Of a DNA stretch of 64,000 nucleotides, positions 1 through 64,000 are shown in pieces (positions within the stretch are counted from its first letter, which is position 1; each line of letters opens with the position of its first letter). The stretch comes from Paludibacteraceae bacterium (lineage in GTDB: Bacteria > Bacteroidota > Bacteroidia > Bacteroidales > Paludibacteraceae): positions 124,001-188,000 of the forward strand of contig JAKSKX010000001.1 in the NCBI GenBank assembly GCA_024401535.1. The letters are read 5' to 3'. A program made the position numbers and the translations under genes. Below the pieces are notes generated by a model. The model was not told the DNA's origin. It made no database searches and saw only the letters and a list, made by a program, of their open reading frames with translations.

Positions 1-818
1 ACGTCGTTGTCAATCTCGCCCACACGAGGAAGCGGATGAAGCACACGAAGGTTCTCTTTAGTGTTCTCGAGCATCTTGTTGCGAAGTGTATAGACGTTCT
101 TTACTTTCTCGTACTCAAACAAGTCAGAGAATCTCTCCTTCTGCACGCGAGTCATGTAAAGTATGTCTGAATCCTTGATTGCCTCTTCTGTCAACTCCCT
201 CTGCTCTGTGAATGGGATTCCCTTTTCCTTGCAGAATACTTTGTACTGCTCGGGCATTTCAAGTTCGCGAGGTGCGATGAAGTTGAAAGTAGGGTTGAAG
301 TGAGAAAGAGCCATGCAAAGGCTATGCACTGTTCTGCCGTACTTCAAGTCGCCCACGAACGAAGTCTTGATTCCGTCAAGGTGTCCCTGAGTCTTCAATA
401 TTGAGTACAAGTCCAGCATTGTCTGGGTTGGGTGCTGGTTTGCGCCGTCTCCTGCGTTGATGATTGGCACGTCTGTAACTTCGGAAGCATAGCGGGCCGC
501 GCCCTCTATATGGTGCCTCATGACAATTACGTCGGCATAGTTGCTCACCATCTTGATTGTGTCCTTCAAGGTCTCGCCCTTTGAAGTCGATGACGTTGCA
601 GCGTCGCTGAATCCAATAACCCTTGCGCCAAGACGGTTGGCTGCAGTTTCAAAACTCAAACGAGTGCGAGTGGAAGGCTCAAAGAAAAGTGTAGCAACCA
701 CTTTGCCCTCCAATATGCGCTGGTTAGGACATGCTTCGAAGCCCTTTGCAGCCTCAAGTATGTGAAGTATTTCCTCTTTACTGTAGTCAGTAATAGAGAC
801 TAAACTCTTACCCTTCAT
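1..818 (-). CDS. pyrB: Aspartate carbamoyltransferase catalytic chain, 3' end cut by window
   Basis: PyrB condenses carbamoyl phosphate and aspartate to carbamoyl aspartate, the committed step of pyrimidine synthesis in the cytoplasm. The protein starts [16 protein letters not shown] and carries the carbamoyl-phosphate loop [13 protein letters not shown] near residue 47, [16 protein letters not shown] and [10 protein letters not shown], all PyrB signatures. About 272 codons are visible, so roughly the last 35 residues of a typical 305-residue chain lie outside the window. The start is the ATG read from 818 to 816; no earlier in-frame start is attractive. Bacteroidales often carry the regulatory chain pyrI next, which would fall upstream of base 1 here. 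Family assignment is very secure. Confidence 0.95.
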
Positions 819-1246
819 TTTTTTATCACTTTTTATTTCAATCTGCAAAGATATAAAAAAAATGTCAATCGGTTCGTCAGGGTGAAATTTTTTCGCATTT
901 CATCGTGTTTTTTGTTTTAGTACGTTATGTTATTATCGTGTTATTTCTATCAAATGCTATCTTTTTGCCTTTCCACATACGTAAAATCGATGAAAAGACT
1001 TATGTTAAGCCTTTCCACTTATCTGAAATCGATTAACAGAGTTCTATTAAGCCTTTCCACATACGTAAAATCGATAAAAAGACTTATGTTAAGCCTTTCC
1101 ACTTATCTGAAATCGATTAACGGGGTTCTATTAAGCCTTTCCATTTAAGGGAAATCGATTAGCAGAGTTCTGTCAAGCCTTTTTCGTTATCATAATTCGT
1201 TGAAAAGAGTTCTGATATTCGATTTTAACGAAAAAATATGCTTTTG
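819..1246. other. Intergenic spacer dominated by a 42-bp tandem repeat array
   Basis: This 430-bp AT-rich spacer separates pyrB, reading left, from a BspA-type gene, reading right. Apart from the repeat array listed separately at 968-1219, I see no gene in it. An apparent 73-residue reading frame across the array is a by-product of the 42-bp period being a multiple of three. Confidence 0.7.
968..1219. repeat. Six-unit 42-bp tandem repeat with a phased ATCGAT core
   Basis: Six consecutive 42-bp units start at 968, 1010, 1052, 1094, 1136 and 1178. Each begins CCTTT, and the first five carry a perfect ATCGAT palindrome at positions 986, 1028, 1070, 1112 and 1154. Units 1 and 3 are nearly identical, as are 2 and 4, giving an 84-bp higher-order A-B-A-B pattern; units 5 and 6 are progressively diverged. 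The period of 42 bp equals four turns of B-DNA, so the palindromes face the same side of the helix. It ends about 30 bp upstream of the BspA promoter. Function unknown; a protein-binding array is an inference. Confidence 0.9.
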
Positions 1247-1277
1247 TTTGCTAGGTTTCAAAAATGTGGTACTTTTG
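1247..1277 (+). promoter_or_regulatory. Bacteroidota promoter for BspA-type gene
   Basis: TTTG at 1247-1250 (-33) and TACTTTTG at 1270-1277 (-7, followed by C) are separated by 19 bp, matching the Bacteroidota primary sigma factor consensus. It lies 38 bp ahead of the ATG at 1316. Confidence 0.75.
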
Positions 1278-1315
1278 CGTGCAAATTTTACTATTAATTA
1301 ACTAATTACAGTACA

Positions 1316-2290
1316 ATGAGGAAATTATTACTTTTTATGTTGTTGCTGTTCGGCTTGTTGTTCACATCATGTAGCGCAACAGTAAAAGACAAAGAGTCGT
1401 TTTTGAAATTCACAATCAATGCAACTAATGGAGTTGAAGTAAGTGGTTTCAAAGACTATATGAATGACACACGCATTTACAAAGAAAAGTTCATAAGTAT
1501 TGAAATACCTGATGCGGTAATTATTGGCGGGAGAACATACAAGGTTGTTTCAATAGATAAGTTTGCATTCGCTTTTTGCACAAGCCTAACAAGCATCGAA
1601 ATCCCTAACTCGGTAACGGAAATCGGAAAGACTGCATTCGGGGATTGCACAAGCCTAACAAGCATCGAAATCCCCAACTCGGTAACTACAATCGGAGAGT
1701 ATGCATTCAGCGGTTGCACAAGTCTGACAAGCATCGAAATCCCTAACTCGGTAACGGAAATCGGAGTGAGTGCATTCGATGGTTGCACAAGCCTCACAAG
1801 CATCGAAATCCCTAACTCGGTAACGGAAATCGGAAAGACTGCATTCGGGGATTGCACAAGCCTAACAAGCATCGAAATCCCCAACTCGGTAACTACAATC
1901 GGAGAGTGGGCATTCAGCGGTTGCACAAGCCTAACAAGCATCGAAATCCCCAACTCGGTAACTACAATCGGAGATGATGCATTCGGTGGTTGCACAAGCC
2001 TAACAAGCATAGAAATCCCTAACTCGGTAACTACAATCAGAAGTGCTGCATTCGGTGGTTGCACAAGCCTAACAAGCATCGTAATCCCCAACTCGGTAAC
2101 TGCAATCGGAGATGATGCATTCGATGGTTGCACAAGCCTGACAAGCATCGTAATCCCTAACTCGGTAACTGAAATCGGAAGGTATGCATTCGATGGTTGC
2201 ACAAGCCTAAAGACAGCACGTGTGCCAGTAAGTTTGAAAGGAAAGGTTGAGGATGCATTCCCATCAACTTGCGAAATTGAGTGGTACTAA
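1316..2290 (+). CDS. BspA-type leucine-rich-repeat lipoprotein
   Basis: A 324-residue surface lipoprotein. The signal peptide ends in a lipobox LFTSC with the lipidated Cys at residue 19. From about residue 88 the chain is built of 23-residue BspA-type (LRR_5) repeats of the form IPNSVTEIGxxAFxGCTSLT, nine complete copies plus a cap. At DNA level the units are 69 bp long and start at 1577, 1646, 1715 and so on to 2198. They are almost identical, and units 1-2 match units 4-5, which points to recent internal duplication. BspA proteins in oral and gut Bacteroidales bind host proteins or mediate attachment; which ligand applies here cannot be read from sequence. It has its own promoter and terminator. 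Long open frames on the opposite strand are a by-product of the repeats. Confidence 0.93.
   Translation: MRKLLLFMLLLFGLLFTSCSATVKDKESFLKFTINATNGVEVSGFKDYMNDTRIYKEKFISIEIPDAVIIGGRTYKVVSIDKFAFAFCTSLTSIEIPNSVTEIGKTAFGDCTSLTSIEIPNSVTTIGEYAFSGCTSLTSIEIPNSVTEIGVSAFDGCTSLTSIEIPNSVTEIGKTAFGDCTSLTSIEIPNSVTTIGEWAFSGCTSLTSIEIPNSVTTIGDDAFGGCTSLTSIEIPNSVTTIRSAAFGGCTSLTSIVIPNSVTAIGDDAFDGCTSLTSIVIPNSVTEIGRYAFDGCTSLKTARVPVSLKGKVEDAFPSTCEIEWY
1577..2204 (+). repeat. 69-bp intragenic tandem repeats (nine units)
   Basis: Nine near-identical 69-bp units run inside the BspA gene. The variable positions are mostly the three codons after the isoleucine-glycine pair (KT, EY, VS, EW, DD, SA, RY). Units at 1577-1714 and 1784-1921 are almost the same sequence, so a three-unit block appears to have been duplicated. 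Confidence 0.9.
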
Positions 2291-2314
2291 ACAATGCATA
2301 ATTCACAATTAAAA

Positions 2315-2338
2315 GGGCGGCTTCGGTCGCCTTTTTTT
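2315..2338 (+). terminator. Intrinsic terminator with UUCG loop
   Basis: The stem GGCGGC/GTCGCC closes on a TTCG tetraloop and is followed by seven T. It sits 25 bp after the BspA stop. The same hairpin core recurs at 16624-16646. Confidence 0.85.
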
Positions 2339-2390
2339 GTACCCCATAATACATTATAAAACGAAGTTCGACGTAGATCAATTGCAAAAT

Positions 2391-2422
2391 TTTGTCGTTT
2401 TGTGGAAACTTTTGTAAGTTTG
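2391..2422 (+). promoter_or_regulatory. Promoter for zinc-ribbon lipoprotein
   Basis: TTTG at 2391-2394 and TAAGTTTG at 2415-2422, 20 bp apart, match the Bacteroidota consensus. Because transcription would begin near 2429, the ATG at 2449 is preferred over an upstream in-frame ATG at 2392. Confidence 0.7.
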
Positions 2423-2448
2423 CAGTCGATAACAATAAATTGCGTACT

Positions 2449-2688
2449 ATGAGGAAAACACTTTTACTTTTTATGCTTTCGCTTCCGTTTGTTGTGACTT
2501 CGTGCTTTGACGATGAGGACGAATTAGAGAACTACTGTTACAAAATAGAGGTATGGAATTCATTAAATGACCGCTATTACATCTGTGACAACTGCGGAAA
2601 GGAAACGACTGAAAAGGCTGAAAAGTGTTCGGCTTGCCACTGCTACTTTAACGGAATAACTGTTAAGAAAATTATAGATCTTAAGTAA
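2449..2688 (+). CDS. Small zinc-ribbon lipoprotein, uncharacterised
   Basis: A 79-residue protein. The signal peptide MRKTLLLFMLSLPFVVTSC has a lipobox VTSC with Cys at residue 19, and its first residues resemble those of the BspA protein upstream (MRKLLLFML). The mature part is acidic at first, then carries two CxxC knuckles (CDNCG and CSACHC) spaced as in a zinc ribbon. I do not recognise the family. A zinc ribbon on a secreted lipoprotein is unusual, since most are cytoplasmic. An upstream ATG at 2392 would add 19 residues ahead of the signal peptide and overlap the promoter, so it was rejected as the start. Confidence 0.75.
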   Translation: MRKTLLLFMLSLPFVVTSCFDDEDELENYCYKIEVWNSLNDRYYICDNCGKETTEKAEKCSACHCYFNGITVKKIIDLK

Positions 2689-2846
2689 TGTATAATTGAC
2701 TTATGTCGATAAACTATTAACTGACAATTTGTCGTGATTATGACAAAAAGTCAAGTGGTTCTGTGGGCGACTTGTGAATTTATCCTTTGGCATACATTTT
2801 GATGTAGTAGTATAGACAAAAGTCTTTAAACTGAAAATAAAGGAAT

Positions 2847-5267
2847 ATGAGCGATAAATTCAACAACCAAGAGCCTGAAATGGAATTTGTGCCTATTGTG
2901 GCTGATTGCGAACCAAGAAATACAGACGATATAGAAAAGGAACAGAGCCAGGTCTTGGCTTTGGCATTAAGAAACATGGTTTTGTTTCCGGGCGTAGTTC
3001 TGCCTGTCGGTTTGGGACGAAGGAAAAGTCTGCTCGCGGCAAAGCGTGCCTATAAAAACAAAACCCATATAGCTGTATTCACACAAAAGCGTCAGAGCGA
3101 AAACAACCCACAGTTCGACGACCTTTATACCGAAGGGTGCCTGGCACAAGTCGTAAAGCTTGTCGATACGCCGGACGGAAATACTACGGCAATACTTCAG
3201 GGTGTGATAAAGATTGACCTCGACGCCATTGACACAGAGTCCGATGTGCTGTTGGCTGATTTCCACACCACTGACGATGTGTTGCCGGACGCAAAGCTTG
3301 AAAAGTCATTCTCTTCGTTGCTAGACCTTATCAAGGAAACAGCTTCGGAAGTGATAAAGAATGCCGGAACTCTGCCACCAGAGGTTATGTTTGCAGTGCA
3401 GAACATAGAGTCCCGTTCGTCAATAGTGAACTTCATCTGCGCAAACTTCCCGTTCTCTGTGCAGGAGAAAATCACAATGCTCAAGGAAGACAAACTGCTT
3501 AACAGAGGAATGCGCCTGCTAACTCTGCTAACAAGGCAGAAGGAACTTTCCGAAATAAGGCTCGACATCAAGAAGAAGGCTGAAAGAGGCATCGACAAGC
3601 AGCAGAAGGAGTACTTCCTTCAGCAGCAGATGCGTGCTATCCGCGAGGAACTTGGCGACGGCCGTGACGAAGACAGCGAGATTGACGAGCTTCAGAGAAA
3701 GGGCAGGGAGAAGAAGTGGAGCAAGAAGATGCGCGAATACTTCGAGAAGGAGATCTCGAAGCTAACACGCTATCCTTCAAACACACTTGACTATTCCGCA
3801 CAGATGACTTATTTGGAAACTCTTGTCTCTTTGCCGTGGGAGGAGTATTCCAAGGACAGCCTTGCAATCAAGGGAGCGCAGAAGGTTCTTGACGCCGACC
3901 ATTACGGAATGGAGGACATAAAGGAAAGAATAATCGAACACCTCGCAATATTGAAGCTGAAAGGTGACATGAAAAGCCAGATTATCTGTCTTTACGGCCC
4001 TCCGGGAGTTGGAAAGACTTCACTTTGCAAGAGTATAGCAACAGCTCTTGGCAGAAACTATGTTCGTGTCGCTTTGGGCGGAATCCACGATGAAAGCGAG
4101 ATTCGCGGCCACAGAAGAACATACGTCGGCGCTATGCCAGGACGAATTATCAAGGCGTTGAAAAGCGCAGGAACTTCAAATCCGGTCTTTGTGCTTGACG
4201 AGATTGACAAGGTTAGCCACGAGAACGGTTTTCACGGAAGCCCTGAAAGTGCGCTTCTAGAGGTACTTGACCCAGAGCAGAACAAGAACTTCCACGACAA
4301 CTACCTTGACGTGGACTATGACCTCTCGAAGGTTATGTTCATTGCTACGGCTAACGATATATCGACAATTCCTGCCCCTTTGAAGGACCGAATGGAATTC
4401 ATCAACATTACAGGATATTCGGTTGAGGAGAAGATTGAGATTGCTTCACGCCACATTGTGCCTAAACTTCTTGACGAGCTTTGTCTGAAGGATAAGGGTG
4501 TGTCGTTTGAGAAAGATGCAATCAAGAAGATAATAGAAGGTTATACTCGTGAAAGTGGTGTACGTGGACTTGAAAAGACTATCAACAAGGTCCTTCGTAA
4601 ACTTGCCAAGAAAATAGTCCTAAAGGAAGAGTACAGCGCTTTGATTACCGAAGCTGACGTCAAGGAATACTTGGGTGAGAAAGAGATTCTTCACGAAATA
4701 TACGAAGGAAACGAGGAGGTTGGCGTTGTTACAGGACTTGCATGGACTGCCGTAGGTGGCGAGATTTTGTTCATAGAGACAAGTTTGACTCCTTCAAAAG
4801 CTCCTAAGCTAACACTTACAGGACAACTCGGGGACGTTATGAAGGAGAGTGCAACCATTGCGCTTGAGTATGTGAAGAAGCACTGCGACCTTCTAGGAGT
4901 GGAAAGCAAGGTGTTTGATGAGACTTCCGTTCACCTTCACGTTCCAGACGGCTCAACACCAAAGGATGGACCGAGCGCCGGAATAACTATGGCGACTGCA
5001 CTTGCTTCGGCATTCTCTAACCGCAAGGTCAAGGCTAATTTGGCAATGACAGGAGAGATTACTCTTCGCGGCAAGGTTACTCCGGTAGGTGGAATCAAGG
5101 AGAAGATGTTGGCAGCCAAGCGTGCAGGCATCAAGGAAATCATACTTTCCAAGGACAACCAGAGGGATATTGACGAAATAAATAAGCTGAACGAGTCGTA
5201 TCTGAAGGGTTTGACTTTCCATTACGTAGAGTATGTGAAGGAAGTGTTCGATATCGCACTAGTCTAG
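2847..5267 (+). CDS. lon: ATP-dependent Lon protease
   Basis: Lon degrades misfolded and regulatory proteins in the cytoplasm using an AAA+ motor fused to a Ser-Lys peptidase. At 806 residues it is full length. The N-terminal substrate domain spans about 38-240. Walker A GPPGVGKT is at 384-391 and Walker B VLDEID at 449-454. The peptidase motif DGPSAG places the catalytic Ser at 710, and GGIKEK places the catalytic Lys at 753, 43 residues later as in E. coli Lon. The start ATG follows AAAGGAAT. No clear promoter is visible; TATCCTTTG at 2781-2789 resembles a -7 element with one extra base. It is followed by rpoD with a probable terminator between them. Confidence 0.97.
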
Positions 5268-5279
5268 CTAATATTGGAT

Positions 5280-5324
5280 AAAAAAAGTGTTTTGCGTGAT
5301 TTTTCTTAAAAAAGCACTTTTTTT
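5280..5324 (+). terminator. Possible terminator after lon
   Basis: AAAAAAAGTG at 5280-5289 pairs with CACTTTTTTT at 5315-5324 across a loop of about 25 nt. The T tract lies in the 3' arm. It is AT-rich and has a long loop, so this is moderate evidence. Confidence 0.45.
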
Positions 5325-5325
5325 C

Positions 5326-5356
5326 TTGCATTATTATTTTTATTATACTAATTTTG
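5326..5356 (+). promoter_or_regulatory. rpoD promoter
   Basis: TTG at 5326-5328 and TAATTTTG at 5349-5356 are 20 bp apart, a good Bacteroidota promoter 31 bp ahead of the rpoD ATG. Confidence 0.7.
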
Positions 5357-5387
5357 CATTCCATTTTTAAAAATATTACAAAGTAAT

Positions 5388-6248
5388 ATGAGGCAGTTAA
5401 AAATTTCTCCTATTGTTACTAACCGTGACAACATTTCACTTAACAAGTATTTGCAGGACATTTCTCACGAGCCGTTGATCTCTCTAGAGGAAGAGGTAGA
5501 GTTGGCACAGAGAATCCGTCAGGGCGACAAGAGAGCTCAGGATAAGTTGGTTAAGGCGAATTTGCGTTTCGTGGTATCAGTAGCCAAGCAGTACCAGAAT
5601 CAAGGTTTGGGACTTCCAGATTTGATTAATGAGGGTAATGTAGGCCTTATCAAGGCTGCAGAGAAATTTGACGAGACTCGTGGATTTAAGTTTATCAGCT
5701 ACGCTGTTTGGTGGATTCGTCAGTCTATTCTTCAGGCTCTTGCAGAGCAGAGTAGAATTGTTCGTCTTCCTTTGAATCAGGTAGGTTCACTCAACAAAAT
5801 CAACAAGGCTTATGCAGCTTTCGAGCAGAGAAACCAGCGCAAGCCATCTCCAGAGGAGCTAAGTGAGGAACTTGACATGCCTGTAGAGAAGATTACAGAG
5901 ACATTAAAGGCTAGCGGTAGGCATACTTCTATTGATGCACCATTCGAGGAGGGTGAGGACAATACACTTCTTGACGTGCTTCAGAACAACGATTCTCCTA
6001 TTGCCGACAAGTCACTAATGAACGAGTCGTTGTCCAAAGAGATTGACCGTGCCCTAAGCACTCTTTCTCCTAAAGAAAGCGAGATTGTTAAGATGTTCTT
6101 TGGTATCTCTACTCAAGAGATGACTCTTGAGGAGATTGGTGACAAGTTCGGTTTGACAAGAGAACGAGTTCGTCAGATTAAAGAAAAGGCAATCAGAAAA
6201 TTGCGTTCAAGTTCCAAGAACTCTTTGCTAAAAGGTTACTTGGGTTAA
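5388..6248 (+). CDS. rpoD: Primary RNA polymerase sigma factor (sigma-ABfr type)
   Basis: This is the housekeeping sigma-70 factor that recognises the TAnnTTTG/TTTG promoters seen throughout the window. At 286 residues it is the short form typical of Bacteroidota and lacks region 1.1. Region 1.2 begins at about residue 19 ([15 protein letters not shown]). Region 2 contains [18 protein letters not shown] and the -7 reading helix around [14 protein letters not shown]. Region 4.2 is the helix-turn-helix [18 protein letters not shown] near 247-264. It stands alone with its own promoter and terminator. Confidence 0.96.
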
Positions 6249-6264
6249 TGAAGTAAATACGATT

Positions 6265-6297
6265 AGAGGGATTCCAATGTGGAGTCCCTCTTTTTTT
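6265..6297 (+). terminator. rpoD terminator
   Basis: AGAGGGA pairs with TCCCTCT, with an inner TCCA/TGGA extension, followed by a run of seven to eight T. Confidence 0.88.
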
Positions 6298-6715
6298 GTG
6301 TGTGTTTAGTAATACCAATGTGACTTTTTCAGGTAGGGTATAGCTATGAGGTCAAGCGTTATATATGATATATTACTGTCCGCTAAACATGAAAAGATAC
6401 ACCAATATAGTCCGCAATGCCAGTAAATATGGTGTCGCGGATTAGTTTTGACAATTATACACTTGTTGTCCTAAAGGAGGATTGTTAAGTCAGAACACAC
6501 AAAACTTCCTCTCCATCATGAACTCAGTGAGCGAGCGTATGAAAAGACATCGCGTATATTATTCCCCAAATTTTGTTATTTTCTAAGTTATTATATCTTT
6601 TTGGTGGGAATTTATATGACAAAAATATAACTATAATTTTTTCTTTTAATTGTTAAAAAAGAATTATTGCTCCGAAAATTCTTTTATTCGTATTAGTATG
6701 CTTTATCGTCATAAG
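6298..6715. other. Spacer holding a decayed BspA relic
   Basis: This 418-bp spacer between rpoD and the large BspA gene has no intact reading frame. A recognisable gene relic lies at 6331-6403. The rest (6404-6715) has slightly higher GC around 6404-6560 and then becomes AT-rich. I could not match it to anything. Confidence 0.6.
6331..6403 (-). pseudogene. Relic of a BspA lipoprotein 5' end
   Basis: Read on the minus strand, 6336-6370 encodes SYITLDLIAIP, matching SSYLTLDSIAIP near the N-terminus of the intact BspA gene at 6716-8434. The adjacent 6377-6403 matches the lipobox region of that gene (TCATGTTTAGCGGAC, giving SCLAD, against SCSANN). The roughly 65 bp lying between these two blocks in the intact gene are missing, and one extra base breaks the frame. 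No complete signal peptide or LRR array remains. It is best read as the deleted, frameshifted remnant of a duplicated paralogue. Confidence 0.7.
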
Positions 6716-8434
6716 TTATCTAAGGTATTTTGCAGATTTACAATCTTCAAAAGGAAATTCCTCTTCTCCTAATTGTACTTTGCCTTCTTCATTATCAATA
6801 ATAACATTTAGATTATTGCATCCACAGAAAGCACAATCATCTATAATTTCTACGCTGGAAGGAATAGTTATAGATTCTAAATTACTGCAGCTTCTAAATG
6901 CATCGGGACCAATGCTAGTAACGCTTTCTGGTATATTTATGTGTTTTAAATTGGTACAATCAATAAATGATTCTGATGCAATATTTTGAATGCCATTTGG
7001 TAATGTGACATTAGTCAGGTTAGAACAATAAGAAAAGGCATTTACTGAAATATTCTTAATACTATCGGGTAGAGTGATGTCTGTCAAGCTTTCGCAACCC
7101 ATAAATGTATTCCACTCAATTTCTGTAATACTATTGGGTAAAATTATCCTCTTTAAGGATTTACAGTTTTGAAATGCGTAAGCTCCGATATGTTTAACAC
7201 TGTTGGGTATTGTAATGTCAGTCAATTCTGTGCAATTTTCAAAAGCACTTTCTCCAATTTCAGTAATCCAATCAGGTATAGTTGCCTTTTTTAGACTTGA
7301 ATTACGATAAGCAGAATTACTTATACGCGTAATTCTTTTTGGAAGATCTATGTCTGTAAAGTTAGTACATCCCCAAAAAGCACCACCCCAAAGTGTTGAA
7401 AAATTCTCTGGAATATTTATATGTTTTAAGTTCGGACAATTCCCGAATACACCAACACCGATGGATTTAATATTTTCTGGGATAATTATTTCTGTTAAGT
7501 TTGTACAACCACTGAATGCTTCGTCTCCAATTTTATCAATACTATCAGGAATTGTAAAAGTCTTAAATCCAGTGCAGTTCAAAAATGCTTTGGCTTCAAT
7601 TGTTCTAATACTATTAGGTAAATTTATGTCCCTTAATCCATAGCAGTCATCAAACGATTCATATCCTATGCTCGTGACGCTTTCAGGGATATTTATGTCA
7701 ATCAATCTTGTACATTTAGAGAATGCTCTATTCCAGATTTTTGTGATTCCGTATGGAAGTTGTACTTTTTTCAAATTTCTGCTGTACTGAAATGCCCATT
7801 CTCCTATTTTTATGTCGGGATTTGTTATTGTTATTTGTTCCAACTTGTGACATTCAGAAAATGCTATAGCTCCAATGTAAGTAACACTATGAGGAATAGC
7901 TATATTCGTTAGGTTGCTACAACTATTAAAGGCACCAAGTTTAATCTCAGTAACGCCTTCTGGTATAATTACAGTTTCTAATGATTTGCAACGGGCAAAT
8001 GAAGCTGTATCAATATATGCTAATGTGTGAGGAATCTTAATGCTTGATAGTTTTTCACAATTATCAAAAGCATTTCTGCCAATTTTTGTGAGAGAATCTG
8101 GTAAATCTATGCTTTTCAACTTACTGCAAGAATAGAACGCACTCTTTCCTATGCTTGTAACACTATTTGGAATAGAGATACTTATTAGATTTGTACACTT
8201 ATAAAATGCAGTGTCTTCAATCCTTGTAACTCTATATTTTTTACCGTCAATCTTCACAGTTTCGGGTATAGCTATAGAGTCAAGTGTTAAATATGATGAA
8301 TTTGCAATAACTTCAACAGTATTTTTTGAGGTTATTTTGTACTTTAATTCAGCTGCTTGGGTGTTGTTCGCTGAGCATGAAGATACATAGAGTAACTCTA
8401 CAAAAAAAAATATAATGTTTAATATCTTATTCAT
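6716..8434 (-). CDS. Large BspA-type leucine-rich-repeat lipoprotein
   Basis: A 572-residue surface lipoprotein. The signal peptide ends VSSC with the lipidated Cys at residue 20. About twenty BspA-type LRR units (LxxIxIPxSVTxIGxxAFxxCxxL) follow from about residue 60. Unlike the BspA gene at 1316-2290, the units have diverged from one another, so this array is older. Likely role: adhesion or binding of host or dietary glycoproteins, inferred from the family. A -7 element lies 24 bp upstream. A relic of a paralogue lies beyond its 3' end. Short plus-strand frames inside it are shadows. Confidence 0.93.
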   Translation of the reverse strand: MNKILNIIFFFVELLYVSSCSANNTQAAELKYKITSKNTVEVIANSSYLTLDSIAIPETVKIDGKKYRVTRIEDTAFYKCTNLISISIPNSVTSIGKSAFYSCSKLKSIDLPDSLTKIGRNAFDNCEKLSSIKIPHTLAYIDTASFARCKSLETVIIPEGVTEIKLGAFNSCSNLTNIAIPHSVTYIGAIAFSECHKLEQITITNPDIKIGEWAFQYSRNLKKVQLPYGITKIWNRAFSKCTRLIDINIPESVTSIGYESFDDCYGLRDINLPNSIRTIEAKAFLNCTGFKTFTIPDSIDKIGDEAFSGCTNLTEIIIPENIKSIGVGVFGNCPNLKHINIPENFSTLWGGAFWGCTNFTDIDLPKRITRISNSAYRNSSLKKATIPDWITEIGESAFENCTELTDITIPNSVKHIGAYAFQNCKSLKRIILPNSITEIEWNTFMGCESLTDITLPDSIKNISVNAFSYCSNLTNVTLPNGIQNIASESFIDCTNLKHINIPESVTSIGPDAFRSCSNLESITIPSSVEIIDDCAFCGCNNLNVIIDNEEGKVQLGEEEFPFEDCKSAKYLR

Positions 8435-8457
8435 TATATTAACTTTTGAAGTTTGGG

Positions 8458-8465
8458 CAAAGATA
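8458..8465 (-). promoter_or_regulatory. -7 element for large BspA gene
   Basis: On the minus strand this reads TATCTTTG followed by C, a match to TAnnTTTG, 24 bp ahead of the ATG at 8434. No convincing -33 element is visible. Confidence 0.55.
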
Positions 8466-8515
8466 ACCGAATGTTTCCTAACTGGTTAGATAGAGAGCGT
8501 TAAATAATGTTAAAA

Positions 8516-9490
8516 CTATAATCTTGGAGCTTTTATACCTTCTCCTATCATTAAGTTTTTATTTGTCTCTATTCTCAATTCATCATATAGATGAAGTTTT
8601 AGGAACGATTCCAGAATTTGATTTCCTCCCTCAACGATTACGCTTTGTATCTTTTGGTTGTAAAGTTCCGTCATAACCTCTTCAATGTCAAATTGTTGTT
8701 GACATGTGTTCATCTTTATAATCTTTACATTCTCGGGATAACCTGTGGCTTCCTTTGTTGTGAACAGTAGGGTAGGAGCTGATTTGTCGAACACTTTGTT
8801 CTCTTTAGGAACTCTCAATTCTCTGTCAAGAACTATTCTTGTAGGGTTCTTCCCATGCCAATATCTGACAGTAAGAGAGGGATTGTCAAGTATTGCGGTG
8901 TTAGAACCGACAAGTATTCCCATTTCTTCACTTCTCCAGCGATGAACGGTTCTACGAGTTTCCTCTGTACTTATCATTACTTGTTTACCATCTTTTCCAG
9001 CGATGAAACCGTCATTACTCTGTGCCCATTTCAGGATAATGTATGGTCTGTGCTTTGTGTGGAAAGTAAAGAAACGCTTGTTTATTTCGTAGCCTTCTTT
9101 CTCCAAGACACCTGTAACGACCTCTATTCCTGCATCACGAAGCATTTTTATTCCTCTGCCGCTAACTTCAGGAAAAGGATCAAAGTTCGAAATAACTACA
9201 CGTTTGAACTGGCTTTCTACTAAGAGTTTAGCACATGGAGGCGTTTTCCCCCAATGACTGCATGGTTCAAGGCTAACATAAATAGTGCTGTCTTTCAAAA
9301 GGCTTTTGTCTTCAACCGAATTTACTGCGTTCACTTCGGCATGAGCTTCCCCATATTTGCGGTGATATCCTTCTCCTATTATTTTGTCATTATGCACAAT
9401 CACAGCACCCACCATTGGGTTAGGGGCGACATTACCTAGTCCCTTCTTGGCAAGTTCGAAGCAACGCCTCATGTAAAACTCATCGTTCAT
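8516..9490 (-). CDS. ribD: Bifunctional riboflavin deaminase/reductase RibD
   Basis: RibD performs the second and third steps of riboflavin synthesis: deamination of the pyrimidine ring, then NADPH reduction of the ribose side chain. The N-terminal deaminase (1-145) shows zinc ligands His50 in HAE, with Glu52 as proton shuttle, and Cys77 and Cys86 in PCSHWGKTPPC. The C-terminal reductase begins near RPYIILKWAQS and includes GSNTAILDNPSLTVR and VIVEGG. At 324 residues it is slightly shorter than the usual 350 or so. It stands between the methyltransferase and BspA genes, all reading left, with no other riboflavin gene nearby. Confidence 0.95.
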   Translation of the reverse strand: MNDEFYMRRCFELAKKGLGNVAPNPMVGAVIVHNDKIIGEGYHRKYGEAHAEVNAVNSVEDKSLLKDSTIYVSLEPCSHWGKTPPCAKLLVESQFKRVVISNFDPFPEVSGRGIKMLRDAGIEVVTGVLEKEGYEINKRFFTFHTKHRPYIILKWAQSNDGFIAGKDGKQVMISTEETRRTVHRWRSEEMGILVGSNTAILDNPSLTVRYWHGKNPTRIVLDRELRVPKENKVFDKSAPTLLFTTKEATGYPENVKIIKMNTCQQQFDIEEVMTELYNQKIQSVIVEGGNQILESFLKLHLYDELRIETNKNLMIGEGIKAPRL

Positions 9491-9523
9491 GATTTCAATT
9501 TGTGTTAGTTGTGAAAAACAACG

Positions 9524-9555
9524 AAAGACGGAGCGTTTATATTTACCCCGTCTTT
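9524..9555 (-). terminator. Probable terminator after the rRNA methyltransferase gene
   Basis: AAAGACGG and CCGTCTTT form an 8-bp stem. Read on the minus strand it is followed by CGTTGTTTTT. Confidence 0.5.
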
Positions 9556-9573
9556 TATTGGTGTGATAGTCTT

Positions 9574-10983
9574 TTATTTCTTTTCAAGCAGTACCACATT
9601 CTCTACATGGTGAGTGTGAGGGAACATATCTACAGGTTGAACAGCCAAAACCTTGTACTTTTCGTCAAGCAGAGCAAGGTCTCGGGCTTGAGTTGCAGGA
9701 TTGCATGAAACGTAAACTATTCTTTTGGGCTCTGCGTTTAGAATCACGTTCACAACATCCTGATGCATTCCGTCTCTTGGAGGGTCAGTAATGATGACAT
9801 CTGGTCTTCCATGTTTCTCAATAAAAGAATCAGTAAGTATTTCCTTCATGTCACCGGCATAGAATTGAGTGTTGGTGATGTTGTTTGTCTCTGCATTCAC
9901 CTTTGCGTCCTCGATAGCTTCCGGCACATACTCGATACCGATTACCTTCTTTGCCATTTTGGAAACGAAGCAGGCGATAGTTCCTGTTCCCGTATAAAGG
10001 TCATATACAAGCTCGTTGCCAGTTAGGTTTGCAAAGTTTCGTGCAACTTTGTAAAGCTCGTATGCCTGCAGAGTGTTTGTCTGGTAGAAACTCTTTGGAC
10101 CTACTTTGAAGAATATGCCTTCCATCTCCTCCATGATGTAGTCCTTTCCAGCGAATAGCTTCACCTCCTGATCTGTGATGGAATCGTTACATTTTTCGTT
10201 TATCACGTACATCAAGCTTGCAATTTGAGGGAACTTTCCCTTCAAGTGGTTAAGAAGAGCCTCTCTCTTTGCCTTATCCTCATGGAAGAATACAACGATG
10301 AGCATCACGTCTCCGTTACCAGCTGTACGGATGATGATGTTTCTCAAGAATCCCTCCTTGTTTCTCAAGTCATAGAAAGGAAGGTCGTTCTCTTTGGCGT
10401 ATTTCTTTATTTCAAGACGTATTTCGTTTGATATGTTCGGCTGAAGATAGCAGTGGTCAATGTCAAGCACCTTGTCGAAACATCCTGGAATATGGAAGCC
10501 GAGTGCATCCATGTCAGCAATCTCGTCCTTATGAGCCATCTGCTCCTCAGTAAGCCATTTTTTATTGCTGAAAGTGAATTCAAGCTTGTTGCGATAGTAT
10601 TCAGTCTGCTTTGAACCGAGAATAGGGTTGAACTCGGGAAGCTCCACCTTTCCGATTCTTGTGAGCTGGTTATACACTTGATCCTGCTTTGCCTTGATTT
10701 GCTCCTCGTATTTCAAGACCTGCCACTTACATCCTCCGCAAAAACCGTAGTGAGAGCAGAATGGAGTAGCGCGGTGCTCAGAGTATTTCTTTACATTTAT
10801 GACTTTGCCCTCCATGTAACTGTTCTTTTTTCTTGTTACTTGGATATCCACGATGTCGCCTGGTGCCACGTATTGCACAAAGCAGACTAAATCGCCTATT
10901 TTAGCTATAGCTTTGCCTTCGCTTCCCACTCTTACGATTTCTACATCTTCATAGATTGGAAGTGGTTTTTTGTTTCTTGCCAT
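9574..10983 (-). CDS. rlmD: 23S rRNA (uracil-5-)-methyltransferase, RlmD/TrmA family
   Basis: The enzyme transfers a methyl group from S-adenosylmethionine to C5 of a uridine in rRNA or tRNA. Domain order: N-terminal TRAM RNA-binding domain (about 8-65), Fe-S cluster cysteines Cys76, Cys82 and Cys85 (CSHYGFCGGC) plus one in DIDHCYL, then a Rossmann methyltransferase with VYDLYTGTGTIACF, DPPRDG and the catalytic Cys427 in VYVSCNP. At 469 residues it matches the RlmD-like proteins of Bacteroidota. Sequence alone cannot tell which uridine is modified. A -7 element sits 26 bp upstream, divergent from mltG. Confidence 0.92.
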   Translation of the reverse strand: MARNKKPLPIYEDVEIVRVGSEGKAIAKIGDLVCFVQYVAPGDIVDIQVTRKKNSYMEGKVINVKKYSEHRATPFCSHYGFCGGCKWQVLKYEEQIKAKQDQVYNQLTRIGKVELPEFNPILGSKQTEYYRNKLEFTFSNKKWLTEEQMAHKDEIADMDALGFHIPGCFDKVLDIDHCYLQPNISNEIRLEIKKYAKENDLPFYDLRNKEGFLRNIIIRTAGNGDVMLIVVFFHEDKAKREALLNHLKGKFPQIASLMYVINEKCNDSITDQEVKLFAGKDYIMEEMEGIFFKVGPKSFYQTNTLQAYELYKVARNFANLTGNELVYDLYTGTGTIACFVSKMAKKVIGIEYVPEAIEDAKVNAETNNITNTQFYAGDMKEILTDSFIEKHGRPDVIITDPPRDGMHQDVVNVILNAEPKRIVYVSCNPATQARDLALLDEKYKVLAVQPVDMFPHTHHVENVVLLEKK

Positions 10984-11008
10984 AATATATTGCTGAATAA
11001 TTTGTCTG

Positions 11009-11016
11009 CAAATTTA
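11009..11016 (-). promoter_or_regulatory. -7 element for rRNA methyltransferase gene
   Basis: Minus strand reads TAAATTTG followed by C, a match to TAnnTTTG, 26 bp ahead of the ATG at 10983. Confidence 0.55.
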
Positions 11017-11058
11017 AGAAAACTCTTGGGATTAGACCTCTTAATTCATATTTATTAT

Positions 11059-11066
11059 TACTTTTG
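11059..11066 (+). promoter_or_regulatory. -7 element for mltG
   Basis: TACTTTTG followed by C matches the consensus. It lies 31 bp ahead of the ATG at 11097. No -33 element at the usual spacing. Confidence 0.55.
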
Positions 11067-11096
11067 CCCGTATTAATCGACTAATTGGTAGTGATA

Positions 11097-12167
11097 ATGA
11101 GTAAGAAAAAGAAAAAAAGCAAGTTGAAACTTTATATATTCGGCATATTGGCAGTATTGCTAATTGTCGGAGGTTTTGTCGGTTACAGCATTTATTCCGA
11201 TAACCTTCTGCCAAATATCTTCATAAATAATGAGGCAAAAAAGTTTATTTATATCTATCCGGATGACGATTTTGATTCTGTCATGAAAAAAATCGAGGAG
11301 TCTGGCAACGTGAGAGACATGAGCGCCTTTACAAGTGTAGCCAAGCACCAGAAATATGCAGAGAGCATCAAGCCCGGAAAGTATGAGATGGTAAACCAGA
11401 TGAGTAACATACAGTTGGTTCGCAACCTCAAGAACGGTCGTCAAGCCACACAAAGAATTACATTCAACAACATCAGGACTAAGCAGCAATTCTGCGATAG
11501 AATCGGAGAAATCATGATGTTCAGTTCCGCAGATTTGTTGGGATTGCTGAATTCAGACTCCTTGTATCGCAAAGACTTCATGAAAGAGACGAAGTTGAAT
11601 GACAAGACTGTAGTTTCTTTGTTCATCCCAAACACATACGATGTCTATTGGACAGATTCTCCTTTGTCTTTTGTTCAAAGAATGAAAAGCGAGTACGATC
11701 GTTTCTGGAACGAGGAGCGTTCTGCCAAGGCTGATTCATTGCATTTGACAAGGACGGAAGTCTCTATTCTTGCGTCTATAGTTGAGGAGGAGACTAAAAA
11801 TAAAAAGGAACAGCCGATTGTTGCCGGTTTGTATTACAATCGCGTGAATATCGGTATGGCTTTGCAGGCAGACCCAACTGTCAAGTTTGCTGTGGGTGAT
11901 TTCTCGATAAAGCGCATTCGTCAGGGACATCTCGAGGTGGATAGCCCGTATAATACGTACAAGTATCCGGGTTTGCCTCCAGGTCCAATTCGCCTGCCTT
12001 CCATAAATGTTATTGATGCGGTACTTAACCTTGAGCACCACAAGTACCTATATATGTGTGCGAGCGATAAGTTCGATGGAACGCACAATTTTGCCCAAAC
12101 TTATGACGAGCATCAAGTGTTTGCAAACAAGTACCGCAAGGCTTTGAACCGAAGAAAGATAAAGTAA
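11097..12167 (+). CDS. mltG: Endolytic murein transglycosylase MltG
   Basis: MltG (YceG) cleaves nascent peptidoglycan strands at the inner membrane and is thought to end glycan synthesis. The 356-residue protein has a very basic N-terminus (MSKKKKKSK), one membrane helix at about 12-32 and a periplasmic domain. The family active-site region is ASIVEEET, with its first Glu equivalent to the catalytic Glu of E. coli MltG. YNTYKYPGLPPGPI and the ADPTVKFA segment are further signatures. A TTG at 11085 could extend the frame by four codons, but the ATG at 11097 gives the standard start. The stop is 4 bp before the next gene, implying an operon. Confidence 0.94.
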   Translation: MSKKKKKSKLKLYIFGILAVLLIVGGFVGYSIYSDNLLPNIFINNEAKKFIYIYPDDDFDSVMKKIEESGNVRDMSAFTSVAKHQKYAESIKPGKYEMVNQMSNIQLVRNLKNGRQATQRITFNNIRTKQQFCDRIGEIMMFSSADLLGLLNSDSLYRKDFMKETKLNDKTVVSLFIPNTYDVYWTDSPLSFVQRMKSEYDRFWNEERSAKADSLHLTRTEVSILASIVEEETKNKKEQPIVAGLYYNRVNIGMALQADPTVKFAVGDFSIKRIRQGHLEVDSPYNTYKYPGLPPGPIRLPSINVIDAVLNLEHHKYLYMCASDKFDGTHNFAQTYDEHQVFANKYRKALNRRKIK

Positions 12168-12171
12168 GCTT

Positions 12172-13404
12172 ATGCAGATAAACAAATTCACTCTTGGCAA
12201 CGGACTAAGGGTTCTTCATGTTGAGGACAATACAACACCTATGGTTGTAATAAACACGCTTTATGTCGTAGGTTCCAAGTACGAGAATCCAGAGCATACA
12301 GGAATCGCCCATTTGTCCGAGCATTTGATGTTTTCCGGTTCAAGGAATGTTCCGAATTTCGATGAACTGCTCGACAATGCCGGTGCGTCAAACAATGCCT
12401 TTACAACCATTGAGCGAACAAACTATTACACCGTAGTTCCAAGATGTAACGTAGAGGTTGCATTTGGGGCTGAGTCTGATCGTATGTTTGCGCTTAATCT
12501 TTCCGATGAAAGCATAGAAACCCAGCGAAGTGTTGTGATAGAGGAGTTCAAGCAGAGATACCTGAACTCTCCTTATGGTGATTCGACTTTGCTTCTTCTT
12601 CGTGAGCATTACAAAGGTCATTACTACGAATGGACTCCGATAGGAAAGAGCATTAAACAGCTTGAGGAGGTTAGTCGCGATATTGTTCGTGATTTCTGGC
12701 GTACATACTATTCTCCTGGCAACGCCATACTTGTTGTGGCTGGAAATATAACTTTGGAGGAAACTCAGGAATACGTGCATAAGTACTATGATGACATAGA
12801 GAGTGTGGAAGTGCCAAAGTTCGTGGAAAGGCAGTGCTCTAATCGTCATGGCGGTGAAAAAAGATTCTCTGTCAAGAGAGATGTTCCACAGGATGCAGTC
12901 TATATGGCATTCCATTCACCTCACGAGGGTAGGGATTTTTTTACCTCAGACCTTATTTCTGACATGCTTTCAACGGGTAATTCATCACGTTTCTTCACAA
13001 ATTTGCTCCGTGGAACAAACAAGTTCGCCCAGACAAACGCATACATAGAGGGGTACCATGATTCCGATTCGTTTGTTGTCACAGCCATTCCTAATGTTGG
13101 TGAGAAGCACAACGAGGTCGAGAACCTTCTTTGGAATGAACTGGAGAAACTGAAGACAGATAAAATCACTCAATACGAGATTGAAAAGACAGTAAACAGA
13201 ATCGAGCTTTACCGTACTCATGAAAGTACAAGTCTCACGGAAGTTGCCCAAAACATTGCCAAATTCGAGAGCGAGGGCAGACTAGACATGTATGAGCATG
13301 AAATAGAGCAGTATCGTGCTGTTACTCCAGAGGATATATCGCGTGTTGCCTCCGAGATGTTTGTAAGGGACAACTGCACGACGTTGTGGGTTGAAGCCAA
13401 GTGA
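12172..13404 (+). CDS. M16-family (pitrilysin-like) zinc peptidase
   Basis: A 410-residue metallopeptidase with the inverted zinc motif HxxEH: His47, Glu50 and His51 in HLSEHLMFSG. The family third ligand lies in a helix downstream (VAFGAESDRM region). The two-lobed half-clamshell layout (peptidase half 1-210, inactive half 215-410) fits a single-chain M16B enzyme that would dimerise. No signal peptide is visible, so it is probably cytoplasmic. It follows mltG with a 4-bp gap, so the two are probably co-transcribed. The substrate is unknown. Confidence 0.92.
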   Translation: MQINKFTLGNGLRVLHVEDNTTPMVVINTLYVVGSKYENPEHTGIAHLSEHLMFSGSRNVPNFDELLDNAGASNNAFTTIERTNYYTVVPRCNVEVAFGAESDRMFALNLSDESIETQRSVVIEEFKQRYLNSPYGDSTLLLLREHYKGHYYEWTPIGKSIKQLEEVSRDIVRDFWRTYYSPGNAILVVAGNITLEETQEYVHKYYDDIESVEVPKFVERQCSNRHGGEKRFSVKRDVPQDAVYMAFHSPHEGRDFFTSDLISDMLSTGNSSRFFTNLLRGTNKFAQTNAYIEGYHDSDSFVVTAIPNVGEKHNEVENLLWNELEKLKTDKITQYEIEKTVNRIELYRTHESTSLTEVAQNIAKFESEGRLDMYEHEIEQYRAVTPEDISRVASEMFVRDNCTTLWVEAK

Positions 13405-13437
13405 TTTTTGCGGTGAAACCGAGAGAGAATATAATAA

Positions 13438-13471
13438 AAGAGGATGTTTGAACTTAATCAAACATCCTCTT
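13438..13471. terminator. Bidirectional terminator
   Basis: A perfect 14-bp stem AAGAGGATGTTTGA/TCAAACATCCTCTT with a 6-nt loop, flanked by A-rich sequence on the left and T-rich on the right. It can serve the converging M16 peptidase gene and the thioredoxin-like gene. Confidence 0.88.
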
Positions 13472-13492
13472 AATTTTTTCCCGACGTGTCAG

Positions 13493-13933
13493 TTATTCAA
13501 CCGATAGAAGTGTTCCGTTCTCGTCAATAAGGAACGCCTCGAACTGTCCGGGCTCTAGTTTGAAATCTCTTGCAACCTTGTTGTCTGCACCAAGCCACAC
13601 AACTTCGTCTGCGTTGATCTTGCCAAATTTGACCTCTTCATCGAATAAAGATTTGTACTTGTCCAGCGATACGCTGATAACCTTTACCGAACTGTCATTG
13701 GAATACTTGTTAACCAAGATTCTGTTCTTTACTACTGATTCTGCATCATAAGCAGCCCAAAAACTTACAAGAGTTTTCTGTTTACTGCCGTTCAATTCTA
13801 TGTCTTCGCTCATAACCTTTTGACCTAGCATCAACTGGTCTTTTGCGGAGTAGTCAGCCCAAGAAAGCGATGTCGCTCCAAGTATTGCTACAGTCAGAAT
13901 TGCATTGGCATTTGACTTAATTCTCTTTAACAT
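13493..13933 (-). CDS. Secreted thioredoxin-like protein lacking the CxxC
   Basis: A 146-residue protein with a signal peptide ending around LSWA/DYSA. The fold is thioredoxin/TlpA-like: LVSFWAAYDAES is the position of the usual WCxPC motif, followed by VKVISVSLDK and, at the end, FEAFLIDENGTLLSVE. The two redox cysteines are absent: WAAYDA replaces WASWCGPC. It is therefore unlikely to catalyse disulfide exchange and may be a structural or binding relative. The frame can be extended to 13984, but the promoter-like TAATTTTG at 13970-13963 lies inside that extension, so the start at 13933 is preferred. Confidence 0.8.
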   Translation of the reverse strand: MLKRIKSNANAILTVAILGATSLSWADYSAKDQLMLGQKVMSEDIELNGSKQKTLVSFWAAYDAESVVKNRILVNKYSNDSSVKVISVSLDKYKSLFDEEVKFGKINADEVVWLGADNKVARDFKLEPGQFEAFLIDENGTLLSVE

Positions 13934-13962
13934 ATAGCCTGTCTTAATTCCTAAATCGGATG

Positions 13963-13970
13963 CAAAATTA
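13963..13970 (-). promoter_or_regulatory. -7 element for thioredoxin-like gene
   Basis: Minus strand reads TAATTTTG followed by C, 29 bp ahead of the ATG at 13933. It decides the start codon of this gene. Confidence 0.6.
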
Positions 13971-14048
13971 ATCTTTTTATTCAAAATGAAGCATATAACG
14001 ATTGTTAAATTATGTTATTAGGCATAATTTTTCTAAAAACGTCCTATT

Positions 14049-14082
14049 TTTGTCGATGAAATCAGATATTTTATTACTTTTG
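14049..14082 (+). promoter_or_regulatory. murA promoter
   Basis: TTTG at 14049-14052 and TACTTTTG at 14075-14082 (then C), 22 bp apart. Confidence 0.65.
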
Positions 14083-14121
14083 CATAATCATTAACAAAGA
14101 ACAAAAGAACTTATCTATTAT

Positions 14122-15432
14122 ATGGCTAAATTTGTAATTGAGGGCGGACACAAGCTTTCAGGCGAGATATATCCGCAAGGCGCTAAGAATGAGGCGCTTG
14201 AGGTTATCTGTGCAACACTTCTTTCATGCGAAGAAATTATTATCAGCAATATTCCCAATATTTCGGACGTAAACAATCTTATCCAGTTGTTGATCGACTT
14301 GGGTGTGACTGTTCGCAAGCTTGGAAAGGGCAAGTACTCTTTCTGTGCGCAGAATGTCAACCTTGACTATCTCGAGACTCCAGAGTTTGCCCATGCCTGT
14401 ACTGTGTTGCGTGGTTCGGTTATGCTTGTCGGTCCGTTGTTGGCTCGTTTCCATAAGGCTGTGATTCCTCAGCCTGGAGGAGATAAAATCGGTAGAAGAC
14501 GCCTTGACACACACTTTACTGGTCTTTCTCGCCTTGGCGCCGACTTTACATACGACAACAAGGACCAGATGTATAGAGTATCTACAGACCGTTTGAAGGG
14601 CGGCTATATGCTTTTGGACGAGGCGAGCGTTACAGGTACAGCCAATATCGTTATGGCGGCTGTTATGGCTGAAGGCGAGACTACGATATACAACGCCGCT
14701 TGCGAGCCATACGTTCAGCAGCTTTGCAAAATGCTTGTAAAGATGGGGGCAAAAATTGACGGTATAGGTTCAAACCTTCTAAGAATTAGAGGTGTCAAGA
14801 AGTTCGGTAGTGCCGAGCATACTATTCTTCCCGACATGATTGAGATTGGCTCGTTCATTGCCATGGCGGCTATGACCGGCTCTGCTCTTACTATCAAGAA
14901 TGTTTCGTACAAGGATTTGGGCATGATTCCATCGGCTTTCCGTAAGATGGGAATTAAACTCGAGAAGCGTGGAGAGGATGACATTTTTGTTGAGGCTCAG
15001 GACTCATATTCCATAGATACGTTTATTGACGGCTCAATACTTATTATGGCTGACGCACCTTGGCCGGGACTTACTCCTGACCTTCTTTCCGTGTTTCTTG
15101 TTTTGGCTACACAGGCAAGGGGTAGCGTTCTTATTCACCAGAAGATGTTCGAGAGCCGTTTGTTCTTTGTCGATAAGCTGATAGATATGGGTGCGCAGAT
15201 TATTCTTTGTGACCCGCACAGAGCAACTATCATAGGTTTGGACCACCGCACAAAATTACGTCCTGCCAAGATGTCAAGTCCAGATATTCGTGCCGGTATT
15301 GCTCTGCTTATTGCGGCAATGAGTGCTGACGGAACAAGTACGATTTCTAATATAGAGCAGATAGACAGAGGCTACGAGGCTATTGACGAGAGATTGAATG
15401 CTCTTGGTGCCAAGATTTCCCGTATTAGCTGA
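14122..15432 (+). CDS. murA: UDP-N-acetylglucosamine 1-carboxyvinyltransferase with Asp at the fosfomycin-target position
   Basis: MurA transfers enolpyruvate from phosphoenolpyruvate to UDP-GlcNAc, the first committed step of peptidoglycan synthesis. The 436-residue protein shows the EPT fold with the Lys-Asn pair in QGAKNEAL near residue 22, the loop PQPGGDKIGRRRLDTH and GYEAIDERLNALGA near the C-terminus. The loop residue that is Cys115 in E. coli (GGCTIG) is Asp121 here. A Cys-to-Asp change at this place is known in Mycobacterium and Chlamydia MurA and leaves the enzyme active but insensitive to fosfomycin. The gene has its own promoter and terminator. Confidence 0.95.
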   Translation: MAKFVIEGGHKLSGEIYPQGAKNEALEVICATLLSCEEIIISNIPNISDVNNLIQLLIDLGVTVRKLGKGKYSFCAQNVNLDYLETPEFAHACTVLRGSVMLVGPLLARFHKAVIPQPGGDKIGRRRLDTHFTGLSRLGADFTYDNKDQMYRVSTDRLKGGYMLLDEASVTGTANIVMAAVMAEGETTIYNAACEPYVQQLCKMLVKMGAKIDGIGSNLLRIRGVKKFGSAEHTILPDMIEIGSFIAMAAMTGSALTIKNVSYKDLGMIPSAFRKMGIKLEKRGEDDIFVEAQDSYSIDTFIDGSILIMADAPWPGLTPDLLSVFLVLATQARGSVLIHQKMFESRLFFVDKLIDMGAQIILCDPHRATIIGLDHRTKLRPAKMSSPDIRAGIALLIAAMSADGTSTISNIEQIDRGYEAIDERLNALGAKISRIS

Positions 15433-15455
15433 TGATTATAGCAGTACATAAAGAT

Positions 15456-15490
15456 ATAGTGCAGTGTTTTTTACATTGCACTATTTTTTT
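15456..15490 (+). terminator. murA terminator
   Basis: ATAGTGCAGTG pairs with CATTGCACTAT (one G-U) around a T-rich loop and is followed by seven T. Confidence 0.88.
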
Positions 15491-15850
15491 GGGGCATTTT
15501 CTTTCTTTTTTAATCATAGAACTCCGAAATGAGAAAAGAAAGTTTGCAAAACATAGGGAAAAAAATCCTTGTTGGAGTTCCTTAGTTTCTTTTTTTGAAC
15601 CTATGACAATACAAACTAAAAATAATCGTTCAGAAAGTGTGTGGATTTACTTTTCTCTAAAATAAAATTTTCAGAATGATAGTCGCCTTTACAAAAGATC
15701 AAATTATATTTTATCAAAAGCCTTGTAATACGATTGTTATTCTCTTTGACGAATTGTTTCGCTTTTTCAATTCAGATTATATGATTATTACAAAGAAAAT
15801 GCTGTCTTAATCAATAATTTCTGGAATATTAAGGTCTATATGAGTGAACA
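15491..15850. other. AT-rich spacer
   Basis: No supportable gene. A 77-codon frame overlapping the murA stop reads through the terminator hairpin and was rejected. No repeats or conserved sites are evident. Confidence 0.5.
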
Positions 15851-15883
15851 TTTGTAACAATTTTCAAATTGTTTGTATATTTG
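15851..15883 (+). promoter_or_regulatory. Promoter for variable-domain protein
   Basis: TTTG at 15851-15854 and TATATTTG at 15876-15883 (then C), 21 bp apart, 21 bp ahead of the ATG at 15905. Confidence 0.7.
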
Positions 15884-15904
15884 CCTTAAACAAATTTAGA
15901 AGGT

Positions 15905-16582
15905 ATGAGAAAAATATTTCTATTAGGTGTTTGGTTGTTTAGTTTTGTCGGAGCTAATGCAGAGTCACGAGAAGATATGTCAGTTTCGGAGTCTGGCAGT
16001 GTTAATGGTCATACTTATGTTGATCTTGGACTTCCAAGTGGTTTGAAATGGGCAACTTGCAATGTTGGAGCGTCAAAACCAGAGGAGTATGGAGACTATT
16101 TTGCTTGGGGTGAGGTTAACCCTGCTCCATCGAACAACTATAGCGAAGATAATTGTTCTGTTTACGATGTTCGTACATCAGAATTAAAAGAAAGAGGAGT
16201 TATTGATACAAATAATGAACTTACCGATAAATATGATGCTGCGACATCAAATTGGGGTAAAGGATGGAGAATGCCAACAGAAGAAGAGTTCAAAGAATTA
16301 TTGAATAGTTGTGTTTGGGAATGGGATAATCTTGAAGGTGTTGATGGATATAAGGTATCAAGTAAAGTGAACAGCAATTGGATTTTCCTTCCTGCCGCTG
16401 GCTACCGCTATGGTACTTCGAGCAGCGGTGTGGTTTCTTACGGCCTCTACTGGAGTTCTACTGTGTACGAGAGCAATAGTTACCGCGCTTACTACCTTTA
16501 CTTCAACTTCTATTCGAGCAGTAAGTACACGGACTACGGCAGCCGCTTCCTCGGGCGCACTGTCCGTCCTGTCTCAGAATAA
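15905..16582 (+). CDS. Secreted FISUMP/DUF1566-like protein with hypervariable-looking C-terminus
   Basis: A 225-residue secreted protein with a signal peptide cleaved after ANA (residue 19). The core VDLGLPSGLKWATCNVGA and GWRMPTEEEF belong to the Fibrobacter-succinogenes-major-paralogous (FISUMP/DUF1566) type domain, a C-type-lectin-like fold common in Bacteroidales. The last 65 residues, from LPAAGYRYG to TVRPVSE, are dominated by Tyr, Ser and Arg codons and end in a conserved TVRPV. This is the arrangement seen in targets of diversity-generating retroelements (DGRs). Base composition shifts from AT-rich to GC-rich at about 16390. No reverse transcriptase or template repeat is in the window. 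Likely a surface or secreted binding protein; the ligand is unknown. Confidence 0.82.
   Translation: MRKIFLLGVWLFSFVGANAESREDMSVSESGSVNGHTYVDLGLPSGLKWATCNVGASKPEEYGDYFAWGEVNPAPSNNYSEDNCSVYDVRTSELKERGVIDTNNELTDKYDAATSNWGKGWRMPTEEEFKELLNSCVWEWDNLEGVDGYKVSSKVNSNWIFLPAAGYRYGTSSSGVVSYGLYWSSTVYESNSYRAYYLYFNFYSSSKYTDYGSRFLGRTVRPVSE
16390..16582 (+). other. Candidate DGR variable region 1
   Basis: The 3' end of the FISUMP-like gene is compositionally distinct (GC-rich, mostly C or T in third positions). It contains invariant-looking blocks (YWSST, RTVRPV) interleaved with Tyr, Ser, Asn, Leu and Asp codons that could each derive from an AAC or AAT template codon by adenine mutagenesis. The template repeat was not found in this window. 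Confidence 0.6.
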
Positions 16583-16623
16583 AGTTGTAATTATTTGACT
16601 CGTTGACACATCATTGATAATTC

Positions 16624-16646
16624 AAAGGCGGCTTCGGTCGCCTTTT
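16624..16646 (+). terminator. Terminator with UUCG loop
   Basis: AAAGGCGGC TTCG GTCGCCTTT hairpin ending in TTTT, 42 bp after the stop. Same core as the hairpin at 2315-2338. Confidence 0.8.
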
Positions 16647-16800
16647 GTTGTTTAATCGAAGATATGATGTTATAGAGCATGAATAAAAGGTAAGTATAGC
16701 AAAAACAGTGACAATAATTTGCTTTTTACCTAATAAATATTCATCTTTGCTACCGCAAAACATTACATATATAACATAATCCAATATCTATTATTCTAAC

Positions 16801-19284
16801 ATGAAAAAATTCTTTACAAGTGTAATGGCGTTGCTGTTTGGCTGTGGTTTTGTTGTCGCCCAAAATTTCGGTGGCGAACAGACTACAAATGGCGATATCA
16901 ACGCATTCAAGTCGCAGAAAGATGTGAATTATGTCGGTGACGGAAAGGGTTATCACAACCTTGACATTTATTTCCCGAAAGAAGACGGCAAGAAGCATCC
17001 GGTATTGATTCATATCTACGGAAGCGCTTGGCAAAGCAATGACGGAAAGGGTGGTGCTGACTTGGGTTCAGTTGGCTATGCTGCATGTAGCAACGGCTAT
17101 ATCTTTGTAGCTCCGAACCATCGTTCTTCGAGTGATGCACAGTGGCCTTCACAGAGCCATGACATCAAGGCTGTAATCAGATACATAAGAGGAAATGCCG
17201 AGAAACTGGGCGTTGATACCTCGTTCATTGCCATTTCCGGTTTCTCTTCGGGTGGTCATTTGGCTTCCGTTATGGGAACTTCACGAAATGTCAAGGTCGG
17301 CAAGTATGGCTCTGCACAGATGGATTTGGAGGGAACACTCGGTGCATACACAAGTTTTTCATCGAGTGTAGATGCAGTGGTTGACTGGAGCGGACCTGTG
17401 AACCTTCTGCGTATGGACTGTTACAAGGACATGGGTGGTATGGCAACTATGCAGATGCCACAGATGGAGGAAAACCTTATGGGTTGCACAAAGTCTGCCT
17501 GCAATGACAAGTTCCATCTGCTTAATGCAAACACATACATAGACCCTTCCGACCCACCTTTCATGATTTGTCATGGTTCAAGTGACAATATCGTTGCCCA
17601 GTGTCAGGGTATAGAGTTCGAGGAGGAGTTGAGAAAGGCTGGCGTTTATACTGAACTATACAAGCACTCCGGTGGTCACGGTGTAGCCTCTCAGCATTGC
17701 GGTGACATGATAAAGTTTCTTGCAAAGGCAAGAGAGATGAAGGGCTCTGTCAATCCAGGTACTGGAGATGTAGATCCAGGCACAAACCCAGGCAACAAAG
17801 ATAAGGACGAGAAGGCTAAGTTCCATATCTATTTTGCATTCGGTCAGTCGAACACTTGGGGAAACGCAGACCCTACTTCATCTGACAAGAATCAGAACAA
17901 CCCAAGGATAAAGATGATGAGCACTTCCAACGGAAGGGGCAATGTGGGAACATGGATGAATGCAAAGTCTCCGTTGGTTGCAATGGGTGCAGGCTATTCG
18001 TACGTTGACAACTTCCTAAGGGTTATGGCAGAAAATTTGCCCGAGGACGAAACTATCGGAGTTATACCTGTCGCAATCCCCGGTGCAAGCATCAAGTGCT
18101 TTGATCCAGACCAATACCAGAAAGAGATAGCTTCGTCTGCAGACTGGTTGCAGAATATAGCAAAAGATTTCGACGGAAACCCTTACAAGAGAATGATAGA
18201 TTGTGGCAAAAAGGCAATAGAGACTGGTACAATCGAAGGTTTTGTGTTCCATCAGGGAGAATCTGACTGGGGGTATTCTGATTGGGCGAAGGTTGTGACT
18301 AAGATTCATAACGGTATATGTTCGGAGTTGAATCTTGACAAGGACAATGTGGCTTTCGTACTTGGAGAACTGTTGAATGAAGGAGCAAGAGACAGGATGG
18401 ACCAAGTTGCCGGAATGATTAAGAAATGCAAGGTTGTAAGCACAAAGGGATTGTCCGGAGTTGACGACTATCATTTCACTTATGACTCTTACACAGAACT
18501 TGGAAGAAGATATGCAGAGGCTATGCTTGAACTTGTAGGAGGCGGTTCGGTTCAGCCTAAAGAGGCCACTCCATACGGAGGCATAGCGGCAAAGATTCCT
18601 GGCAAGATTGAGGCTGAGAACTATGACGAGGGAGGAAACAACGTAGGATGGTATGACAAGTCTTCGGGTAACTCTTGCGATTCCTACACTAATGTCTATC
18701 GTTCGGATGACGTTGATATCAAGAAGGATGGTTCAGACTATGTCGTAGGAAATTGCCAGAGCGGAGAATGGATGCAATACACTGTTGATGTTGAGGCTGA
18801 CGGTGAATACGAGCTTACTGTTCGTGTAGGCGAGGGTGGTACAAACGGCAAGTTCACTCTTACAATGGATGACAAGTCCATCGACTACACAGTAAATGTG
18901 GCTAATACAGGAGAATGGGGAACTTACGCAGAGCAGAAGCAAAGCAAAAAGTTCAACTTGAAGAAAGGTACTCATGTGTTGAAGCTAAGCATAGATGCAG
19001 ATTGGGTGGATATTGACTGGCTTGAGTTTACTTCTCTTTCAACTTCTTGTTCTTCTGTCAATGCAAAGAGAGTTTCCATTGTTCCGAATCCTGCTTCAGC
19101 AAAGGCTAATGTCGTTGCAGAGGGAGACGTGGAGTGTGTAGAGATTCTAAACATGGTTGGAGAGGTTGTTAAGGTTTGCGACAACAGGAACATTGACACT
19201 TCTTCTCTTGGCAATGGCCTTTATCTTGTAAGGACAGTTGTTGATGGAGAATCTACAGTTCATAAGCTTGTAGTCAACAAATAA
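16801..19284 (+). CDS. Secreted multimodular carbohydrate esterase with T9SS sorting domain
   Basis: An 827-residue exported enzyme. After a signal peptide (MKKFFTSVMALLFGCGFVVAQ) come four modules. An alpha/beta-hydrolase esterase (about 30-315) has GxSxG as GFSSG with Ser149. After a Pro/Gly/Asp-rich linker (317-340), a SASA/CE6-type SGNH-like esterase (340-590) opens with FGQSN, nucleophile Ser350. A CBM6-like carbohydrate-binding module (599-740) begins IPGKIEAENYD. A type-A Por secretion domain (about 746-827) ends VVNK. Together this predicts release of acetyl groups from plant xylan or similar glycans at the cell surface, exported by the type IX system. No polysaccharide-utilisation genes are adjacent. 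Confidence 0.92.
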   Translation: MKKFFTSVMALLFGCGFVVAQNFGGEQTTNGDINAFKSQKDVNYVGDGKGYHNLDIYFPKEDGKKHPVLIHIYGSAWQSNDGKGGADLGSVGYAACSNGYIFVAPNHRSSSDAQWPSQSHDIKAVIRYIRGNAEKLGVDTSFIAISGFSSGGHLASVMGTSRNVKVGKYGSAQMDLEGTLGAYTSFSSSVDAVVDWSGPVNLLRMDCYKDMGGMATMQMPQMEENLMGCTKSACNDKFHLLNANTYIDPSDPPFMICHGSSDNIVAQCQGIEFEEELRKAGVYTELYKHSGGHGVASQHCGDMIKFLAKAREMKGSVNPGTGDVDPGTNPGNKDKDEKAKFHIYFAFGQSNTWGNADPTSSDKNQNNPRIKMMSTSNGRGNVGTWMNAKSPLVAMGAGYSYVDNFLRVMAENLPEDETIGVIPVAIPGASIKCFDPDQYQKEIASSADWLQNIAKDFDGNPYKRMIDCGKKAIETGTIEGFVFHQGESDWGYSDWAKVVTKIHNGICSELNLDKDNVAFVLGELLNEGARDRMDQVAGMIKKCKVVSTKGLSGVDDYHFTYDSYTELGRRYAEAMLELVGGGSVQPKEATPYGGIAAKIPGKIEAENYDEGGNNVGWYDKSSGNSCDSYTNVYRSDDVDIKKDGSDYVVGNCQSGEWMQYTVDVEADGEYELTVRVGEGGTNGKFTLTMDDKSIDYTVNVANTGEWGTYAEQKQSKKFNLKKGTHVLKLSIDADWVDIDWLEFTSLSTSCSSVNAKRVSIVPNPASAKANVVAEGDVECVEILNMVGEVVKVCDNRNIDTSSLGNGLYLVRTVVDGESTVHKLVVNK

Positions 19285-19309
19285 AGTTGATTTTGTTTTT
19301 TTTATTTGT

Positions 19310-19342
19310 AAAGAGTGGGACTTTTAGGAGTTTCCACTCTTT
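19310..19342 (+). terminator. Esterase gene terminator
   Basis: AAAGAGTGG pairs with CCACTCTTT around a 15-nt loop; the downstream T run is short. Confidence 0.7.
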
Positions 19343-19434
19343 AATATTTTCGTCCAAAAGTTAAAAATATTTAAAATTCGGTAAAAATCTCAAAAAAGGG
19401 TTCTTATAGAATGTGTTTTGTCAGTAAAAAATCG

Positions 19435-19442
19435 TACTTTTG
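19435..19442 (+). promoter_or_regulatory. -7 element for BAX inhibitor-1 homologue
   Basis: TACTTTTG followed by C, 29 bp ahead of the ATG at 19472. A TTTG at 19417 is too close to be a standard -33. Confidence 0.55.
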
Positions 19443-19471
19443 CACAAGTAATAATTAAAATTTAATGTGAA

Positions 19472-20170
19472 ATGGGAAATATAGCATCTTATGAGCAGGA
19501 AGAGAATTTGGCTCTTACCCAGTATATGAGCAAGGTTTATGCTCTAATGTGTTGTGCTTTGTTGGTTAGTGCAGGTTCAGCGTGGGTTGTGGCAAATTCA
19601 GAAACATTGCTCAGCTTGTTCTTTTCAAGCAAATTTGTATTTTATGGCTTGTGTATTGTTGAGCTTGGCTTGGTTTGGGCAATAAGCGGACTTATTGACA
19701 AGATGTCATACGCAACTCAGAATGTGTTGTTTATTGTGTATTCCATAGTTAACGGAATTACGTTGGCAAGCATATTCTTTTTGTTTACATTAAGTAGTAT
19801 AGCCTCAACATTTGTAATTTGTGCCTTGACTTTCGGTGCATGCTCTCTTGTTGGATTCTATGTAAAGAAGGATCTCAGCACATTCGGCAGAATTCTTTAC
19901 TTTGTTCTAATCGGTTTGGTAATTGCAACTATTATAAACCTAATTTTCGATATCAAGGGTTTCCAGATGATTCTAAACTATATTGGAGTGTTGTTGTTCG
20001 TTGGACTTACAGTGTATGACACTTGGAAGCTAAAGAATGCAGGTTACCACTTGATTGAAGACGAGGAGACTCGCAAGAAGGTTGCCCTTATTGGAGCATT
20101 GAACTTGTATCTTGACTTTATCAATTTGTTCTTGTACCTACTAAGAATTTTGGGTAGCAGAAGAGACTAA
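19472..20170 (+). CDS. BAX inhibitor-1/YccA family membrane protein
   Basis: A 232-residue inner-membrane protein with about seven hydrophobic helices, from residue 22 to the C-terminus. It contains the family segments TVYDTWKLK and LIGALNLYLDFINLFLYLLRIL, the latter typical of the BI-1/YccA/UPF0005 C-terminal end. Family members are proposed calcium-leak channels or interact with the FtsH protease; the role here is inferred only. Monocistronic between two hairpins. Confidence 0.92.
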   Translation: MGNIASYEQEENLALTQYMSKVYALMCCALLVSAGSAWVVANSETLLSLFFSSKFVFYGLCIVELGLVWAISGLIDKMSYATQNVLFIVYSIVNGITLASIFFLFTLSSIASTFVICALTFGACSLVGFYVKKDLSTFGRILYFVLIGLVIATIINLIFDIKGFQMILNYIGVLLFVGLTVYDTWKLKNAGYHLIEDEETRKKVALIGALNLYLDFINLFLYLLRILGSRRD

Positions 20171-20202
20171 TTGATTTGAATAGAATTTAATAACCTCATA
20201 AT

Positions 20203-20233
20203 TGCTTGGAATTAGTTTTCTGCTGATTCCAAG
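20203..20233 (+). terminator. Terminator after BI-1 gene
   Basis: Perfect 9-bp stem GCTTGGAAT/ATTCCAAGC with a 13-nt loop followed by ATTTTG. Confidence 0.7.
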
Positions 20234-20274
20234 CATTTTGTGAATAAATAGAAACAGATTAAAAGTATATAACC

Positions 20275-21354
20275 ATGTCAAACAATTTCCTTGTTATTAT
20301 GGCAGGTGGAGCAGGCACTAGATTTTGGCCTTGCTCTCGTAGCGAATTTCCTAAGCAGTTTATCGACTTCTTTGGTGTTGGTAGATCTCTACTTCAGCAG
20401 ACATTTGACAGATTCAAGTCTTTCATCCCTGTTGAGAATATTTTTATAGCATCAAACAAGCAGTATCGTGATTTGATTCTAGAGCAGTTGCCTGAGTTGA
20501 AGCCTTCTCAGCTTTTGCTTGAGCCTGCAAGAAGAAACACCGCTCCTTGTATCGCATACGCTATGAACAAAATCAAGAGCATCAATCCCGATGCTAACGT
20601 GGTTATATCCCCTTCGGATCATCTAATCCTAAAAGAGGATGTGTTCAAGCAGACAATCCTTTCCGGATTGAATTTCTCTGCCAGCCACGATTCATTGTTG
20701 ACTATGGGTATCAAGCCAAGCCGTCCCGAAACAGGATATGGTTATATTCAGGTTGAGGCTGATAGCAACGAGGGTGATGTTTACAAGGTAAAGACATTCA
20801 CAGAGAAACCAAACATCGAGCTTGCAAAGATTTTCCTAGACAGTGGAGATTTCCTTTGGAACAGTGGTATGTTTATCTGGAGTGTAAAGAGCATAGAAAA
20901 AGCATTCAAGAGCTATGAAGCTGAACTATGGGCTAAGTTCGATGTTCAGGGAAAGTATAATACAGAAAGCGAACAGGAGTTCATTGATTCCATGTATCGC
21001 ACTTGCAAGAACCTGTCTATAGACTACGCCATCATGGAGAAGGCAAGCAATGTGAATGTCATTGCCGCAGACTTCGGATGGAGCGATCTTGGTACTTGGG
21101 GTAGCCTTTACGACCTTGCAGACAACAAGGATGAGAATCAGAATGCTACCTTGAAAGGTCAGGCAATATATCACGATGCCAAGGGCAATGTAGTAAGTAC
21201 AAAGAATGGTAAGGTTGCTGTCATTCAGGGTGTTGACGACCTAATCATTGTTGACGACGAGAAATCTTTGCTAATTTGCAAGAGAGAAGAGGAACAGCAT
21301 ATCAGAGATTGGGTAAGCGAGGTTAAGGACACATTCGGAGAAAACTATATTTAA
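20275..21354 (+). CDS. manC: Mannose-1-phosphate guanylyltransferase
   Basis: Forms GDP-mannose from mannose-1-phosphate and GTP, feeding GDP-fucose and surface polysaccharide synthesis. The 359-residue chain begins with the nucleotidyltransferase loop AGGAGTRFWP at about 11-20 and has PKQF shortly after, then SPSDH, ETGYGYI, FTEKP, LWNSGMFIW and DFGWSDLGTW, all diagnostic. It lacks the C-terminal phosphomannose isomerase domain of bifunctional ManC. It is 15 bp upstream of cstA, so it may head an operon with cstA and the variable protein, an odd functional mix. Confidence 0.95.
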   Translation: MSNNFLVIMAGGAGTRFWPCSRSEFPKQFIDFFGVGRSLLQQTFDRFKSFIPVENIFIASNKQYRDLILEQLPELKPSQLLLEPARRNTAPCIAYAMNKIKSINPDANVVISPSDHLILKEDVFKQTILSGLNFSASHDSLLTMGIKPSRPETGYGYIQVEADSNEGDVYKVKTFTEKPNIELAKIFLDSGDFLWNSGMFIWSVKSIEKAFKSYEAELWAKFDVQGKYNTESEQEFIDSMYRTCKNLSIDYAIMEKASNVNVIAADFGWSDLGTWGSLYDLADNKDENQNATLKGQAIYHDAKGNVVSTKNGKVAVIQGVDDLIIVDDEKSLLICKREEEQHIRDWVSEVKDTFGENYI

Positions 21355-21369
21355 TAGGAGCATAAAGAA

Positions 21370-22869
21370 ATGATAACTTTTTCAATAGCCTTAGTTCTCC
21401 TTATTATAGGCTATATCGTATATGGAGCATTTGTAGAAAAGGTGTTCGGCCCAGATCCCAACCGTAAAACTCCTGCAATAGAAAAGAATGATGGTGTGGA
21501 TTTTATGCCGCTTCCGACATGGAGAATATTCATGATTCAGTTCCTGAATATTGCAGGTCTAGGACCAATCTTTGGTGCTATTATGGGAGCTATGTTTGGC
21601 TCTTCTGCTTATTTGTGGATTGTCTTCGGTAGTATTTTTGCTGGAGCTACTCATGACTATCTTGGCGGTATGCTAAGTATTAGAGAAGGAGGAGAGAGTC
21701 TTCCAGATATTATCGGTCGAAATTTGGGAATGGGAGCAAAACAGGTAATGAGATTCTTTACTATTGTTTTGATGATTCTTGTAGGCGCAGTATTTGTAAG
21801 CGGACCTTCTTCCATATTAGTAAGCCTGATGACAACAATAGAGAAATTTTTGTTATCCTTCGACAATGAGAGTATGACATCATTCGTTAATGGCTCGATA
21901 TTCCCTTTGTTTAAGAATTCCATCACATGGTTCGTTATAATTTTTATCTATTATGTTTGTGCGACATTGTTGCCTATAGATAAAGTTATTGGAAAAGTTT
22001 ATCCTCTTTTTGCTATTGCTCTGATATTTATGGCATTAGGCATATTAATAATGCTGTATGTTAATTGCCCTACATTGCCGGAAATTTGGGAAGGATTGAA
22101 TAATACTCATCCGAAAGGAGAAGATAATATGCCATTGTTCCCAATGATGTTTGTTAGTATAGCTTGTGGTGCTATCAGTGGTTTTCATGCTACTCAAAGT
22201 CCTTTGATGGCAAGATGTATGACTAACGAGAAGCATGGTCGTCCAATTTTCTATGGAGCAATGATTACAGAGGGTATAGTTGCTTTGATTTGGGCAGCTG
22301 CGGCTAATTATTTCTTTAACGAACATGGTATGGACGATAAGATAGCGGCATCTTTGGTAGTTAAAGAGATTTCTGTGAATTGGCTTGGAACATTTGGTAG
22401 TGTTCTTGCTTTGCTTGGTGTTGTTTTTGCCCCTATTACAAGTGGAGATACCGCATTAAGAAGTGCAAGACTTATTGTTGCAGAGTTTCTTGGCAAGGAG
22501 CAAAAGACTATTTTGAGCAGATTGGTTATTAGTTTGCCTATCTTCGCTTTGACATTGGGTGTGCTTGTTTATAGTGTTTATGATAACGATGGTTTCCAAT
22601 TGATTTGGAGATATTTTGCATGGTGTAATCAGGTATTGTCAGTGTTCACTCTTTGGGCAATAACTGTGTATCTTGCAAAGAAAAAGAAACTATTCATAAT
22701 AACTTTGATACCAGCGTTGTTTATGACAATGGTTTGCAGCACATATATCTTTATTGCTCCAGAGTGCATGGGATTGAGCCATTGTATTTCCTATTGTCTT
22801 GGTGCGGTAATAACTATCGTTACTTTGATTAGTTTTATTGCATTTTTAAAGAAGGAATATGCTAAATAA
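21370..22869 (+). CDS. cstA: Carbon starvation protein A (peptide/pyruvate transporter family)
   Basis: A 499-residue integral membrane protein with about thirteen hydrophobic helices. CstA family signatures include FLNIAGLGPIFGAIMG, the ATHDYLGGMLSIREGG loop, CGAISGFHATQSP and PITSGDTALRSAR. CstA homologues import peptides or pyruvate during nutrient limitation. This is the shorter form without the long C-terminal extension of E. coli CstA. A good ribosome site (TAGGAGC) precedes the ATG. Its stop is 3 bp before the next gene. Confidence 0.94.
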   Translation: MITFSIALVLLIIGYIVYGAFVEKVFGPDPNRKTPAIEKNDGVDFMPLPTWRIFMIQFLNIAGLGPIFGAIMGAMFGSSAYLWIVFGSIFAGATHDYLGGMLSIREGGESLPDIIGRNLGMGAKQVMRFFTIVLMILVGAVFVSGPSSILVSLMTTIEKFLLSFDNESMTSFVNGSIFPLFKNSITWFVIIFIYYVCATLLPIDKVIGKVYPLFAIALIFMALGILIMLYVNCPTLPEIWEGLNNTHPKGEDNMPLFPMMFVSIACGAISGFHATQSPLMARCMTNEKHGRPIFYGAMITEGIVALIWAAAANYFFNEHGMDDKIAASLVVKEISVNWLGTFGSVLALLGVVFAPITSGDTALRSARLIVAEFLGKEQKTILSRLVISLPIFALTLGVLVYSVYDNDGFQLIWRYFAWCNQVLSVFTLWAITVYLAKKKKLFIITLIPALFMTMVCSTYIFIAPECMGLSHCISYCLGAVITIVTLISFIAFLKKEYAK

Positions 22870-22872
22870 GTT

Positions 22873-23649
22873 ATGAATTATTTGCATTATCTTGTTACTT
22901 TATCATTCTTGTTTATTTGTTCTTTTGTTTATTCAAAAGATAATCAGGATAAGTCAGTAGAGACATTTACTGTTAATGGTGTGTCTTTCAAGATGATAAA
23001 GGTTGAACATGGAACATTCACTATGGGAGCTACTCCAGAGATGGAAAGTCCATACGATGATGAAAAACCGGCTCATAAGGTAACCATTTCAAAAGACTAT
23101 TATCTTGGAGAAACAGAGGTTACACAAGTATTGTGGCGGGCTGTTATGGGTAGCAATCCTTCATATTTCAAAGAGGATAAAAATCCAGTTGAACTAGTTT
23201 CTTGGAATGACTGCCAGGAGTTTATAAAGAAACTTAATGAGATGACAGGCAAGAATTTCCGTCTGCCTACAGAAGCGGAGTGGGAGTTTGCGGCAAGAGG
23301 AGGAAACTTGAGCAAACATACGCAGTATGCTGGTAGCGATAGTCTTGTCGCAGTGGCTTGGTATGCCGATAATTCGGGAAATAAAATTCATCCCGTTGCA
23401 CAAAAGAAGCCGAACGAACTTGGCTTGTATGACATGAGCGGTAATGTTTGTGAGTGGTGCAACGATTGGTTTGGAGAAAATTATTATTCAAACTCGCCGT
23501 CAACAGATCCGCAGGGTTCGTCTTCGGGCTCTTATCGAGTGTTGCGTGGTGGTTGGTATAGCAGTGCGTGGGGCTGTTGTCTTTCTAGCCGTAATGGGAA
23601 CTATCCGGAGAGTAGAAACGACAGCCGCGGGTTCCGTCTCGCCCTATAG
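22873..23649 (+). CDS. Secreted FGE-sulfatase-domain protein with hypervariable-looking C-terminus
   Basis: A 258-residue exported protein. A signal peptide ends near residue 21 (FVYS). The rest is a formylglycine-generating-enzyme-like (SUMF1) C-type-lectin fold: GTFTMGA, DEKPAHKVTISKDYYLGETEVTQ, NPVELVSWNDCQEF, RLPTEAEWEFAARGG and LYDMSGNVCEWCNDWF. The final 38 residues, RVLRGGWYSSAWGCC through GFRLAL, correspond to the region usually rich in Asn (RGGSWNNN...NRNNNNP...GFR). Here those sites are Tyr, Ser, Trp, Gly, Cys, Leu, Glu and Asp, as in a diversified DGR target. It starts 3 bp after cstA, so it is likely translated from the same mRNA. A binding rather than enzymatic role is likely. 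Confidence 0.85.
   Translation: MNYLHYLVTLSFLFICSFVYSKDNQDKSVETFTVNGVSFKMIKVEHGTFTMGATPEMESPYDDEKPAHKVTISKDYYLGETEVTQVLWRAVMGSNPSYFKEDKNPVELVSWNDCQEFIKKLNEMTGKNFRLPTEAEWEFAARGGNLSKHTQYAGSDSLVAVAWYADNSGNKIHPVAQKKPNELGLYDMSGNVCEWCNDWFGENYYSNSPSTDPQGSSSGSYRVLRGGWYSSAWGCCLSSRNGNYPESRNDSRGFRLAL
23530..23649 (+). other. Candidate DGR variable region 2
   Basis: The last 120 bp of the FGE-domain gene. The invariant frame (RVLRGG, A, S, R, N, P, R, GFRLAL) is interleaved with substituted positions where FGE-type DGR targets carry Asn codons in their template repeat. Codons such as TAT, AGC, AGT, GGC, GAC and GAG are each reachable from AAC, AAT or AAG by changing adenines only. Confidence 0.6.
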
Positions 23650-23732
23650 TTATTTTCTTCCCTAAGAGCAAGTAGTCATTCGATACTTTTTTATTTAAGC
23701 ATTTATTATTCTGTTCTTAAATTTTCTAATTG

Positions 23733-24035
23733 ATGGAAGAACGCGAGAAATCAGTCCGAATAAGAATACGACAAAAAGAGCCCAATAAGTTATCCGTCTA
23801 TATGATAAATGACGATGTAACCACAATGGATTTTGTGATTATGATACTCATGGAGGTATTCTTTTACGATTATGCCAAGGCAGAAGAAACTATGTTCAAA
23901 GTGGATAGAGAAGGTGAGGCATACATCGGAACATACGAAGCTGTAATAGCCAAAAGCAAAGTGGCAAGTGTCGAAAAAAGAGCGCGAGCCGCAGGTTTTC
24001 CATTAAAGTGCAGACTTGAACCAGAAAAAGTATAA
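23733..24035 (+). CDS. clpS: ClpS adaptor for N-degron recognition
   Basis: ClpS binds proteins with destabilising N-terminal residues and hands them to ClpA. The 100-residue protein shows the core YMINDDVTTMDFVIMILMEVF, with the Asn-Asp pair that binds the substrate amino group, then EAVIAKSKVASVEKRARAAGFPL. A variable charged N-terminal tail precedes the core, as expected. The start is the ATG at 23733; a TTG just before it is not needed. Its TAA overlaps the clpA ATG (TAATG), indicating translational coupling. No convincing promoter is visible in the 80 bp upstream. Confidence 0.93.
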   Translation: MEEREKSVRIRIRQKEPNKLSVYMINDDVTTMDFVIMILMEVFFYDYAKAEETMFKVDREGEAYIGTYEAVIAKSKVASVEKRARAAGFPLKCRLEPEKV

Positions 24036-26323
24036 TGAGCAAAGATTACGAAAGTTTAGAGTGGATGAACAAGCAGTTGAGCAAGGTGTTTCATACTGCT
24101 ATTGACAAATTATTTGACAGAAGAGGTCAGTTTATGACTGCTTCCCATCTATTGTACGAGATATTTTCGCAGAAATCATTCAAAAAGAAATTTGAAGGCA
24201 TAGTCTCTATAGAAGATTTGAAAGAAGCTGCAGATGCAGAGTTTGAGCCGACTCCAGAAACCGTTGACTATCAAGGCGTAGAGTTAGGCTATGACTTGGA
24301 CCAGGATTTTCAAAATCTATATGACATATATATAGCTATAGATCATGAAATTTCTATAGATTTGCTATTCTTCTATTATCTCTATACGAACAATGATTTC
24401 TGTTGCTACCTATCATCAACCTTTGACTTTTTCAGTAAACTGGAACTTAAAGAATTGACATCTACACAAGTTTCCGTATTTATGGACAAGTTAGAGTCTT
24501 ATGGTTCGGCAAATGAAGGACTATTTGAGGAAGATAAAGAAACACCACTAGAAGATAATAAAGATTCATTTTCTGAGTTTCTCAAGAACTTTGCGCAGTT
24601 GGGTGTGCACGAGTTGACTTATAGCTCAGACTATCACTTTATTGGAAGAAAAGACGAACTTGAACGAGCTATTCAAATCCTGTGTCGCCTAGACAAGAGT
24701 AATGTCATGTTTATAGGTGAAAGTGGTGTAGGAAAGACCGCTATGATGAGGGGACTTTTATCCGAATTTAAGAATAATCCCCAAGTACCCGAACGATTAA
24801 GTAATTGCAGAGTCGTTGAACTTAGTATAGCTTCTGTGCTTAGCAATTCCCAGTTTCAAGGAGATTTGGAGAAAAACTTAATTTCTATGTTTGATGTTCT
24901 CTCTGCAATGAAGAATATAATCGTATTTGTAGATGACATTCATACTATAGTTGGAGCAGGAAAGACTGATAGAAATTCTATTGATGCATCTACAATCATT
25001 CGTCCATACCTAAATAGCGGAAAAGTCAAGCTTATTGGCTGCACAACTTATGAGGAGCATAAGAAGACGTTGCTTAATAATAAGCCATTTGACTCATGCT
25101 TTACAAAAATTGATATTGCAGAACCTTCGATCGACGATTCTGTTGCAATAATAGAAGGTATTAAGTCAAGATATGAGAAGCATCATAATGTGCAGTATTC
25201 AAGCGAGATAGTTCGTTTTATCGTCGAACAGACCGCAAGGTACATAAATGACAAGTGCTTGCCTTCAAAAGCTGTTGATATGCTTGATGAGGTTGGTGCA
25301 AAGTGCGAGATTATGGACCATTCCAAGAATGGTGTAACCAAAGAGCTTATAAAGGATACATTGTCCAAAATCTGCAAGGTTGCTATTCTTTCAGATAGTG
25401 ATGATGAAAGTGAAAAGGTTGAGAACCTTGAAGAGAGAATTTGTCGTGAAGTATTTGGGCAAAACGAGGCTGTCAAAGGAATGTGCGACTCTATATTAAT
25501 GAGCCAGGCTGGACTTCAAGATGATGACAAACCAATGGCGTGTTTGCTTTTCGTTGGACCTACTGGAGTTGGAAAAACAGAAGCGGCAAAAGTTTTGGCA
25601 AAGCAGCTGGGTGTCTCTTTCTTGAAGTATGACATGAGCGAATATTCTGAAAAGCATTCTGTGTCGAAGCTAATTGGTTCGCCTGCAGGATATGTAGGTT
25701 ATGATGAGGGAGGACAACTTACTGATGCTGTCCGAAAAAATCCTCATTGTGTACTTTTGCTTGATGAGTTAGAGAAGGCTCATTCCGATATATATAACAT
25801 TCTTCTTCAAATCATGGACTATGCAACACTTACTGATAATAAAGGAGTTAAGGTGGATTTTCGTCATGTTATCCTTATTATGACAACAAATGCAGGTGCA
25901 AGATTTGCGAGAAGTGCAAATTCAGGATTTTTGAAGTCAGTATCTGCCGGAGAAGCTATGATGTCTGAGGTCAAGAAGACTTTTAGCCCTGAGTTCATAA
26001 ATCGTCTTTCTGCCATTAATATATTCAAAGATATGGATAGGGATATGGCGTCCCTTATTCTTGACAAGAAACTTAGAAATCTTGAAAACAAGCTTGTTGC
26101 CAAGAATGTAAAACTGATAATCAGTAGTGATGCGCATAATCTTTTGCTTGACAAGGGGTATTCTGTTGAATATGGCGGACGCAACATCGAGCGTACTGTA
26201 AACGATATGCTCAAGAATCTTCTAATGAAAGAAATCCTATTCGGTTGCTTGAAGAATGGTGGTAATGCTAATGTCAGTGTTGGTTCAGATAACGAATCCT
26301 TAACAATTACAAATGACAAGTAA
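24035..26323 (+). CDS. clpA: ATP-dependent Clp protease ATP-binding subunit ClpA
   Basis: A double-AAA+ unfoldase that feeds substrates to ClpP. Of 762 residues, the first 150 or so form the Clp N-domain that docks ClpS. The first AAA+ domain has Walker A GESGVGKT at 228-235 and Walker B IIVFVDDIH. The second has GPTGVGKT at 508-515 and VLLLDELEKAH, then IMTTNAG and the arginine-finger region FSPEFINRLS. No long middle domain is present, which separates it from ClpB and ClpC. It sits between clpS and aat with 1-bp overlaps on both sides (TAATG). clpP is not in this window. Confidence 0.94.
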   Translation: MSKDYESLEWMNKQLSKVFHTAIDKLFDRRGQFMTASHLLYEIFSQKSFKKKFEGIVSIEDLKEAADAEFEPTPETVDYQGVELGYDLDQDFQNLYDIYIAIDHEISIDLLFFYYLYTNNDFCCYLSSTFDFFSKLELKELTSTQVSVFMDKLESYGSANEGLFEEDKETPLEDNKDSFSEFLKNFAQLGVHELTYSSDYHFIGRKDELERAIQILCRLDKSNVMFIGESGVGKTAMMRGLLSEFKNNPQVPERLSNCRVVELSIASVLSNSQFQGDLEKNLISMFDVLSAMKNIIVFVDDIHTIVGAGKTDRNSIDASTIIRPYLNSGKVKLIGCTTYEEHKKTLLNNKPFDSCFTKIDIAEPSIDDSVAIIEGIKSRYEKHHNVQYSSEIVRFIVEQTARYINDKCLPSKAVDMLDEVGAKCEIMDHSKNGVTKELIKDTLSKICKVAILSDSDDESEKVENLEERICREVFGQNEAVKGMCDSILMSQAGLQDDDKPMACLLFVGPTGVGKTEAAKVLAKQLGVSFLKYDMSEYSEKHSVSKLIGSPAGYVGYDEGGQLTDAVRKNPHCVLLLDELEKAHSDIYNILLQIMDYATLTDNKGVKVDFRHVILIMTTNAGARFARSANSGFLKSVSAGEAMMSEVKKTFSPEFINRLSAINIFKDMDRDMASLILDKKLRNLENKLVAKNVKLIISSDAHNLLLDKGYSVEYGGRNIERTVNDMLKNLLMKEILFGCLKNGGNANVSVGSDNESLTITNDK

Positions 26324-27105
26324 TGGCAATATTTAAGCTCGAAAAAGATAATTATTATTTCCCAGACCCTCGTTTAATCCCTGTGGACAAACGTGATAAA
26401 GATAATATGTATGCCATAGGTGGTGATATAGAGCCAATGCGTCTATACGAAGCATCTAAAAAAGGAATATTCCCTTGGAATGCATATTATATGGATGTCA
26501 AAATGTGGTATTGCCCAATGGAAAGATTCGTGATTTTCCCTGACGAAATACACATTTCTCATTCAATGAAACAAACTCTGAAAAGTGGCAGATATACAGT
26601 TTCGATTGACCAAGCTTTTGATAGGGTTGTAATTAATTGCGGATTGCCAAGAATAGATGAGGAAGGAGCATGGCTCGGACCTAATATGATGGATTCTGTA
26701 AGCAAACTTCACAAGATGGGGTATGCCCATAGCGTTGAGGTATGGGAAGATGGAGAATTAGTCGGAGGTCTTTATGGCGAGTTCTCTGATGGATGTTTCT
26801 TTGGCGAGAGTATGTTCTCCAAAGTACCAAGCGGTAGCAAAATAGCTTTAATCTATTTAGCTTCATATATGAAAGAAAAAGGCTATAAAATGATTGATTG
26901 TCAGCTTGAAACACCGCATCTAAAAAGTATGGGTGGTCGCTATATTTCATACGATGAATATATGAAAATAAGGGGAAATGACGAAAAAATCACTCCTTTA
27001 GTAATAAAGGATGAACCGCAAATAAGAAATTTTCATCTAATTGATTTCAAAGGAAATTCTATCGATTTCAATGAGGCTTTAAATCTATATTCAAAACTAT
27101 TTTAG
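26323..27105 (+). CDS. aat: Leucyl/phenylalanyl-tRNA-protein transferase
   Basis: Aat attaches Leu or Phe from aminoacyl-tRNA to N-terminal Lys or Arg of proteins, creating N-degrons for ClpS-ClpA. Signatures: YYFPDPRL, GIFPW, MWYCPMERFVIFPDEIHIS, GAWLGPNMMDSVSKLHKMGYAHSVE (given here in parts: AWLGPNM and GYAHSVEVW), LVGGLYG and FFGESMFS, then DCQLETPHLKSMG. At 260 residues it is slightly longer than E. coli Aat. It overlaps clpA by 1 bp, completing a clpS-clpA-aat operon that holds writer, reader and unfoldase of one pathway. Confidence 0.94.
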   Translation: MAIFKLEKDNYYFPDPRLIPVDKRDKDNMYAIGGDIEPMRLYEASKKGIFPWNAYYMDVKMWYCPMERFVIFPDEIHISHSMKQTLKSGRYTVSIDQAFDRVVINCGLPRIDEEGAWLGPNMMDSVSKLHKMGYAHSVEVWEDGELVGGLYGEFSDGCFFGESMFSKVPSGSKIALIYLASYMKEKGYKMIDCQLETPHLKSMGGRYISYDEYMKIRGNDEKITPLVIKDEPQIRNFHLIDFKGNSIDFNEALNLYSKLF

Positions 27106-27117
27106 GAATAGATTTTT

Positions 27118-28050
27118 ATGTTGTTTCAAACGAACATTAAAATACCTTTATATAAAGGCCTTATTAACCATAGTTCGCAGATATTTTCATTAGGAAGTTG
27201 CTTTGCCGATAATATATCCAACAAACTTCATGATGATATGTTCAAGGTGATTTCAAATCCATTTGGAGTGATGTTTAATCCCGAGAGCATAGCACAGTCT
27301 TTGGAAAGAATATCGGACGATGTCCCTTTCTCTGCCTATGATTTTAATCTAAGTAACGGTATTTACTATAGTTTTTACCTTCACAGTTCATTTTCTTCTC
27401 CTTTCCTTGAAGACTCAATCAATAATGCGAACAAGAGTTTGGCAGAAGCCCGTAGCTGTATTTCAAAAGCTAAGGTTCTAATCATTACTTTCGGAACAGC
27501 CTATGTTTACAAGTTGCGAGGAGAAAGGGTAGTAGCAAATTGCCATAAGGAGTCGCAAAGCAATTTTGTAAGGGAAGCATTATCTGTAACTGAAATAGTA
27601 GAAAGGTATAAGTCTTTGCTTTCGGAATTGTGGCGGAAATATGACTTTAAAGTGTTGTTTACAGTTTCACCGATACGTCATTTGAGAGACGGAATACACG
27701 AGAATCAGGTTAGCAAGTCTATTCTTCATATAGCAGTAAACGAATTGACAAATTGGAATCCGGAGAGGTGTCTCTATTTCCCGTCGTATGAGATAATGAT
27801 GGATGAACTTAGAGACTATCGTTTTTATGCCGAAGACATGGTACATCCTTCGGAATTGGCTGTTGCCTATATTTATGAGAAACTTATTGAAAGCACTATG
27901 TCAGATTCAACAGTGAAGATTCTGCCTCAAATACGCTCCTATGTAAAATTAGCTCAGCATAGAGTAAAGGATGAGAGTCAGAGAGAGTCTTTAGAAAATA
28001 AACTAAAGCAGATGAAATTAGACATAGAAAGACAACTGCTCGGGCATTGA
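27118..28050 (+). CDS. GSCFA-domain protein
   Basis: A 310-residue protein with the defining motif LGSCFADNI near residue 25, then NPFGVMFNP and later FTVSPIRHLRDG and DMVHPSELA. GSCFA proteins are a Bacteroidota-rich family resembling SGNH hydrolases; the Ser in GSCFA and the Asp/His in DMVHPS would match the SGNH active site. The biochemical role is not established. No signal peptide is seen. It begins 12 bp after aat and is probably the last gene of that operon. Confidence 0.88.
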   Translation: MLFQTNIKIPLYKGLINHSSQIFSLGSCFADNISNKLHDDMFKVISNPFGVMFNPESIAQSLERISDDVPFSAYDFNLSNGIYYSFYLHSSFSSPFLEDSINNANKSLAEARSCISKAKVLIITFGTAYVYKLRGERVVANCHKESQSNFVREALSVTEIVERYKSLLSELWRKYDFKVLFTVSPIRHLRDGIHENQVSKSILHIAVNELTNWNPERCLYFPSYEIMMDELRDYRFYAEDMVHPSELAVAYIYEKLIESTMSDSTVKILPQIRSYVKLAQHRVKDESQRESLENKLKQMKLDIERQLLGH

Positions 28051-28076
28051 TTTGTTTCAAAAAAAGTATATCTTTG
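28047..28076 (+). promoter_or_regulatory. Promoter for tail-specific protease
   Basis: TTG at 28047-28049 and TATCTTTG at 28069-28076 (then C), 19 bp apart, 22 bp ahead of the ATG. The -33 overlaps the stop codon of the GSCFA gene. Confidence 0.6.
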
Positions 28077-28098
28077 CATTTATAAAAATTTAGATGGT

Positions 28099-29751
28099 AT
28101 GTTTGGAAGAATTAAATCAGTATTATTATATATGTTGTTCTCTGTAACAACAGCGTATGCTCAATATGATTCAAATATCTATAGGCTAAATCAAGCTGCA
28201 AATTTGATTATCAACAATTATGTAGATACTATAAACGGATCTAAGTTGGTTGATGATGCGATTACCGATATGCTTGAAAGACTTGATCCTCATTCGTCAT
28301 TTATTTCTGCGGAAGAAGTAAAAAAGCAGAATGAAGGTCTGTTGGGTTCCTTTGAGGGCATAGGTGTCATGTATCAAATGCTAAAGGATACAATGTATGT
28401 CACTCAGACAATAAGCGGTGCGCCTGCAGAAAAGGTTGGGGTAAGAGCAGGTGACAGAGTCATTGCAGTAAATGACACTTCAATTATCAAGATGTCAACG
28501 AATGATATACAAAAGAGAGTAAGAGGTCCTAAAGGAACAAAGGTTGATGTTGATGTTGTGAGAAGGGGAGTGAAGGATGTAATAAAGTTTACAATTACTC
28601 GCGATAAAATTCCTTTGCATAGTCTTGATGCTGCATATATGGTAAGTGACAGCGTTGGTTATATTCGACTTAACAGATATGCGCGTACAACTATTGATGA
28701 GTATCTTGAGGCTTACAAGAAGCTTTCCGCTCAAGGTATGACTCATCTAATACTCGACCTTCAAGGCAATGGTGGCGGTTATCTTGATATTGCTCAGGAC
28801 CTTGTTTCCATGTTCCTTGACGACCAACAGCTAATTGTTTATACGCAAGGAACCCATAGCGACAGAACTGAACTTAGAAGTCAGGACAGACTATTCGATT
28901 CTAACAGACACATACTGCCTAGGGATATGCGTACATACGGGCAGATGAGAGGTGAAAATCACCGTGTTATTGTGTTGGTTGACGAATCTTCTGCTTCCGC
29001 TTCTGAGATTACTAGTGGTGCCCTTCAGGATTGGGACAGAGCTTTGATTGTCGGTCGCAGAACCTTTGGTAAGGGACTTGTTCAGCGTCAGCTCAAATTA
29101 GTTGACGGCAGCGAGATGAGACTTACTACTGCGCGTTATTACACACCTTCTGGCAGATGTATTCAAAAACCGTACGAGAAGAATCATTCGGATGACTATA
29201 ACAAAGATTTGAACGAGAGATTCAAGCGTGGAGAAAGCATGCACAAGGACAGTATTCATTTTGAAGACTCTTTGAAGTACGAGACTATCAATTTGAAGAG
29301 AACTGTTTACGGAGGCGGTGGTATTATGCCGGACATTTTCGTTCCTCTTGACACAACGCATTACAGTCCTTATTACCGCAGTATAATGGCTAAGGGTGTG
29401 ATGAACAACTTCTGTTTGAAATATTTGGAGGAGCATAGAGGCGAATTAACTGCTAAGTATGACTCAAAATCAGACAAGGGACTTGAGGCTTACGCCAATA
29501 AGTTCAAGGTAACAAATTCCATGCTTGACGACCTTCACGAGATGGCTAAGAATGAAGATATAAAGTTCAACAAAGACGAGTTCTCAAGAAGTAAGGAGAT
29601 TATCTGCGAACAGTTGAAGGCTTTGATTGCGCGTGATATTTGGGGTACAGGCTCTTATTTCTATATAATGAATCCTAAGAGCCCTGCATTCAGGGAGGCT
29701 GTGAAGATTATTTCAGACAAGAAGCTTTACCAGAAGAGCTTTGAACATTAA
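28099..29751 (+). CDS. C-terminal processing (S41) peptidase
   Basis: A 550-residue exported Ser-Lys protease of the CtpA/Prc family. It has a signal peptide (cleaved around AYAQ), an N-terminal helical part with DPHSSFIS, a PDZ domain at about 90-180 (FEGIGVMYQM, VGVRAGDRVIAVND) and the S41 core. The core shows DLQGNGGGYL, the nucleophile region DESSASASE (295-303) and catalytic Lys325 in FGKGLVQ. It would act in the periplasm, trimming or degrading proteins from their C-termini. A terminator follows. Confidence 0.94.
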   Translation: MFGRIKSVLLYMLFSVTTAYAQYDSNIYRLNQAANLIINNYVDTINGSKLVDDAITDMLERLDPHSSFISAEEVKKQNEGLLGSFEGIGVMYQMLKDTMYVTQTISGAPAEKVGVRAGDRVIAVNDTSIIKMSTNDIQKRVRGPKGTKVDVDVVRRGVKDVIKFTITRDKIPLHSLDAAYMVSDSVGYIRLNRYARTTIDEYLEAYKKLSAQGMTHLILDLQGNGGGYLDIAQDLVSMFLDDQQLIVYTQGTHSDRTELRSQDRLFDSNRHILPRDMRTYGQMRGENHRVIVLVDESSASASEITSGALQDWDRALIVGRRTFGKGLVQRQLKLVDGSEMRLTTARYYTPSGRCIQKPYEKNHSDDYNKDLNERFKRGESMHKDSIHFEDSLKYETINLKRTVYGGGGIMPDIFVPLDTTHYSPYYRSIMAKGVMNNFCLKYLEEHRGELTAKYDSKSDKGLEAYANKFKVTNSMLDDLHEMAKNEDIKFNKDEFSRSKEIICEQLKALIARDIWGTGSYFYIMNPKSPAFREAVKIISDKKLYQKSFEH

Positions 29752-29772
29752 CATATTTGGGTAAAATCTATT

Positions 29773-29797
29773 AAAGAGAGGTGTGAGCCTCTCTTTT
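29773..29797 (+). terminator. Terminator after S41 peptidase
   Basis: AAAGAGAGG/CCTCTCTTT stem with a 6-nt loop and a T run. Confidence 0.88.
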
Positions 29798-29859
29798 TTG
29801 TTTGTTCATTTTGTTATAAATTTTATGCATAGAAGTGTATAATGAATAAAAAAATGATG

Positions 29860-29867
29860 TAATTTTG
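29860..29867 (+). promoter_or_regulatory. -7 element for AspT/YidE transporter
   Basis: TAATTTTG followed by C, 43 bp ahead of the ATG at 29911; no clear -33. Confidence 0.5.
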
Positions 29868-29910
29868 CCGAAAAATATGATGTACAACATCATTTTAGCG
29901 TAAAAAAATT

Positions 29911-31569
29911 ATGGAATGGTTTTTTAAATTACTTTCAAGTGGTTCTGTAGCATATTCATTGTTACTGCTATCGTTTACAATTGTCGCAGGTTTGGCAATT
30001 GGTAACTTCAAGGTAAAGGGATTTACTCTTGGTGTTACATGGATTCTTTTCGTTGGTATCTTAGTGGGAAATTTTTATCAGATTGACTCCCACATCTTGC
30101 ATTTCGTCAAGGAATTCGGTTTGATTCTGTTTGTCTATTCAATAGGTATGCAGGTGGGACCAAGTTTCTTTTCTTCTTTCAGAAGCGGAGGTATTCATTT
30201 GAACTTAATGGCAGTAGGTTTGGTTTGCCTTAATGTCTTGGCTGCATACTTGATATATTGTGTAGTTCCTGGTACAGACTTGAAGGATATGGTGGGTATT
30301 CTTTCTGGTGCAGTTACAAACACTCCTGGTTTGGGTGCGGCACAGCAGGCATATTCAGATGCGACTGGTAACGCAAGCAACTTCCTTGCTGCTGGTTATG
30401 CAATCGCCTATCCTATGGGTGTTGTCGGAATCATCATCATTCTTGCTGTAGTTAATTTCCTTTGGGGCAAGGAAACGTCCACTCAATCCGAGACTCAGGA
30501 CAAGAGTACAGTAGAGATTTATACTGTGCAGATTACTAACGCTGCGCTTGATGGAATGACTCTTGGTAAATTGAAGCAGACAATTGGTAAGAACTTCGTT
30601 GTTACTCGTCTCCATAAGGCAGCAGTCGATGTGGTAAAAGTTCCCAATGACGATACTGTACTATCTTTCAATGACAAGATGTACGTTATATCCAACCAAA
30701 ATGATAGCGAGGCAATCAAGCTTTGTGTAGGAACTCGTTTGGAGATGGATATGGCACTTTGGGACAAGTTGGATGGCGGCCAGTTGGTAAGCAAGAGACT
30801 AGTGGTTACAAAGTCCGAGATGAACGGTAAAACATTTGCTCAGCTCAAGATTCAGGAGATTTTTGGAGTTAACATTTCCCGTGTCATTCGTACCGGCATT
30901 GACCTTGTGCCAAGCCCATCATTGCAGCTTCAGGTTGGAGACTCAATTGTTGCAGTAGGAGATGAGACATCGGTTAACAAGCTTGGATTGTTCGTAGGAA
31001 ACTCAAATACTCAGCTTGATCATCCGCATTTGATTCAGGTGTTCTTGGGTATTACACTTGGTGTGCTTCTTGGTTCTATTCCATTCGACATTCCTGGAAT
31101 TCCTCAGCCGGTTAAGCTTGGTTTGGCAGGAGGTCCGCTTATTGTGTCAATATTGATTGCTAAGTTCGGTATCAAGTTCAACTTGGTCACATACACAAGA
31201 TTCTCTGCCAAGAAGATGCTTCAGGAAATAGGAATCATGTTGTTCTTGGCAGCTGTTGGTTTGGGTGCTGGAGAGGGATTTGTTTCTACATTCCAGGAAG
31301 TAGGTTTGTCATGGTTCCTATATGGTACAATCATTACAATGGTGCCGATGATAATTATCCTTTTGATTGGCCGATTCGGATTTAAGATGAGTGCAGCGCA
31401 ATTGATGGGATTTGCAAGTGGTTCGACAACAAATCCACCTGCATTGGCATTCTCTAATTCAGCAGATACTACAGGCAAGGCTTCGCTTTCGTATGCCACT
31501 GTTTATCCCTTAACAATGTTCTTGCGAGTTATGAGCGCACAGTTCCTTGTACTTATGGCTATAGGCTGA
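29911..31569 (+). CDS. AspT/YidE-family putative transporter with two RCK_C domains
   Basis: A 552-residue inner-membrane protein of the aspartate-alanine-exchanger superfamily. Two blocks of five to six hydrophobic helices (about 10-185 and 375-552) flank two cytoplasmic TrkA-C/RCK_C domains (about 195-280 and 285-365). Duplicated family motifs are visible: SGAVTNTPGLGAAQQA in the first half and GFASGSTTNPPALAFS in the second. The substrate cannot be predicted; the RCK_C domains suggest gating by a small ligand. It stands alone between a promoter and a strong terminator. Confidence 0.92.
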   Translation: MEWFFKLLSSGSVAYSLLLLSFTIVAGLAIGNFKVKGFTLGVTWILFVGILVGNFYQIDSHILHFVKEFGLILFVYSIGMQVGPSFFSSFRSGGIHLNLMAVGLVCLNVLAAYLIYCVVPGTDLKDMVGILSGAVTNTPGLGAAQQAYSDATGNASNFLAAGYAIAYPMGVVGIIIILAVVNFLWGKETSTQSETQDKSTVEIYTVQITNAALDGMTLGKLKQTIGKNFVVTRLHKAAVDVVKVPNDDTVLSFNDKMYVISNQNDSEAIKLCVGTRLEMDMALWDKLDGGQLVSKRLVVTKSEMNGKTFAQLKIQEIFGVNISRVIRTGIDLVPSPSLQLQVGDSIVAVGDETSVNKLGLFVGNSNTQLDHPHLIQVFLGITLGVLLGSIPFDIPGIPQPVKLGLAGGPLIVSILIAKFGIKFNLVTYTRFSAKKMLQEIGIMLFLAAVGLGAGEGFVSTFQEVGLSWFLYGTIITMVPMIIILLIGRFGFKMSAAQLMGFASGSTTNPPALAFSNSADTTGKASLSYATVYPLTMFLRVMSAQFLVLMAIG

Positions 31570-31593
31570 TAGAGTAGAGGAGTGAGGAATAAT

Positions 31594-31633
31594 GAAGCGG
31601 ACAGTTCATTTTGAATTGTCCGCTTCTTGTTTT
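31594..31633 (+). terminator. Transporter terminator
   Basis: GAAGCGGACA/TGTCCGCTTC 10-bp stem that continues inward with TTCA/TGAA, followed by TTGTTTTTTT. Confidence 0.9.
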
Positions 31634-31929
31634 TTTATGAATGGAATTGTTTTAACCCATTAGTATTTTGTCAAATAAGCTTTACTGTTCATTGTATTAC
31701 AAAAATCGTTTTCCGAAATGGCGTTGATTGTTCCCGATGTAGTTTCCTATTTTTGTAATTCGAATAGAATAGTAACCATAGTTTGAAAAATTGTTTGTCT
31801 AAGCGCATTGTTTCTTCTTTTTTCATCAATAGTGACTTGTGTAAACAAACTATTTTTTCCCATTATCCCGATTGATATTTGCTTGAAATAGCTTTGAATT
31901 CCTATAATCGGAAATGAACAGAAATCTGA
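31634..31929. other. AT-rich spacer between converging transcripts
   Basis: About 300 bp of AT-rich DNA between the transporter and the 3' end of the histidine kinase gene. I see no gene, repeat or clear hairpin in it. Confidence 0.5.
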
Positions 31930-33159
31930 TTATTTTTTTGATAAAATCACTTCTATGGTTAGTCCACCTCCTGCAGTAGTATAGGCTCTCGCACTACCTC
32001 CGTATTGTATGGCTATATTCTTGACAATAGCAAGGCCAAGACCTGTTCCTCCAAGTCTGCGAGAACGCCCCTTGTCTGTTCTATAGAAACGCTCAAAGAG
32101 ATGAGGTATATGCTCTGCAGATACACCTATGCCATTGTCCGCCAGTGTGAAGGTGTATTTGTCCTTGGATATGTTTACGTTTATTTCAAACACATTTGCT
32201 CCTGCTGCATAGGCTATTGTATTGCTGAAGATGTTTCTGAACAGAGAGTATATTAGCGATGAATCTCCATCAATGGGAAGCGATTCCGGTATATTTAACC
32301 TTTGTTCTATATTGCGTTCCTCAAACTGGGAAGATGTTTCCCTGCTTATTTGGTTTAATATGTCTGCAATGTCTATGTTTGTAGTTGGGCGAGAAAATCT
32401 AACCTCGTCTAGTTGGGTAAGAACGCTCATGTCCAAAAGAAGGTTTGTCATTCTTTTGCTTTGGATGAAGCATCGTTCTATGAATTCATTCTTTTTGTTT
32501 TCCGGCATTGTCGGATTGTCAATCAAAGTTTCCAGGTAGCCGTATATGGTTGCTGCCGGAGTTTTCAGCTCGTGTGCCGCATTTTCTGTCAGCTGATGCT
32601 TTATTCGTTGTTTGTCCTGCTCGCTATGGGTTAATCTTGCCTTGAAATATAGTACTATAACGATAAGTGTTAGAATGCCCATTGTATAGTAGAGTGATGT
32701 GTAGTCTCGTTCAAGACTTGTAGTCAGAGGAGCTGAATATGGAACTGAAGATCTGACTATTTCACCTCTTTCGGGGAAATAGGTTGCCGAGTAGAAATAC
32801 TTTTCACCGTTCAAGTTTGATATTCTCTTTATGTCATATCCCGACATGTAGTGCAAAGCCTCCTGAACCTCTTTTCTGTCAAGGTGATTCCCAATTTTCG
32901 AAATGTCCTTTTCATGGCTGTCGTACAATACATTTCCCAATGTGTCTATGATAGTTACACGAATGGAAGTGTCGTTTCGCGTGTAGTTGTTCAGCTGCAG
33001 TTTCGCATGCAGTATGTCGCAACGAAATTCATGGTCTCGCTGGTATTCATATATTCCCAAGCTTATTGTGAAGATAACCACCAGAATAGTAGTGATGGAA
33101 AATGTAATGTTTGGAATGTTGACTCGTTTTACGTCGTCTGTAAAAACATTGTTCTTCAT
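31930..33159 (-). CDS. phoR: Sensor histidine kinase, PhoR-like
   Basis: A 409-residue membrane kinase. Helix 1 is at about 17-36 and helix 2 at about 158-173, flanking a 120-residue periplasmic sensor. Then come the HisKA dimerisation helix with His196 in NAAHELKTPA, the N box (FRNIFSNTIAYA), G1 DNGIGVS, an F box and G2 GGTGLGLAI of the ATPase. It begins 6 bp after the response regulator gene. Bacteroidota PhoR-type kinases look like this. The phosphate role is inferred from the divergent ppk1-ppx-pit genes and from Pho-box-like repeats between them. Confidence 0.88.
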   Translation of the reverse strand: MKNNVFTDDVKRVNIPNITFSITTILVVIFTISLGIYEYQRDHEFRCDILHAKLQLNNYTRNDTSIRVTIIDTLGNVLYDSHEKDISKIGNHLDRKEVQEALHYMSGYDIKRISNLNGEKYFYSATYFPERGEIVRSSVPYSAPLTTSLERDYTSLYYTMGILTLIVIVLYFKARLTHSEQDKQRIKHQLTENAAHELKTPAATIYGYLETLIDNPTMPENKKNEFIERCFIQSKRMTNLLLDMSVLTQLDEVRFSRPTTNIDIADILNQISRETSSQFEERNIEQRLNIPESLPIDGDSSLIYSLFRNIFSNTIAYAAGANVFEINVNISKDKYTFTLADNGIGVSAEHIPHLFERFYRTDKGRSRRLGGTGLGLAIVKNIAIQYGGSARAYTTAGGGLTIEVILSKK

Positions 33160-33165
33160 TATATA

Positions 33166-33846
33166 CTATACTTCAAATAAATAGCCGTAACCAAATTTTG
33201 TCCTGATGTTTTTACCGTACCGACCTATCTTTTTGCGAATACGAGTAATGTTTACATCTACGGTTCTGTCAATGACAATGGTGTCGTTAGGCCAGACAAC
33301 CTGTAGTATCTTTTCTCTGGAGAACACTTCCCCCGGAGAACTTAACAGCAGAGAGAAAAGTTCAAATTCAAGTTTTGTAAACGGTATGTTCGAGCCTCCT
33401 ATTGTGCACTGCTTGCGAACAAGGTCCAGCGTGATGTCTTCATAGCGTATTATGTTTTCCGAATCCCTTTTGTCGTTCGGTGTGTTGTTGGTTCGGCGAA
33501 GAATAGCGGCCACCCTCGCCTTAACCTCGCTGATGCGGAAAGGCTTGCAGATGTAGTCGTCGCTTCCAATTCCAAAGCCGGTAAGCATATCCGCCTCTGT
33601 TGTTTTTGCAGTGCAGAATATTATCGGGATGTTGGCTGTTCGCACGTCTTCTTTCAGTTCCTTTGCCCATTTGAAACCTGATTTGGGAGTCATCATTACA
33701 TCAAGTATTATCAAGTCTGGCAGTTTGCTTCCTAATTCTATCGGTGCTTCGTGAGTCTCTATTTCATAGCCTTCTATTTCCAAGTTAAACCTTAGAATGT
33801 CAAGGATGTCTTCCTCGTCATCAACTATAAGAATTCGTTTTGACAT
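33166..33846 (-). CDS. phoB: OmpR/PhoB-type response regulator
   Basis: A 226-residue DNA-binding regulator. The receiver domain has acidic pocket Asp9/Asp10, phospho-acceptor Asp49 in LIILDVMM, and the switch Lys in CKPFRISE. The winged helix from about residue 128 contains FELFSLLLSSPGEVFSREKIL, the recognition helix DRTVDVNITRIRKKIG and FGYGYLF. The receiver is a few residues short between beta2 and beta3. It is paired with the kinase gene downstream. A pair of 11-bp-spaced direct repeats lies upstream, suggesting autoregulation. The exact regulon is inferred. Confidence 0.88.
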   Translation of the reverse strand: MSKRILIVDDEEDILDILRFNLEIEGYEIETHEAPIELGSKLPDLIILDVMMTPKSGFKWAKELKEDVRTANIPIIFCTAKTTEADMLTGFGIGSDDYICKPFRISEVKARVAAILRRTNNTPNDKRDSENIIRYEDITLDLVRKQCTIGGSNIPFTKLEFELFSLLLSSPGEVFSREKILQVVWPNDTIVIDRTVDVNITRIRKKIGRYGKNIRTKFGYGYLFEV

Positions 33847-33871
33847 ATAGCTTCGTTTTTTAAATTCGTTG

Positions 33872-33879
33872 TAAAGTTA
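33872..33879 (-). promoter_or_regulatory. Candidate -7 element for phoB-like gene
   Basis: Minus strand reads TAACTTTA, one base off TAnnTTTG, 25 bp ahead of the ATG at 33846. Confidence 0.4.
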
Positions 33880-33927
33880 CTACTTCAAATCAACATTTGT
33901 ACATAGTTGCCATGCCTAATGGTTAAA

Positions 33928-33945
33928 TGTAACAGAAATTTAACA
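33928..33945 (-). promoter_or_regulatory. Pho-box-like direct repeat facing the regulator gene
   Basis: On the minus strand, TGTTAAA-TTTC-TGTTACA: two 7-bp direct repeats with an 11-bp period, the geometry bound by PhoB dimers. It lies about 48 bp from the candidate -7 element, farther than in a classical class II site. Confidence 0.5.
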
Positions 33946-33966
33946 CCTTTTGTTTTCTTTATTGAA

Positions 33967-34013
33967 TCGTAATATCGTTGTAATTAGTTTGTAATAACTA
34001 ATGTATTCCTTTG
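33967..34013 (+). promoter_or_regulatory. Triple Pho-box-like repeat and weak promoter facing ppk1
   Basis: TCGTAAT-ATCG-TTGTAAT-TAGT-TTGTAAT gives three 7-bp repeats starting at 33967, 33978 and 33989, exactly 11 bp apart. A weaker fourth copy (TCTTTAT) starts at 33956. Ten bp downstream is TTCCTTTG (34006-34013, then C), a degenerate -7 element, and no -33 TTTG is present. The repeats occupy the place of the -33, as expected for an activator-dependent Pho promoter. Confidence 0.65.
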
Positions 34014-34072
34014 CATCGTCAAACGAAAATCGCCAAGAGCAATATGTTTCTAGGCAAAGAAAGACAGAAATA

Positions 34073-34285
34073 ATGAAAGATGCAATGAACAGCAATAGTT
34101 GTGAACAGGTGTTAGAATCGTCGCACACCGACGATTGGGCAATGTTTCTATCGACAAGGCAGAGAAAGTCAATTCCCGAAAGTTCCGAAGTGGCAGAAGT
34201 TCCTTTGTCAACATCTGCGCGTCATGAGAAGGACAAAGGTTTCTATGAATTTGACGAAGAAGAAGATGACGACGACGATGATTGA
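34073..34285 (+). CDS. Small acidic protein, uncharacterised
   Basis: A 70-residue frame between the Pho-box-like promoter and ppk1. It starts MKDAMNSNSCEQ, has a basic patch TRQRKS in the middle and ends in an acidic run of EEED followed by six Asp. I do not recognise the family. No signal peptide or membrane helix. The frame is open back to an ATG at 34001, but that codon lies within the promoter, so the ATG at 34073 is preferred. It is followed after 27 bp by ppk1, so it is probably the first gene of the phosphate operon. Coding status is likely but unproven. Confidence 0.55.
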   Translation: MKDAMNSNSCEQVLESSHTDDWAMFLSTRQRKSIPESSEVAEVPLSTSARHEKDKGFYEFDEEEDDDDDD

Positions 34286-34312
34286 ATTTGTATAATCTAA
34301 AAATAGATAGGT

Positions 34313-36358
34313 ATGGTAAAACTTACTAAAAGAAACTATTTGGAGCGAGATGTCTCTTGGATGTATTTCAACCACAGAATACTCGAGGAGGCTATGCGAG
34401 AGGATATTCCGGTCCTTGAGCGCATGTCGTTCCTTGGAATTTATTCCAGCAATCTGGATGAATTCTTTCGTGTGAGAATCGCAAATCTTGTGAGAATTGC
34501 CAGCATTGAATCTCCTGAAGGCAAAGAGTTCAAGCTAGAGGTGGAACGTGCCAAAGAACAGCTGAAAGTCATCAACAAGCTCAATGCAGATTACTCTTTG
34601 GAATATTCAAATGCCGTTGATTCCGTAACAAACGCCTTGGCAAAGCAAGGTGTGAACATAATAAGCGAAAGGGATATTGACGAGGCGCAGAGAGAGTTCA
34701 TCCATGATTTGTACCGGAAGAAGATTCTAGGTCGCATTTCGCCTATTTGGTTTGAGAATATCGGCCATTTCGAGAAGGATGCCGACGACAGGATCTACAT
34801 GATTGTCAAGATGAGCAAGGAAAACAGCAAGCCCTACAAATATGCGCTGTTTAATCTTCCAGTAGAGGAAATAGGACGTTGGGTTAGTGTTCCTTCAAAG
34901 GCAGACAGCAAGGCAATAATGTACTTGGACGATGTGATCCGTGTGTGCCTGCCGTTGATTTTCCCGTCTCTTGCTCTTGATACGTTTGAAGCTTGGACGT
35001 TCAAGTTTACAAGAGATGCCGAGATGGAAATTGACAACGACCTGCGCGAAGGTTTCCTCCAGAAGATTCAGAAGGGTGTCAAGTCACGAAAGGTTGGACA
35101 GCCTCTTCGCCTTGTCTATGACAAATCAATGCCCGAGGGTGTTTTCCGAAGAATCAAGTCCAAGCTTGTAGGCAATTCCAAGCTTGATACTGCTGTTGCA
35201 GGCGGTCGCTACCAGAACCACAAGGACTTGATGTCTTTTCCGGATTGTGGAATCAAAAGCTTGAGGTACCCTCAATGGCCTTCTGTAATAAGTGACGAGC
35301 TGAAGAACAGGGAGAGTCTGATTAAGGCAATCAGGGAAAAGGACAGGTTCATTCACGTACCATACCATTCCTTTGACAGCTATATAAGTCTGCTTAACGA
35401 GGCGGCTATAGACACAAAGGTCAAGTCAATCAAAACAACACTATATAGGCTTGCCAAGGATTCCAAGGTCATCAGGGCTTTGATTTGTGCCGCTCAGAAC
35501 GGAAAGAAGGTTACGGTTATAATCGAACTTCTTGCACGTTTTGACGAGGCTCCAAACATTTCTTGGGCAAAGACTATGCAGGACGCAGGCATCAACGTGA
35601 TTTTCGGTGTCGAAGGCTTGAAGGTACACTCAAAGATTACTCATATAGGTTTGGCAAGCGGACAGGACATTGCAGTAATATCTACGGGAAATTTCCACGA
35701 GGGCAATGCTTCCAGATATACCGACATCCTGCTTATGACAGCGAACATGAATGTGGTTCATGACGTGGAAAGAGTCTTCAAGTTTATAGAAAAGCCGTAT
35801 TCACTTGTCAAGTTCAAGGAACTCCTTGTTTCGCCTAACGACATGAAGAAGAAGCTGTTGGCTCTAATAGACAACGAGATAAAGAACCACCTAAGCGGTA
35901 AGCCTGCATGGATTAAGGTGAAGGTGAACCATATCACTGACAAGGACATGGTTAGCAAGGTGTATGAGGCTACAAAGGCAGGTGTCAAAATCGGGGCACT
36001 TGTCAGAGGAAACTGTTCGCTCATAGAAAACGAGGACTGCGAGGGTAACTTGAAGGTTGTCGGAATAATCGACCGTTACCTTGAACACTCGAGAATCCTG
36101 ATTTTTGCAAATGGCGGTGAACCTCTTTATTTCTTGGGTTCTGCAGACTGGATGCCTAGAAACCTTGACTGTCGTGTTGAGGTTGTTACTCCAGTGTACG
36201 ACCGTGACATTCAGCAGGAACTCCAAAGAATAGTTGATTTCGGTTTGAAGGACAACACTCACGGCAGGTTGGTTATAGGCTCCAAGGACGAGCTAGCCGA
36301 ATTCCGCTCCCAGGAAGAACTTTATAAATACTACGCAGATGAAAACAAACAGCAGTAA
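34313..36358 (+). CDS. ppk1: Polyphosphate kinase 1
   Basis: PPK1 reversibly polymerises the terminal phosphate of ATP into polyphosphate. The 681-residue chain has the N-terminal helical domain (RDVSWMYFNHRILEEA), the head domain, and two phospholipase-D-like C-terminal domains. The autophosphorylated His is His439 in KVHSKI, and the second conserved His is His592 in EHSRILIFANGG. Phosphate-binding arginines lie in ELLARFDEAPN. It shares a 20-bp overlap with the downstream ppx/gppA gene. Its placement next to phoBR and pit links polyphosphate storage to phosphate supply. Confidence 0.96.
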   Translation: MVKLTKRNYLERDVSWMYFNHRILEEAMREDIPVLERMSFLGIYSSNLDEFFRVRIANLVRIASIESPEGKEFKLEVERAKEQLKVINKLNADYSLEYSNAVDSVTNALAKQGVNIISERDIDEAQREFIHDLYRKKILGRISPIWFENIGHFEKDADDRIYMIVKMSKENSKPYKYALFNLPVEEIGRWVSVPSKADSKAIMYLDDVIRVCLPLIFPSLALDTFEAWTFKFTRDAEMEIDNDLREGFLQKIQKGVKSRKVGQPLRLVYDKSMPEGVFRRIKSKLVGNSKLDTAVAGGRYQNHKDLMSFPDCGIKSLRYPQWPSVISDELKNRESLIKAIREKDRFIHVPYHSFDSYISLLNEAAIDTKVKSIKTTLYRLAKDSKVIRALICAAQNGKKVTVIIELLARFDEAPNISWAKTMQDAGINVIFGVEGLKVHSKITHIGLASGQDIAVISTGNFHEGNASRYTDILLMTANMNVVHDVERVFKFIEKPYSLVKFKELLVSPNDMKKKLLALIDNEIKNHLSGKPAWIKVKVNHITDKDMVSKVYEATKAGVKIGALVRGNCSLIENEDCEGNLKVVGIIDRYLEHSRILIFANGGEPLYFLGSADWMPRNLDCRVEVVTPVYDRDIQQELQRIVDFGLKDNTHGRLVIGSKDELAEFRSQEELYKYYADENKQQ

Positions 36359-37262
36359 TGACAGTTTCAACCTCGCTGCCATAGATATTGGCTCAAATGC
36401 TGCCAGAATCTTGATTAAGAGCGTTTCAAGAAAGTGCGCCGGTGAAAGTGGTGTTCAGACTTTCTACACAAAGAAACTGCAGTTCCTACGCATTCCATTG
36501 AGGTTGGGCATGGACGTGTTCAGCATCGGTAAAATTAGCAAAGAAAGGGAGGATCTGCTAGTCCGGACTATCAAGGTTTTCCGTCAACTCCTCACTATCT
36601 ATGACGTTGCCGAATACAGGGCCTGCGCCACTTCAGCGTTCCGAGACGCCAAGAACGGAAAGAAGATTCTGAAGGAAATCGAAAGAAAGTACAACATTGA
36701 AATCGAGATTGTTTCCGGCGACGAAGAGGCGAAAATAATCAGAGACAACCACATTCAGGAAGACGGCAAGAACTACCTTTACATGGACGTGGGCGGCGGT
36801 TCAACTGAATTGTCCTTGATTTCAGACGGAAAGCTCATGGCTTCGCGTTCGTTCAATGTAGGAACCTTGAGGCTGTTGAACGAGTCCGTTTCGAGCGAGC
36901 AGATTGACGAGATGAAAGAGTCGGTCGCAACTATGACTGCCGGCTATGACGAAATTCAAATAATCGGCTCGGGAGGAAACATTAACAAGCTATTCAGACT
37001 TGTGCCTAAGAAGGAGAAGACCAAGGACACGATGCCTGCCGGCTCGCTCTTGAAAATTTACCAGAGGCTTGCATCTTTGTCCGTCGAGCAGAGAATGAGG
37101 GAGTTTGACCTAAGGGAGGACAGGGCGGACGTTATTGTCCCTGCCGCAGAACTGTTTCTGCTTGTGGCTGAAAAGTCGGGCGCAGACACATTCATCGTTC
37201 CTACTTTGGGATTGGCGGACGGCATTATTAATGAACTGGTGGAAAAGAACATAAAACTGTAA
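36339..37262 (+). CDS. Exopolyphosphatase / GppA-type phosphatase
   Basis: A 307-residue protein of the Ppx/GppA branch of the actin-like ATPase superfamily. It has AAIDIGSNAARILI near residue 13, ATSAFRDAKNG, the catalytic Glu in VSGDEEAKI, DVGGGSTELSLI, and IIGSGGNINKLF. It lacks the C-terminal HD-like extension of E. coli Ppx (513 residues), so it is the short form usual in Bacteroidota. It hydrolyses polyphosphate or pppGpp; sequence does not decide which. Its start lies inside the ppk1 3' end in another frame (20-bp overlap), implying translational coupling of polyphosphate synthesis and breakdown. Confidence 0.92.
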   Translation: MKTNSSNDSFNLAAIDIGSNAARILIKSVSRKCAGESGVQTFYTKKLQFLRIPLRLGMDVFSIGKISKEREDLLVRTIKVFRQLLTIYDVAEYRACATSAFRDAKNGKKILKEIERKYNIEIEIVSGDEEAKIIRDNHIQEDGKNYLYMDVGGGSTELSLISDGKLMASRSFNVGTLRLLNESVSSEQIDEMKESVATMTAGYDEIQIIGSGGNINKLFRLVPKKEKTKDTMPAGSLLKIYQRLASLSVEQRMREFDLREDRADVIVPAAELFLLVAEKSGADTFIVPTLGLADGIINELVEKNIKL

Positions 37263-37266
37263 AAGT

Positions 37267-39564
37267 ATGGAAATAGTTTATATTTGTATTGTTGCCTTTC
37301 TCATTATTCTAGCGGTCTTTGACTTGGTTGTCGGTGTCAGCAACGATGCGGTGAACTTCCTTAATTCGGCGATTGGAGCCAAGGTTGCCAAATACCGCAC
37401 AATAGTACTCATTTCAGCTATCGGCGTGTTCACCGGTGCTGCTATGAGCAACGGCATGATGGACGTCGCAAGGCACGGCATAATGACGCCCGAGTATTTC
37501 TCTTTCTATGACGTTATGTGCGTGTTTCTTGCAGTCATGGTCACAGACGTGATTCTGCTTGATATATTCAACACTTTAGGAATGCCGACGTCAACGACTG
37601 TAAGTATGGTTTTCGAACTGTTGGGAGGTGCGTTCGCCATAGCCTTGATAAAGATTATTGGTGGCGTTGCAAAGACCGACGGAACGCTTTTGACTATGGG
37701 CGACTTGTTGAATGGAGAAAAGGCTATAAGCGTTGTTCTTGGAATCTTTTTGAGTGTCGCTATTGCATTTGTCTTTGGAACGATTGTCCAGTGGTTTGCA
37801 AGGCTTGTGTTCACGTTTACCTATAGGGTGAACGGTAGGACGACTTCATGCGACGGCAAGGTTCAGGGATTGACCGGAAGTTCAATCAAGATCGGCGTTT
37901 TCGGAGGAATTTGCTTCACGGGAATTGTCTGGTTCCTTTTGATAAAGGGGTTGAAGGGAAGCAGCTTCATGACTTCCGAAGTCAAGCAGTTCGTTAATGA
38001 CAACACGTGGCAAATCATCGGTGCGTGCCTGCTTGTGTTCTCGTTCGTGATGACTTTGATTAGCGCCCTCAAGAAGCCGGTGCTGAAGTTCGTGGTTCTG
38101 TTCGGAACATTTGCGCTAGCAATGGCTTTCGCTGGCAACGACCTTGTGAATTTTGTCGGTGTGCCGTTGACAGGTTTGGAGGCCTATCAGGATTACGCCG
38201 CCAACGGAAGCGGAAACCCAGAGGGCTTCATGATGAAGTCGCTCATGAACAGTGCGCAGACGCCTGCTGTTTACTTGCTTTTCGCCGGCGTAATTATGGT
38301 TCTTTCGCTTGTCTTTTCCAAGAAGGCGCAGAATGTTGTTAAAACAAGCATCGACCTCAGCAGACAGGACGAGGGTGACGAGATGTTCGGTTCGACTTCC
38401 ATTGCAAGAGCTCTAGTTCGCTCGTGCTCGAGGACTGCGTCTGCAGTAGCCGGCATAGTTCCGGATTCTGTAAGGATGTGGGTTGACTCGAGGTTCAACA
38501 GCGACTCTATGGTTTTGGCTGAAGGTGCCGCATTCGACCAAATTCGCGCCTCGGTGAACCTTGTGCTTGCAGGACTTCTCGTTGCCATCGGAACAAGCAT
38601 GAAACTCCCTCTTTCAACGACATACGTGACTTTCATGGTTGCTATGGGAACAAGCCTCGCAGATAGGGCGTGGGGCCGTGAAAGCGCCGTTTTTCGCATT
38701 ACAGGAGTGCTAAGTGTTATCGGTGGTTGGTTCATCACTGCCGGCGTGGCCTTTATCGCGAGCTACTTGATAACAAACGGCCTTTATTTCGGCGGATGTT
38801 TCGCAATGGTCTGCGCTATCGTCATCGCAATCGTGGTTCTGATTAAAAGCGGAAAGGACAAGCGCTCAAGCGACAGCGACTCGCTGTTGGGAAGCATTGC
38901 CAGAACAAGCGACAAAGTCGAGATTTGGCACCTTTTGTGTGAGCATATTAGAAACGGTAACGCACAGCGCTTGAGGTTCGTCATGGAGACCTACAGAAGC
39001 ACTTTGGACAGCTTTATGAACGAGAAGTACAGACCGCTAAAGAGAAGCTCGTTCCTAATTGACGAGGAGAGAGCCGAACTCAAGAGACAGCGCAAGAGGG
39101 AAATCCTGGCGATGCGAAGACTTGACCCGCTTGTTGTCCTTCAGAGGAACACTTGGTATTTCCTTGGAATAAACTCGTGCAAGCAGATGCTTTACTGCAT
39201 GAAGCGAATCAACGAGCCGTTGAAGGAGCATATAGGGAACAATTTTGCGCCTCTCCCGGTCGAGTTCCACGAGAGGTTCTCGCACATGGGAAGCGACGTA
39301 ATACAGTTGTTCAACAAGACATTTGCTATGCTGCAGTCGGGTGACTTTACCGATGCCGAGAAAATCAGGGAGGACTGCATTGTCGTGCAGCGCCGAATCT
39401 CTATTGACCGTAAGAGGGTGCTGGACTCGTTGAACGAGATTGACTCGAACATCAAGACAAAGTTTCTCACAATACATTTCCTTCAGGAGTCGCAGGAGCT
39501 GTTGAGCTGCTTGAGGCACATGATTAGGGGAATGAACCACTTTGCTGGCGACTATTCGGCATAG
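37267..39564 (+). CDS. pit: PiT-family phosphate transporter fused to a PhoU-like domain
   Basis: A 765-residue low-affinity inorganic phosphate symporter. The duplicated PiT signature is present as GVSNDAVNFLNSAIGAKVA (residues about 22-40) and AGNDLVNFVGVPLTGL near 297. About twelve hydrophobic helices cover 1-525, interrupted by a cytoplasmic loop (about 365-410). The last 215 residues are soluble, helical and charged (from RTSDKVEIWHLL) and resemble the PhoU-like four-helix domain that follows PiT in some bacteria. It begins 4 bp after the ppx/gppA stop, so it closes the phosphate operon. Confidence 0.9.
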   Translation: MEIVYICIVAFLIILAVFDLVVGVSNDAVNFLNSAIGAKVAKYRTIVLISAIGVFTGAAMSNGMMDVARHGIMTPEYFSFYDVMCVFLAVMVTDVILLDIFNTLGMPTSTTVSMVFELLGGAFAIALIKIIGGVAKTDGTLLTMGDLLNGEKAISVVLGIFLSVAIAFVFGTIVQWFARLVFTFTYRVNGRTTSCDGKVQGLTGSSIKIGVFGGICFTGIVWFLLIKGLKGSSFMTSEVKQFVNDNTWQIIGACLLVFSFVMTLISALKKPVLKFVVLFGTFALAMAFAGNDLVNFVGVPLTGLEAYQDYAANGSGNPEGFMMKSLMNSAQTPAVYLLFAGVIMVLSLVFSKKAQNVVKTSIDLSRQDEGDEMFGSTSIARALVRSCSRTASAVAGIVPDSVRMWVDSRFNSDSMVLAEGAAFDQIRASVNLVLAGLLVAIGTSMKLPLSTTYVTFMVAMGTSLADRAWGRESAVFRITGVLSVIGGWFITAGVAFIASYLITNGLYFGGCFAMVCAIVIAIVVLIKSGKDKRSSDSDSLLGSIARTSDKVEIWHLLCEHIRNGNAQRLRFVMETYRSTLDSFMNEKYRPLKRSSFLIDEERAELKRQRKREILAMRRLDPLVVLQRNTWYFLGINSCKQMLYCMKRINEPLKEHIGNNFAPLPVEFHERFSHMGSDVIQLFNKTFAMLQSGDFTDAEKIREDCIVVQRRISIDRKRVLDSLNEIDSNIKTKFLTIHFLQESQELLSCLRHMIRGMNHFAGDYSA

Positions 39565-39588
39565 GTTTACAGAAAAAATTCCACATAA

Positions 39589-39634
39589 TAGCGGCGGGTT
39601 GAAGTAGATTTGACTCGCTGCTACTTTTGTTTTT
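39589..39634 (+). terminator. Phosphate operon terminator
   Basis: TAGCGGCGGGT pairs with ACTCGCTGCTA (two G-U), loop of 13 nt, then CTTTTGTTTTT. Confidence 0.78.
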
Positions 39635-40519
39635 CGACTTTGCTTGTTTGTCCGGTTGGATTGATTTGGTCTGTTTGTTCTGCTTGTTTTGTATAGTCTT
39701 GGATATCAATCGGATATGTTTTTTGGGGTTGCCCTAACTAAAAAAAGATTAGTTTTTTATTTTGTCCGGAGGGGTGGCAGACTTCCACAAAAAATTGATA
39801 CAAAACAACCCCAAACTCACCTCTAACCCAACAGCTCGCCATCATACGTTCGTTGAAAAATTGCATTAAAAAAGGAAAATGAATTGCCGATTATTTCAAA
39901 ATAGTTGCATTTGAATTATTACGGACAAAACGAACAAACTTAAAGTGACTCAAATTCCTATGAAAACTGTTTAGTGAAAAATTTGGTGGTCTCGCAGATG
40001 TGCAATATCACTTGCACAGTAAAAGAATCAGAACAAACCTTCGTCATGAAAGTCCGTCGCTCGTCCAAGCTACTTCCCGTCCTCCCGATAAAGTTCCGTT
40101 CGCCTTCGTTGACAGAATGCTTGTTTTGTAGAATAGCATAATCAGTACCGACCGCATCAAAATTTTTGAATGCCATGCTTGATGCACGTACCCCATAGGC
40201 TGCCGGAGTGCCTAAAATACAAAAGTGTTAGGGTCGGCCGGCATTGTCGTTGGTTGAAACCCACGTCTGGATCGAGAAATGTCATTGTGTGACAACGTGC
40301 CGCACAAGTTATTCGCACGTCCATCGCACGTAGCCACTGTCTTGGCTTTTCTATGTCGGGACGGGGAATTCTTTCTCTGGCTAACAGCGGAACAATCCAA
40401 CCCACCAATTCCATCGCCTCGCAACCTGTTTCACTTCAATAACTAGGCATTTGGTTGACATATCGGAAACGGCGACCTTAATTTTTCAAAAAAAATGTCA
40501 CCAACTAAAAATTTATTAT
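39635..40519. other. Unexplained long spacer, GC-richer in its middle
   Basis: Nearly 900 bp without a recognisable gene. 39635-39960 is AT-rich. 39980-40440 is richer in G+C, free of homopolymer tracts, and contains a perfect 7-bp hairpin TGTGCAA-TATCAC-TTGCACA at 39999-40018. Short minus-strand frames occur (39958-40176, 72 codons; 40157-40414, 85 codons; 40212-40424, 70 codons) but have no ribosome sites or family signs. It could be a structured RNA, the remains of a mobile element, or a decayed gene. Confidence 0.45.
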
Positions 40520-40527
40520 TAACTTTG
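40520..40527 (+). promoter_or_regulatory. -7 element for DUF349 gene
   Basis: TAACTTTG followed by C, 44 bp ahead of the ATG at 40572. Confidence 0.5.
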
Positions 40528-40571
40528 CCACACGAAATTCAGAATTTTTAGATTAATCAATTATTATTCAA

Positions 40572-42389
40572 ATGAATAGACTTGAGGAAAATGACTCGCA
40601 GGTTGTAGAATCCACTTCTACGGGTAGTGTTGCTGTTGAAACAGTGTCGGTTGAGAGTGCGTCGGAGCAGGCTTCTGCTGCAAACATCGACTACTCGGGC
40701 AAGAGCGAGAGCGAGCTTGTGAACCTGGCAAGCGTTATTATCTCTAGCACTGAGTCTAATTATTCTGCAATCAAGTTTGACATCGAGCAAATCAAAGACA
40801 ACTACTATAAAAAGTTCAACCGTAGGGTGGACGAGATTCGCAAGGCACAGCAGGATGCCGGAGAGGATGCCGAGCCTATTGAACTTCCGGTTGACGAGTT
40901 CAAGCCAGTCTATTCTGTTTTCCAGACCAAGCGCAACGAGGAGAAGAAGAAGAAGGAAGAGGAGGAGAAGGCTAACCTTGACGCTAAGCGCGAGTTGATT
41001 GAGAAACTGAAGGAGCTTGCCGCTGCAGGTGAGGCCCACCACAGCATCAACGAGTGCCGCGACATCCAGGCGAAGTGGAAGAGCATAGGCCGTGTGCCGC
41101 AGTCTGACTCCGAGCAGGTTAATTCCGACTACAAACTTTGGATTGAGCATTTCTATGACAACCTGAAGACAGAGAACGAGCTTCGTGACTTTGATTTCAA
41201 GAAGAACTTGAAGGACAAGGAGATTCTTTGTGACAAAGCCGAGAGTCTGGCAAACGCTTCGAATGTAGTTGAGGCTTTTAAGACTTTACAGACTCTACAC
41301 GAAATGTGGAAGGAGACTGGTCCTGTTGCTCCAGAGCACAGAGAGGAGATTTGGGAACGATTCAAGGCCGCTTCAAATGTGGTCAACAAGAACCATAGGG
41401 ACTTCTTTGAGAAGGTTCACGCCAAGGAGGAGGAGAACCTTGCCGCGAAGACTAAGCTTTGCGAGGAGGTCGAGGCCGTAGATATAAATATGACTTCTAC
41501 TAAGGCTTGGCAGGACAAGAGCGAGTTCATACTTTCTGTTCAGGAGCAGTGGAAGAAGATTGGCTACGCTCCAAAGAAGGATAACGACAAGATTTACGAG
41601 AGGTTTAGAGCAGCTTGTGACAGGTTCTTCAACGCAAAGAATGAGTTCTTCAGGTCTATCCGCGAATCGCAGTCGGACAACTTGGCCAAGAAAATCGCAT
41701 TGTGCGCTAAGGCCGAGGCTTTGCAGGACAGCGATGACTGGAAGGGTGCTTCTGAGACCTTGACCAAGCTTCAGCAGGAGTGGAAGACTATTGGCCAGGT
41801 TCAGAGAAAGAACTCTGACGCCGTTTGGAAAAGGTTCATCGGTGCCTGCGACAAGTTCTTCGAGCGCAGAAACAAGTACTTCAAGGACCAGAGACAGGAG
41901 GAGTCACAGAATCTTGCCAAGAAGAAGGAGCTTACAGAACAAATCAAGAATCTTGACCTGGAGGCAGAAAACTCTTACGACGAGTTCAAGAACCTTATAG
42001 CGCAGTGGAACGAAGTTGGCCATGTACCTTTTGAGCAGAAGGACGCTGTTTACAAGGAGTACAAGAAGACAATCGACGCTGTTTTCGAAAAGTTTGCAAA
42101 GGACAAGAGCAAGAACAAGCTTGACCTTTACCGCACCGGAGTGCAGAACATCGTCGCCGGTGGTGCTTCAAGGGTGAATAACGAGAGAAAGCGTTTGATG
42201 AAGCAGATTGAGGTTCTATCTGGCGAAATTCACACCGCCGAGAACAACATTGGTTTCTTCAGCAGGTCCAAGAATGCATCTTCGCTTGTGGCTGAAATGC
42301 AGACTAAAATCGAGAAGCTGAAGCAGGAGAAGAAAGTGGTTCTCGAGAAGCTTGCCATCCTTGACGAGAATCTTGACAACGAAGATTAA
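40572..42389 (+). CDS. DUF349-domain coiled-coil protein
   Basis: A 605-residue cytoplasmic protein made largely of charged helices. An acidic Ser/Glu-rich N-terminus (1-60) is followed by at least four DUF349 repeats of about 70 residues, each with a W-x-x-G pattern (WKSIGRVPQSD, WKETGPVAPEH, WKKIGYAPKKD, WKTIGQVQRKN, WNEVGHVPFEQ) and a following RFxxACDxFFxxR helix. The C-terminus (545-605) is a coiled coil. Lys- and Glu-rich codons create long false frames on both strands. The molecular function of DUF349 proteins is not established. Confidence 0.9.
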   Translation: MNRLEENDSQVVESTSTGSVAVETVSVESASEQASAANIDYSGKSESELVNLASVIISSTESNYSAIKFDIEQIKDNYYKKFNRRVDEIRKAQQDAGEDAEPIELPVDEFKPVYSVFQTKRNEEKKKKEEEEKANLDAKRELIEKLKELAAAGEAHHSINECRDIQAKWKSIGRVPQSDSEQVNSDYKLWIEHFYDNLKTENELRDFDFKKNLKDKEILCDKAESLANASNVVEAFKTLQTLHEMWKETGPVAPEHREEIWERFKAASNVVNKNHRDFFEKVHAKEEENLAAKTKLCEEVEAVDINMTSTKAWQDKSEFILSVQEQWKKIGYAPKKDNDKIYERFRAACDRFFNAKNEFFRSIRESQSDNLAKKIALCAKAEALQDSDDWKGASETLTKLQQEWKTIGQVQRKNSDAVWKRFIGACDKFFERRNKYFKDQRQEESQNLAKKKELTEQIKNLDLEAENSYDEFKNLIAQWNEVGHVPFEQKDAVYKEYKKTIDAVFEKFAKDKSKNKLDLYRTGVQNIVAGGASRVNNERKRLMKQIEVLSGEIHTAENNIGFFSRSKNASSLVAEMQTKIEKLKQEKKVVLEKLAILDENLDNED

Positions 42390-42408
42390 ATAGAAACTTA
42401 AGCAGATT

Positions 42409-42432
42409 TAGTGGCACATGTCTGTGTCGCTA
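42409..42432. other. Stem-loop between DUF349 and pseudouridine synthase genes
   Basis: TAGTGGCACA/TGTGTCGCTA pairs over 10 bp (two G-U) around a 4-nt loop. No T run follows, so it is a weak terminator or an mRNA processing or stability element. Confidence 0.35.
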
Positions 42433-42535
42433 CTTCTGAATAAGATATTTATATATTTTGGGAGGAAGTTTTGAAAATAAGCTTCTGGATTATTTTACTA
42501 ACAGTTTTTTATTTAACAACTAACAAGTTATACAA

Positions 42536-43942
42536 ATGAAACCATTTGATGATGAGTCACAGGATTCTGAGAGGAATTCAGGCGCAGGTCGCTCAGAAGA
42601 GCAGACTCAAAGAAAGAGCTTTAATCCAAATTTTACAAGCGACAATCAGATTAGAAGACCTCGTAGAAGAGTTGGTGATTCTAGAAGTGAGGGTAATGGA
42701 GAGCAGCAGGGCCGTAACTACACTCGCGTAAACTTTAACAACGACGACAACAACGGCCGTCAGGGCGGCTACAACAACAACCGTCAGGGTGGATACAACA
42801 ACAGAAGCTATAACAACAACGGAGACGGTCAAGGAGAGTACAACAACAACCGAGGCTACAATAACCGTGGCTATAACAACAGCGAGGGACAACAGGGCGG
42901 CTACAATAATCGTGGTTATAACAACAATCGCGGCTACAACAACAATCGCGGCTACAACAACGGCGAAGGACAGCAGGGTGGCTACAACAACCGCCAGGGT
43001 GGATACAACAACAACCGCCAGGGTGGCTATAACAACAACCGCCAGGGTGGCTATAACAACAACCGCCAGGGTGGCTATAACAACAATCGCCAAGGTGGCT
43101 ATAACAACAACCGTCAAGGTGGCTACAACAATCGTCCTAACAACGGCGGTCGTCCTCAGCAGCGTCCACAGGCTAACAACGGACACAGACAGATGGAGTA
43201 CAAGTCCATCATGATTGACCCAACAGAGTCAATCCGCTTGAACAAGTTCCTTGCAAACGCTGGCGTATGTTCGCGTCGTGAGGCTGACGAGCTAATCCAA
43301 GCTGGTGCAGTTTCCGTGAATGGCGTATTTATCACTGAGTTGGGTACTAAGATTCTTCGTGGCGACAAGGTTATGGTTGGAGACCAGTTGGTAAATCCAG
43401 ACAAGCCAGTATATATTGTCCTTAACAAGCCAAAGGGTTGCGTGACAAGTACAGACGACCCTAATGCAAAACTTACAGTTATGGAGCTTGTAAAGAATGC
43501 TTGCAAGGAGAGAATTTATCCAGTGGGCCGTCTTGACCGCAATACAACCGGAGTGCTTCTTTTGACAAACGACGGTGACCTGGCTTCGAAGCTTACTCAC
43601 CCAATGTACAACAAGAAGAAGATTTATCAAGTAACTCTTGCCCGTGACGTTGAGCAGGCTGATTTTGACGCTATCCGCGAGGGTATAGAGCTTGAGGACG
43701 GTCCTATTAAGCCGGACGCTTTGGAATACGTTGACGAGGCAGACCACAAGAAGATTGGCATCGAGATTCATTCCGGAAGAAACCGTATCGTTCGTCGTAT
43801 TTTCGAGAAGATGGGTTACAGAGTTATGAAGCTTGACCGTGTGTTCTTCGCTGGTTTGACAAAGAAAGGCTTGAAGCGTGGAGGTTGGAGATTCCTAACT
43901 GAGCGCGAGGTAAGTATGCTTCGTATGGGTTCATTCGAGTAA
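42536..43942 (+). CDS. RluB/RsuA-family rRNA pseudouridine synthase with prion-like N-terminus
   Basis: A 468-residue RNA-modifying enzyme that isomerises a uridine in ribosomal RNA. The first 220 residues are low complexity: Asn, Gly, Tyr, Gln and Arg in repeats such as GGYNNNRQ, encoded by tandem 24-bp-type DNA repeats (about 42755-43135). The S4 RNA-binding domain (about 229-285) begins IRLNKFLANAGVCSRREAD. The catalytic domain has PVGRLDRNTTGVLLLTNDGDL with catalytic Asp334, and the family ending MGYRVMKLDRVFFAG. The disordered tail resembles RGG/prion-like regions that drive phase separation. Comparable extensions occur on Bacteroidota RluB-like proteins. Confidence 0.92.
   Translation: MKPFDDESQDSERNSGAGRSEEQTQRKSFNPNFTSDNQIRRPRRRVGDSRSEGNGEQQGRNYTRVNFNNDDNNGRQGGYNNNRQGGYNNRSYNNNGDGQGEYNNNRGYNNRGYNNSEGQQGGYNNRGYNNNRGYNNNRGYNNGEGQQGGYNNRQGGYNNNRQGGYNNNRQGGYNNNRQGGYNNNRQGGYNNNRQGGYNNRPNNGGRPQQRPQANNGHRQMEYKSIMIDPTESIRLNKFLANAGVCSRREADELIQAGAVSVNGVFITELGTKILRGDKVMVGDQLVNPDKPVYIVLNKPKGCVTSTDDPNAKLTVMELVKNACKERIYPVGRLDRNTTGVLLLTNDGDLASKLTHPMYNKKKIYQVTLARDVEQADFDAIREGIELEDGPIKPDALEYVDEADHKKIGIEIHSGRNRIVRRIFEKMGYRVMKLDRVFFAGLTKKGLKRGGWRFLTEREVSMLRMGSFE
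42755..43135 (+). repeat. Intragenic tandem repeat coding for GGYNNNRQ units
   Basis: Repeats of a 24-bp unit (GGTGGCTATAACAACAACCG-like) are most regular at about 43010-43125 and more diverged upstream. Copy number could vary between strains by slippage without breaking the frame. Confidence 0.85.
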
Positions 43943-43963
43943 AAATTTCATACTTTATATGTT

Positions 43964-43993
43964 GCGTGCCTAAACAGAAATGCTTGGGCACGC
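43964..43993 (+). terminator. Terminator after pseudouridine synthase
   Basis: GCGTGCC/GGCACGC stem with a 16-nt loop, then TTTGTTTTT. Confidence 0.8.
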
Positions 43994-44017
43994 TTTGTTT
44001 TTATTAACTCTAATGCG

Positions 44018-44977
44018 ATGATAAAGAGAGTATTAATATCTGCTATATGTGTGTGTTCATGCTTGTTCTCTTTCGCTGTCAGCTATAAGTCCGCGGAAAC
44101 AGACGCATACATAAAGAAATACAAGAATGTTGCAATTCAGCAGATGAAACAATATAAAATCCCTGCAAGCATTACTCTTGCTCAAGGTATTTTAGAAAGT
44201 GGTAGCGGAAGAAGTGACCTTTCGGTAAAGGCAAACAATCATTTTGGAATCAAGTGTACCTCTGACTATAAAGGAAAGACCTATTACAAGAAGGATAACA
44301 AGCTGAAGGACTGTTTCAGGGTTTATTCGGACGCTGCTGAGAGTTTTCGTGACCATTCCTTGTTCTTGACAACTAGGAAGCATTATTCCCCGCTGTTTGA
44401 CTTGAAAATTACCGATTATAAGGGATGGGCAAAGGGGTTGAAGAAATGTGGTTATGCGACAAATCCCAAATATCCCGAACTGTTGATTGAAGTTATAGAG
44501 CAGAATAGCCTTTATCAGTTTGACAATGAGGAATATACAGACAAGAAAGAGGAAAATGCCGAAAACGACAATGGAAGGAATGGTCGTTACGAGGAGGAGA
44601 ACAGACAGAAAGATTCCAAACCGGAAGGTGTAGATATAAGAAATTCTGACAACAGGGTAGAGATCAACGGCGTAAGATGTGTGAGGGTTAAAACTGGAGA
44701 TACATTCTATTCACTGTCGAAAAAGCATGGAATTTCAGTGCCTGAGCTAAAGAATCTTAATGATTTCCCCGACAACTATACGTTAAAAGTCGGAGAGTAT
44801 GTGTTCTTAAAAAGGAAGCGCAGGAACTACAGGGCCTTGGACTTCCATATAGTGCAATCTGGTGAGACGCTGTTGTCCATTTCTCAATATTACGCCATTC
44901 AAAAGAATCAGTTGGTAAAAAGGAACAATAACATTTCCGAACCGTTGAAAGTTGGCACAAAATTGCTGCTACATTAA
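44018..44977 (+). CDS. Exported glucosaminidase with two LysM domains
   Basis: A 319-residue peptidoglycan hydrolase. A signal peptide (to about residue 20) is followed by a GH73-type glucosaminidase domain (about 30-165) with IPASITLAQGILESGSGRS in which Glu60 is the catalytic acid, and NNHFGIKC. A charged linker (170-215) leads to two LysM modules: VKTGDTFYSLSKKHGIS at about 225 and VQSGETLLSISQYYAI at about 280. LysM modules hold it on peptidoglycan. It would act in the periplasm during wall remodelling or division. Terminators flank it on both sides. Confidence 0.93.
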   Translation: MIKRVLISAICVCSCLFSFAVSYKSAETDAYIKKYKNVAIQQMKQYKIPASITLAQGILESGSGRSDLSVKANNHFGIKCTSDYKGKTYYKKDNKLKDCFRVYSDAAESFRDHSLFLTTRKHYSPLFDLKITDYKGWAKGLKKCGYATNPKYPELLIEVIEQNSLYQFDNEEYTDKKEENAENDNGRNGRYEEENRQKDSKPEGVDIRNSDNRVEINGVRCVRVKTGDTFYSLSKKHGISVPELKNLNDFPDNYTLKVGEYVFLKRKRRNYRALDFHIVQSGETLLSISQYYAIQKNQLVKRNNNISEPLKVGTKLLLH

Positions 44978-44994
44978 AAAATCAGTGATTTTTT
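44976..44994 (+). terminator. Terminator overlapping the glucosaminidase stop
   Basis: Perfect AAAAAATC-AGT-GATTTTTT hairpin beginning at the stop codon, with the T tract in its 3' arm. Confidence 0.65.
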
Positions 44995-45029
44995 GACTTG
45001 AAAAATGTGAAATTTATTTGAATATTTTT

Positions 45030-45037
45030 TAATTTTG
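45030..45037 (+). promoter_or_regulatory. -7 element for aminotransferase
   Basis: TAATTTTG followed by C, 44 bp ahead of the ATG at 45082. Confidence 0.5.
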
Positions 45038-45081
45038 CACTCAAGTATATATTTTGAACAAAAAGATAATTTAATAAGATA

Positions 45082-46287
45082 ATGCCACAGACATCAAACA
45101 GAGGTCAGCAAATGCCAGAGTCGCCTATCAGAAAGCTCGTTCCTCTTGCAGACAAAGCAAAGGAGAGAGGTACTAAGGTGTACCATTTGAACATAGGTCA
45201 GCCTGATTTGAAGACTCCTAAAATTGCTCTAGATACTCTTAAGACTATAGATAGACAAATTCTTGAGTATTCTCCGTCTGACGGGTACAAAAGTTTGCGA
45301 CTAAAGCTAAGAGATTACTACAAAAGATTCAATATTGATGTTACAGAGAAGGATATCATCGTTACTTGTGGTGGAAGTGAGGCTGTAAACTTCGCGTTTA
45401 TGGCGTGCCTTGATCCGGGTGATGAGATTATCGTCCCAGAGCCAGCCTATGCTAACTATACTGCATTCGCTATTGCTTGTGGCGCTATTGTCAAGCCTGT
45501 AGTTTCTACGATAGAGGAGGGTTTTGCGCTTCCTAGTATAGACAAGTTCGAGGAGCTAATAACTCCTAGAACAAAGGGAATTTTGATTTGCAATCCTAAT
45601 AATCCAACTGGATATCTTTATACAAGAGATGAATTGAACCAGATTAGAGACTTGGTGAAGAAGTATGACCTTTACTTGTTCTCTGATGAGGTTTATCGTG
45701 AGTTCTGTTACACGGGAGCTCCATATATTTCAGCATTCCACCTTGAGGGTATCGAAAATAACGTGATTCTATTTGATTCTGTATCAAAGAGATATAGCGA
45801 GTGTGGTATTCGTATTGGCGCGCTAGTGACCAAGAATGCAGAAGTAAAGAAGAATGTTATGAAGTTCTGTCAGGCTCGTTTGTCTCCTCCTTTGATTGGA
45901 CAGATTATAGCTCAGGCTTCTATTGATACACCGAACGATTATATGCTCGAGATGTACAATGAGTACGTTGAGCGCAGAAAGTTCCTTATTGATGGATTGA
46001 ATCGTATTCCTGGCGTTTATTCTCCAATCCCTATGGGTGCTTTCTATACAGTTGCGCGTCTTCCGATTGATGATGCGGACAAGTTCTGTGCGTGGCTGCT
46101 TAATGATTTCGAGTACGAAGGTCAGACAGTGATGATGGCTCCAGCATCTGGTTTCTATACTTCATCTGATTTGGGAAAGGATGAGGTTCGTGTTGCTTAT
46201 GTGCTTCAGAAAGAGGATTTGGCCAAGGCACTGTTTGTATTGAAGAAGGCTTTGGAAGTATATCCAGGAAGAACAATAAATAGATAA
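45082..46287 (+). CDS. Class I/II pyridoxal-phosphate aminotransferase
   Basis: A 401-residue fold-type I aminotransferase. It shows LNIGQPDLKTP near residue 36, CGGSEAVNFAF, PEPAYANY, CNPNNPTGYLY, the cofactor Asp in LFSDEVYREF and the Schiff-base Lys236 in SVSKRYSECGIRIG. It most resembles aspartate or broad-specificity aminotransferases of Bacteroidales, but SECGIRIG is not the usual aspartate-aminotransferase sequence, so the substrate remains open. The stop is 6 bp before the next gene, indicating co-transcription with the permease. Confidence 0.92.
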   Translation: MPQTSNRGQQMPESPIRKLVPLADKAKERGTKVYHLNIGQPDLKTPKIALDTLKTIDRQILEYSPSDGYKSLRLKLRDYYKRFNIDVTEKDIIVTCGGSEAVNFAFMACLDPGDEIIVPEPAYANYTAFAIACGAIVKPVVSTIEEGFALPSIDKFEELITPRTKGILICNPNNPTGYLYTRDELNQIRDLVKKYDLYLFSDEVYREFCYTGAPYISAFHLEGIENNVILFDSVSKRYSECGIRIGALVTKNAEVKKNVMKFCQARLSPPLIGQIIAQASIDTPNDYMLEMYNEYVERRKFLIDGLNRIPGVYSPIPMGAFYTVARLPIDDADKFCAWLLNDFEYEGQTVMMAPASGFYTSSDLGKDEVRVAYVLQKEDLAKALFVLKKALEVYPGRTINR

Positions 46288-46293
46288 AAGAGG

Positions 46294-47538
46294 GTGAATT
46301 TCGAGTTATTTCTTGCAAATCGACTTCATTTCAAGCAAGAGGATAACAAACGGGTGTCTAGAACTGCTGTTAAGATTGCAACTCTTGGCACTGTTGTTGG
46401 TATCTCTGTGATGATAATTGCTATTGCGGTTATTGTCGGCTTCAAGAAGGAGATAAAGGACAAACTCGTAGGTTTTGGCTCTCATTATCAAGTAAGTGCT
46501 TTTCACACCAGAGGCAGTGTGGAGCAGACTCCGCTAAAGATAGATTCGTCGTTGTATTCCATGATTCAGAATACCAATGGGGTGGAGTCTTGTCAGAAAG
46601 TGTGTGTTACACAAGGCATAATCAAGACCCAAGATGATGTCTATGGCGTAATGCTGAAAGGCGTTGGCAGTGACTATGATTGGTCGTTCTTTAATAAGTG
46701 TTTGGTAGAGGGGACTGTATTGCAAGTTTCAGATTCTCTGTGCAATGAGGTGCTGTTGTCAAAGTACATGGCTAGTAAGCTCAATTTGAAATTGGGTGAC
46801 AAGATGCTCATGTATTTTGTGATAGATAAAAAGGCGAGGGCAAGGCAGTTCATAATCCGTGGTATTTTCAACACCGGATTCACAGAGTTTGACAACCAGA
46901 TAGCTATTTGCGATTCCCGTCATGTGAAAAAATTGCTTTCAATGACAGATAGTCAGGTTTCACAAATAGAGATAAAAATATCTGATTTTGACAAGCTTGA
47001 CGATGTTGGCTATGAGTTGTTCGGTTTGTTGGGAAATACGTTCGATGAAAACGAAACACCGATGTTGCTTCGCTCCGTCAGAGAGTTGAATCCTCAGATA
47101 TTTTCCTGGTTGGAAATGCTTGATATTAATGTTGCTATAGTTCTTGTTTTGATGATTATAGTAGCCTCGTTCACGATTGTTTCAGGCATGCTGATTCATA
47201 TTCTGGAGAAAACAAATATGATTGGCATTCTGTATGCTCTCGGAGCCGATTCGAGGTCAGTACAGAAGGTGTTCCTATATCAGTCTCTATTTTTTGTGGG
47301 GAAAGGATTGGTTATGGGCAATCTCATAGGTATTTTAGTGTGCTTGGTACAAAGCCATTTCCAAATTATACCACTTGATCCAGATACTTACTATGTTGAC
47401 CATGTTCCAGTGCTGTTGAATCCATTTCATGTGATAGTACTTAATTTGGTGGTTTGTGTGATAATAGTTTTAGTTATGGTTTTGCCCACTTATGTTATTA
47501 AGCGAATAAGTCCGGCAGAAGCTATACGATTTGAATAA
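46294..47538 (+). CDS. LolC/LolE-like ABC transporter permease (GTG start)
   Basis: A 414-residue FtsX-fold permease. It has an N-terminal amphipathic segment, helix 1 at about 28-50 (IATLGTVVGISVMIIAIAVI), a large periplasmic domain (about 55-270) and three helices at about 275-300, 320-345 and 375-400. Ending ISPAEAIRFE is typical of the lipoprotein-releasing LolC/E family. It starts with GTG at 46294 behind an AAAAGAGG ribosome site. No ATPase partner (LolD) is adjacent. Likely role: moving lipoproteins toward the outer membrane, by family. Confidence 0.9.
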   Translation: MNFELFLANRLHFKQEDNKRVSRTAVKIATLGTVVGISVMIIAIAVIVGFKKEIKDKLVGFGSHYQVSAFHTRGSVEQTPLKIDSSLYSMIQNTNGVESCQKVCVTQGIIKTQDDVYGVMLKGVGSDYDWSFFNKCLVEGTVLQVSDSLCNEVLLSKYMASKLNLKLGDKMLMYFVIDKKARARQFIIRGIFNTGFTEFDNQIAICDSRHVKKLLSMTDSQVSQIEIKISDFDKLDDVGYELFGLLGNTFDENETPMLLRSVRELNPQIFSWLEMLDINVAIVLVLMIIVASFTIVSGMLIHILEKTNMIGILYALGADSRSVQKVFLYQSLFFVGKGLVMGNLIGILVCLVQSHFQIIPLDPDTYYVDHVPVLLNPFHVIVLNLVVCVIIVLVMVLPTYVIKRISPAEAIRFE

Positions 47539-47558
47539 TGATTGATAAAAAATAAGTT

Positions 47559-47861
47559 ATGATTAAGCACGTTGTTTTATTTAAACTTCAGCAGATGTCT
47601 TCAGCAGAGGACTTGAACGCTAAGTGTATCGAGATAAAGAATTCTCTTGAAGATTTGATGGGGAAAGTGCCTACGTTGAAATCTATCAAGGTTAGTGTAA
47701 ACTGTAATCCAAATGAGCAGTTCCATATTTGTTTGGAATCCACTCACGATGATATGGAAGGACTACAGGCTTATGCAACTCATCCATTGCACGTAAATAT
47801 TTCCAAGGAACTGATTAGACCAATCCTTGATGCTCGCTCTTGCGTAGATTTTGAGTTTTAG
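47559..47861 (+). CDS. Dabb-family (stress-responsive A/B barrel) protein
   Basis: A 100-residue dimeric alpha/beta-barrel protein. It begins MIKHVVLFKL and has HPLHVNISKELIRPILDARSCVDFEF at its end (parts of the standard Dabb pattern HP.H......I.P......VD). The biochemical role is unknown. Its stop overlaps the possible GTG start of the DsbD frame, and gaps on both sides are short, so it lies in an operon with the permease and dsbD. Confidence 0.9.
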   Translation: MIKHVVLFKLQQMSSAEDLNAKCIEIKNSLEDLMGKVPTLKSIKVSVNCNPNEQFHICLESTHDDMEGLQAYATHPLHVNISKELIRPILDARSCVDFEF

Positions 47862-47887
47862 TGGGACATAAAACAATATGGACGAAT

Positions 47888-49948
47888 ATGAGACACTTCA
47901 AATCTTTAATTATATTCGTTGCATTTCTTTTTCTAGGGCTAGCTTCTGCTTTTTCTCAGATTTATGACCCTGTTAAGTGGACAGTTAAGCTATCCAAAAT
48001 TCAAAACGGAAAAGCAACAATTACATATCAGGCCAATATAGAGAAAGGTTGGCACATCTACAGTACCAAGCAGTTGGAAAATGGTCCTGTACCGACATCC
48101 TTTTCTTTTACTGAAACTGATGGCGTAAAGGTGATATCAGATATAAATCCGCGTACAAAATTGATAGAGGAATATGAGCCTTCATTCGCCATGACTCTTG
48201 GTTGGTACGAGGACGTCGCTACATTTCAGCAACAGGTGAAAATTGACAATCCTTCTAACTTTACGTTAAAAGGATACATTTCGTATATGTGTTGTAGCAA
48301 CGAAACTTGCACGCCACCGACAAACTCCGAGTTTGATCTTTCTCGTCATTCAACAGAGTCTAATGCCAAAGAAGATTCCAATGCCGAGGTTCAGTCCTTT
48401 TCAAGCAAAGACAAGCTTTTATTTAATCCTGTTAGTATAAAACCTGTTTCTTCAACTTCTGATTCCTCTACAACACAAAAAGTTAGTAGCGAGAATGTCG
48501 TAGATAGAATAGATACTTGGGCAAATGTAGAGGATAAAATGAGTGAATATGGCGAGGCAGCAACTCATACCGGTGATTCTTTGTTAAAGGTATTGCTATT
48601 GGGTTTGGTTGGCGGATTTATTGCTGTAGTTACGCCTTGTGTTTGGCCTATTATACCAATGACTGTAAGCTTTTTCATGAAAAGGGGCAGCGATCCCAAG
48701 AAAGGAAGAAAGTCTGCTATTCTGTACGGTTTGTCTATAATAGGAATTTATGTTATTCTTGGTATTGTAATTACCGCGATATATGGTGCCAGTGGACTGA
48801 ATGAATTGTCAACGAATGCTTTTTTTAATGTATTCTTGTTTTTCCTTTTGGTCTTGTTTTCTGCTTCTTTTTTTGGAGGCTTCGAAATAGCGTTGCCAGC
48901 ATCTTGGAGTACCAAGCTGGATAACAAAGTGGATAAAACATCGGGATATATTTCTATCTTGTTGATGGCGTTTACTTTGGTAATTGTGTCGTTTTCATGT
49001 ACCGGACCAATTATTGGCACTCTGTTGGTTGATGTTGCAAAAAGCAATGTGCTGGCTCCTGCTGTAGGAATGTTTGGCTTCTCGGTAGCTTTGGCTATTC
49101 CTTTCACTTTGTTTGCTTTCTTCCCAAGTTTATTGAAGAACTTGCCTCGTTCCGGAGGTTGGTTGAATTCAGTGAAGGTTTTGCTTGGATTCTTTGAGTT
49201 GGCTTTTGCGCTTAAGTTCCTTTCTATGGCTGATTTGACAAACCATTGGAGAATCCTTGACAGGGAGGTGTTCATAGTGCTTTGGGTTGTGATTTTTGCG
49301 ATGGCAGGTTTGTATCTAATAGGCAAGATTCATTTTTCCGGAGACGATGAAGTGGAGCATGTCAGTGTTCCTAGGTTGTTTCTATCTATAGCGTCGTTCT
49401 CTTTTGCCCTTTATCTAGTTCCCGGTTTGTGGGGTGCTCCTTTGAAGGCTGCAAGTGCTTTTATCCCTCCTATTTCAACTCAGGATTTCAGTTTATATAA
49501 AGGCAAGATTTCGGCTAAGTTCAAAGATTATGATGAGGCATTAAAGTATGCTGCTGCCAATAACAAACCGGTTGTGGTGGACTTTACAGGACATGCTTGC
49601 GTGAATTGTCGAGAGATGGAGTCCTCTGTATGGACTGACCCTCGTGTACGTTCTATTTTAAAGGAAGATTATGTACTTGTTTCTCTATTCGTTGACGACA
49701 GAAAAGCGTTGGATGAGCCAATGAAAGTAGAGGAAAATGGTAAAGAAAAAACTTTATATACAGTGGGAGATAAGTGGACTTACTTAGAGATGTCCAAATT
49801 TGGAACTAATGCTCAGCCTTTCTATGTTCTCCTAGATTCTGATGGAAATCCTTTAAATACTTCATTCGCCTATTCTAAAAATTCAACAGAAGAGTTCCTA
49901 GATTTCTTAAAGGTAGGCTTGAAAAACTTTAAGAAGGAAAAGAATTAA
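47888..49948 (+). CDS. dsbD: Thiol:disulfide interchange protein DsbD
   Basis: DsbD carries electrons from cytoplasmic thioredoxin to the periplasm. The 686-residue protein has a signal peptide (cleaved around ASAFSQ), an N-terminal receptor domain with Cys135/136 and Cys141 in CCSNETC, a membrane domain of about eight helices with the redox Cys in TPCVWPIIPM and FSCTGPIIG, and a C-terminal thioredoxin domain with CVNC at 571-574. A GTG at 47861 overlapping the upstream stop could add nine residues, but the ATG at 47888 gives a normal signal peptide and is preferred. Confidence 0.93.
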   Translation: MRHFKSLIIFVAFLFLGLASAFSQIYDPVKWTVKLSKIQNGKATITYQANIEKGWHIYSTKQLENGPVPTSFSFTETDGVKVISDINPRTKLIEEYEPSFAMTLGWYEDVATFQQQVKIDNPSNFTLKGYISYMCCSNETCTPPTNSEFDLSRHSTESNAKEDSNAEVQSFSSKDKLLFNPVSIKPVSSTSDSSTTQKVSSENVVDRIDTWANVEDKMSEYGEAATHTGDSLLKVLLLGLVGGFIAVVTPCVWPIIPMTVSFFMKRGSDPKKGRKSAILYGLSIIGIYVILGIVITAIYGASGLNELSTNAFFNVFLFFLLVLFSASFFGGFEIALPASWSTKLDNKVDKTSGYISILLMAFTLVIVSFSCTGPIIGTLLVDVAKSNVLAPAVGMFGFSVALAIPFTLFAFFPSLLKNLPRSGGWLNSVKVLLGFFELAFALKFLSMADLTNHWRILDREVFIVLWVVIFAMAGLYLIGKIHFSGDDEVEHVSVPRLFLSIASFSFALYLVPGLWGAPLKAASAFIPPISTQDFSLYKGKISAKFKDYDEALKYAAANNKPVVVDFTGHACVNCREMESSVWTDPRVRSILKEDYVLVSLFVDDRKALDEPMKVEENGKEKTLYTVGDKWTYLEMSKFGTNAQPFYVLLDSDGNPLNTSFAYSKNSTEEFLDFLKVGLKNFKKEKN

Positions 49949-49999
49949 GTATAGTTTCAAAAAGAAAGAGATTATTAGAATTTTATTTCTGCTAATAAT

Positions 50000-50767
50000 A
50001 TGACAGATTTAATAAATAATAGACGCACAATTAGAAAGTACTCAAATAAAGAGGTGAGCGAAGAGCTGATTTGCTCTTTACTTGAGGCTTCTGGCCGTGC
50101 TTCCACTAATGGAAACATGCAGTTGTACAGTGTTGTGATTACAAGAGATGACGAGAAGAAAAAGCTTCTTGCTCCCGCTCATTTTTCGCAGCCAGCTTTC
50201 GTTGGAGCTCCATTGTCGTTGACATTTTGTGCTGATTTCCACAGATTTAATCTTTGGTGCAAGGAGTGCAATGCCGATCCCGGTTATGACAACGAGTTGA
50301 GTTTCCTTACAGCGATGACTGACACGCTTCTTGTTGCGCAGACGTTCGCTATGTTGGCAGAAAGCAAGGGGTTGGGTATTTGTTATCTAGGCACAGCAAT
50401 GTATAATGCCAAGCAGATTTCCGAAGTCTTGGAACTGCCGCATAATGTTGTTCCAGTAACCACAATTACTGTAGGTTATCCTGCAGAGGCACCAGAACAG
50501 CAGGACAGAATAAATCCGTCTGCATGGATTCACAAAGAGACATATCGTGACTTCACACCTACAGACATTCATTCCATCTACGACTATAAGGATGAGATGG
50601 AGATTAACAAGAAGTTTGTAAAAGAAAACGAAAAGGAAACTCTTGCACAAGTATTTACCGATGTCAGATACAACAAGGCGAATAACGAGTATTTCTCTAA
50701 GCAATATATGGATTTATTGGGTGAAAAGGGTTTCCTTTTTGCTACAGAATTAAAGAATAATAAATAA
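50000..50767 (+). CDS. Nitroreductase family protein (NfsA-like)
   Basis: A 255-residue FMN-dependent oxidoreductase. RRTIRKYSNKEV near residue 8 binds FMN; ASTNGNMQLYSVVI, ESKGLGICYLGT and TITVGYPAE follow the NfsA/FRP-type flavin reductase pattern. The C-terminal helix (about 205-255) completes the dimer arm. The physiological substrate is unknown; such enzymes reduce quinones and nitroaromatics and can activate nitroimidazole drugs. A gap of 9 bp to the next gene suggests co-transcription. Confidence 0.9.
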   Translation: MTDLINNRRTIRKYSNKEVSEELICSLLEASGRASTNGNMQLYSVVITRDDEKKKLLAPAHFSQPAFVGAPLSLTFCADFHRFNLWCKECNADPGYDNELSFLTAMTDTLLVAQTFAMLAESKGLGICYLGTAMYNAKQISEVLELPHNVVPVTTITVGYPAEAPEQQDRINPSAWIHKETYRDFTPTDIHSIYDYKDEMEINKKFVKENEKETLAQVFTDVRYNKANNEYFSKQYMDLLGEKGFLFATELKNNK

Positions 50768-50776
50768 GGTAAAGAT

Positions 50777-51982
50777 ATGAGTAAGATTGTACAGATAGGC
50801 ATAGGTGGTGTTGGTACTGTTGTAGCGCACAAGCTTGCCCAAAATATAGATGTGTTCGAGTCGGTAACTTTAGCAAGTCGTACAAAGAGCAAATGTGACG
50901 CCCTTGCTGAAACTTTGAACAAGAAGTATGGTGTCAAGTTCGATACAGATTGTGTTGATGCAGACGAGGTTGACCAGATTGTTGCTCTTTTAAAGAAGCA
51001 TAAGCCTGTATTGGTTATTAACGTCGCTCTTCCATATCAAGATCTTGCCATTATGGAGGCTTGTCTTCAGTGTGGCGTAAACTACTTGGATACAGCTAAT
51101 TACGAGCCTAAGGACGAAGCTCATTTCGAGTATTCTTGGCAGTGGGCTTACAAGAAAAGATTTGAGGACGCAGGTCTGACAGCTATTCTTGGCTGTGGCT
51201 TTGACCCAGGTGTTAGCGGTGTTTATACTGCATACGCTGCAAAGCATCATTTCAAGGAGATGAATTACCTTGATATTGTTGACTGCAACGCAGGAAACCA
51301 TCATAAGGCTTTCGCTACAAACTTCAACCCTGAGATCAACATTCGCGAGATTACTCAGAACGGACGCTATTACCAGGACGGCAAGTGGGTTGAGACTGGT
51401 GCTCTAGAGATTCACAAGCCCCTTACATATCCAAATGTAGGACCCAAGGAGTCGTATTTGATGTACCACGAGGAGTTGGAGAGCCTTGTAAAGAACTTCC
51501 CTACAATCAAGCGTGCCCGCTTCTGGATGACTTTCGGACAGGAGTACCTTACTCACCTTCGTGTTATTCAGAACATCGGTATGGCAAGAATTGACGAGGT
51601 TGAATACAACGGTGTAAAGATTGTTCCTCTTCAGTTCCTAAAGGCTGTACTTCCTAATCCTAAGGATTTGGGTGAGAATTATGAGGGCGAGACTTCTATC
51701 GGATGCCGTATTCGTGGAATTGGCAAGGACGGAAAGGAACTTACTTACTACGTATATAACAACTGCAGTCACCACGACGCTTTCTTGGAGACTGGTATGC
51801 AGGGAGTTAGCTATACAACTGGAGTGCCTGCAATGATTGGTGCCATGATGTTCGTAAAGGGATTGTGGCAGAGACCTGGAGTATGGAATGTCGAGGAGTT
51901 CGATCCAGATCCATTCATGGCTGAACTTAACAAGCATGGTCTTCCTTGGCACGAGGAGTTTAACAAGGATTTGGAACTTTAA
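50777..51982 (+). CDS. Carboxynorspermidine synthase (saccharopine-dehydrogenase family)
   Basis: A 401-residue NADPH-dependent enzyme with an N-terminal Rossmann fold (IGIGGVGTVVAHKL). Further segments, including VNVALPYQDL, YLDTANYEP and GCGFDPGVSGVY, and the C-terminus GVPAMIGAMMF, match carboxynorspermidine dehydrogenase, the alternative spermidine pathway found in Bacteroidota and Vibrio. It condenses a diamine with aspartate semialdehyde. The partner decarboxylase is not in this window. Saccharopine dehydrogenase itself is a less likely identity. Confidence 0.88.
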   Translation: MSKIVQIGIGGVGTVVAHKLAQNIDVFESVTLASRTKSKCDALAETLNKKYGVKFDTDCVDADEVDQIVALLKKHKPVLVINVALPYQDLAIMEACLQCGVNYLDTANYEPKDEAHFEYSWQWAYKKRFEDAGLTAILGCGFDPGVSGVYTAYAAKHHFKEMNYLDIVDCNAGNHHKAFATNFNPEINIREITQNGRYYQDGKWVETGALEIHKPLTYPNVGPKESYLMYHEELESLVKNFPTIKRARFWMTFGQEYLTHLRVIQNIGMARIDEVEYNGVKIVPLQFLKAVLPNPKDLGENYEGETSIGCRIRGIGKDGKELTYYVYNNCSHHDAFLETGMQGVSYTTGVPAMIGAMMFVKGLWQRPGVWNVEEFDPDPFMAELNKHGLPWHEEFNKDLEL

Positions 51983-51995
51983 TACATTTTTTGTT

Positions 51996-52862
51996 ATGAA
52001 AATGTTCGGAAGGGTAAAGAGAAACTGGGTGGTTCCCGCCGGTCAGGAGCCTACTGAATTGGACAAGAAGGTTATAGCATATCAGAACAAGGGTATTCTT
52101 TGCCCAAGAAGAGATATGATTCGAACTCCGGAGCAGATTGAGGGCATTCGTCGTGCAGGTTTGTTGAATACTGCGGTTCTTGACCTTGTTGCTGCAAACA
52201 TCAAGGAGGGTATTTCAACACTTGCTCTTGATGATCTAATCGGAGAATATACTCGTGCTCATGGTGGTGTCTGTGCCTGTCTTGGCTACGAGGGCTATCC
52301 AAAGAACTCATGTATCAGTATTGATGATGTTGTGTGCCATGGTATTCCGAATGCCAATACCATTTTGAAGAAAGGCGACATTGTTAATGTTGACTGCACA
52401 ACTATTCTTGACGGTTATTATGCCGACGCTTCAAGAATGTTCGTGATTGGCGGCGAGACAACACCAGAGAAGCAGAGACTGGTTGATGTTACCAAGGAGT
52501 GTCTTGACCTAAGCTTCGAGGTATGCAAGCCATACACAACTGTTGGTGATCTTGGTTACGCAATACAGAAGCATGCAGAGGAGAACGGTTACTCAATCGT
52601 TAGAGAACTTTGCGGACATGGTGTCGGATTGAAGTTCCACGAGCTTCCAGAGGTTTGCCACTACGGAAGAAGGGGAGACGGAATGCTTCTAGTTCCAGGC
52701 ATGACATTTACAATTGAGCCTATGGTCAATATGGGCAAGCGCAATGTGACATTCGACAGAATGGACGGTTGGACTTGTCGTACAGCTGACGGACTACCTT
52801 CTGCACAGTGGGAGCATACATTCCTGATGACAGAGAATGGTCTAGAGGTTTTGACATACTAG
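51996..52862 (+). CDS. map: Methionine aminopeptidase, type I
   Basis: Removes the initiator methionine from new proteins. The 288-residue chain shows metal ligands in DCTTILDGYYADASRMF (two Asp), GHGVGLKFHELP (His), FTIEPMVN (Glu) and SAQWEHTFLMT (Glu). A short N-terminal extension (about 1-40) includes GILCPRRDMIRTPEQIEG. The frame is open far upstream into the preceding gene; the ATG at 51996, 13 bp after that gene's stop, is the sensible start. A strong terminator follows. Confidence 0.94.
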   Translation: MKMFGRVKRNWVVPAGQEPTELDKKVIAYQNKGILCPRRDMIRTPEQIEGIRRAGLLNTAVLDLVAANIKEGISTLALDDLIGEYTRAHGGVCACLGYEGYPKNSCISIDDVVCHGIPNANTILKKGDIVNVDCTTILDGYYADASRMFVIGGETTPEKQRLVDVTKECLDLSFEVCKPYTTVGDLGYAIQKHAEENGYSIVRELCGHGVGLKFHELPEVCHYGRRGDGMLLVPGMTFTIEPMVNMGKRNVTFDRMDGWTCRTADGLPSAQWEHTFLMTENGLEVLTY

Positions 52863-52917
52863 CATTTCTCTGCCTGATTTTATTGTTTGAAACTTAATTG
52901 ATTAAGTTATAGATAAG

Positions 52918-52946
52918 GACTGCACCACGTGGTGCGGTCTTTTTTA
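52918..52946 (+). terminator. map terminator
   Basis: GACTGCACC-ACGT-GGTGCGGTC, nine base pairs including one G-U, with a palindromic loop and a run of seven T. Confidence 0.92.
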
Positions 52947-53251
52947 TCACTTGCTGTATTTCTAATCATAGAAAGATTTGTCAAGGAATGACAATTTGCA
53001 TTTTTATAATGGTTTGTATGGAGTTTTATTTGTCTATTATCTTTTTTTTTATGTTATAATTCTCCTTTGATTTTCAAATTGAAGTTTTTTGTATATCTGT
53101 ATTTGTTCCTTGAAATAACAAGTGTAGATTTTATGTTTGTTATTCCTGTTTCCTCAAATAACATTTGATTTTGACCTTATTAAAGGATTAACAACCATTT
53201 TATATTTGTTTTTTACGGACAAATATATCTGGTATATAAAATGTTATAATT
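52947..53251. other. Very AT-rich spacer upstream of the ncRNA candidate
   Basis: About 300 bp, strongly T-rich, with no frame or hairpin I can support. It separates the map operon from the RNA and methyltransferase module. Confidence 0.5.
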
Positions 53252-53282
53252 TTTGATAATTATAGAATTATTGTTATTTTTG
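53252..53282 (+). promoter_or_regulatory. Consensus promoter of the ncRNA candidate
   Basis: TTTG at 53252-53255 and TATTTTTG at 53275-53282 (then C), 19 bp apart. The match to the Bacteroidota consensus is as good as any in the window. Transcription would start near 53289. Confidence 0.75.
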
Positions 53283-53287
53283 CATTG

Positions 53288-53583
53288 CAGATACGTTTTT
53301 GCGTCTGCTCTTCCGTCAATTTTAGGGTTCAGTTGACAGAACGATTACATACGAACCCATAATAAAGCATTAGCTATAATTCGCGTTCAAACCAAAAAGC
53401 CTGAGAAACTGATTTGATTTGAAAATCGGATAGCAATGTTCACGGAGACGCTTGTAGAGTGACTTCGTACCAAACTCAAATGTTGATGCTCGCACCTTTG
53501 GTGTGGGCTTCTATGAGTTTGGGCGGGGTTTCATCTCAGGCTTCCCCGTGAACGCGAGTAGAAAGGTCCGCACCTTTCTTTTT
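53288..53583 (+). ncRNA. Candidate structured non-coding RNA, about 295 nt
   Basis: No protein frame fits, yet the sequence is full of paired segments bounded by a promoter and an intrinsic terminator. Stems seen: GCAGA/TCTGC hairpin at 53287-53308; GGGTTC (53325-53330) with GAACCC (53353-53358); CTGATTT with AAATCGG (53409-53429); CAAACTCA (53471-53478) with TGAGTTTG (53514-53521), enclosing GCTCGCACC-TTT-GGTGTGGGC (53488-53508). Two long-range helices cross: AGCCTGAGA (53398-53406) with TCTCAGGCT (53534-53542), and GTTCACGG (53438-53445) with CCGTGAAC (53546-53553), so they form a pseudoknot or alternate. I could not fit it to RNase P, tmRNA, SRP RNA or 6S RNA. It could instead be a long 5' leader with an attenuator for the methyltransferase gene. 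Confidence 0.6.
53560..53583 (+). terminator. Terminator ending the ncRNA candidate
   Basis: Perfect 8-bp stem AGAAAGGT-CCGC-ACCTTTCT followed by T, 46 bp before the methyltransferase ATG. Confidence 0.85.
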
Positions 53584-53593
53584 GCCGGTTGTG

Positions 53594-53626
53594 ATTGATA
53601 GTCGGATGCGAAATGAGACTATCAAT
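53594..53626 (+). promoter_or_regulatory. Inverted repeat abutting the methyltransferase start codon
   Basis: TTGATAGTC (53595-53603) and GACTATCAA (53617-53625) form a perfect 9-bp repeat, extended by an A-T pair, around a 13-nt loop. It ends 2 bp before the ATG at 53629 and covers the place of the ribosome site. It could be an mRNA hairpin limiting translation or an operator bound by the methyltransferase itself. Confidence 0.6.
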
Positions 53627-53628
53627 TT

Positions 53629-54777
53629 ATGGCAACGAGAAATCTTGACAATGCTAAAACTGCAAAGAATGATGAGTTCTATACGCAGTATGCAGACATA
53701 CAAAAGGAGATTAACGCCTACCTTGAATACAATCCGGATGTGTTTCGTGGCAAGACGATACTTTTGCCTTGCGATGATCCGGAGTGGAGCAATTTTACAA
53801 AATTCTTTGCACAGAACTTCGAGGAGTTCGGTTTGAAAAAACTGATCTCGACAAGCTATGCACCAGAGAGCAAGAAGATAAAGAGTTGGCAACCAACACT
53901 TTTCGAAACTGAATCACCATACTATGATGTTGATAAGTCGAAAACAAATGGTAAGATTTTTATTCTTGACCATGACACGAATAATAGTGGTACGATAGAT
54001 TACGACGACCTTGAGTGGCAATACCTTGAAGGAGATGGTGATTTTCGTAGTGCAGAGGTGAAGGCTTTGCGTGACGAGGCTGATATTATCATTACAAATC
54101 CACCATTCTCTTTGTTTAGAGAGTTCTTGGCGTGGATAGTGGAAGCAAACAAGAAGTTTTGTATCATTGGTAATCAAAATGCCATTACATATAAAGAGGT
54201 TTTCCCATTGATTAAGGATAACAAAATGTGGTTGGGAAAGGGGTTCTCTGGAGGAGCAACTCATTTTATTAGTTTCTACGAAGACATTGCAACGGCAGGA
54301 AATCATAAAGAAGGAATGATTCGAGTTTCTGGTGTTGTTTGGTTTACAAATCTTGATCATGGTCGCCGACATCAACCTCTGCAACTGATGTCAATGGAAG
54401 ACAATATCAAGTATAGCAGGCATAAGGAAATAAAAGGTATAGGTTATCAAAAATATGATAACTATGATGCAATAGAAGTACCTTTTACGGATGCAATACC
54501 GAGTGACTATGAGGGTGCAATGGGCGTACCGATTACTTTTTTAGATAAGTATTGTCCGGAACAGTTTGAATTATTAACTTTAAGTGTCGGAGAAGATTTT
54601 ATTACCCCTAATAAATTTTATGAGCAGTTTCGAGACCCTAATTCATTGAAACTTAATAATAATAAAAGGGATTGGTGTCTTTATGTAAAATCAGATTCAG
54701 GAAAGAATTTAACATCAGAGGGATATCGTGTCGAAAAAATTTATGCTCGCATTATAATTCGCAGAAAACAAAACTAA
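53629..54777 (+). CDS. EcoRI-family adenine-specific DNA methyltransferase
   Basis: A 382-residue S-adenosylmethionine-dependent N6-adenine methyltransferase of the MT_EcoRI type. It starts MATRNLDNAKTAKNDEFYTQYADI, whose later part (NDEFYTQYxDI) is highly characteristic, then LPCDDPEWSNFTKFF, DEADIIITNPPFS (catalytic motif NPPFS, residues 157-161), FCIIGNQNAITYKEVFPL and GVVWFTNLDHGRR. The recognition sequence cannot be read from the protein. No cognate EcoRI-like nuclease is present; instead a DUF262-HNH gene follows after 6 bp. The pair is probably translated from one mRNA and looks horizontally acquired relative to the housekeeping genes around it. Confidence 0.92.
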   Translation: MATRNLDNAKTAKNDEFYTQYADIQKEINAYLEYNPDVFRGKTILLPCDDPEWSNFTKFFAQNFEEFGLKKLISTSYAPESKKIKSWQPTLFETESPYYDVDKSKTNGKIFILDHDTNNSGTIDYDDLEWQYLEGDGDFRSAEVKALRDEADIIITNPPFSLFREFLAWIVEANKKFCIIGNQNAITYKEVFPLIKDNKMWLGKGFSGGATHFISFYEDIATAGNHKEGMIRVSGVVWFTNLDHGRRHQPLQLMSMEDNIKYSRHKEIKGIGYQKYDNYDAIEVPFTDAIPSDYEGAMGVPITFLDKYCPEQFELLTLSVGEDFITPNKFYEQFRDPNSLKLNNNKRDWCLYVKSDSGKNLTSEGYRVEKIYARIIIRRKQN

Positions 54778-54783
54778 AACCTT

Positions 54784-55947
54784 ATGAAAACGCAATTAAG
54801 AACCGACATTACCATAGCCGATATCTGCAAAGGGTTTGTATATAACGAACTTGAAGGCAAAGGTTTGTTCGGATTGGATGGTAAGTTGACCATTCAACCC
54901 GAATACCAGCGCAACTATATCTATGCAGACGGCAAAAGGGATGTGGCGGTGATTGACTCAATTATAAAAGGCTATCCGCTTGGTATTCTCTACTTCAACA
55001 AAGTAGGGGAAGATAGGTACGAGGTTCTTGATGGGCAACAGCGCATCACCTCTTTCGGCAGGTATGTGACAAAGAAGTTTGCAATCAAGGACAGCAATGG
55101 ACTGGAGCAGTATTTCAATGGTCTGCCAAAAGATTTGCAGGATAAAATCATGCAGACTCCGTTGCTTATCTACATCTGCGAAGGTGAAGAGAGCGAAATA
55201 AAGGAGTGGTTCAAGACTATCAATATAGCAGGTGTTCCACTAAAGGAACAGGAACTGCTAAATGCAATCTATTCAGGTCCGTTTGTTACGCTTGCAAAGG
55301 CGGAGTTCTCTAACTCGCAAAATGCAAATGTGCAGAAATGGAGTGCCTACATTTCGGGTTCTGTTATTCGTCAGGACTTTCTGCACACCGCCCTTGATTG
55401 GGTGAGCAAGGGAGAGATTGACAATTACATGAGCAGTCATCGTCAAGACACAAACATCAACGAGTTAAAGGCATATTTCACAAGTGTCATTGACTGGGTG
55501 TCAACTACCTTCAATAGCGTAGAGAAGGAGATGTGCGGACTTGAGTGGGGGCGATTGTATGAAAAATATCACAATCAAGCGTATAGCTCTGATGATATAG
55601 ACAAAAAGGTCAAGGAATTATACGGTGATCCATACGTTAAGAATAGAAAGGGTGTGTTTGAGTATGTTCTGGGCGGTTGCATAGAACATAAGCTGATTGA
55701 GGTTCGAGTCTTTGACGAAGCAACAAAGAAATCTGTCTATGCAAAGCAAACAAAAGTAGCAGAGGCAAACGGTCATTCAAACTGTCCTTTGTGTGCGTGC
55801 GGAAGCAATTCAAACAAGACGCGAATATGGAAACTCTCTGAAATGGATGCCGATCATGTTACTGCATGGAGCAAGGGCGGAGCAACTGATGCAAGTAATT
55901 GCGAGATGCTCTGTGTTACACACAATCGAGCGAAAGGAAACAAATAG
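54784..55947 (+). CDS. DUF262-HNH nuclease
   Basis: A 387-residue protein. The N-terminal DUF262 domain has PEYQRNYIYADGKRDVAVIDSII followed by the ParB/Srx-like motif VLDGQQRITS (about 85-95). The C-terminus (about 336-385) is an HNH nuclease with CPLC zinc knuckle, DADHVTAWSKGG (catalytic His) and NCEMLCVTHNRAKG. DUF262 proteins with nuclease domains include the GmrSD-type modification-dependent enzymes and other defence nucleases, often NTP-dependent. Next to a DNA methyltransferase this suggests a restriction-like system, but its target and whether methylation protects or marks DNA are not known. Confidence 0.88.
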   Translation: MKTQLRTDITIADICKGFVYNELEGKGLFGLDGKLTIQPEYQRNYIYADGKRDVAVIDSIIKGYPLGILYFNKVGEDRYEVLDGQQRITSFGRYVTKKFAIKDSNGLEQYFNGLPKDLQDKIMQTPLLIYICEGEESEIKEWFKTINIAGVPLKEQELLNAIYSGPFVTLAKAEFSNSQNANVQKWSAYISGSVIRQDFLHTALDWVSKGEIDNYMSSHRQDTNINELKAYFTSVIDWVSTTFNSVEKEMCGLEWGRLYEKYHNQAYSSDDIDKKVKELYGDPYVKNRKGVFEYVLGGCIEHKLIEVRVFDEATKKSVYAKQTKVAEANGHSNCPLCACGSNSNKTRIWKLSEMDADHVTAWSKGGATDASNCEMLCVTHNRAKGNK

Positions 55948-55961
55948 AATTTACTGACACG

Positions 55962-55990
55962 AAAAACGTCCATTAGCAATGGGCGTTTTT
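55962..55990 (+). terminator. Terminator of the methyltransferase/HNH module
   Basis: AAAAACGTCCATT-AGC-AATGGGCGTTTTT, 13-bp stem with one G-U, then more T. Confidence 0.92.
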
Positions 55991-56011
55991 TATTTTTTGA
56001 TAATAATTTTG

Positions 56012-56019
56012 TATCTTTG
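56012..56019 (+). promoter_or_regulatory. -7 element for C11 peptidase
   Basis: TATCTTTG followed by C, 21 bp ahead of the ATG at 56041; the -33 spacing is not convincing. Confidence 0.5.
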
Positions 56020-56040
56020 CAATAAATTAGAGCGATTTTA

Positions 56041-57174
56041 ATGTTAAAAAAGATACTTTTCATATTATTTTCGGTTCTTGCGTTGATGTCATGCGACAAG
56101 GAAAAAGTGCATAGCGAGTCTCCCGTGGAAAAGACCACCATCATGTTTTTCCCATGGTCAACCAACCTCAAGACTTGTTTTCTGCAGAACATAAACGACT
56201 TTCATCAGCTAATCAGAAATAACAGGCTGAATAATGAAAGGGTTATGGTATGTATGGAAACTTCTCCGGGGGAAGCGTCTATAATGGAAATTAAGGAGGA
56301 GAAGATTGTCGATGTAATGACGTACAAGGATCCTTCCTTTACCACTGTTGAAGGAATATCGAATTTTCTGAACCTTATACACAAAAATGCTCCAGCCAAG
56401 AAGTATTCGATGATTGTCGGTTGTCATGGAACGGCATGGCTGCCTGCTGTAGAGACAAGTACAAGATGCTCCTTTTCAGATGAATCAGAAGTTCCTTTGA
56501 CAAGGTATTTCGGCGGAACAACAAAGGAGTATCAAATAGAGATTCCTGTATTCAGGGAGGGAATTCAGAATTCCATGATTCCAAAGTTTGAGTATATTCT
56601 GTTTGACGACTGCTATATGGCAAACATTGAGGTTGCCTACGAGTTAAAGGATGTGTGCAACCATATTGTTGCATCCCCGACAGAGATTATGGCGTATGGT
56701 TTTCCATATCATTTGTGTGGAAACTATCTGATTGGGGCTGTAAACTATGAGAATGTTTGCAACGAGTTCTATAAGTTTTATAGCAAATATTCAATTCCAT
56801 GCGGTACGATTGCTGTGGTTGACTGCAGTGAAATTGGTAAACTTGCAAGTATAATGAAGGAGATCAATTCATATTCCGCTGAACTTGACACGCTTGATAG
56901 CCCTATTCAGAGAATGGACGGATATGTGCCAACTCTGTTTTATGATTTCGGGGATTATGTGGATCATTTGGTTATTTCCGATTCGTTGAAGCATGAGTTT
57001 GGTAACCAGTTGAGCAAAGTTGTTCCGTACAAGCGCAGAACAGAGAGCTATTTCTCGACTTTTGAGGGTGTTATTCCTATCAAAAGCTATTCTGGTGTTA
57101 CAACCTCCTTTCCTAGCAACCATCCTCTTGCCGCAAAGATTGTGAATACAAGCTGGTACAGGGATACGCATTGA
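56041..57174 (+). CDS. Clostripain-family (C11) cysteine peptidase lipoprotein
   Basis: A 377-residue lipoprotein. The signal peptide ends ALMSC with Cys18 lipidated. The caspase-like core has the catalytic His129 in VGCHGTAW and Cys191 in FDDCYMANIE, followed by ASPTEIMAYGFPYH, the pattern of clostripain-like C11 peptidases. C11 enzymes of gut Bacteroidales cleave after basic residues and some activate toxins. Location would be the cell envelope. It has its own -7 element and is separated from parA by a regulatory region. Confidence 0.9.
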   Translation: MLKKILFILFSVLALMSCDKEKVHSESPVEKTTIMFFPWSTNLKTCFLQNINDFHQLIRNNRLNNERVMVCMETSPGEASIMEIKEEKIVDVMTYKDPSFTTVEGISNFLNLIHKNAPAKKYSMIVGCHGTAWLPAVETSTRCSFSDESEVPLTRYFGGTTKEYQIEIPVFREGIQNSMIPKFEYILFDDCYMANIEVAYELKDVCNHIVASPTEIMAYGFPYHLCGNYLIGAVNYENVCNEFYKFYSKYSIPCGTIAVVDCSEIGKLASIMKEINSYSAELDTLDSPIQRMDGYVPTLFYDFGDYVDHLVISDSLKHEFGNQLSKVVPYKRRTESYFSTFEGVIPIKSYSGVTTSFPSNHPLAAKIVNTSWYRDTH

Positions 57175-57219
57175 CAGTGTTGAGCAAACACAGTGAACGA
57201 CATATTGATTGTCGATAAC

Positions 57220-57250
57220 TTTCTTTATAAAAATCGTTTCTATAAAGAAA
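57220..57250. promoter_or_regulatory. Inverted repeat overlapping the parA promoter
   Basis: TTTCTTTATA (57220-57229) and TATAAAGAAA (57241-57250) are perfect inverted copies with an 11-bp spacer. The expected -33 region of the parA promoter falls in the spacer and right arm, so this is a plausible operator. Confidence 0.5.
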
Positions 57251-57257
57251 AATACAT

Positions 57258-57265
57258 TATATTTG
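57258..57265 (+). promoter_or_regulatory. -7 element for parA
   Basis: TATATTTG followed by C. Transcription would start near 57272, so the ATG at 57330 is preferred over the one at 57279, which would be almost leaderless. Confidence 0.6.
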
Positions 57266-57329
57266 CATTCGCTATTTAATGAAAGTGTTAAGTGGTGATA
57301 AATTTGAAAAAATAGAAACAAAGATACTT

Positions 57330-58109
57330 ATGGGCAAAATTATTGCTTTTGCAAATCAAAAGGGTGGAGTTGGAAAGACTACTTCCACTGTTAATTTGGG
57401 TGCGAGCCTTGTCACATTTGATAAGAAGGTGCTTATCGTTGATGTTGACCCACAGGCTAACGCAACTTCTGGACTTGGCCTTGATGTGAATTCTCTGAAG
57501 GGTACTTCTGTTTACGAGTGCCTTGTTGACGGTGTGGACGCAAAAAGCGTCATCAAGCACACTTCAATGGAAAACCTTGACATATTGCCAAGTCATATAA
57601 ATTTGGTCGGAGCTGAAATCCAGCTTTTGAACTTCGAGAATCGTGAGTCTGTGATGAAGGGTATTCTTGATCCTCTGAGAGACGAATACGACTATATTCT
57701 TGTTGACTGTTCTCCGAGTCTTGGTATAATCACTTTGAATGCACTTACCTGCGCTGATTCTGTGCTTATTCCAGTACAGGCGGAGTATTATGCGCTCGAG
57801 GGTATTGCAAAGCTCATGAATACCATCAAGATTGTCAAGACCAAGCTAAATGCTTCTCTTGACATAGAGGGATTCCTGATTACAATGTATGATGCTCGTG
57901 CAAGATTGAGCCGTCAGGTTGTTGAGGAGATAAACAGATTGTTCCCGACTCACACATACCAGACAATTATTAGCAGAAACGTGAAGCTTGCAGAGGCTCC
58001 GTCGTATGGAAAGAATATCATTGAGTTTGACATAGATAGCCCTGGAGCAAAGAACTATCGTCAGTTCGCTCAGGAATTTTTGTCTCGTGAATCATTAAGA
58101 AAGGCTTAA
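57330..58109 (+). CDS. parA: Chromosome-partitioning ATPase ParA (Soj)
   Basis: A 259-residue deviant-Walker ATPase that moves ParB-parS complexes along the nucleoid. MGKIIAFANQKGGVGKTTSTV opens the protein (signature KGGVGKTT), followed by VLIVDVDPQANATSGLG and VDCSPSLGIITLNAL. The frame is open to an ATG at 57279, adding 17 residues not found in the family and overlapping the transcription start, so it was rejected. It is followed by parB after 2 bp. Confidence 0.95.
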   Translation: MGKIIAFANQKGGVGKTTSTVNLGASLVTFDKKVLIVDVDPQANATSGLGLDVNSLKGTSVYECLVDGVDAKSVIKHTSMENLDILPSHINLVGAEIQLLNFENRESVMKGILDPLRDEYDYILVDCSPSLGIITLNALTCADSVLIPVQAEYYALEGIAKLMNTIKIVKTKLNASLDIEGFLITMYDARARLSRQVVEEINRLFPTHTYQTIISRNVKLAEAPSYGKNIIEFDIDSPGAKNYRQFAQEFLSRESLRKA

Positions 58110-58111
58110 AG

Positions 58112-59053
58112 ATGGCAGAAAAGAAACAAGGAGGACTAGGACGTGGTTTTGACTCTATGGGTCTTGACGGAATAGATTTGTTGTTCGGTGGTGCGCCTAC
58201 TGCTGCGGAAAAGGAGACTGAAATAAAGGGCTCGAGCGCATTAGAGGAGATTTCTTTGGATTTGATAGACGCAAAGCCAGACCAACCACGTAAAGACTTT
58301 GATGCCGAGGCAATGACTGAACTGGCCAACTCAATCAAGGAGGTTGGTGTAATTCAGGCTATTACTGTAAGAAAAATTGGCGACAGATATCAGATAATAA
58401 GCGGTGAACGCAGATATCGTGCATCCAAGCTGGCAGGTAAGACAACAATACCTGCGTATATCAAGGATGTGGATGAGCGTGCTGTTCATGAGATGGCGTT
58501 GATTGAGAATATTCAGCGTCAGGACTTGAACGTCATTGAGGAGGCATTGGCATACAAGAACCTTATGACTTGCTATAGTCTTACTCAAGAACAGGTAAGC
58601 GAGAGAGTTGGAAAGAGTCGTAGTTATGTAACTAATTTCCTTCGTATCCTTAATCTGCCGGACATAATTTTAGTTGCCCTTAAGAACAAGGTTGTCGATA
58701 TGGGGCATGCGCGTGCTCTCCTTGGTTTCAAGAGAGAGGATGGAGAGCTTGACGAAGAAAAGGTTATCAAGGCTTTCAATATCGTGACAAAGAATCATTT
58801 GTCTGTTCGCAAGACAGAGGAGCTTGTCAAGGAGATGAATAGTATTCAACCAACGGAAAACACAACTCCTACAAAGCCTTTTTCGTCATCTTTGAATGAT
58901 GAGTACAAAGGTTTGGAATCGAAGCTTCAGGGTTTGTTTACAAAGAAAACTTCTATTTCCTGCAACAGTAAGGGCGCTGGTAAGATTACCATTCCTTTTT
59001 CCAATGACGAGGAGATGCAGAAGATTTTCGAATTGTTGGATATGCTTGGTTAA
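58112..59053 (+). CDS. parB: Chromosome-partitioning protein ParB
   Basis: A 313-residue parS-binding CTPase. An N-terminal ParA-stimulating segment (KKQGGLGRGFDSM) is followed by the ParB/Srx domain: LIDAKPDQPRKDF, the CTP-binding boxes ITVRKIGDRYQIISGERRYRAS and ALIENIQRQDLN. The helix-turn-helix has QEQVSERVGKSRSYVTNFLRI. A C-terminal dimerisation part ends at 313. The next two genes (DUF5683, transglycosylase) follow closely, so the operon links chromosome partitioning with envelope functions, as in other Bacteroidales. Confidence 0.95.
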   Translation: MAEKKQGGLGRGFDSMGLDGIDLLFGGAPTAAEKETEIKGSSALEEISLDLIDAKPDQPRKDFDAEAMTELANSIKEVGVIQAITVRKIGDRYQIISGERRYRASKLAGKTTIPAYIKDVDERAVHEMALIENIQRQDLNVIEEALAYKNLMTCYSLTQEQVSERVGKSRSYVTNFLRILNLPDIILVALKNKVVDMGHARALLGFKREDGELDEEKVIKAFNIVTKNHLSVRKTEELVKEMNSIQPTENTTPTKPFSSSLNDEYKGLESKLQGLFTKKTSISCNSKGAGKITIPFSNDEEMQKIFELLDMLG

Positions 59054-59060
59054 TTGACTG

Positions 59061-59750
59061 ATGCAAGATATTATAGGCATAAGAAGATATATATTCGCCA
59101 TTGCTGCTTTTATGTGTATGGCAGTGGGTGTTAGTGCCAGCAATGTTGACTCTCTTCAGATTGCGGAGGCAGCTGACACTGTTCAACCACGTGTCTCTGT
59201 TTCAGATACGGTTGCCGTAAGTAAAAAAAGCAAAGAAGTGGGGTATTGGCAGCCAGATCCCCAGCGTGCGATGTGGTATTCTATGCTTTGTCCAGGCCTA
59301 GGTCAGATTTATAATCGTTCGTATTGGAAAGTTCCGTTGATATATGGTATTGGTGTGGCTTGTGTGTATGTAGTTTCTTTCCAGGGAAGAATGTATAACG
59401 AGTATAGCAATGCCTATTATTCTATAATGGACCATGATCCATATACTAATGATTATGTGCCGATATTCGATGGCCTTGAGGGTGTGTCAAGAGACTGGCA
59501 GGTAGCGACACTTAGAAAGAAAATGGACACTTACAGAAGATATAGGGATTTGTGTATCTTTGGTACAGTGATATTATATGTGGGAAATGTGCTTGATGCA
59601 TTTGTAGATGCACACCTTTATGACTTTTCAATATCAGAGGATTTGTCATTCAGAGTAGTGCCAGAGGTCAAGTTCAATCCAAATTTTATTGATGGAGGTT
59701 CTTTTGCAAACAATACGTCGTTAGGACTAAAGTTTGCATTAAGATATTAA
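59061..59750 (+). CDS. DUF5683-domain membrane protein
   Basis: A 229-residue protein of a family common downstream of parB in Bacteroidota. An N-terminal signal or membrane segment (about 10-26) is followed by a Ser/Val/Asp-rich stretch, then the conserved region PQRAMWYSMLCPGLGQIYNRSYWKVPLIYG, whose core PGLGQIYN-x-x-YWK defines the family, and a second hydrophobic segment. The C-terminus (FDVHLYDF-like, seen as DAHLYDFSISEDLSFRVVP) continues into a possible beta-strand tail. Function unknown; located 7 bp after parB. Confidence 0.85.
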   Translation: MQDIIGIRRYIFAIAAFMCMAVGVSASNVDSLQIAEAADTVQPRVSVSDTVAVSKKSKEVGYWQPDPQRAMWYSMLCPGLGQIYNRSYWKVPLIYGIGVACVYVVSFQGRMYNEYSNAYYSIMDHDPYTNDYVPIFDGLEGVSRDWQVATLRKKMDTYRRYRDLCIFGTVILYVGNVLDAFVDAHLYDFSISEDLSFRVVPEVKFNPNFIDGGSFANNTSLGLKFALRY

Positions 59751-59759
59751 CTTAGAGTA

Positions 59760-61082
59760 ATGAAGGATTTAAAGTGGTTGTCTGTTCTTGCCTTTACGTT
59801 TTCAGTTCCCTTCAGCGAACTGAATGCGCAGGAAATTAGCAACGAGAATGATGAGTTGGAGGCTGATACAGTTGATGTTATGATCTCTGATTCTGAAATG
59901 TTTGAAAAAGATTCAGTTATTTGTGATGAAACTAAGGATGTGGCTTGTCTGTATATGCCAGAAGCATTTGAGGCAAGTTTGGATAGTTTGATCGGTGTTT
60001 ACAAGAGTCGTTACCATCATGGTGATTGTGAGTCAGATTCAGTTGGCACAGTACTTTCAGATAGTGTCTATATAGCAAGATTGAAGGCTATTCCTTCCTT
60101 GATGGAGATGAACTATAACAGTATTGTTGGTCGTTATATTGAACTTTATACTGTCAAAAAGAGAAGCCAGGTGGAATATATGCTTGGTTTGGGTAAGTAC
60201 TATTTCCCAATTTTCGAGGATATTCTGGATTCTGAGAAGATGCCTATAGAGTTGAAGTATCTACCTGTAATCGAAAGTGCTTTGAATCCAAGAGCTTTCT
60301 CAAGAGCCGGTGCCAGTGGTCTTTGGCAGTTTATGTTCAGTACAGGAAAGATGTACGGCTTGGATGGAAATAGTTTGGTTGATGAGAGACGAGATCCTTT
60401 GAAAAGTACCCATGCTGCCGCTAAGTATTTGAAAAATCTTTACAATATATATGGAGATTGGAATCTTGTGATAGCTGCTTACAACTGTGGTCCGGGAAAT
60501 GTGAACAAGGCTATTCGTCGTTCCGGAGGTAAGCGTGACTATTGGGCTATATATCCGTTCTTGCCAAGAGAGACAAGAGGCTATGTTCCCGCTTTCATTG
60601 CTGCAACATATACTATGACTTATTATGCTGAGCATGGAATTTGTCCTGCTTCTATTTCAATACCTCTTTCTCCTGATACGGTAATGACAGACAAAAGATT
60701 CAGCCTTGTTCAGGTGTCTGAAATTCTTGGTGTAGATATTGAGGTGTTAAGAAGTTTGAATCCCCAGTATCGCAGAGATATTGTTCCTGGAGGTAAGAAC
60801 TATTGCCTTACATTGCCAAGCGCCTCTATCAACGGGTTTATAGAGTACCAAGATACTATTTGCAACCATAGAAAAGAAGAGCTTTGCCCTCAGAGAATCG
60901 TAGTAGAACCGGCTAAGGGAGGATATTATGGAGCAACAGGTTCAGGAGTATATCGTGTTAGAAGTGGAGATACTCTTGGAGCTATAGCAAGGAGATACCA
61001 TGTGTCAGTTGCTAATTTAAAACGATGGAATAATTTGAGAAGCGACAGATTGAGTGTAGGCCAAAGGTTGATTGTTAAATAA
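59760..61082 (+). CDS. MltD-like lytic transglycosylase with LysM
   Basis: A 440-residue exported murein hydrolase. A signal peptide ends near residue 23 (LNAQ). After an acidic region (25-90), the transglycosylase domain (about 150-300) has the catalytic Glu172 in YLPVIESALNP, then SRAGASGLWQFM, AAYNCGPGNVNKAI and YVPAFIAATYTM. A degenerate LysM-like segment (near 320) and a clear C-terminal LysM (VRSGDTLGAIARRYHVS, about 398-440) follow. It cleaves glycan strands with formation of anhydro-muramic ends. It lies 9 bp after the DUF5683 gene. Confidence 0.93.
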   Translation: MKDLKWLSVLAFTFSVPFSELNAQEISNENDELEADTVDVMISDSEMFEKDSVICDETKDVACLYMPEAFEASLDSLIGVYKSRYHHGDCESDSVGTVLSDSVYIARLKAIPSLMEMNYNSIVGRYIELYTVKKRSQVEYMLGLGKYYFPIFEDILDSEKMPIELKYLPVIESALNPRAFSRAGASGLWQFMFSTGKMYGLDGNSLVDERRDPLKSTHAAAKYLKNLYNIYGDWNLVIAAYNCGPGNVNKAIRRSGGKRDYWAIYPFLPRETRGYVPAFIAATYTMTYYAEHGICPASISIPLSPDTVMTDKRFSLVQVSEILGVDIEVLRSLNPQYRRDIVPGGKNYCLTLPSASINGFIEYQDTICNHRKEELCPQRIVVEPAKGGYYGATGSGVYRVRSGDTLGAIARRYHVSVANLKRWNNLRSDRLSVGQRLIVK

Positions 61083-61114
61083 AATTTGCCTCTCTCTTTA
61101 AAATATTGGAAAAG

Positions 61115-61155
61115 TGGTCGATGGGTTTGTTCTACAGATCCCGACCATTCTTTTT
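61115..61155 (+). terminator. Terminator after transglycosylase
   Basis: TGGTCG/CGACCA stem with an inner GGGT/ATCC pairing, then TTCTTTTTG. Confidence 0.65.
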
Positions 61156-61190
61156 GTGTTATTGCTCAATAATTAAAGAATATTTAGATT

Positions 61191-61973
61191 ATGAGATTGA
61201 AATATTGTTCATTAGGTTCCGGTTCAAGTGGAAATCTTTACTTGATTTCGGATGGACAAACAAACATATTCGTGGATTTGGGAATCAGATGCAAGTATGT
61301 CAAGGCTTTTTTGGATGATCTTGGCATGAGTTTTTCTGATATTTCGGGTGCGCTTATTACTCATTCTCATAAGGATCATACTGTTGGCTTGCCTACGACA
61401 ATAAAAAAGTTTGCTGTTCCGGCATATATGACACAGACTTGTGTGAAAGATGCTGAGAGCAGAAATCGTGCCAATATTGATAGAACAAGTGTTCGCTATT
61501 TCGAATCAGGTGAAACTTTTAGAATAGGTACATTTACTGTTACTGCGTATAAAGTTCAGCATGACACTCCAGATTGCCATTCTTTTATTATTAAGAGTGA
61601 TAACGGTGTGTCTCTTGCATTATCTACTGACTTAGGAAGCGTTCCTTCTTCTCTCCAAAGTGCGATGAAGGAATGTGACGTTGTAATACTGGAAAGTAAC
61701 TATTCCTTGACTATGTTGCCATTGAGCGGCTATCCTCTAATATTGCAGGAACGAATTAATTCTGATCATGGTCATTTGTCCAACGACCAGTGTGCTGAAG
61801 TTTTGAAGTCACTTATTGATACGAAGGTGAGGTATGCTCATTTAGCTCATATTTCAAAAGAAAGCAATACTCAAGATATAGCATTGAAGTATGCGCAACG
61901 AATAGTAGGAGATAAATTCCATGTATCTGCATTTCCAAGAACGTCCAAGTCTGAGATATTTGAAATAGACTAA
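61191..61973 (+). CDS. MBL-fold metallohydrolase, YycJ/WalJ-like
   Basis: A 260-residue metallo-beta-lactamase-fold protein. It begins MRLKYCSLGSGSSGNLYLI, whose segment LGSGSSGN is typical of YycJ-type enzymes. Zinc ligands are His58, His60, Asp62 and His63 in HSHKDH, with ALSTDLGSV, VILESNY and LAHISKESN later. In Firmicutes, YycJ is a 5'-exonuclease linked to DNA repair and cell-wall control. The role here is inferred by homology. The stop codon lies in a palindrome (61969-61982). Confidence 0.9.
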   Translation: MRLKYCSLGSGSSGNLYLISDGQTNIFVDLGIRCKYVKAFLDDLGMSFSDISGALITHSHKDHTVGLPTTIKKFAVPAYMTQTCVKDAESRNRANIDRTSVRYFESGETFRIGTFTVTAYKVQHDTPDCHSFIIKSDNGVSLALSTDLGSVPSSLQSAMKECDVVILESNYSLTMLPLSGYPLILQERINSDHGHLSNDQCAEVLKSLIDTKVRYAHLAHISKESNTQDIALKYAQRIVGDKFHVSAFPRTSKSEIFEID

Positions 61974-61982
61974 ACGTTTAGT
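61969..61982. repeat. 14-bp perfect palindrome at the MBL stop codon
   Basis: ACTAAACGTTTAGT includes the TAA stop. It has no loop and no T run, so it is more like a protein-binding site than a terminator. Confidence 0.6.
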
Positions 61983-62008
61983 ACCTATTCCTTAACATTA
62001 ATACACGT

Positions 62009-62016
62009 TACTTTTG
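62009..62016 (+). promoter_or_regulatory. Upstream -7 element for 62115 gene
   Basis: TACTTTTG followed by C, about 100 bp ahead of the start codon. Confidence 0.4.
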
Positions 62017-62045
62017 CAATTGCCTGAAATTTAACTGAAAAAATG

Positions 62046-62075
62046 TTGCAGTTAATGGGTATTTTTGTAATTTTG
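62046..62075 (+). promoter_or_regulatory. Proximal promoter for 62115 gene
   Basis: TTG at 62046-62048 and TAATTTTG at 62068-62075, 19 bp apart, 39 bp ahead of the ATG. Confidence 0.5.
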
Positions 62076-62114
62076 TAACGGAAATTTAGAATAACAAGAA
62101 CTTATTTACATACA

Positions 62115-63728
62115 ATGTCTTATATGAGACTTCCAATTATAGCTAAGCTATTACTATGCGAAGTGCTTCTGTTGGCTACAAATACGAATACTTTCGCCAT
62201 AGATTCGCGTATAGATACAGAGGACCTTCAACTGATTCCATTTGCGGAAGAGGATAAGATGATTTCTGATTCTGATTCATCTCTTATCAATAATTCCAGT
62301 ACAAATTTTGCTGAGTTTGCATGCCAAGATTCTTCTTTTCTTAGAAAGAAAGAATTGTATGATCTTGCAATGCAATGCTATAGACGTTCACGTCTTACAG
62401 AAGCTGCATATTATTTTGCAGAAGCAAGAGATGCGGATGATAAGTTATCTGCGAATGACTATCTTTATTTGACAAATTTTGCTCTTCAGCGTCATCGTAA
62501 GGCACTTTCTAATATTAGGCATATTTCCCAATATCAGATGTCGTATTTGACAAAGGGACAGCGTTTGAAACTTGGTCTGCAGTCTGAATTGGGTGCTAAT
62601 TGTTTCTGGGACGATGGAAAATCTATCCTTTATAGAGATGTTATTTCTCCGTACAATGAACATTACTCTTTGGCTCATCAGAATTCCGGTACCTTGCTTG
62701 TTGCTCATGCTGTCGGAAAGTATTCTGTTCTATCGCACTCATTTGATATCCTAGATCATAACATTGATGCTTCTCTTTCTCATTTCGAAAAGACAGATTC
62801 CATATATCGTCTTCATTACAATATTTTCCAGTATCGTCAGCGTTGGGATATTCAAGTTGGTAACCATGGATTGTTATCATTATCAGGTGCTGTAGGCTGG
62901 AACGTGGATGAGCGTTTCAATTATTCCGACCAGATAAAAGTATGGGGTGGTGCAGAAACTTTGCATATTTTCTGGAATCAGCGTAGAGATCTTGATTTCG
63001 AGACTGATCCGGTTGTTGACCCTTCCTTGGAACCTTCTGAATATGATAATTGGCTAATAAAAACTATAGTCTATTACCGTGAAGGTGTCGTTTCTCAGCA
63101 AGATGCTATTGATAAAATTGACAAGTTACCTCCTTCAATAGTAGAAAACATTTGGAATAGTTATAGGGATAATTGGCATAACGAAGAGCTTGCTAAGTTT
63201 AAGAAACATGTCTCTAATTCCTATTCCCTTGGTCTTGCATACAGATTAGACCTTAAGGAAAATTCTCCTGAAATTTCCTACAATGTTAACAGAAACCAGC
63301 ATAGAGCTTTGCGAACAATGAAGCTTGCAAATACATTCTATGTAAAGGCAAACAGGAATCTGTATTTCACTCCTTTTTTCAGTTACGTATGGAGAGAGGG
63401 TATGGATCATAATCCAATAATAGGAATGACTGTAGGAGGCAAGATTATCCATCCTATCTACTACGAATGCCATTACCAACGAGGTAATACACTGCTTTCG
63501 GCAAGTGATATCGGATATTCTTTCAATACTTTGTACAAAACAACACATGAGGGATGGATTAAGCTAATCATTCCTTTAGTTGATGATTATGGAAAGTTCT
63601 CTATAAGATTCGGTTTCCAAGATTTGTACACTCATGACTATATGATTAACAGATATGGAAAGCTTGTAAACCTAGAGCTCAAGTCTGTTACAATTCCAGT
63701 TAGGTTTACTTATTCACATTGTTTCTAA
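62115..63728 (+). CDS. Exported protein of unknown function, possible outer-membrane barrel
   Basis: A 537-residue protein. A signal peptide covers about 1-29 (ending NTFA). Residues 70-160 are helical, with a TPR-like stretch (AMQCYRRSRLTEAAYYFAEARDAD). From about 165 the chain alternates short aromatic-rich strands (for example HNIFQYRQRWDIQVG, TFYVKANRNLYFTPFFSYVWREG) and ends in an aromatic strand VRFTYSHCF. A terminal Phe and alternating aromatic pattern suggest a beta-barrel. I do not recognise the family. A second in-frame ATG at 62124 could be the true start. The next gene, also exported and TPR-like, begins 13 bp later. Confidence 0.75.
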   Translation: MSYMRLPIIAKLLLCEVLLLATNTNTFAIDSRIDTEDLQLIPFAEEDKMISDSDSSLINNSSTNFAEFACQDSSFLRKKELYDLAMQCYRRSRLTEAAYYFAEARDADDKLSANDYLYLTNFALQRHRKALSNIRHISQYQMSYLTKGQRLKLGLQSELGANCFWDDGKSILYRDVISPYNEHYSLAHQNSGTLLVAHAVGKYSVLSHSFDILDHNIDASLSHFEKTDSIYRLHYNIFQYRQRWDIQVGNHGLLSLSGAVGWNVDERFNYSDQIKVWGGAETLHIFWNQRRDLDFETDPVVDPSLEPSEYDNWLIKTIVYYREGVVSQQDAIDKIDKLPPSIVENIWNSYRDNWHNEELAKFKKHVSNSYSLGLAYRLDLKENSPEISYNVNRNQHRALRTMKLANTFYVKANRNLYFTPFFSYVWREGMDHNPIIGMTVGGKIIHPIYYECHYQRGNTLLSASDIGYSFNTLYKTTHEGWIKLIIPLVDDYGKFSIRFGFQDLYTHDYMINRYGKLVNLELKSVTIPVRFTYSHCF

Positions 63729-63741
63729 AATTAGTGTAGCT

Positions 63742-64000
63742 ATGAAAAGACGATTTTTATTATTGCTCTTTGCTATACTGAGTTTGTATGTGAAGGCTGA
63801 TGACGAGGACTACGCTTCAAAATTTATACAGAGTTACAAGAAGGAGCAGAGTGGTGATATTCCAGGTGCTATCTCTGTAATGACTACTGTATATACTGAT
63901 TGCTATGAGAAATACATTAGATTGGGAGAGTTGCATTATAGGAATAACGACTATATCTCTGCTTTAAGAAGCTTCCAGCTTGCATTGGAATTTAAGCCGC
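63742..64000 (+). CDS. Exported TPR protein, cut by window end
   Basis: The visible 86 residues begin MKRRFLLLLFAILSLYVKA, a signal peptide, followed by tetratricopeptide-like helices (SGDIPGAISVMTTVYTDCYEKYIRLGELHYRNN, in which GELHYRNNDYISALRSF fits the TPR pattern). The gene continues beyond the window. Close spacing to the preceding exported protein suggests a two-gene unit acting together in the envelope. Confidence 0.75.
   Translation, partial: MKRRFLLLLFAILSLYVKADDEDYASKFIQSYKKEQSGDIPGAISVMTTVYTDCYEKYIRLGELHYRNNDYISALRSFQLALEFKP

Follow-up and report, generated by a model that had tools for sequence, protein, structure and literature searches.

The locus and its transcript

The window analyzed here is a 64,000-nucleotide stretch of a Paludibacteraceae genome (2.96 Mb in 69 contigs), and it contains a structured RNA at 53366-53584 that is followed by an EcoRI-type adenine methyltransferase gene and then by a gene for a GmrSD_N(DUF262)-HNH protein, all on the plus strand. 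The first of these cargo genes occupies 53629-54777 (Pfam PF13651, E 1.4e-124; PADLOC MTase_II) and the second 54784-55947 (Pfam PF03235 and PF01844; PADLOC REase_II), and a clostripain-family (C11) protein gene, recognized with Pfam, comes after the module at 56041-57174. A sequence-only reading had described the RNA as an undescribed pseudoknotted transcript of about 295 nt running from 53288, with a consensus promoter, an intrinsic terminator and no coding frame, and that observation is confirmed as a whole: the RNA is real and belongs to a family, with covariation, whose folded RNA is about 210 nt long. Its extent is what changes, in that homology begins at about 53359-53366, which places the left edge of the conserved RNA near 53366 at AGCATTAGCT and not at 53288, and the transcript 5' end at 53288-53365, which carries a small hairpin at 53288-53307, is unconserved among homologs.

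The promoter assignment holds. TTTTTG at 53250-53255 and TATTTTTG at 53275-53282, separated by a 19-nt spacer, form a Bacteroidetes-type promoter (53250-53282) of the -33/-7 kind, and among 73 loci, comprising the window and 72 further loci fetched with their flanks, TAnnTTTG is found 40-120 nt 5' of the RNA in 47, against 2.85 expected and a maximum of 8 in 200 mononucleotide shuffles; it is absent from that interval in 26. In two loci tRNA-Ala genes (L090:2959-3033 and L105:2944-3018) end some 43 and 67 nt upstream of the RNA, suggesting that certain copies borrow their promoter, and these leaders may be co-transcribed with the tRNA; at L111 the upstream sequence looks tRNA-like by eye, yet no tRNA was found there. 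A small hairpin like AGCGCAAAGCGTTGCGC recurs about 35 nt before the RNA in L083, L087, L089, L090, L092, L100 and others, and in one clade it sits near the left end of homology.

The lack of a coding frame is borne out as well, as the longest stop-free runs over 53288-53628 are 42, 26 and 46 codons and the ORF list of the window has no ORF of 60 or more amino acids wholly within the element; a plus-strand TTG ORF starts at 53582 and a minus-strand ORF overlaps from 53536 on. The minimum free energy of the window RNA is -102.7 kcal/mol (z = -5.85), and none of 200 shuffles was equally stable.

Conserved fold and covariation

A covariance model, R1, was built from 16 copies with the window copy left out, and it scores the window copy at 102.8 bits (E 2.4e-24). 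The conserved core spans 53376-53558 and holds highly conserved nucleotides. Pair counts across homologs support P1 (53381-53388/53550-53557), P2 (53399-53405/53535-53541), the apical hairpin P6 (53488-53496/53500-53508) and a pseudoknot (53441-53445/53546-53550), and constrained folding gives P3 (53409-53415/53423-53429) and P5 (53470-53478/53514-53522), with a small P4 also within the core. Two crossing helices had been proposed for this RNA, at 53398-53406/53534-53542 and 53438-53445/53546-53553, and both are present and kept in homologs, but that account omitted P1, which shares 53550-53553 with the second helix. Also missing from it were two further pairings, in which 53564-53574 can join 53500-53510 as an alternative and 53366-53374 can join 53482-53490, and the hairpin at 53594-53626.

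Covariation was counted in a MAFFT alignment of 58 of the 73 copies (A1) that was made without using structure, and that left out eight near-duplicates (at least 93% identity) and, by choice, L066, L112 and L114 with long insertions, the divergent L073 and L104, and L106 and L111 for no special reason. Over 37 pairs, drawn from P1, P2, four pseudoknot pairs, P6 and the hairpin before the start codon, 96.1% of 2075 cells are standard pairs and 22 pairs show double changes, with 173 double-changed cells against 42.5 in shuffles, and slid controls are only 30-40% paired. The compensatory changes that the sequence-only reading had named as a check are thus found. P1 is paired in 58/58 sequences at all eight positions, and P2, over seven pairs, is 99.7% paired with double changes at six of the seven; the pseudoknot is weaker, at 90.0% over the four pairs that do not overlap P1. 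A further alignment, A4, which was fitted to the structure and so leans toward it, gives 96.0% pairing over 51 pairs and 650 double-changed cells against 184. P5 is hypervariable: every one of its eight pairs occurs in at least three pair types, yet pairing is kept at 97.6%. In both alignments, then, the structure shows itself through compensatory changes, as in a cis-regulatory leader.

Position 53551 has two partners, 53387 in P1 and 53440 in the extended pseudoknot. The commonest pair is T-A at both (45 and 44 sequences), followed by C-G (13 and 12); the shared pair types would fit a strand exchange between P1 and the pseudoknot, though they may stem from few events. A hairpin joining S8 and S9 (53524-53528/53544-53548) was considered as a separate conserved helix and dropped, since it is 71.4% paired, a slide of +1 gives 83.4%, and S8 fits better as the base of P5. 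Within the related leaders L026, L027 and L028, which are 91-100% identical outside the P5/P6 arm, the arm itself (about +98 to +157 from the RNA start) is 58% identical between L026 and L028, as if it evolved fast or were exchanged as a block.

Distribution of the family

No Rfam family matches the window at its gathering score, and a search of 53150-53700 at E values up to 5 returned only the unrelated AgvB (16 bits, E 2.1) and snoR100 (14.7 bits, E 4.8). RNase P, tmRNA, SRP and 6S, to which the RNA had not been fitted by eye, likewise give no covariance-model match at gathering score, nor do Bacteroidales-1 and Flavo-1, and with the strong covariation this upholds the description of the RNA as undescribed. 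Literature searches, which covered papers and not their supplementary lists, found no paper on the RNA, and the family may lie in such lists, for example those of PMC8040213.

R1 matches all 68 sources given to it, of which the 16 used to build it match by construction; five of the 73 loci (L025, L030, L060, L071 and L079) were outside this test. With an iterated profile, 73/73 loci show a copy that is complete or almost so. The genome of the window carries a second copy, 75% identical, before a 944-amino acid MmeI-like gene. By BLAST, the RNA is present in 7/9 genomes of the genus and in at least 85/300 of the family, the window's own genome included in each; the latter is a lower bound, because two candidates per genome were scored, and on the same basis 215/300 are without a match. 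In the order, 19/295 genomes have an R1 match at E 0.001 or better, 12 scoring at least 39 bits and seven scoring 27-34 bits, and the three of these seven that were inspected (G363, G506 and G584) all resemble by eye a shorter relative described below. Among 296 genomes of the phylum only the window's own matches at E 1e-6 with the stricter Infernal filters. A phage or plasmid origin was considered and rejected: there is no match in 50,697 phage records (blastn, E 0.01) or in plasmid records, none of five IMG/VR pattern matches is the RNA, and a second viral pattern gave none. By these searches, the RNA is chromosomal and belongs to Bacteroidales.

Genes downstream of the RNA

Downstream genes were classified in a cargo set of 135 loci. 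This set joins the 73 loci to 12 loci of other families in the order and to 50 R1 matches, out of 51 obtained when 85 pattern loci were scanned; L263, which is cut by a contig end, and 39 pattern loci (L285-L323) lie outside it. The set contains 121 distinct copies, which still include near-identical ones from related genomes. The longest ATG ORF starting 20-150 nt after the RNA was labelled by BLASTP against 13 representatives with Pfam labels, and this gave 78 EcoRI-type methyltransferases, many followed by an HNH gene, 25 genes assigned to other classes and 18 unlabelled. The other classes are acyltransferase-3 (8), sulfatase/EptA-fold (5), glycosyltransferase 2 (4), MmeI (3), N6-methyltransferase/HsdM (3), GNAT (1) and glycosyltransferase 1 (1, with a Pfam score below cut-off), so that type IIL and type I restriction-modification, acyltransferases, glycosyltransferases and phosphoethanolamine-transferase-like genes are all represented. 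For the unlabelled cargo, Pfam identifies ResIII at L078, where it lies in a later gene, and an HTH gene at L112, with no match at L095; by eye only, L078, L164, L173, L174, L235 and L241 resemble other restriction-modification or helicase genes, L237 a deacetylase, and L240 is CotH-like, and at L066, L074, L238, L260 and L284 either a long ORF or any sequence is missing after the RNA. A 309-amino acid protein is encoded between the methyltransferase and HNH genes in L079, L082, L084 and L086, and Pfam identifies the L082 copy as Fic-family with an HTH.

The proposed association with the methyltransferase module therefore receives a mixed answer. Seen from the methyltransferase, it is close: 25/30 listed EcoRI-methylase loci (30 of 53 matches in 101 genomes of the family) have the RNA within 100 nt upstream at E below 0.001, it was not found upstream of the methylase match at E 0.001 in L334, L336, L350 and L356, and in L346 the match begins 29 bases from a contig end. 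Seen from the leader it is not, as 43/121 have no labelled EcoRI-type methyltransferase next. What is near constant is position. The gap from about the P1 end to the start codon has a median of 68 nt in the 109 copies with an ORF of at least 150 amino acids, 78 of which fall at 60-85 nt, with 28 shorter and three longer, and most of the shorter gaps reflect an additional ATG, in frame, ahead of the usual start, such as MQKLSIAMAGNK at L027. A gap of the median size would hardly accommodate a promoter of its own. Location at a nearly fixed site ahead of genes, with a promoter-like element upstream in 47/73 loci, is what is found in a cis-regulatory leader; the cargo varies, unlike that of an RNA partner of a single effector (ToxIN-like or omega RNA-like).

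At two loci the cargo has been swapped behind a kept leader. Compared with L027, L026 is 83-100% identical over the 300 nt before the RNA and 96-100% in the RNA, falling to 58% in a 60-nt junction block and to 31-40% beyond it in the ORF, whereas compared with L088, which lies in another genome and context, it is 35-46% identical upstream, 55-81% in the RNA and 85-91% in the coding region. In L021 the leader seen in L020, L022 and L023 is retained (78-100% in the RNA), and an acyltransferase replaces the methyltransferase and HNH genes. An empty site for the L024 locus exists in G007 (L133, G007:C9), from which the inserted unit can be seen to start roughly 330 nt upstream of the RNA and to end with the stop codon of the HNH gene; it is placed directly after the stop codon of a neighbouring gene and ahead of the sequence that follows that stop in G007; AAATAA is common to both edges of the unit. 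For the window's own locus there is no empty site at the DNA level.

Alternative pairings before the start codon

Strand 4, here called T (53564-53574), lies immediately before a T-run at 53575-53584 that is a candidate intrinsic terminator, and T duplicates the 5' strand of P6 (in the window GTCCGCACC against GCTCGCACC), so it can pair with strand 3, which is the P6 3' strand plus two bases (53500-53510). This pairing is possible in 58/58 sequences with at least nine pairs, with a one-base bulge in several. In the window it is worth -18.8 kcal/mol, compared with -14.3 for P6 and -8.4 for a terminator-like local hairpin that T can join instead (53560-53567/53572-53579). Across the family the mean duplex energy is -16.7 kcal/mol with a copy's own T, -13.9 (sd 0.32) with the T of another homolog and -6.4 with a shuffled T, and none of 50 homolog-swap permutations reached the own mean, though shuffles and permutations, here and below, ignore relatedness and may inflate significance. 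Clades in which T has changed have a matching P6 3' strand, as in L107, where T is UAUACUCAC and the P6 3' strand is GUGAGUAUA. An attenuator-like pattern is thus observed, in that P6 and the pairing of its 3' strand with T beside the T-run are mutually exclusive and conserved in 58/58 sequences. The intrinsic terminator of the earlier description survives in part: the local hairpin and T-run are present, but that hairpin varies across the family, judged by eye.

A further pairing involves the conserved AGCATTAGCT segment S1 (53366-53375): its first nine bases (53366-53374) can bind the strand 5' of P6 (53482-53490), at -11.4 kcal/mol in the window. It has at least nine pairs in the window and many copies, and its family mean is -7.98 kcal/mol against -6.95 for homolog swaps (0/100) and -3.11 for shuffles; some subclades, among them L061, L070, L083, L102 and L117, have a weak pairing of about -0.4 to -7 kcal/mol. 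Taken together, the S1, P6 and T pairings give the 1-2-3-4 order of an attenuator. Between the T-run and the start codon lies a hairpin at 53594-53626 (ATTGATAGT...ACTATCAAT, -13.0 kcal/mol), which in the 58 homologs (GATTGATAGT...ACTATCAATC) is paired in 95.6% of cells and is mostly invariant; the canonical form is found in 53/74 methyltransferase leaders and 21/35 other leaders and is absent from 21/74 and 14/35. A pairing of S1 with this hairpin was seen by eye and dropped.

A shorter relative

Weak R1 matches led to a shorter leader-like RNA, measuring about 160-180 nt with the T-run included, in several Bacteroidales families (L175-L179, L181-L184, L194-L196 and L199-L203). By eye it shares S1, P1, P2, a long P5, the apical hairpin and a T before the T-run with the longer leader, whereas P3, P4 and the pseudoknot are not seen. 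Most of 15 downstream proteins look secreted or lipoprotein-like by eye, the exceptions being L176, L194, L199 and L200. Rfam gives no match at gathering score in L175-L179 and none at E up to 1 in L179. The pairing of the P6 3' strand with T averages -15.4 kcal/mol with the own T, -12.6 with homolog swaps (0/200) and -6.7 with shuffles over 15 copies, means that include L175 and L183, where a wrong strand was taken for the P6 3' strand and its flank, and the near-copies L194 and L199. The S1 pairing shows no excess over homolog swaps (-10.2 against -10.07 kcal/mol, 68/200 as good). The short RNA is a possible parent class of the long leader.

A candidate attenuator and its rivals

That the RNA has this fold, this place before genes and this varied cargo is seen by comparison of homologs. 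We consider that it is probably the 5' untranslated leader of the methyltransferase/HNH mRNA, and a member of an attenuator-type family of gut Bacteroidales controlling restriction-modification and envelope-modification genes, because of its near-constant position before unrelated genes, its covariation, the promoter-like element upstream and the cargo swaps. The interpretations offered from sequence alone are supported in part. The description as an undescribed pseudoknotted RNA ahead of the module is upheld, and of the three roles that were proposed a sensor or attenuator leader is the best supported, on the P6 and T pairings and on position; the other two are taken up below.

The conserved pairings suggest a transcription attenuator with a second, pre-start-codon hairpin. 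Transcription would begin near 53288 and the core would fold as P1-P6 with the pseudoknot, with S1 able to pair with the strand 5' of P6 (1:2), P6 itself forming 2:3, and the P6 3' strand pairing with T before the T-run (3:4). With P6 whole, T would hardly take the P6 3' strand and polymerase would read on. If instead S1 held the 5' strand at its base, the 3' strand would be exposed there and offer a toehold from which T could displace the 5' strand, and the resulting 3:4 helix would end transcription at the T-run, with the pre-start-codon hairpin as an additional translational gate. We infer from the pairings that 3:4 would terminate and that S1 would be the toehold opener, and likewise which state would be the default; the core may bind a signal, either a metabolite or a protein, and this signal may concern phage attack or envelope state. 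A conserved core and switch-like pairings are observed, and should the pairings act as an expression platform the arrangement may be that of a riboswitch. Against an attenuator, the local T hairpin, at -8.4 kcal/mol in the window, could be a plain constitutive terminator, and P6 itself is stable and local. A loop of about 53 nt is also unusual for the stem of a terminator. A broader proposal, possible and in our view rather doubtful, is that this is a new class of signal-sensing RNA with a dispersed anti-phage regulon, which would sense attack or envelope stress and release restriction-modification, O-acylation, glycosylation and phosphoethanolamine-transfer genes, its shared sequence letting defence cargo swap behind a ready-made switch.

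Several other explanations were weighed against the attenuator-type leader. A small RNA acting in trans, about 295 nt long and ending at the T-run, with the downstream gene expressed by read-through, would account for the promoter-like element, the T-run and the compact conserved fold, but a near-constant distance to the start codons of unrelated genes, and a conserved hairpin between the T-run and the start codon, are unexpected for a free small RNA, and we regard it as unlikely. The switch of identity in L026 from L027 in the RNA to L088 in the ORF, the similar case of L021 at a second locus and the empty site for L024 could mean that the leader works mainly at the DNA level, as a homology or folded single-strand site for cargo swaps, with RNA folding secondary. 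This seems quite unlikely given the covariation, G-U pairs included, found in the counts over 37 and 51 pairs, and the promoter-like element upstream of the RNA, and swaps can follow from shared sequence without being its function. The compact pseudoknotted core and its highly conserved nucleotides would also suit a ribozyme or an mRNA-stability element that is not a switch, which we judge very unlikely, as it leaves the sustained match of T to the P6 3' strand unexplained.

The two remaining interpretations had been raised from the sequence of the window. A dedicated RNA partner of the DUF262-HNH protein is suggested by the 78/121 copies that precede EcoRI-type methyltransferases, many with an HNH gene next, and it is contradicted because the same leader also precedes 25 genes of other labelled classes and stays in place where the module is replaced; we reject it as most improbable. 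An independent housekeeping RNA is not supported, because its copy number varies, 215/300 genomes of the family were unmatched by BLAST with two candidates scored per genome, and its spacing to the start codon is near constant.

Comparison with known regulatory RNAs

Transcription attenuators use 1-2-3-4 pairing, in trp-type leaders and in riboswitch expression platforms. The leader described here resembles both in having mutually exclusive conserved pairings, the last of them beside a T-run, in a 5' untranslated region, and it differs in its large pseudoknotted core, in strands 3 and 4 lying 53 nt apart, and in its restriction-modification and envelope cargo. ToxI-type RNA adjoins a defence protein gene, and in the same way the leader lies just 5' of one, but it has no tandem repeat at 53150-53700 and its cargo varies. 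ToxI-type RNA is named in PMC8040213.

In PMC2864571 the crcB and pfl motifs are described as conserved RNAs overlapped by predicted terminators, with crcB in potential 5' untranslated regions of varied genes. The overlap with a predicted or candidate terminator is shared by both motifs and the leader, and the variety of downstream genes by crcB (PMC2864571), whereas the leader has no Rfam match to either and has restriction-modification and surface-function genes downstream. The same paper lists Bacteroidales-1, Flavo-1 and 6S-Flavo, which like the leader are Bacteroidetes RNAs and to which it has no Rfam match even at E up to 5, and has a table row for GUCCY-hairpin without an Rfam accession (PMC2864571). 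Within the searches made, the leader family and its set of target genes appear to be new, and an attenuator-like leader is a known kind.

Restriction-modification genes require careful control, and to our knowledge the timing of defence and surface change in Bacteroidales is largely unknown. If the attenuator-type reading is true, a single structured leader would be a common control point for unrelated defence and envelope genes, and its sequence would serve as a tag by which new genes for defence and surface modification could be found. Exchange of cargo behind a regulatory RNA that stays in place could also be tested in this system.
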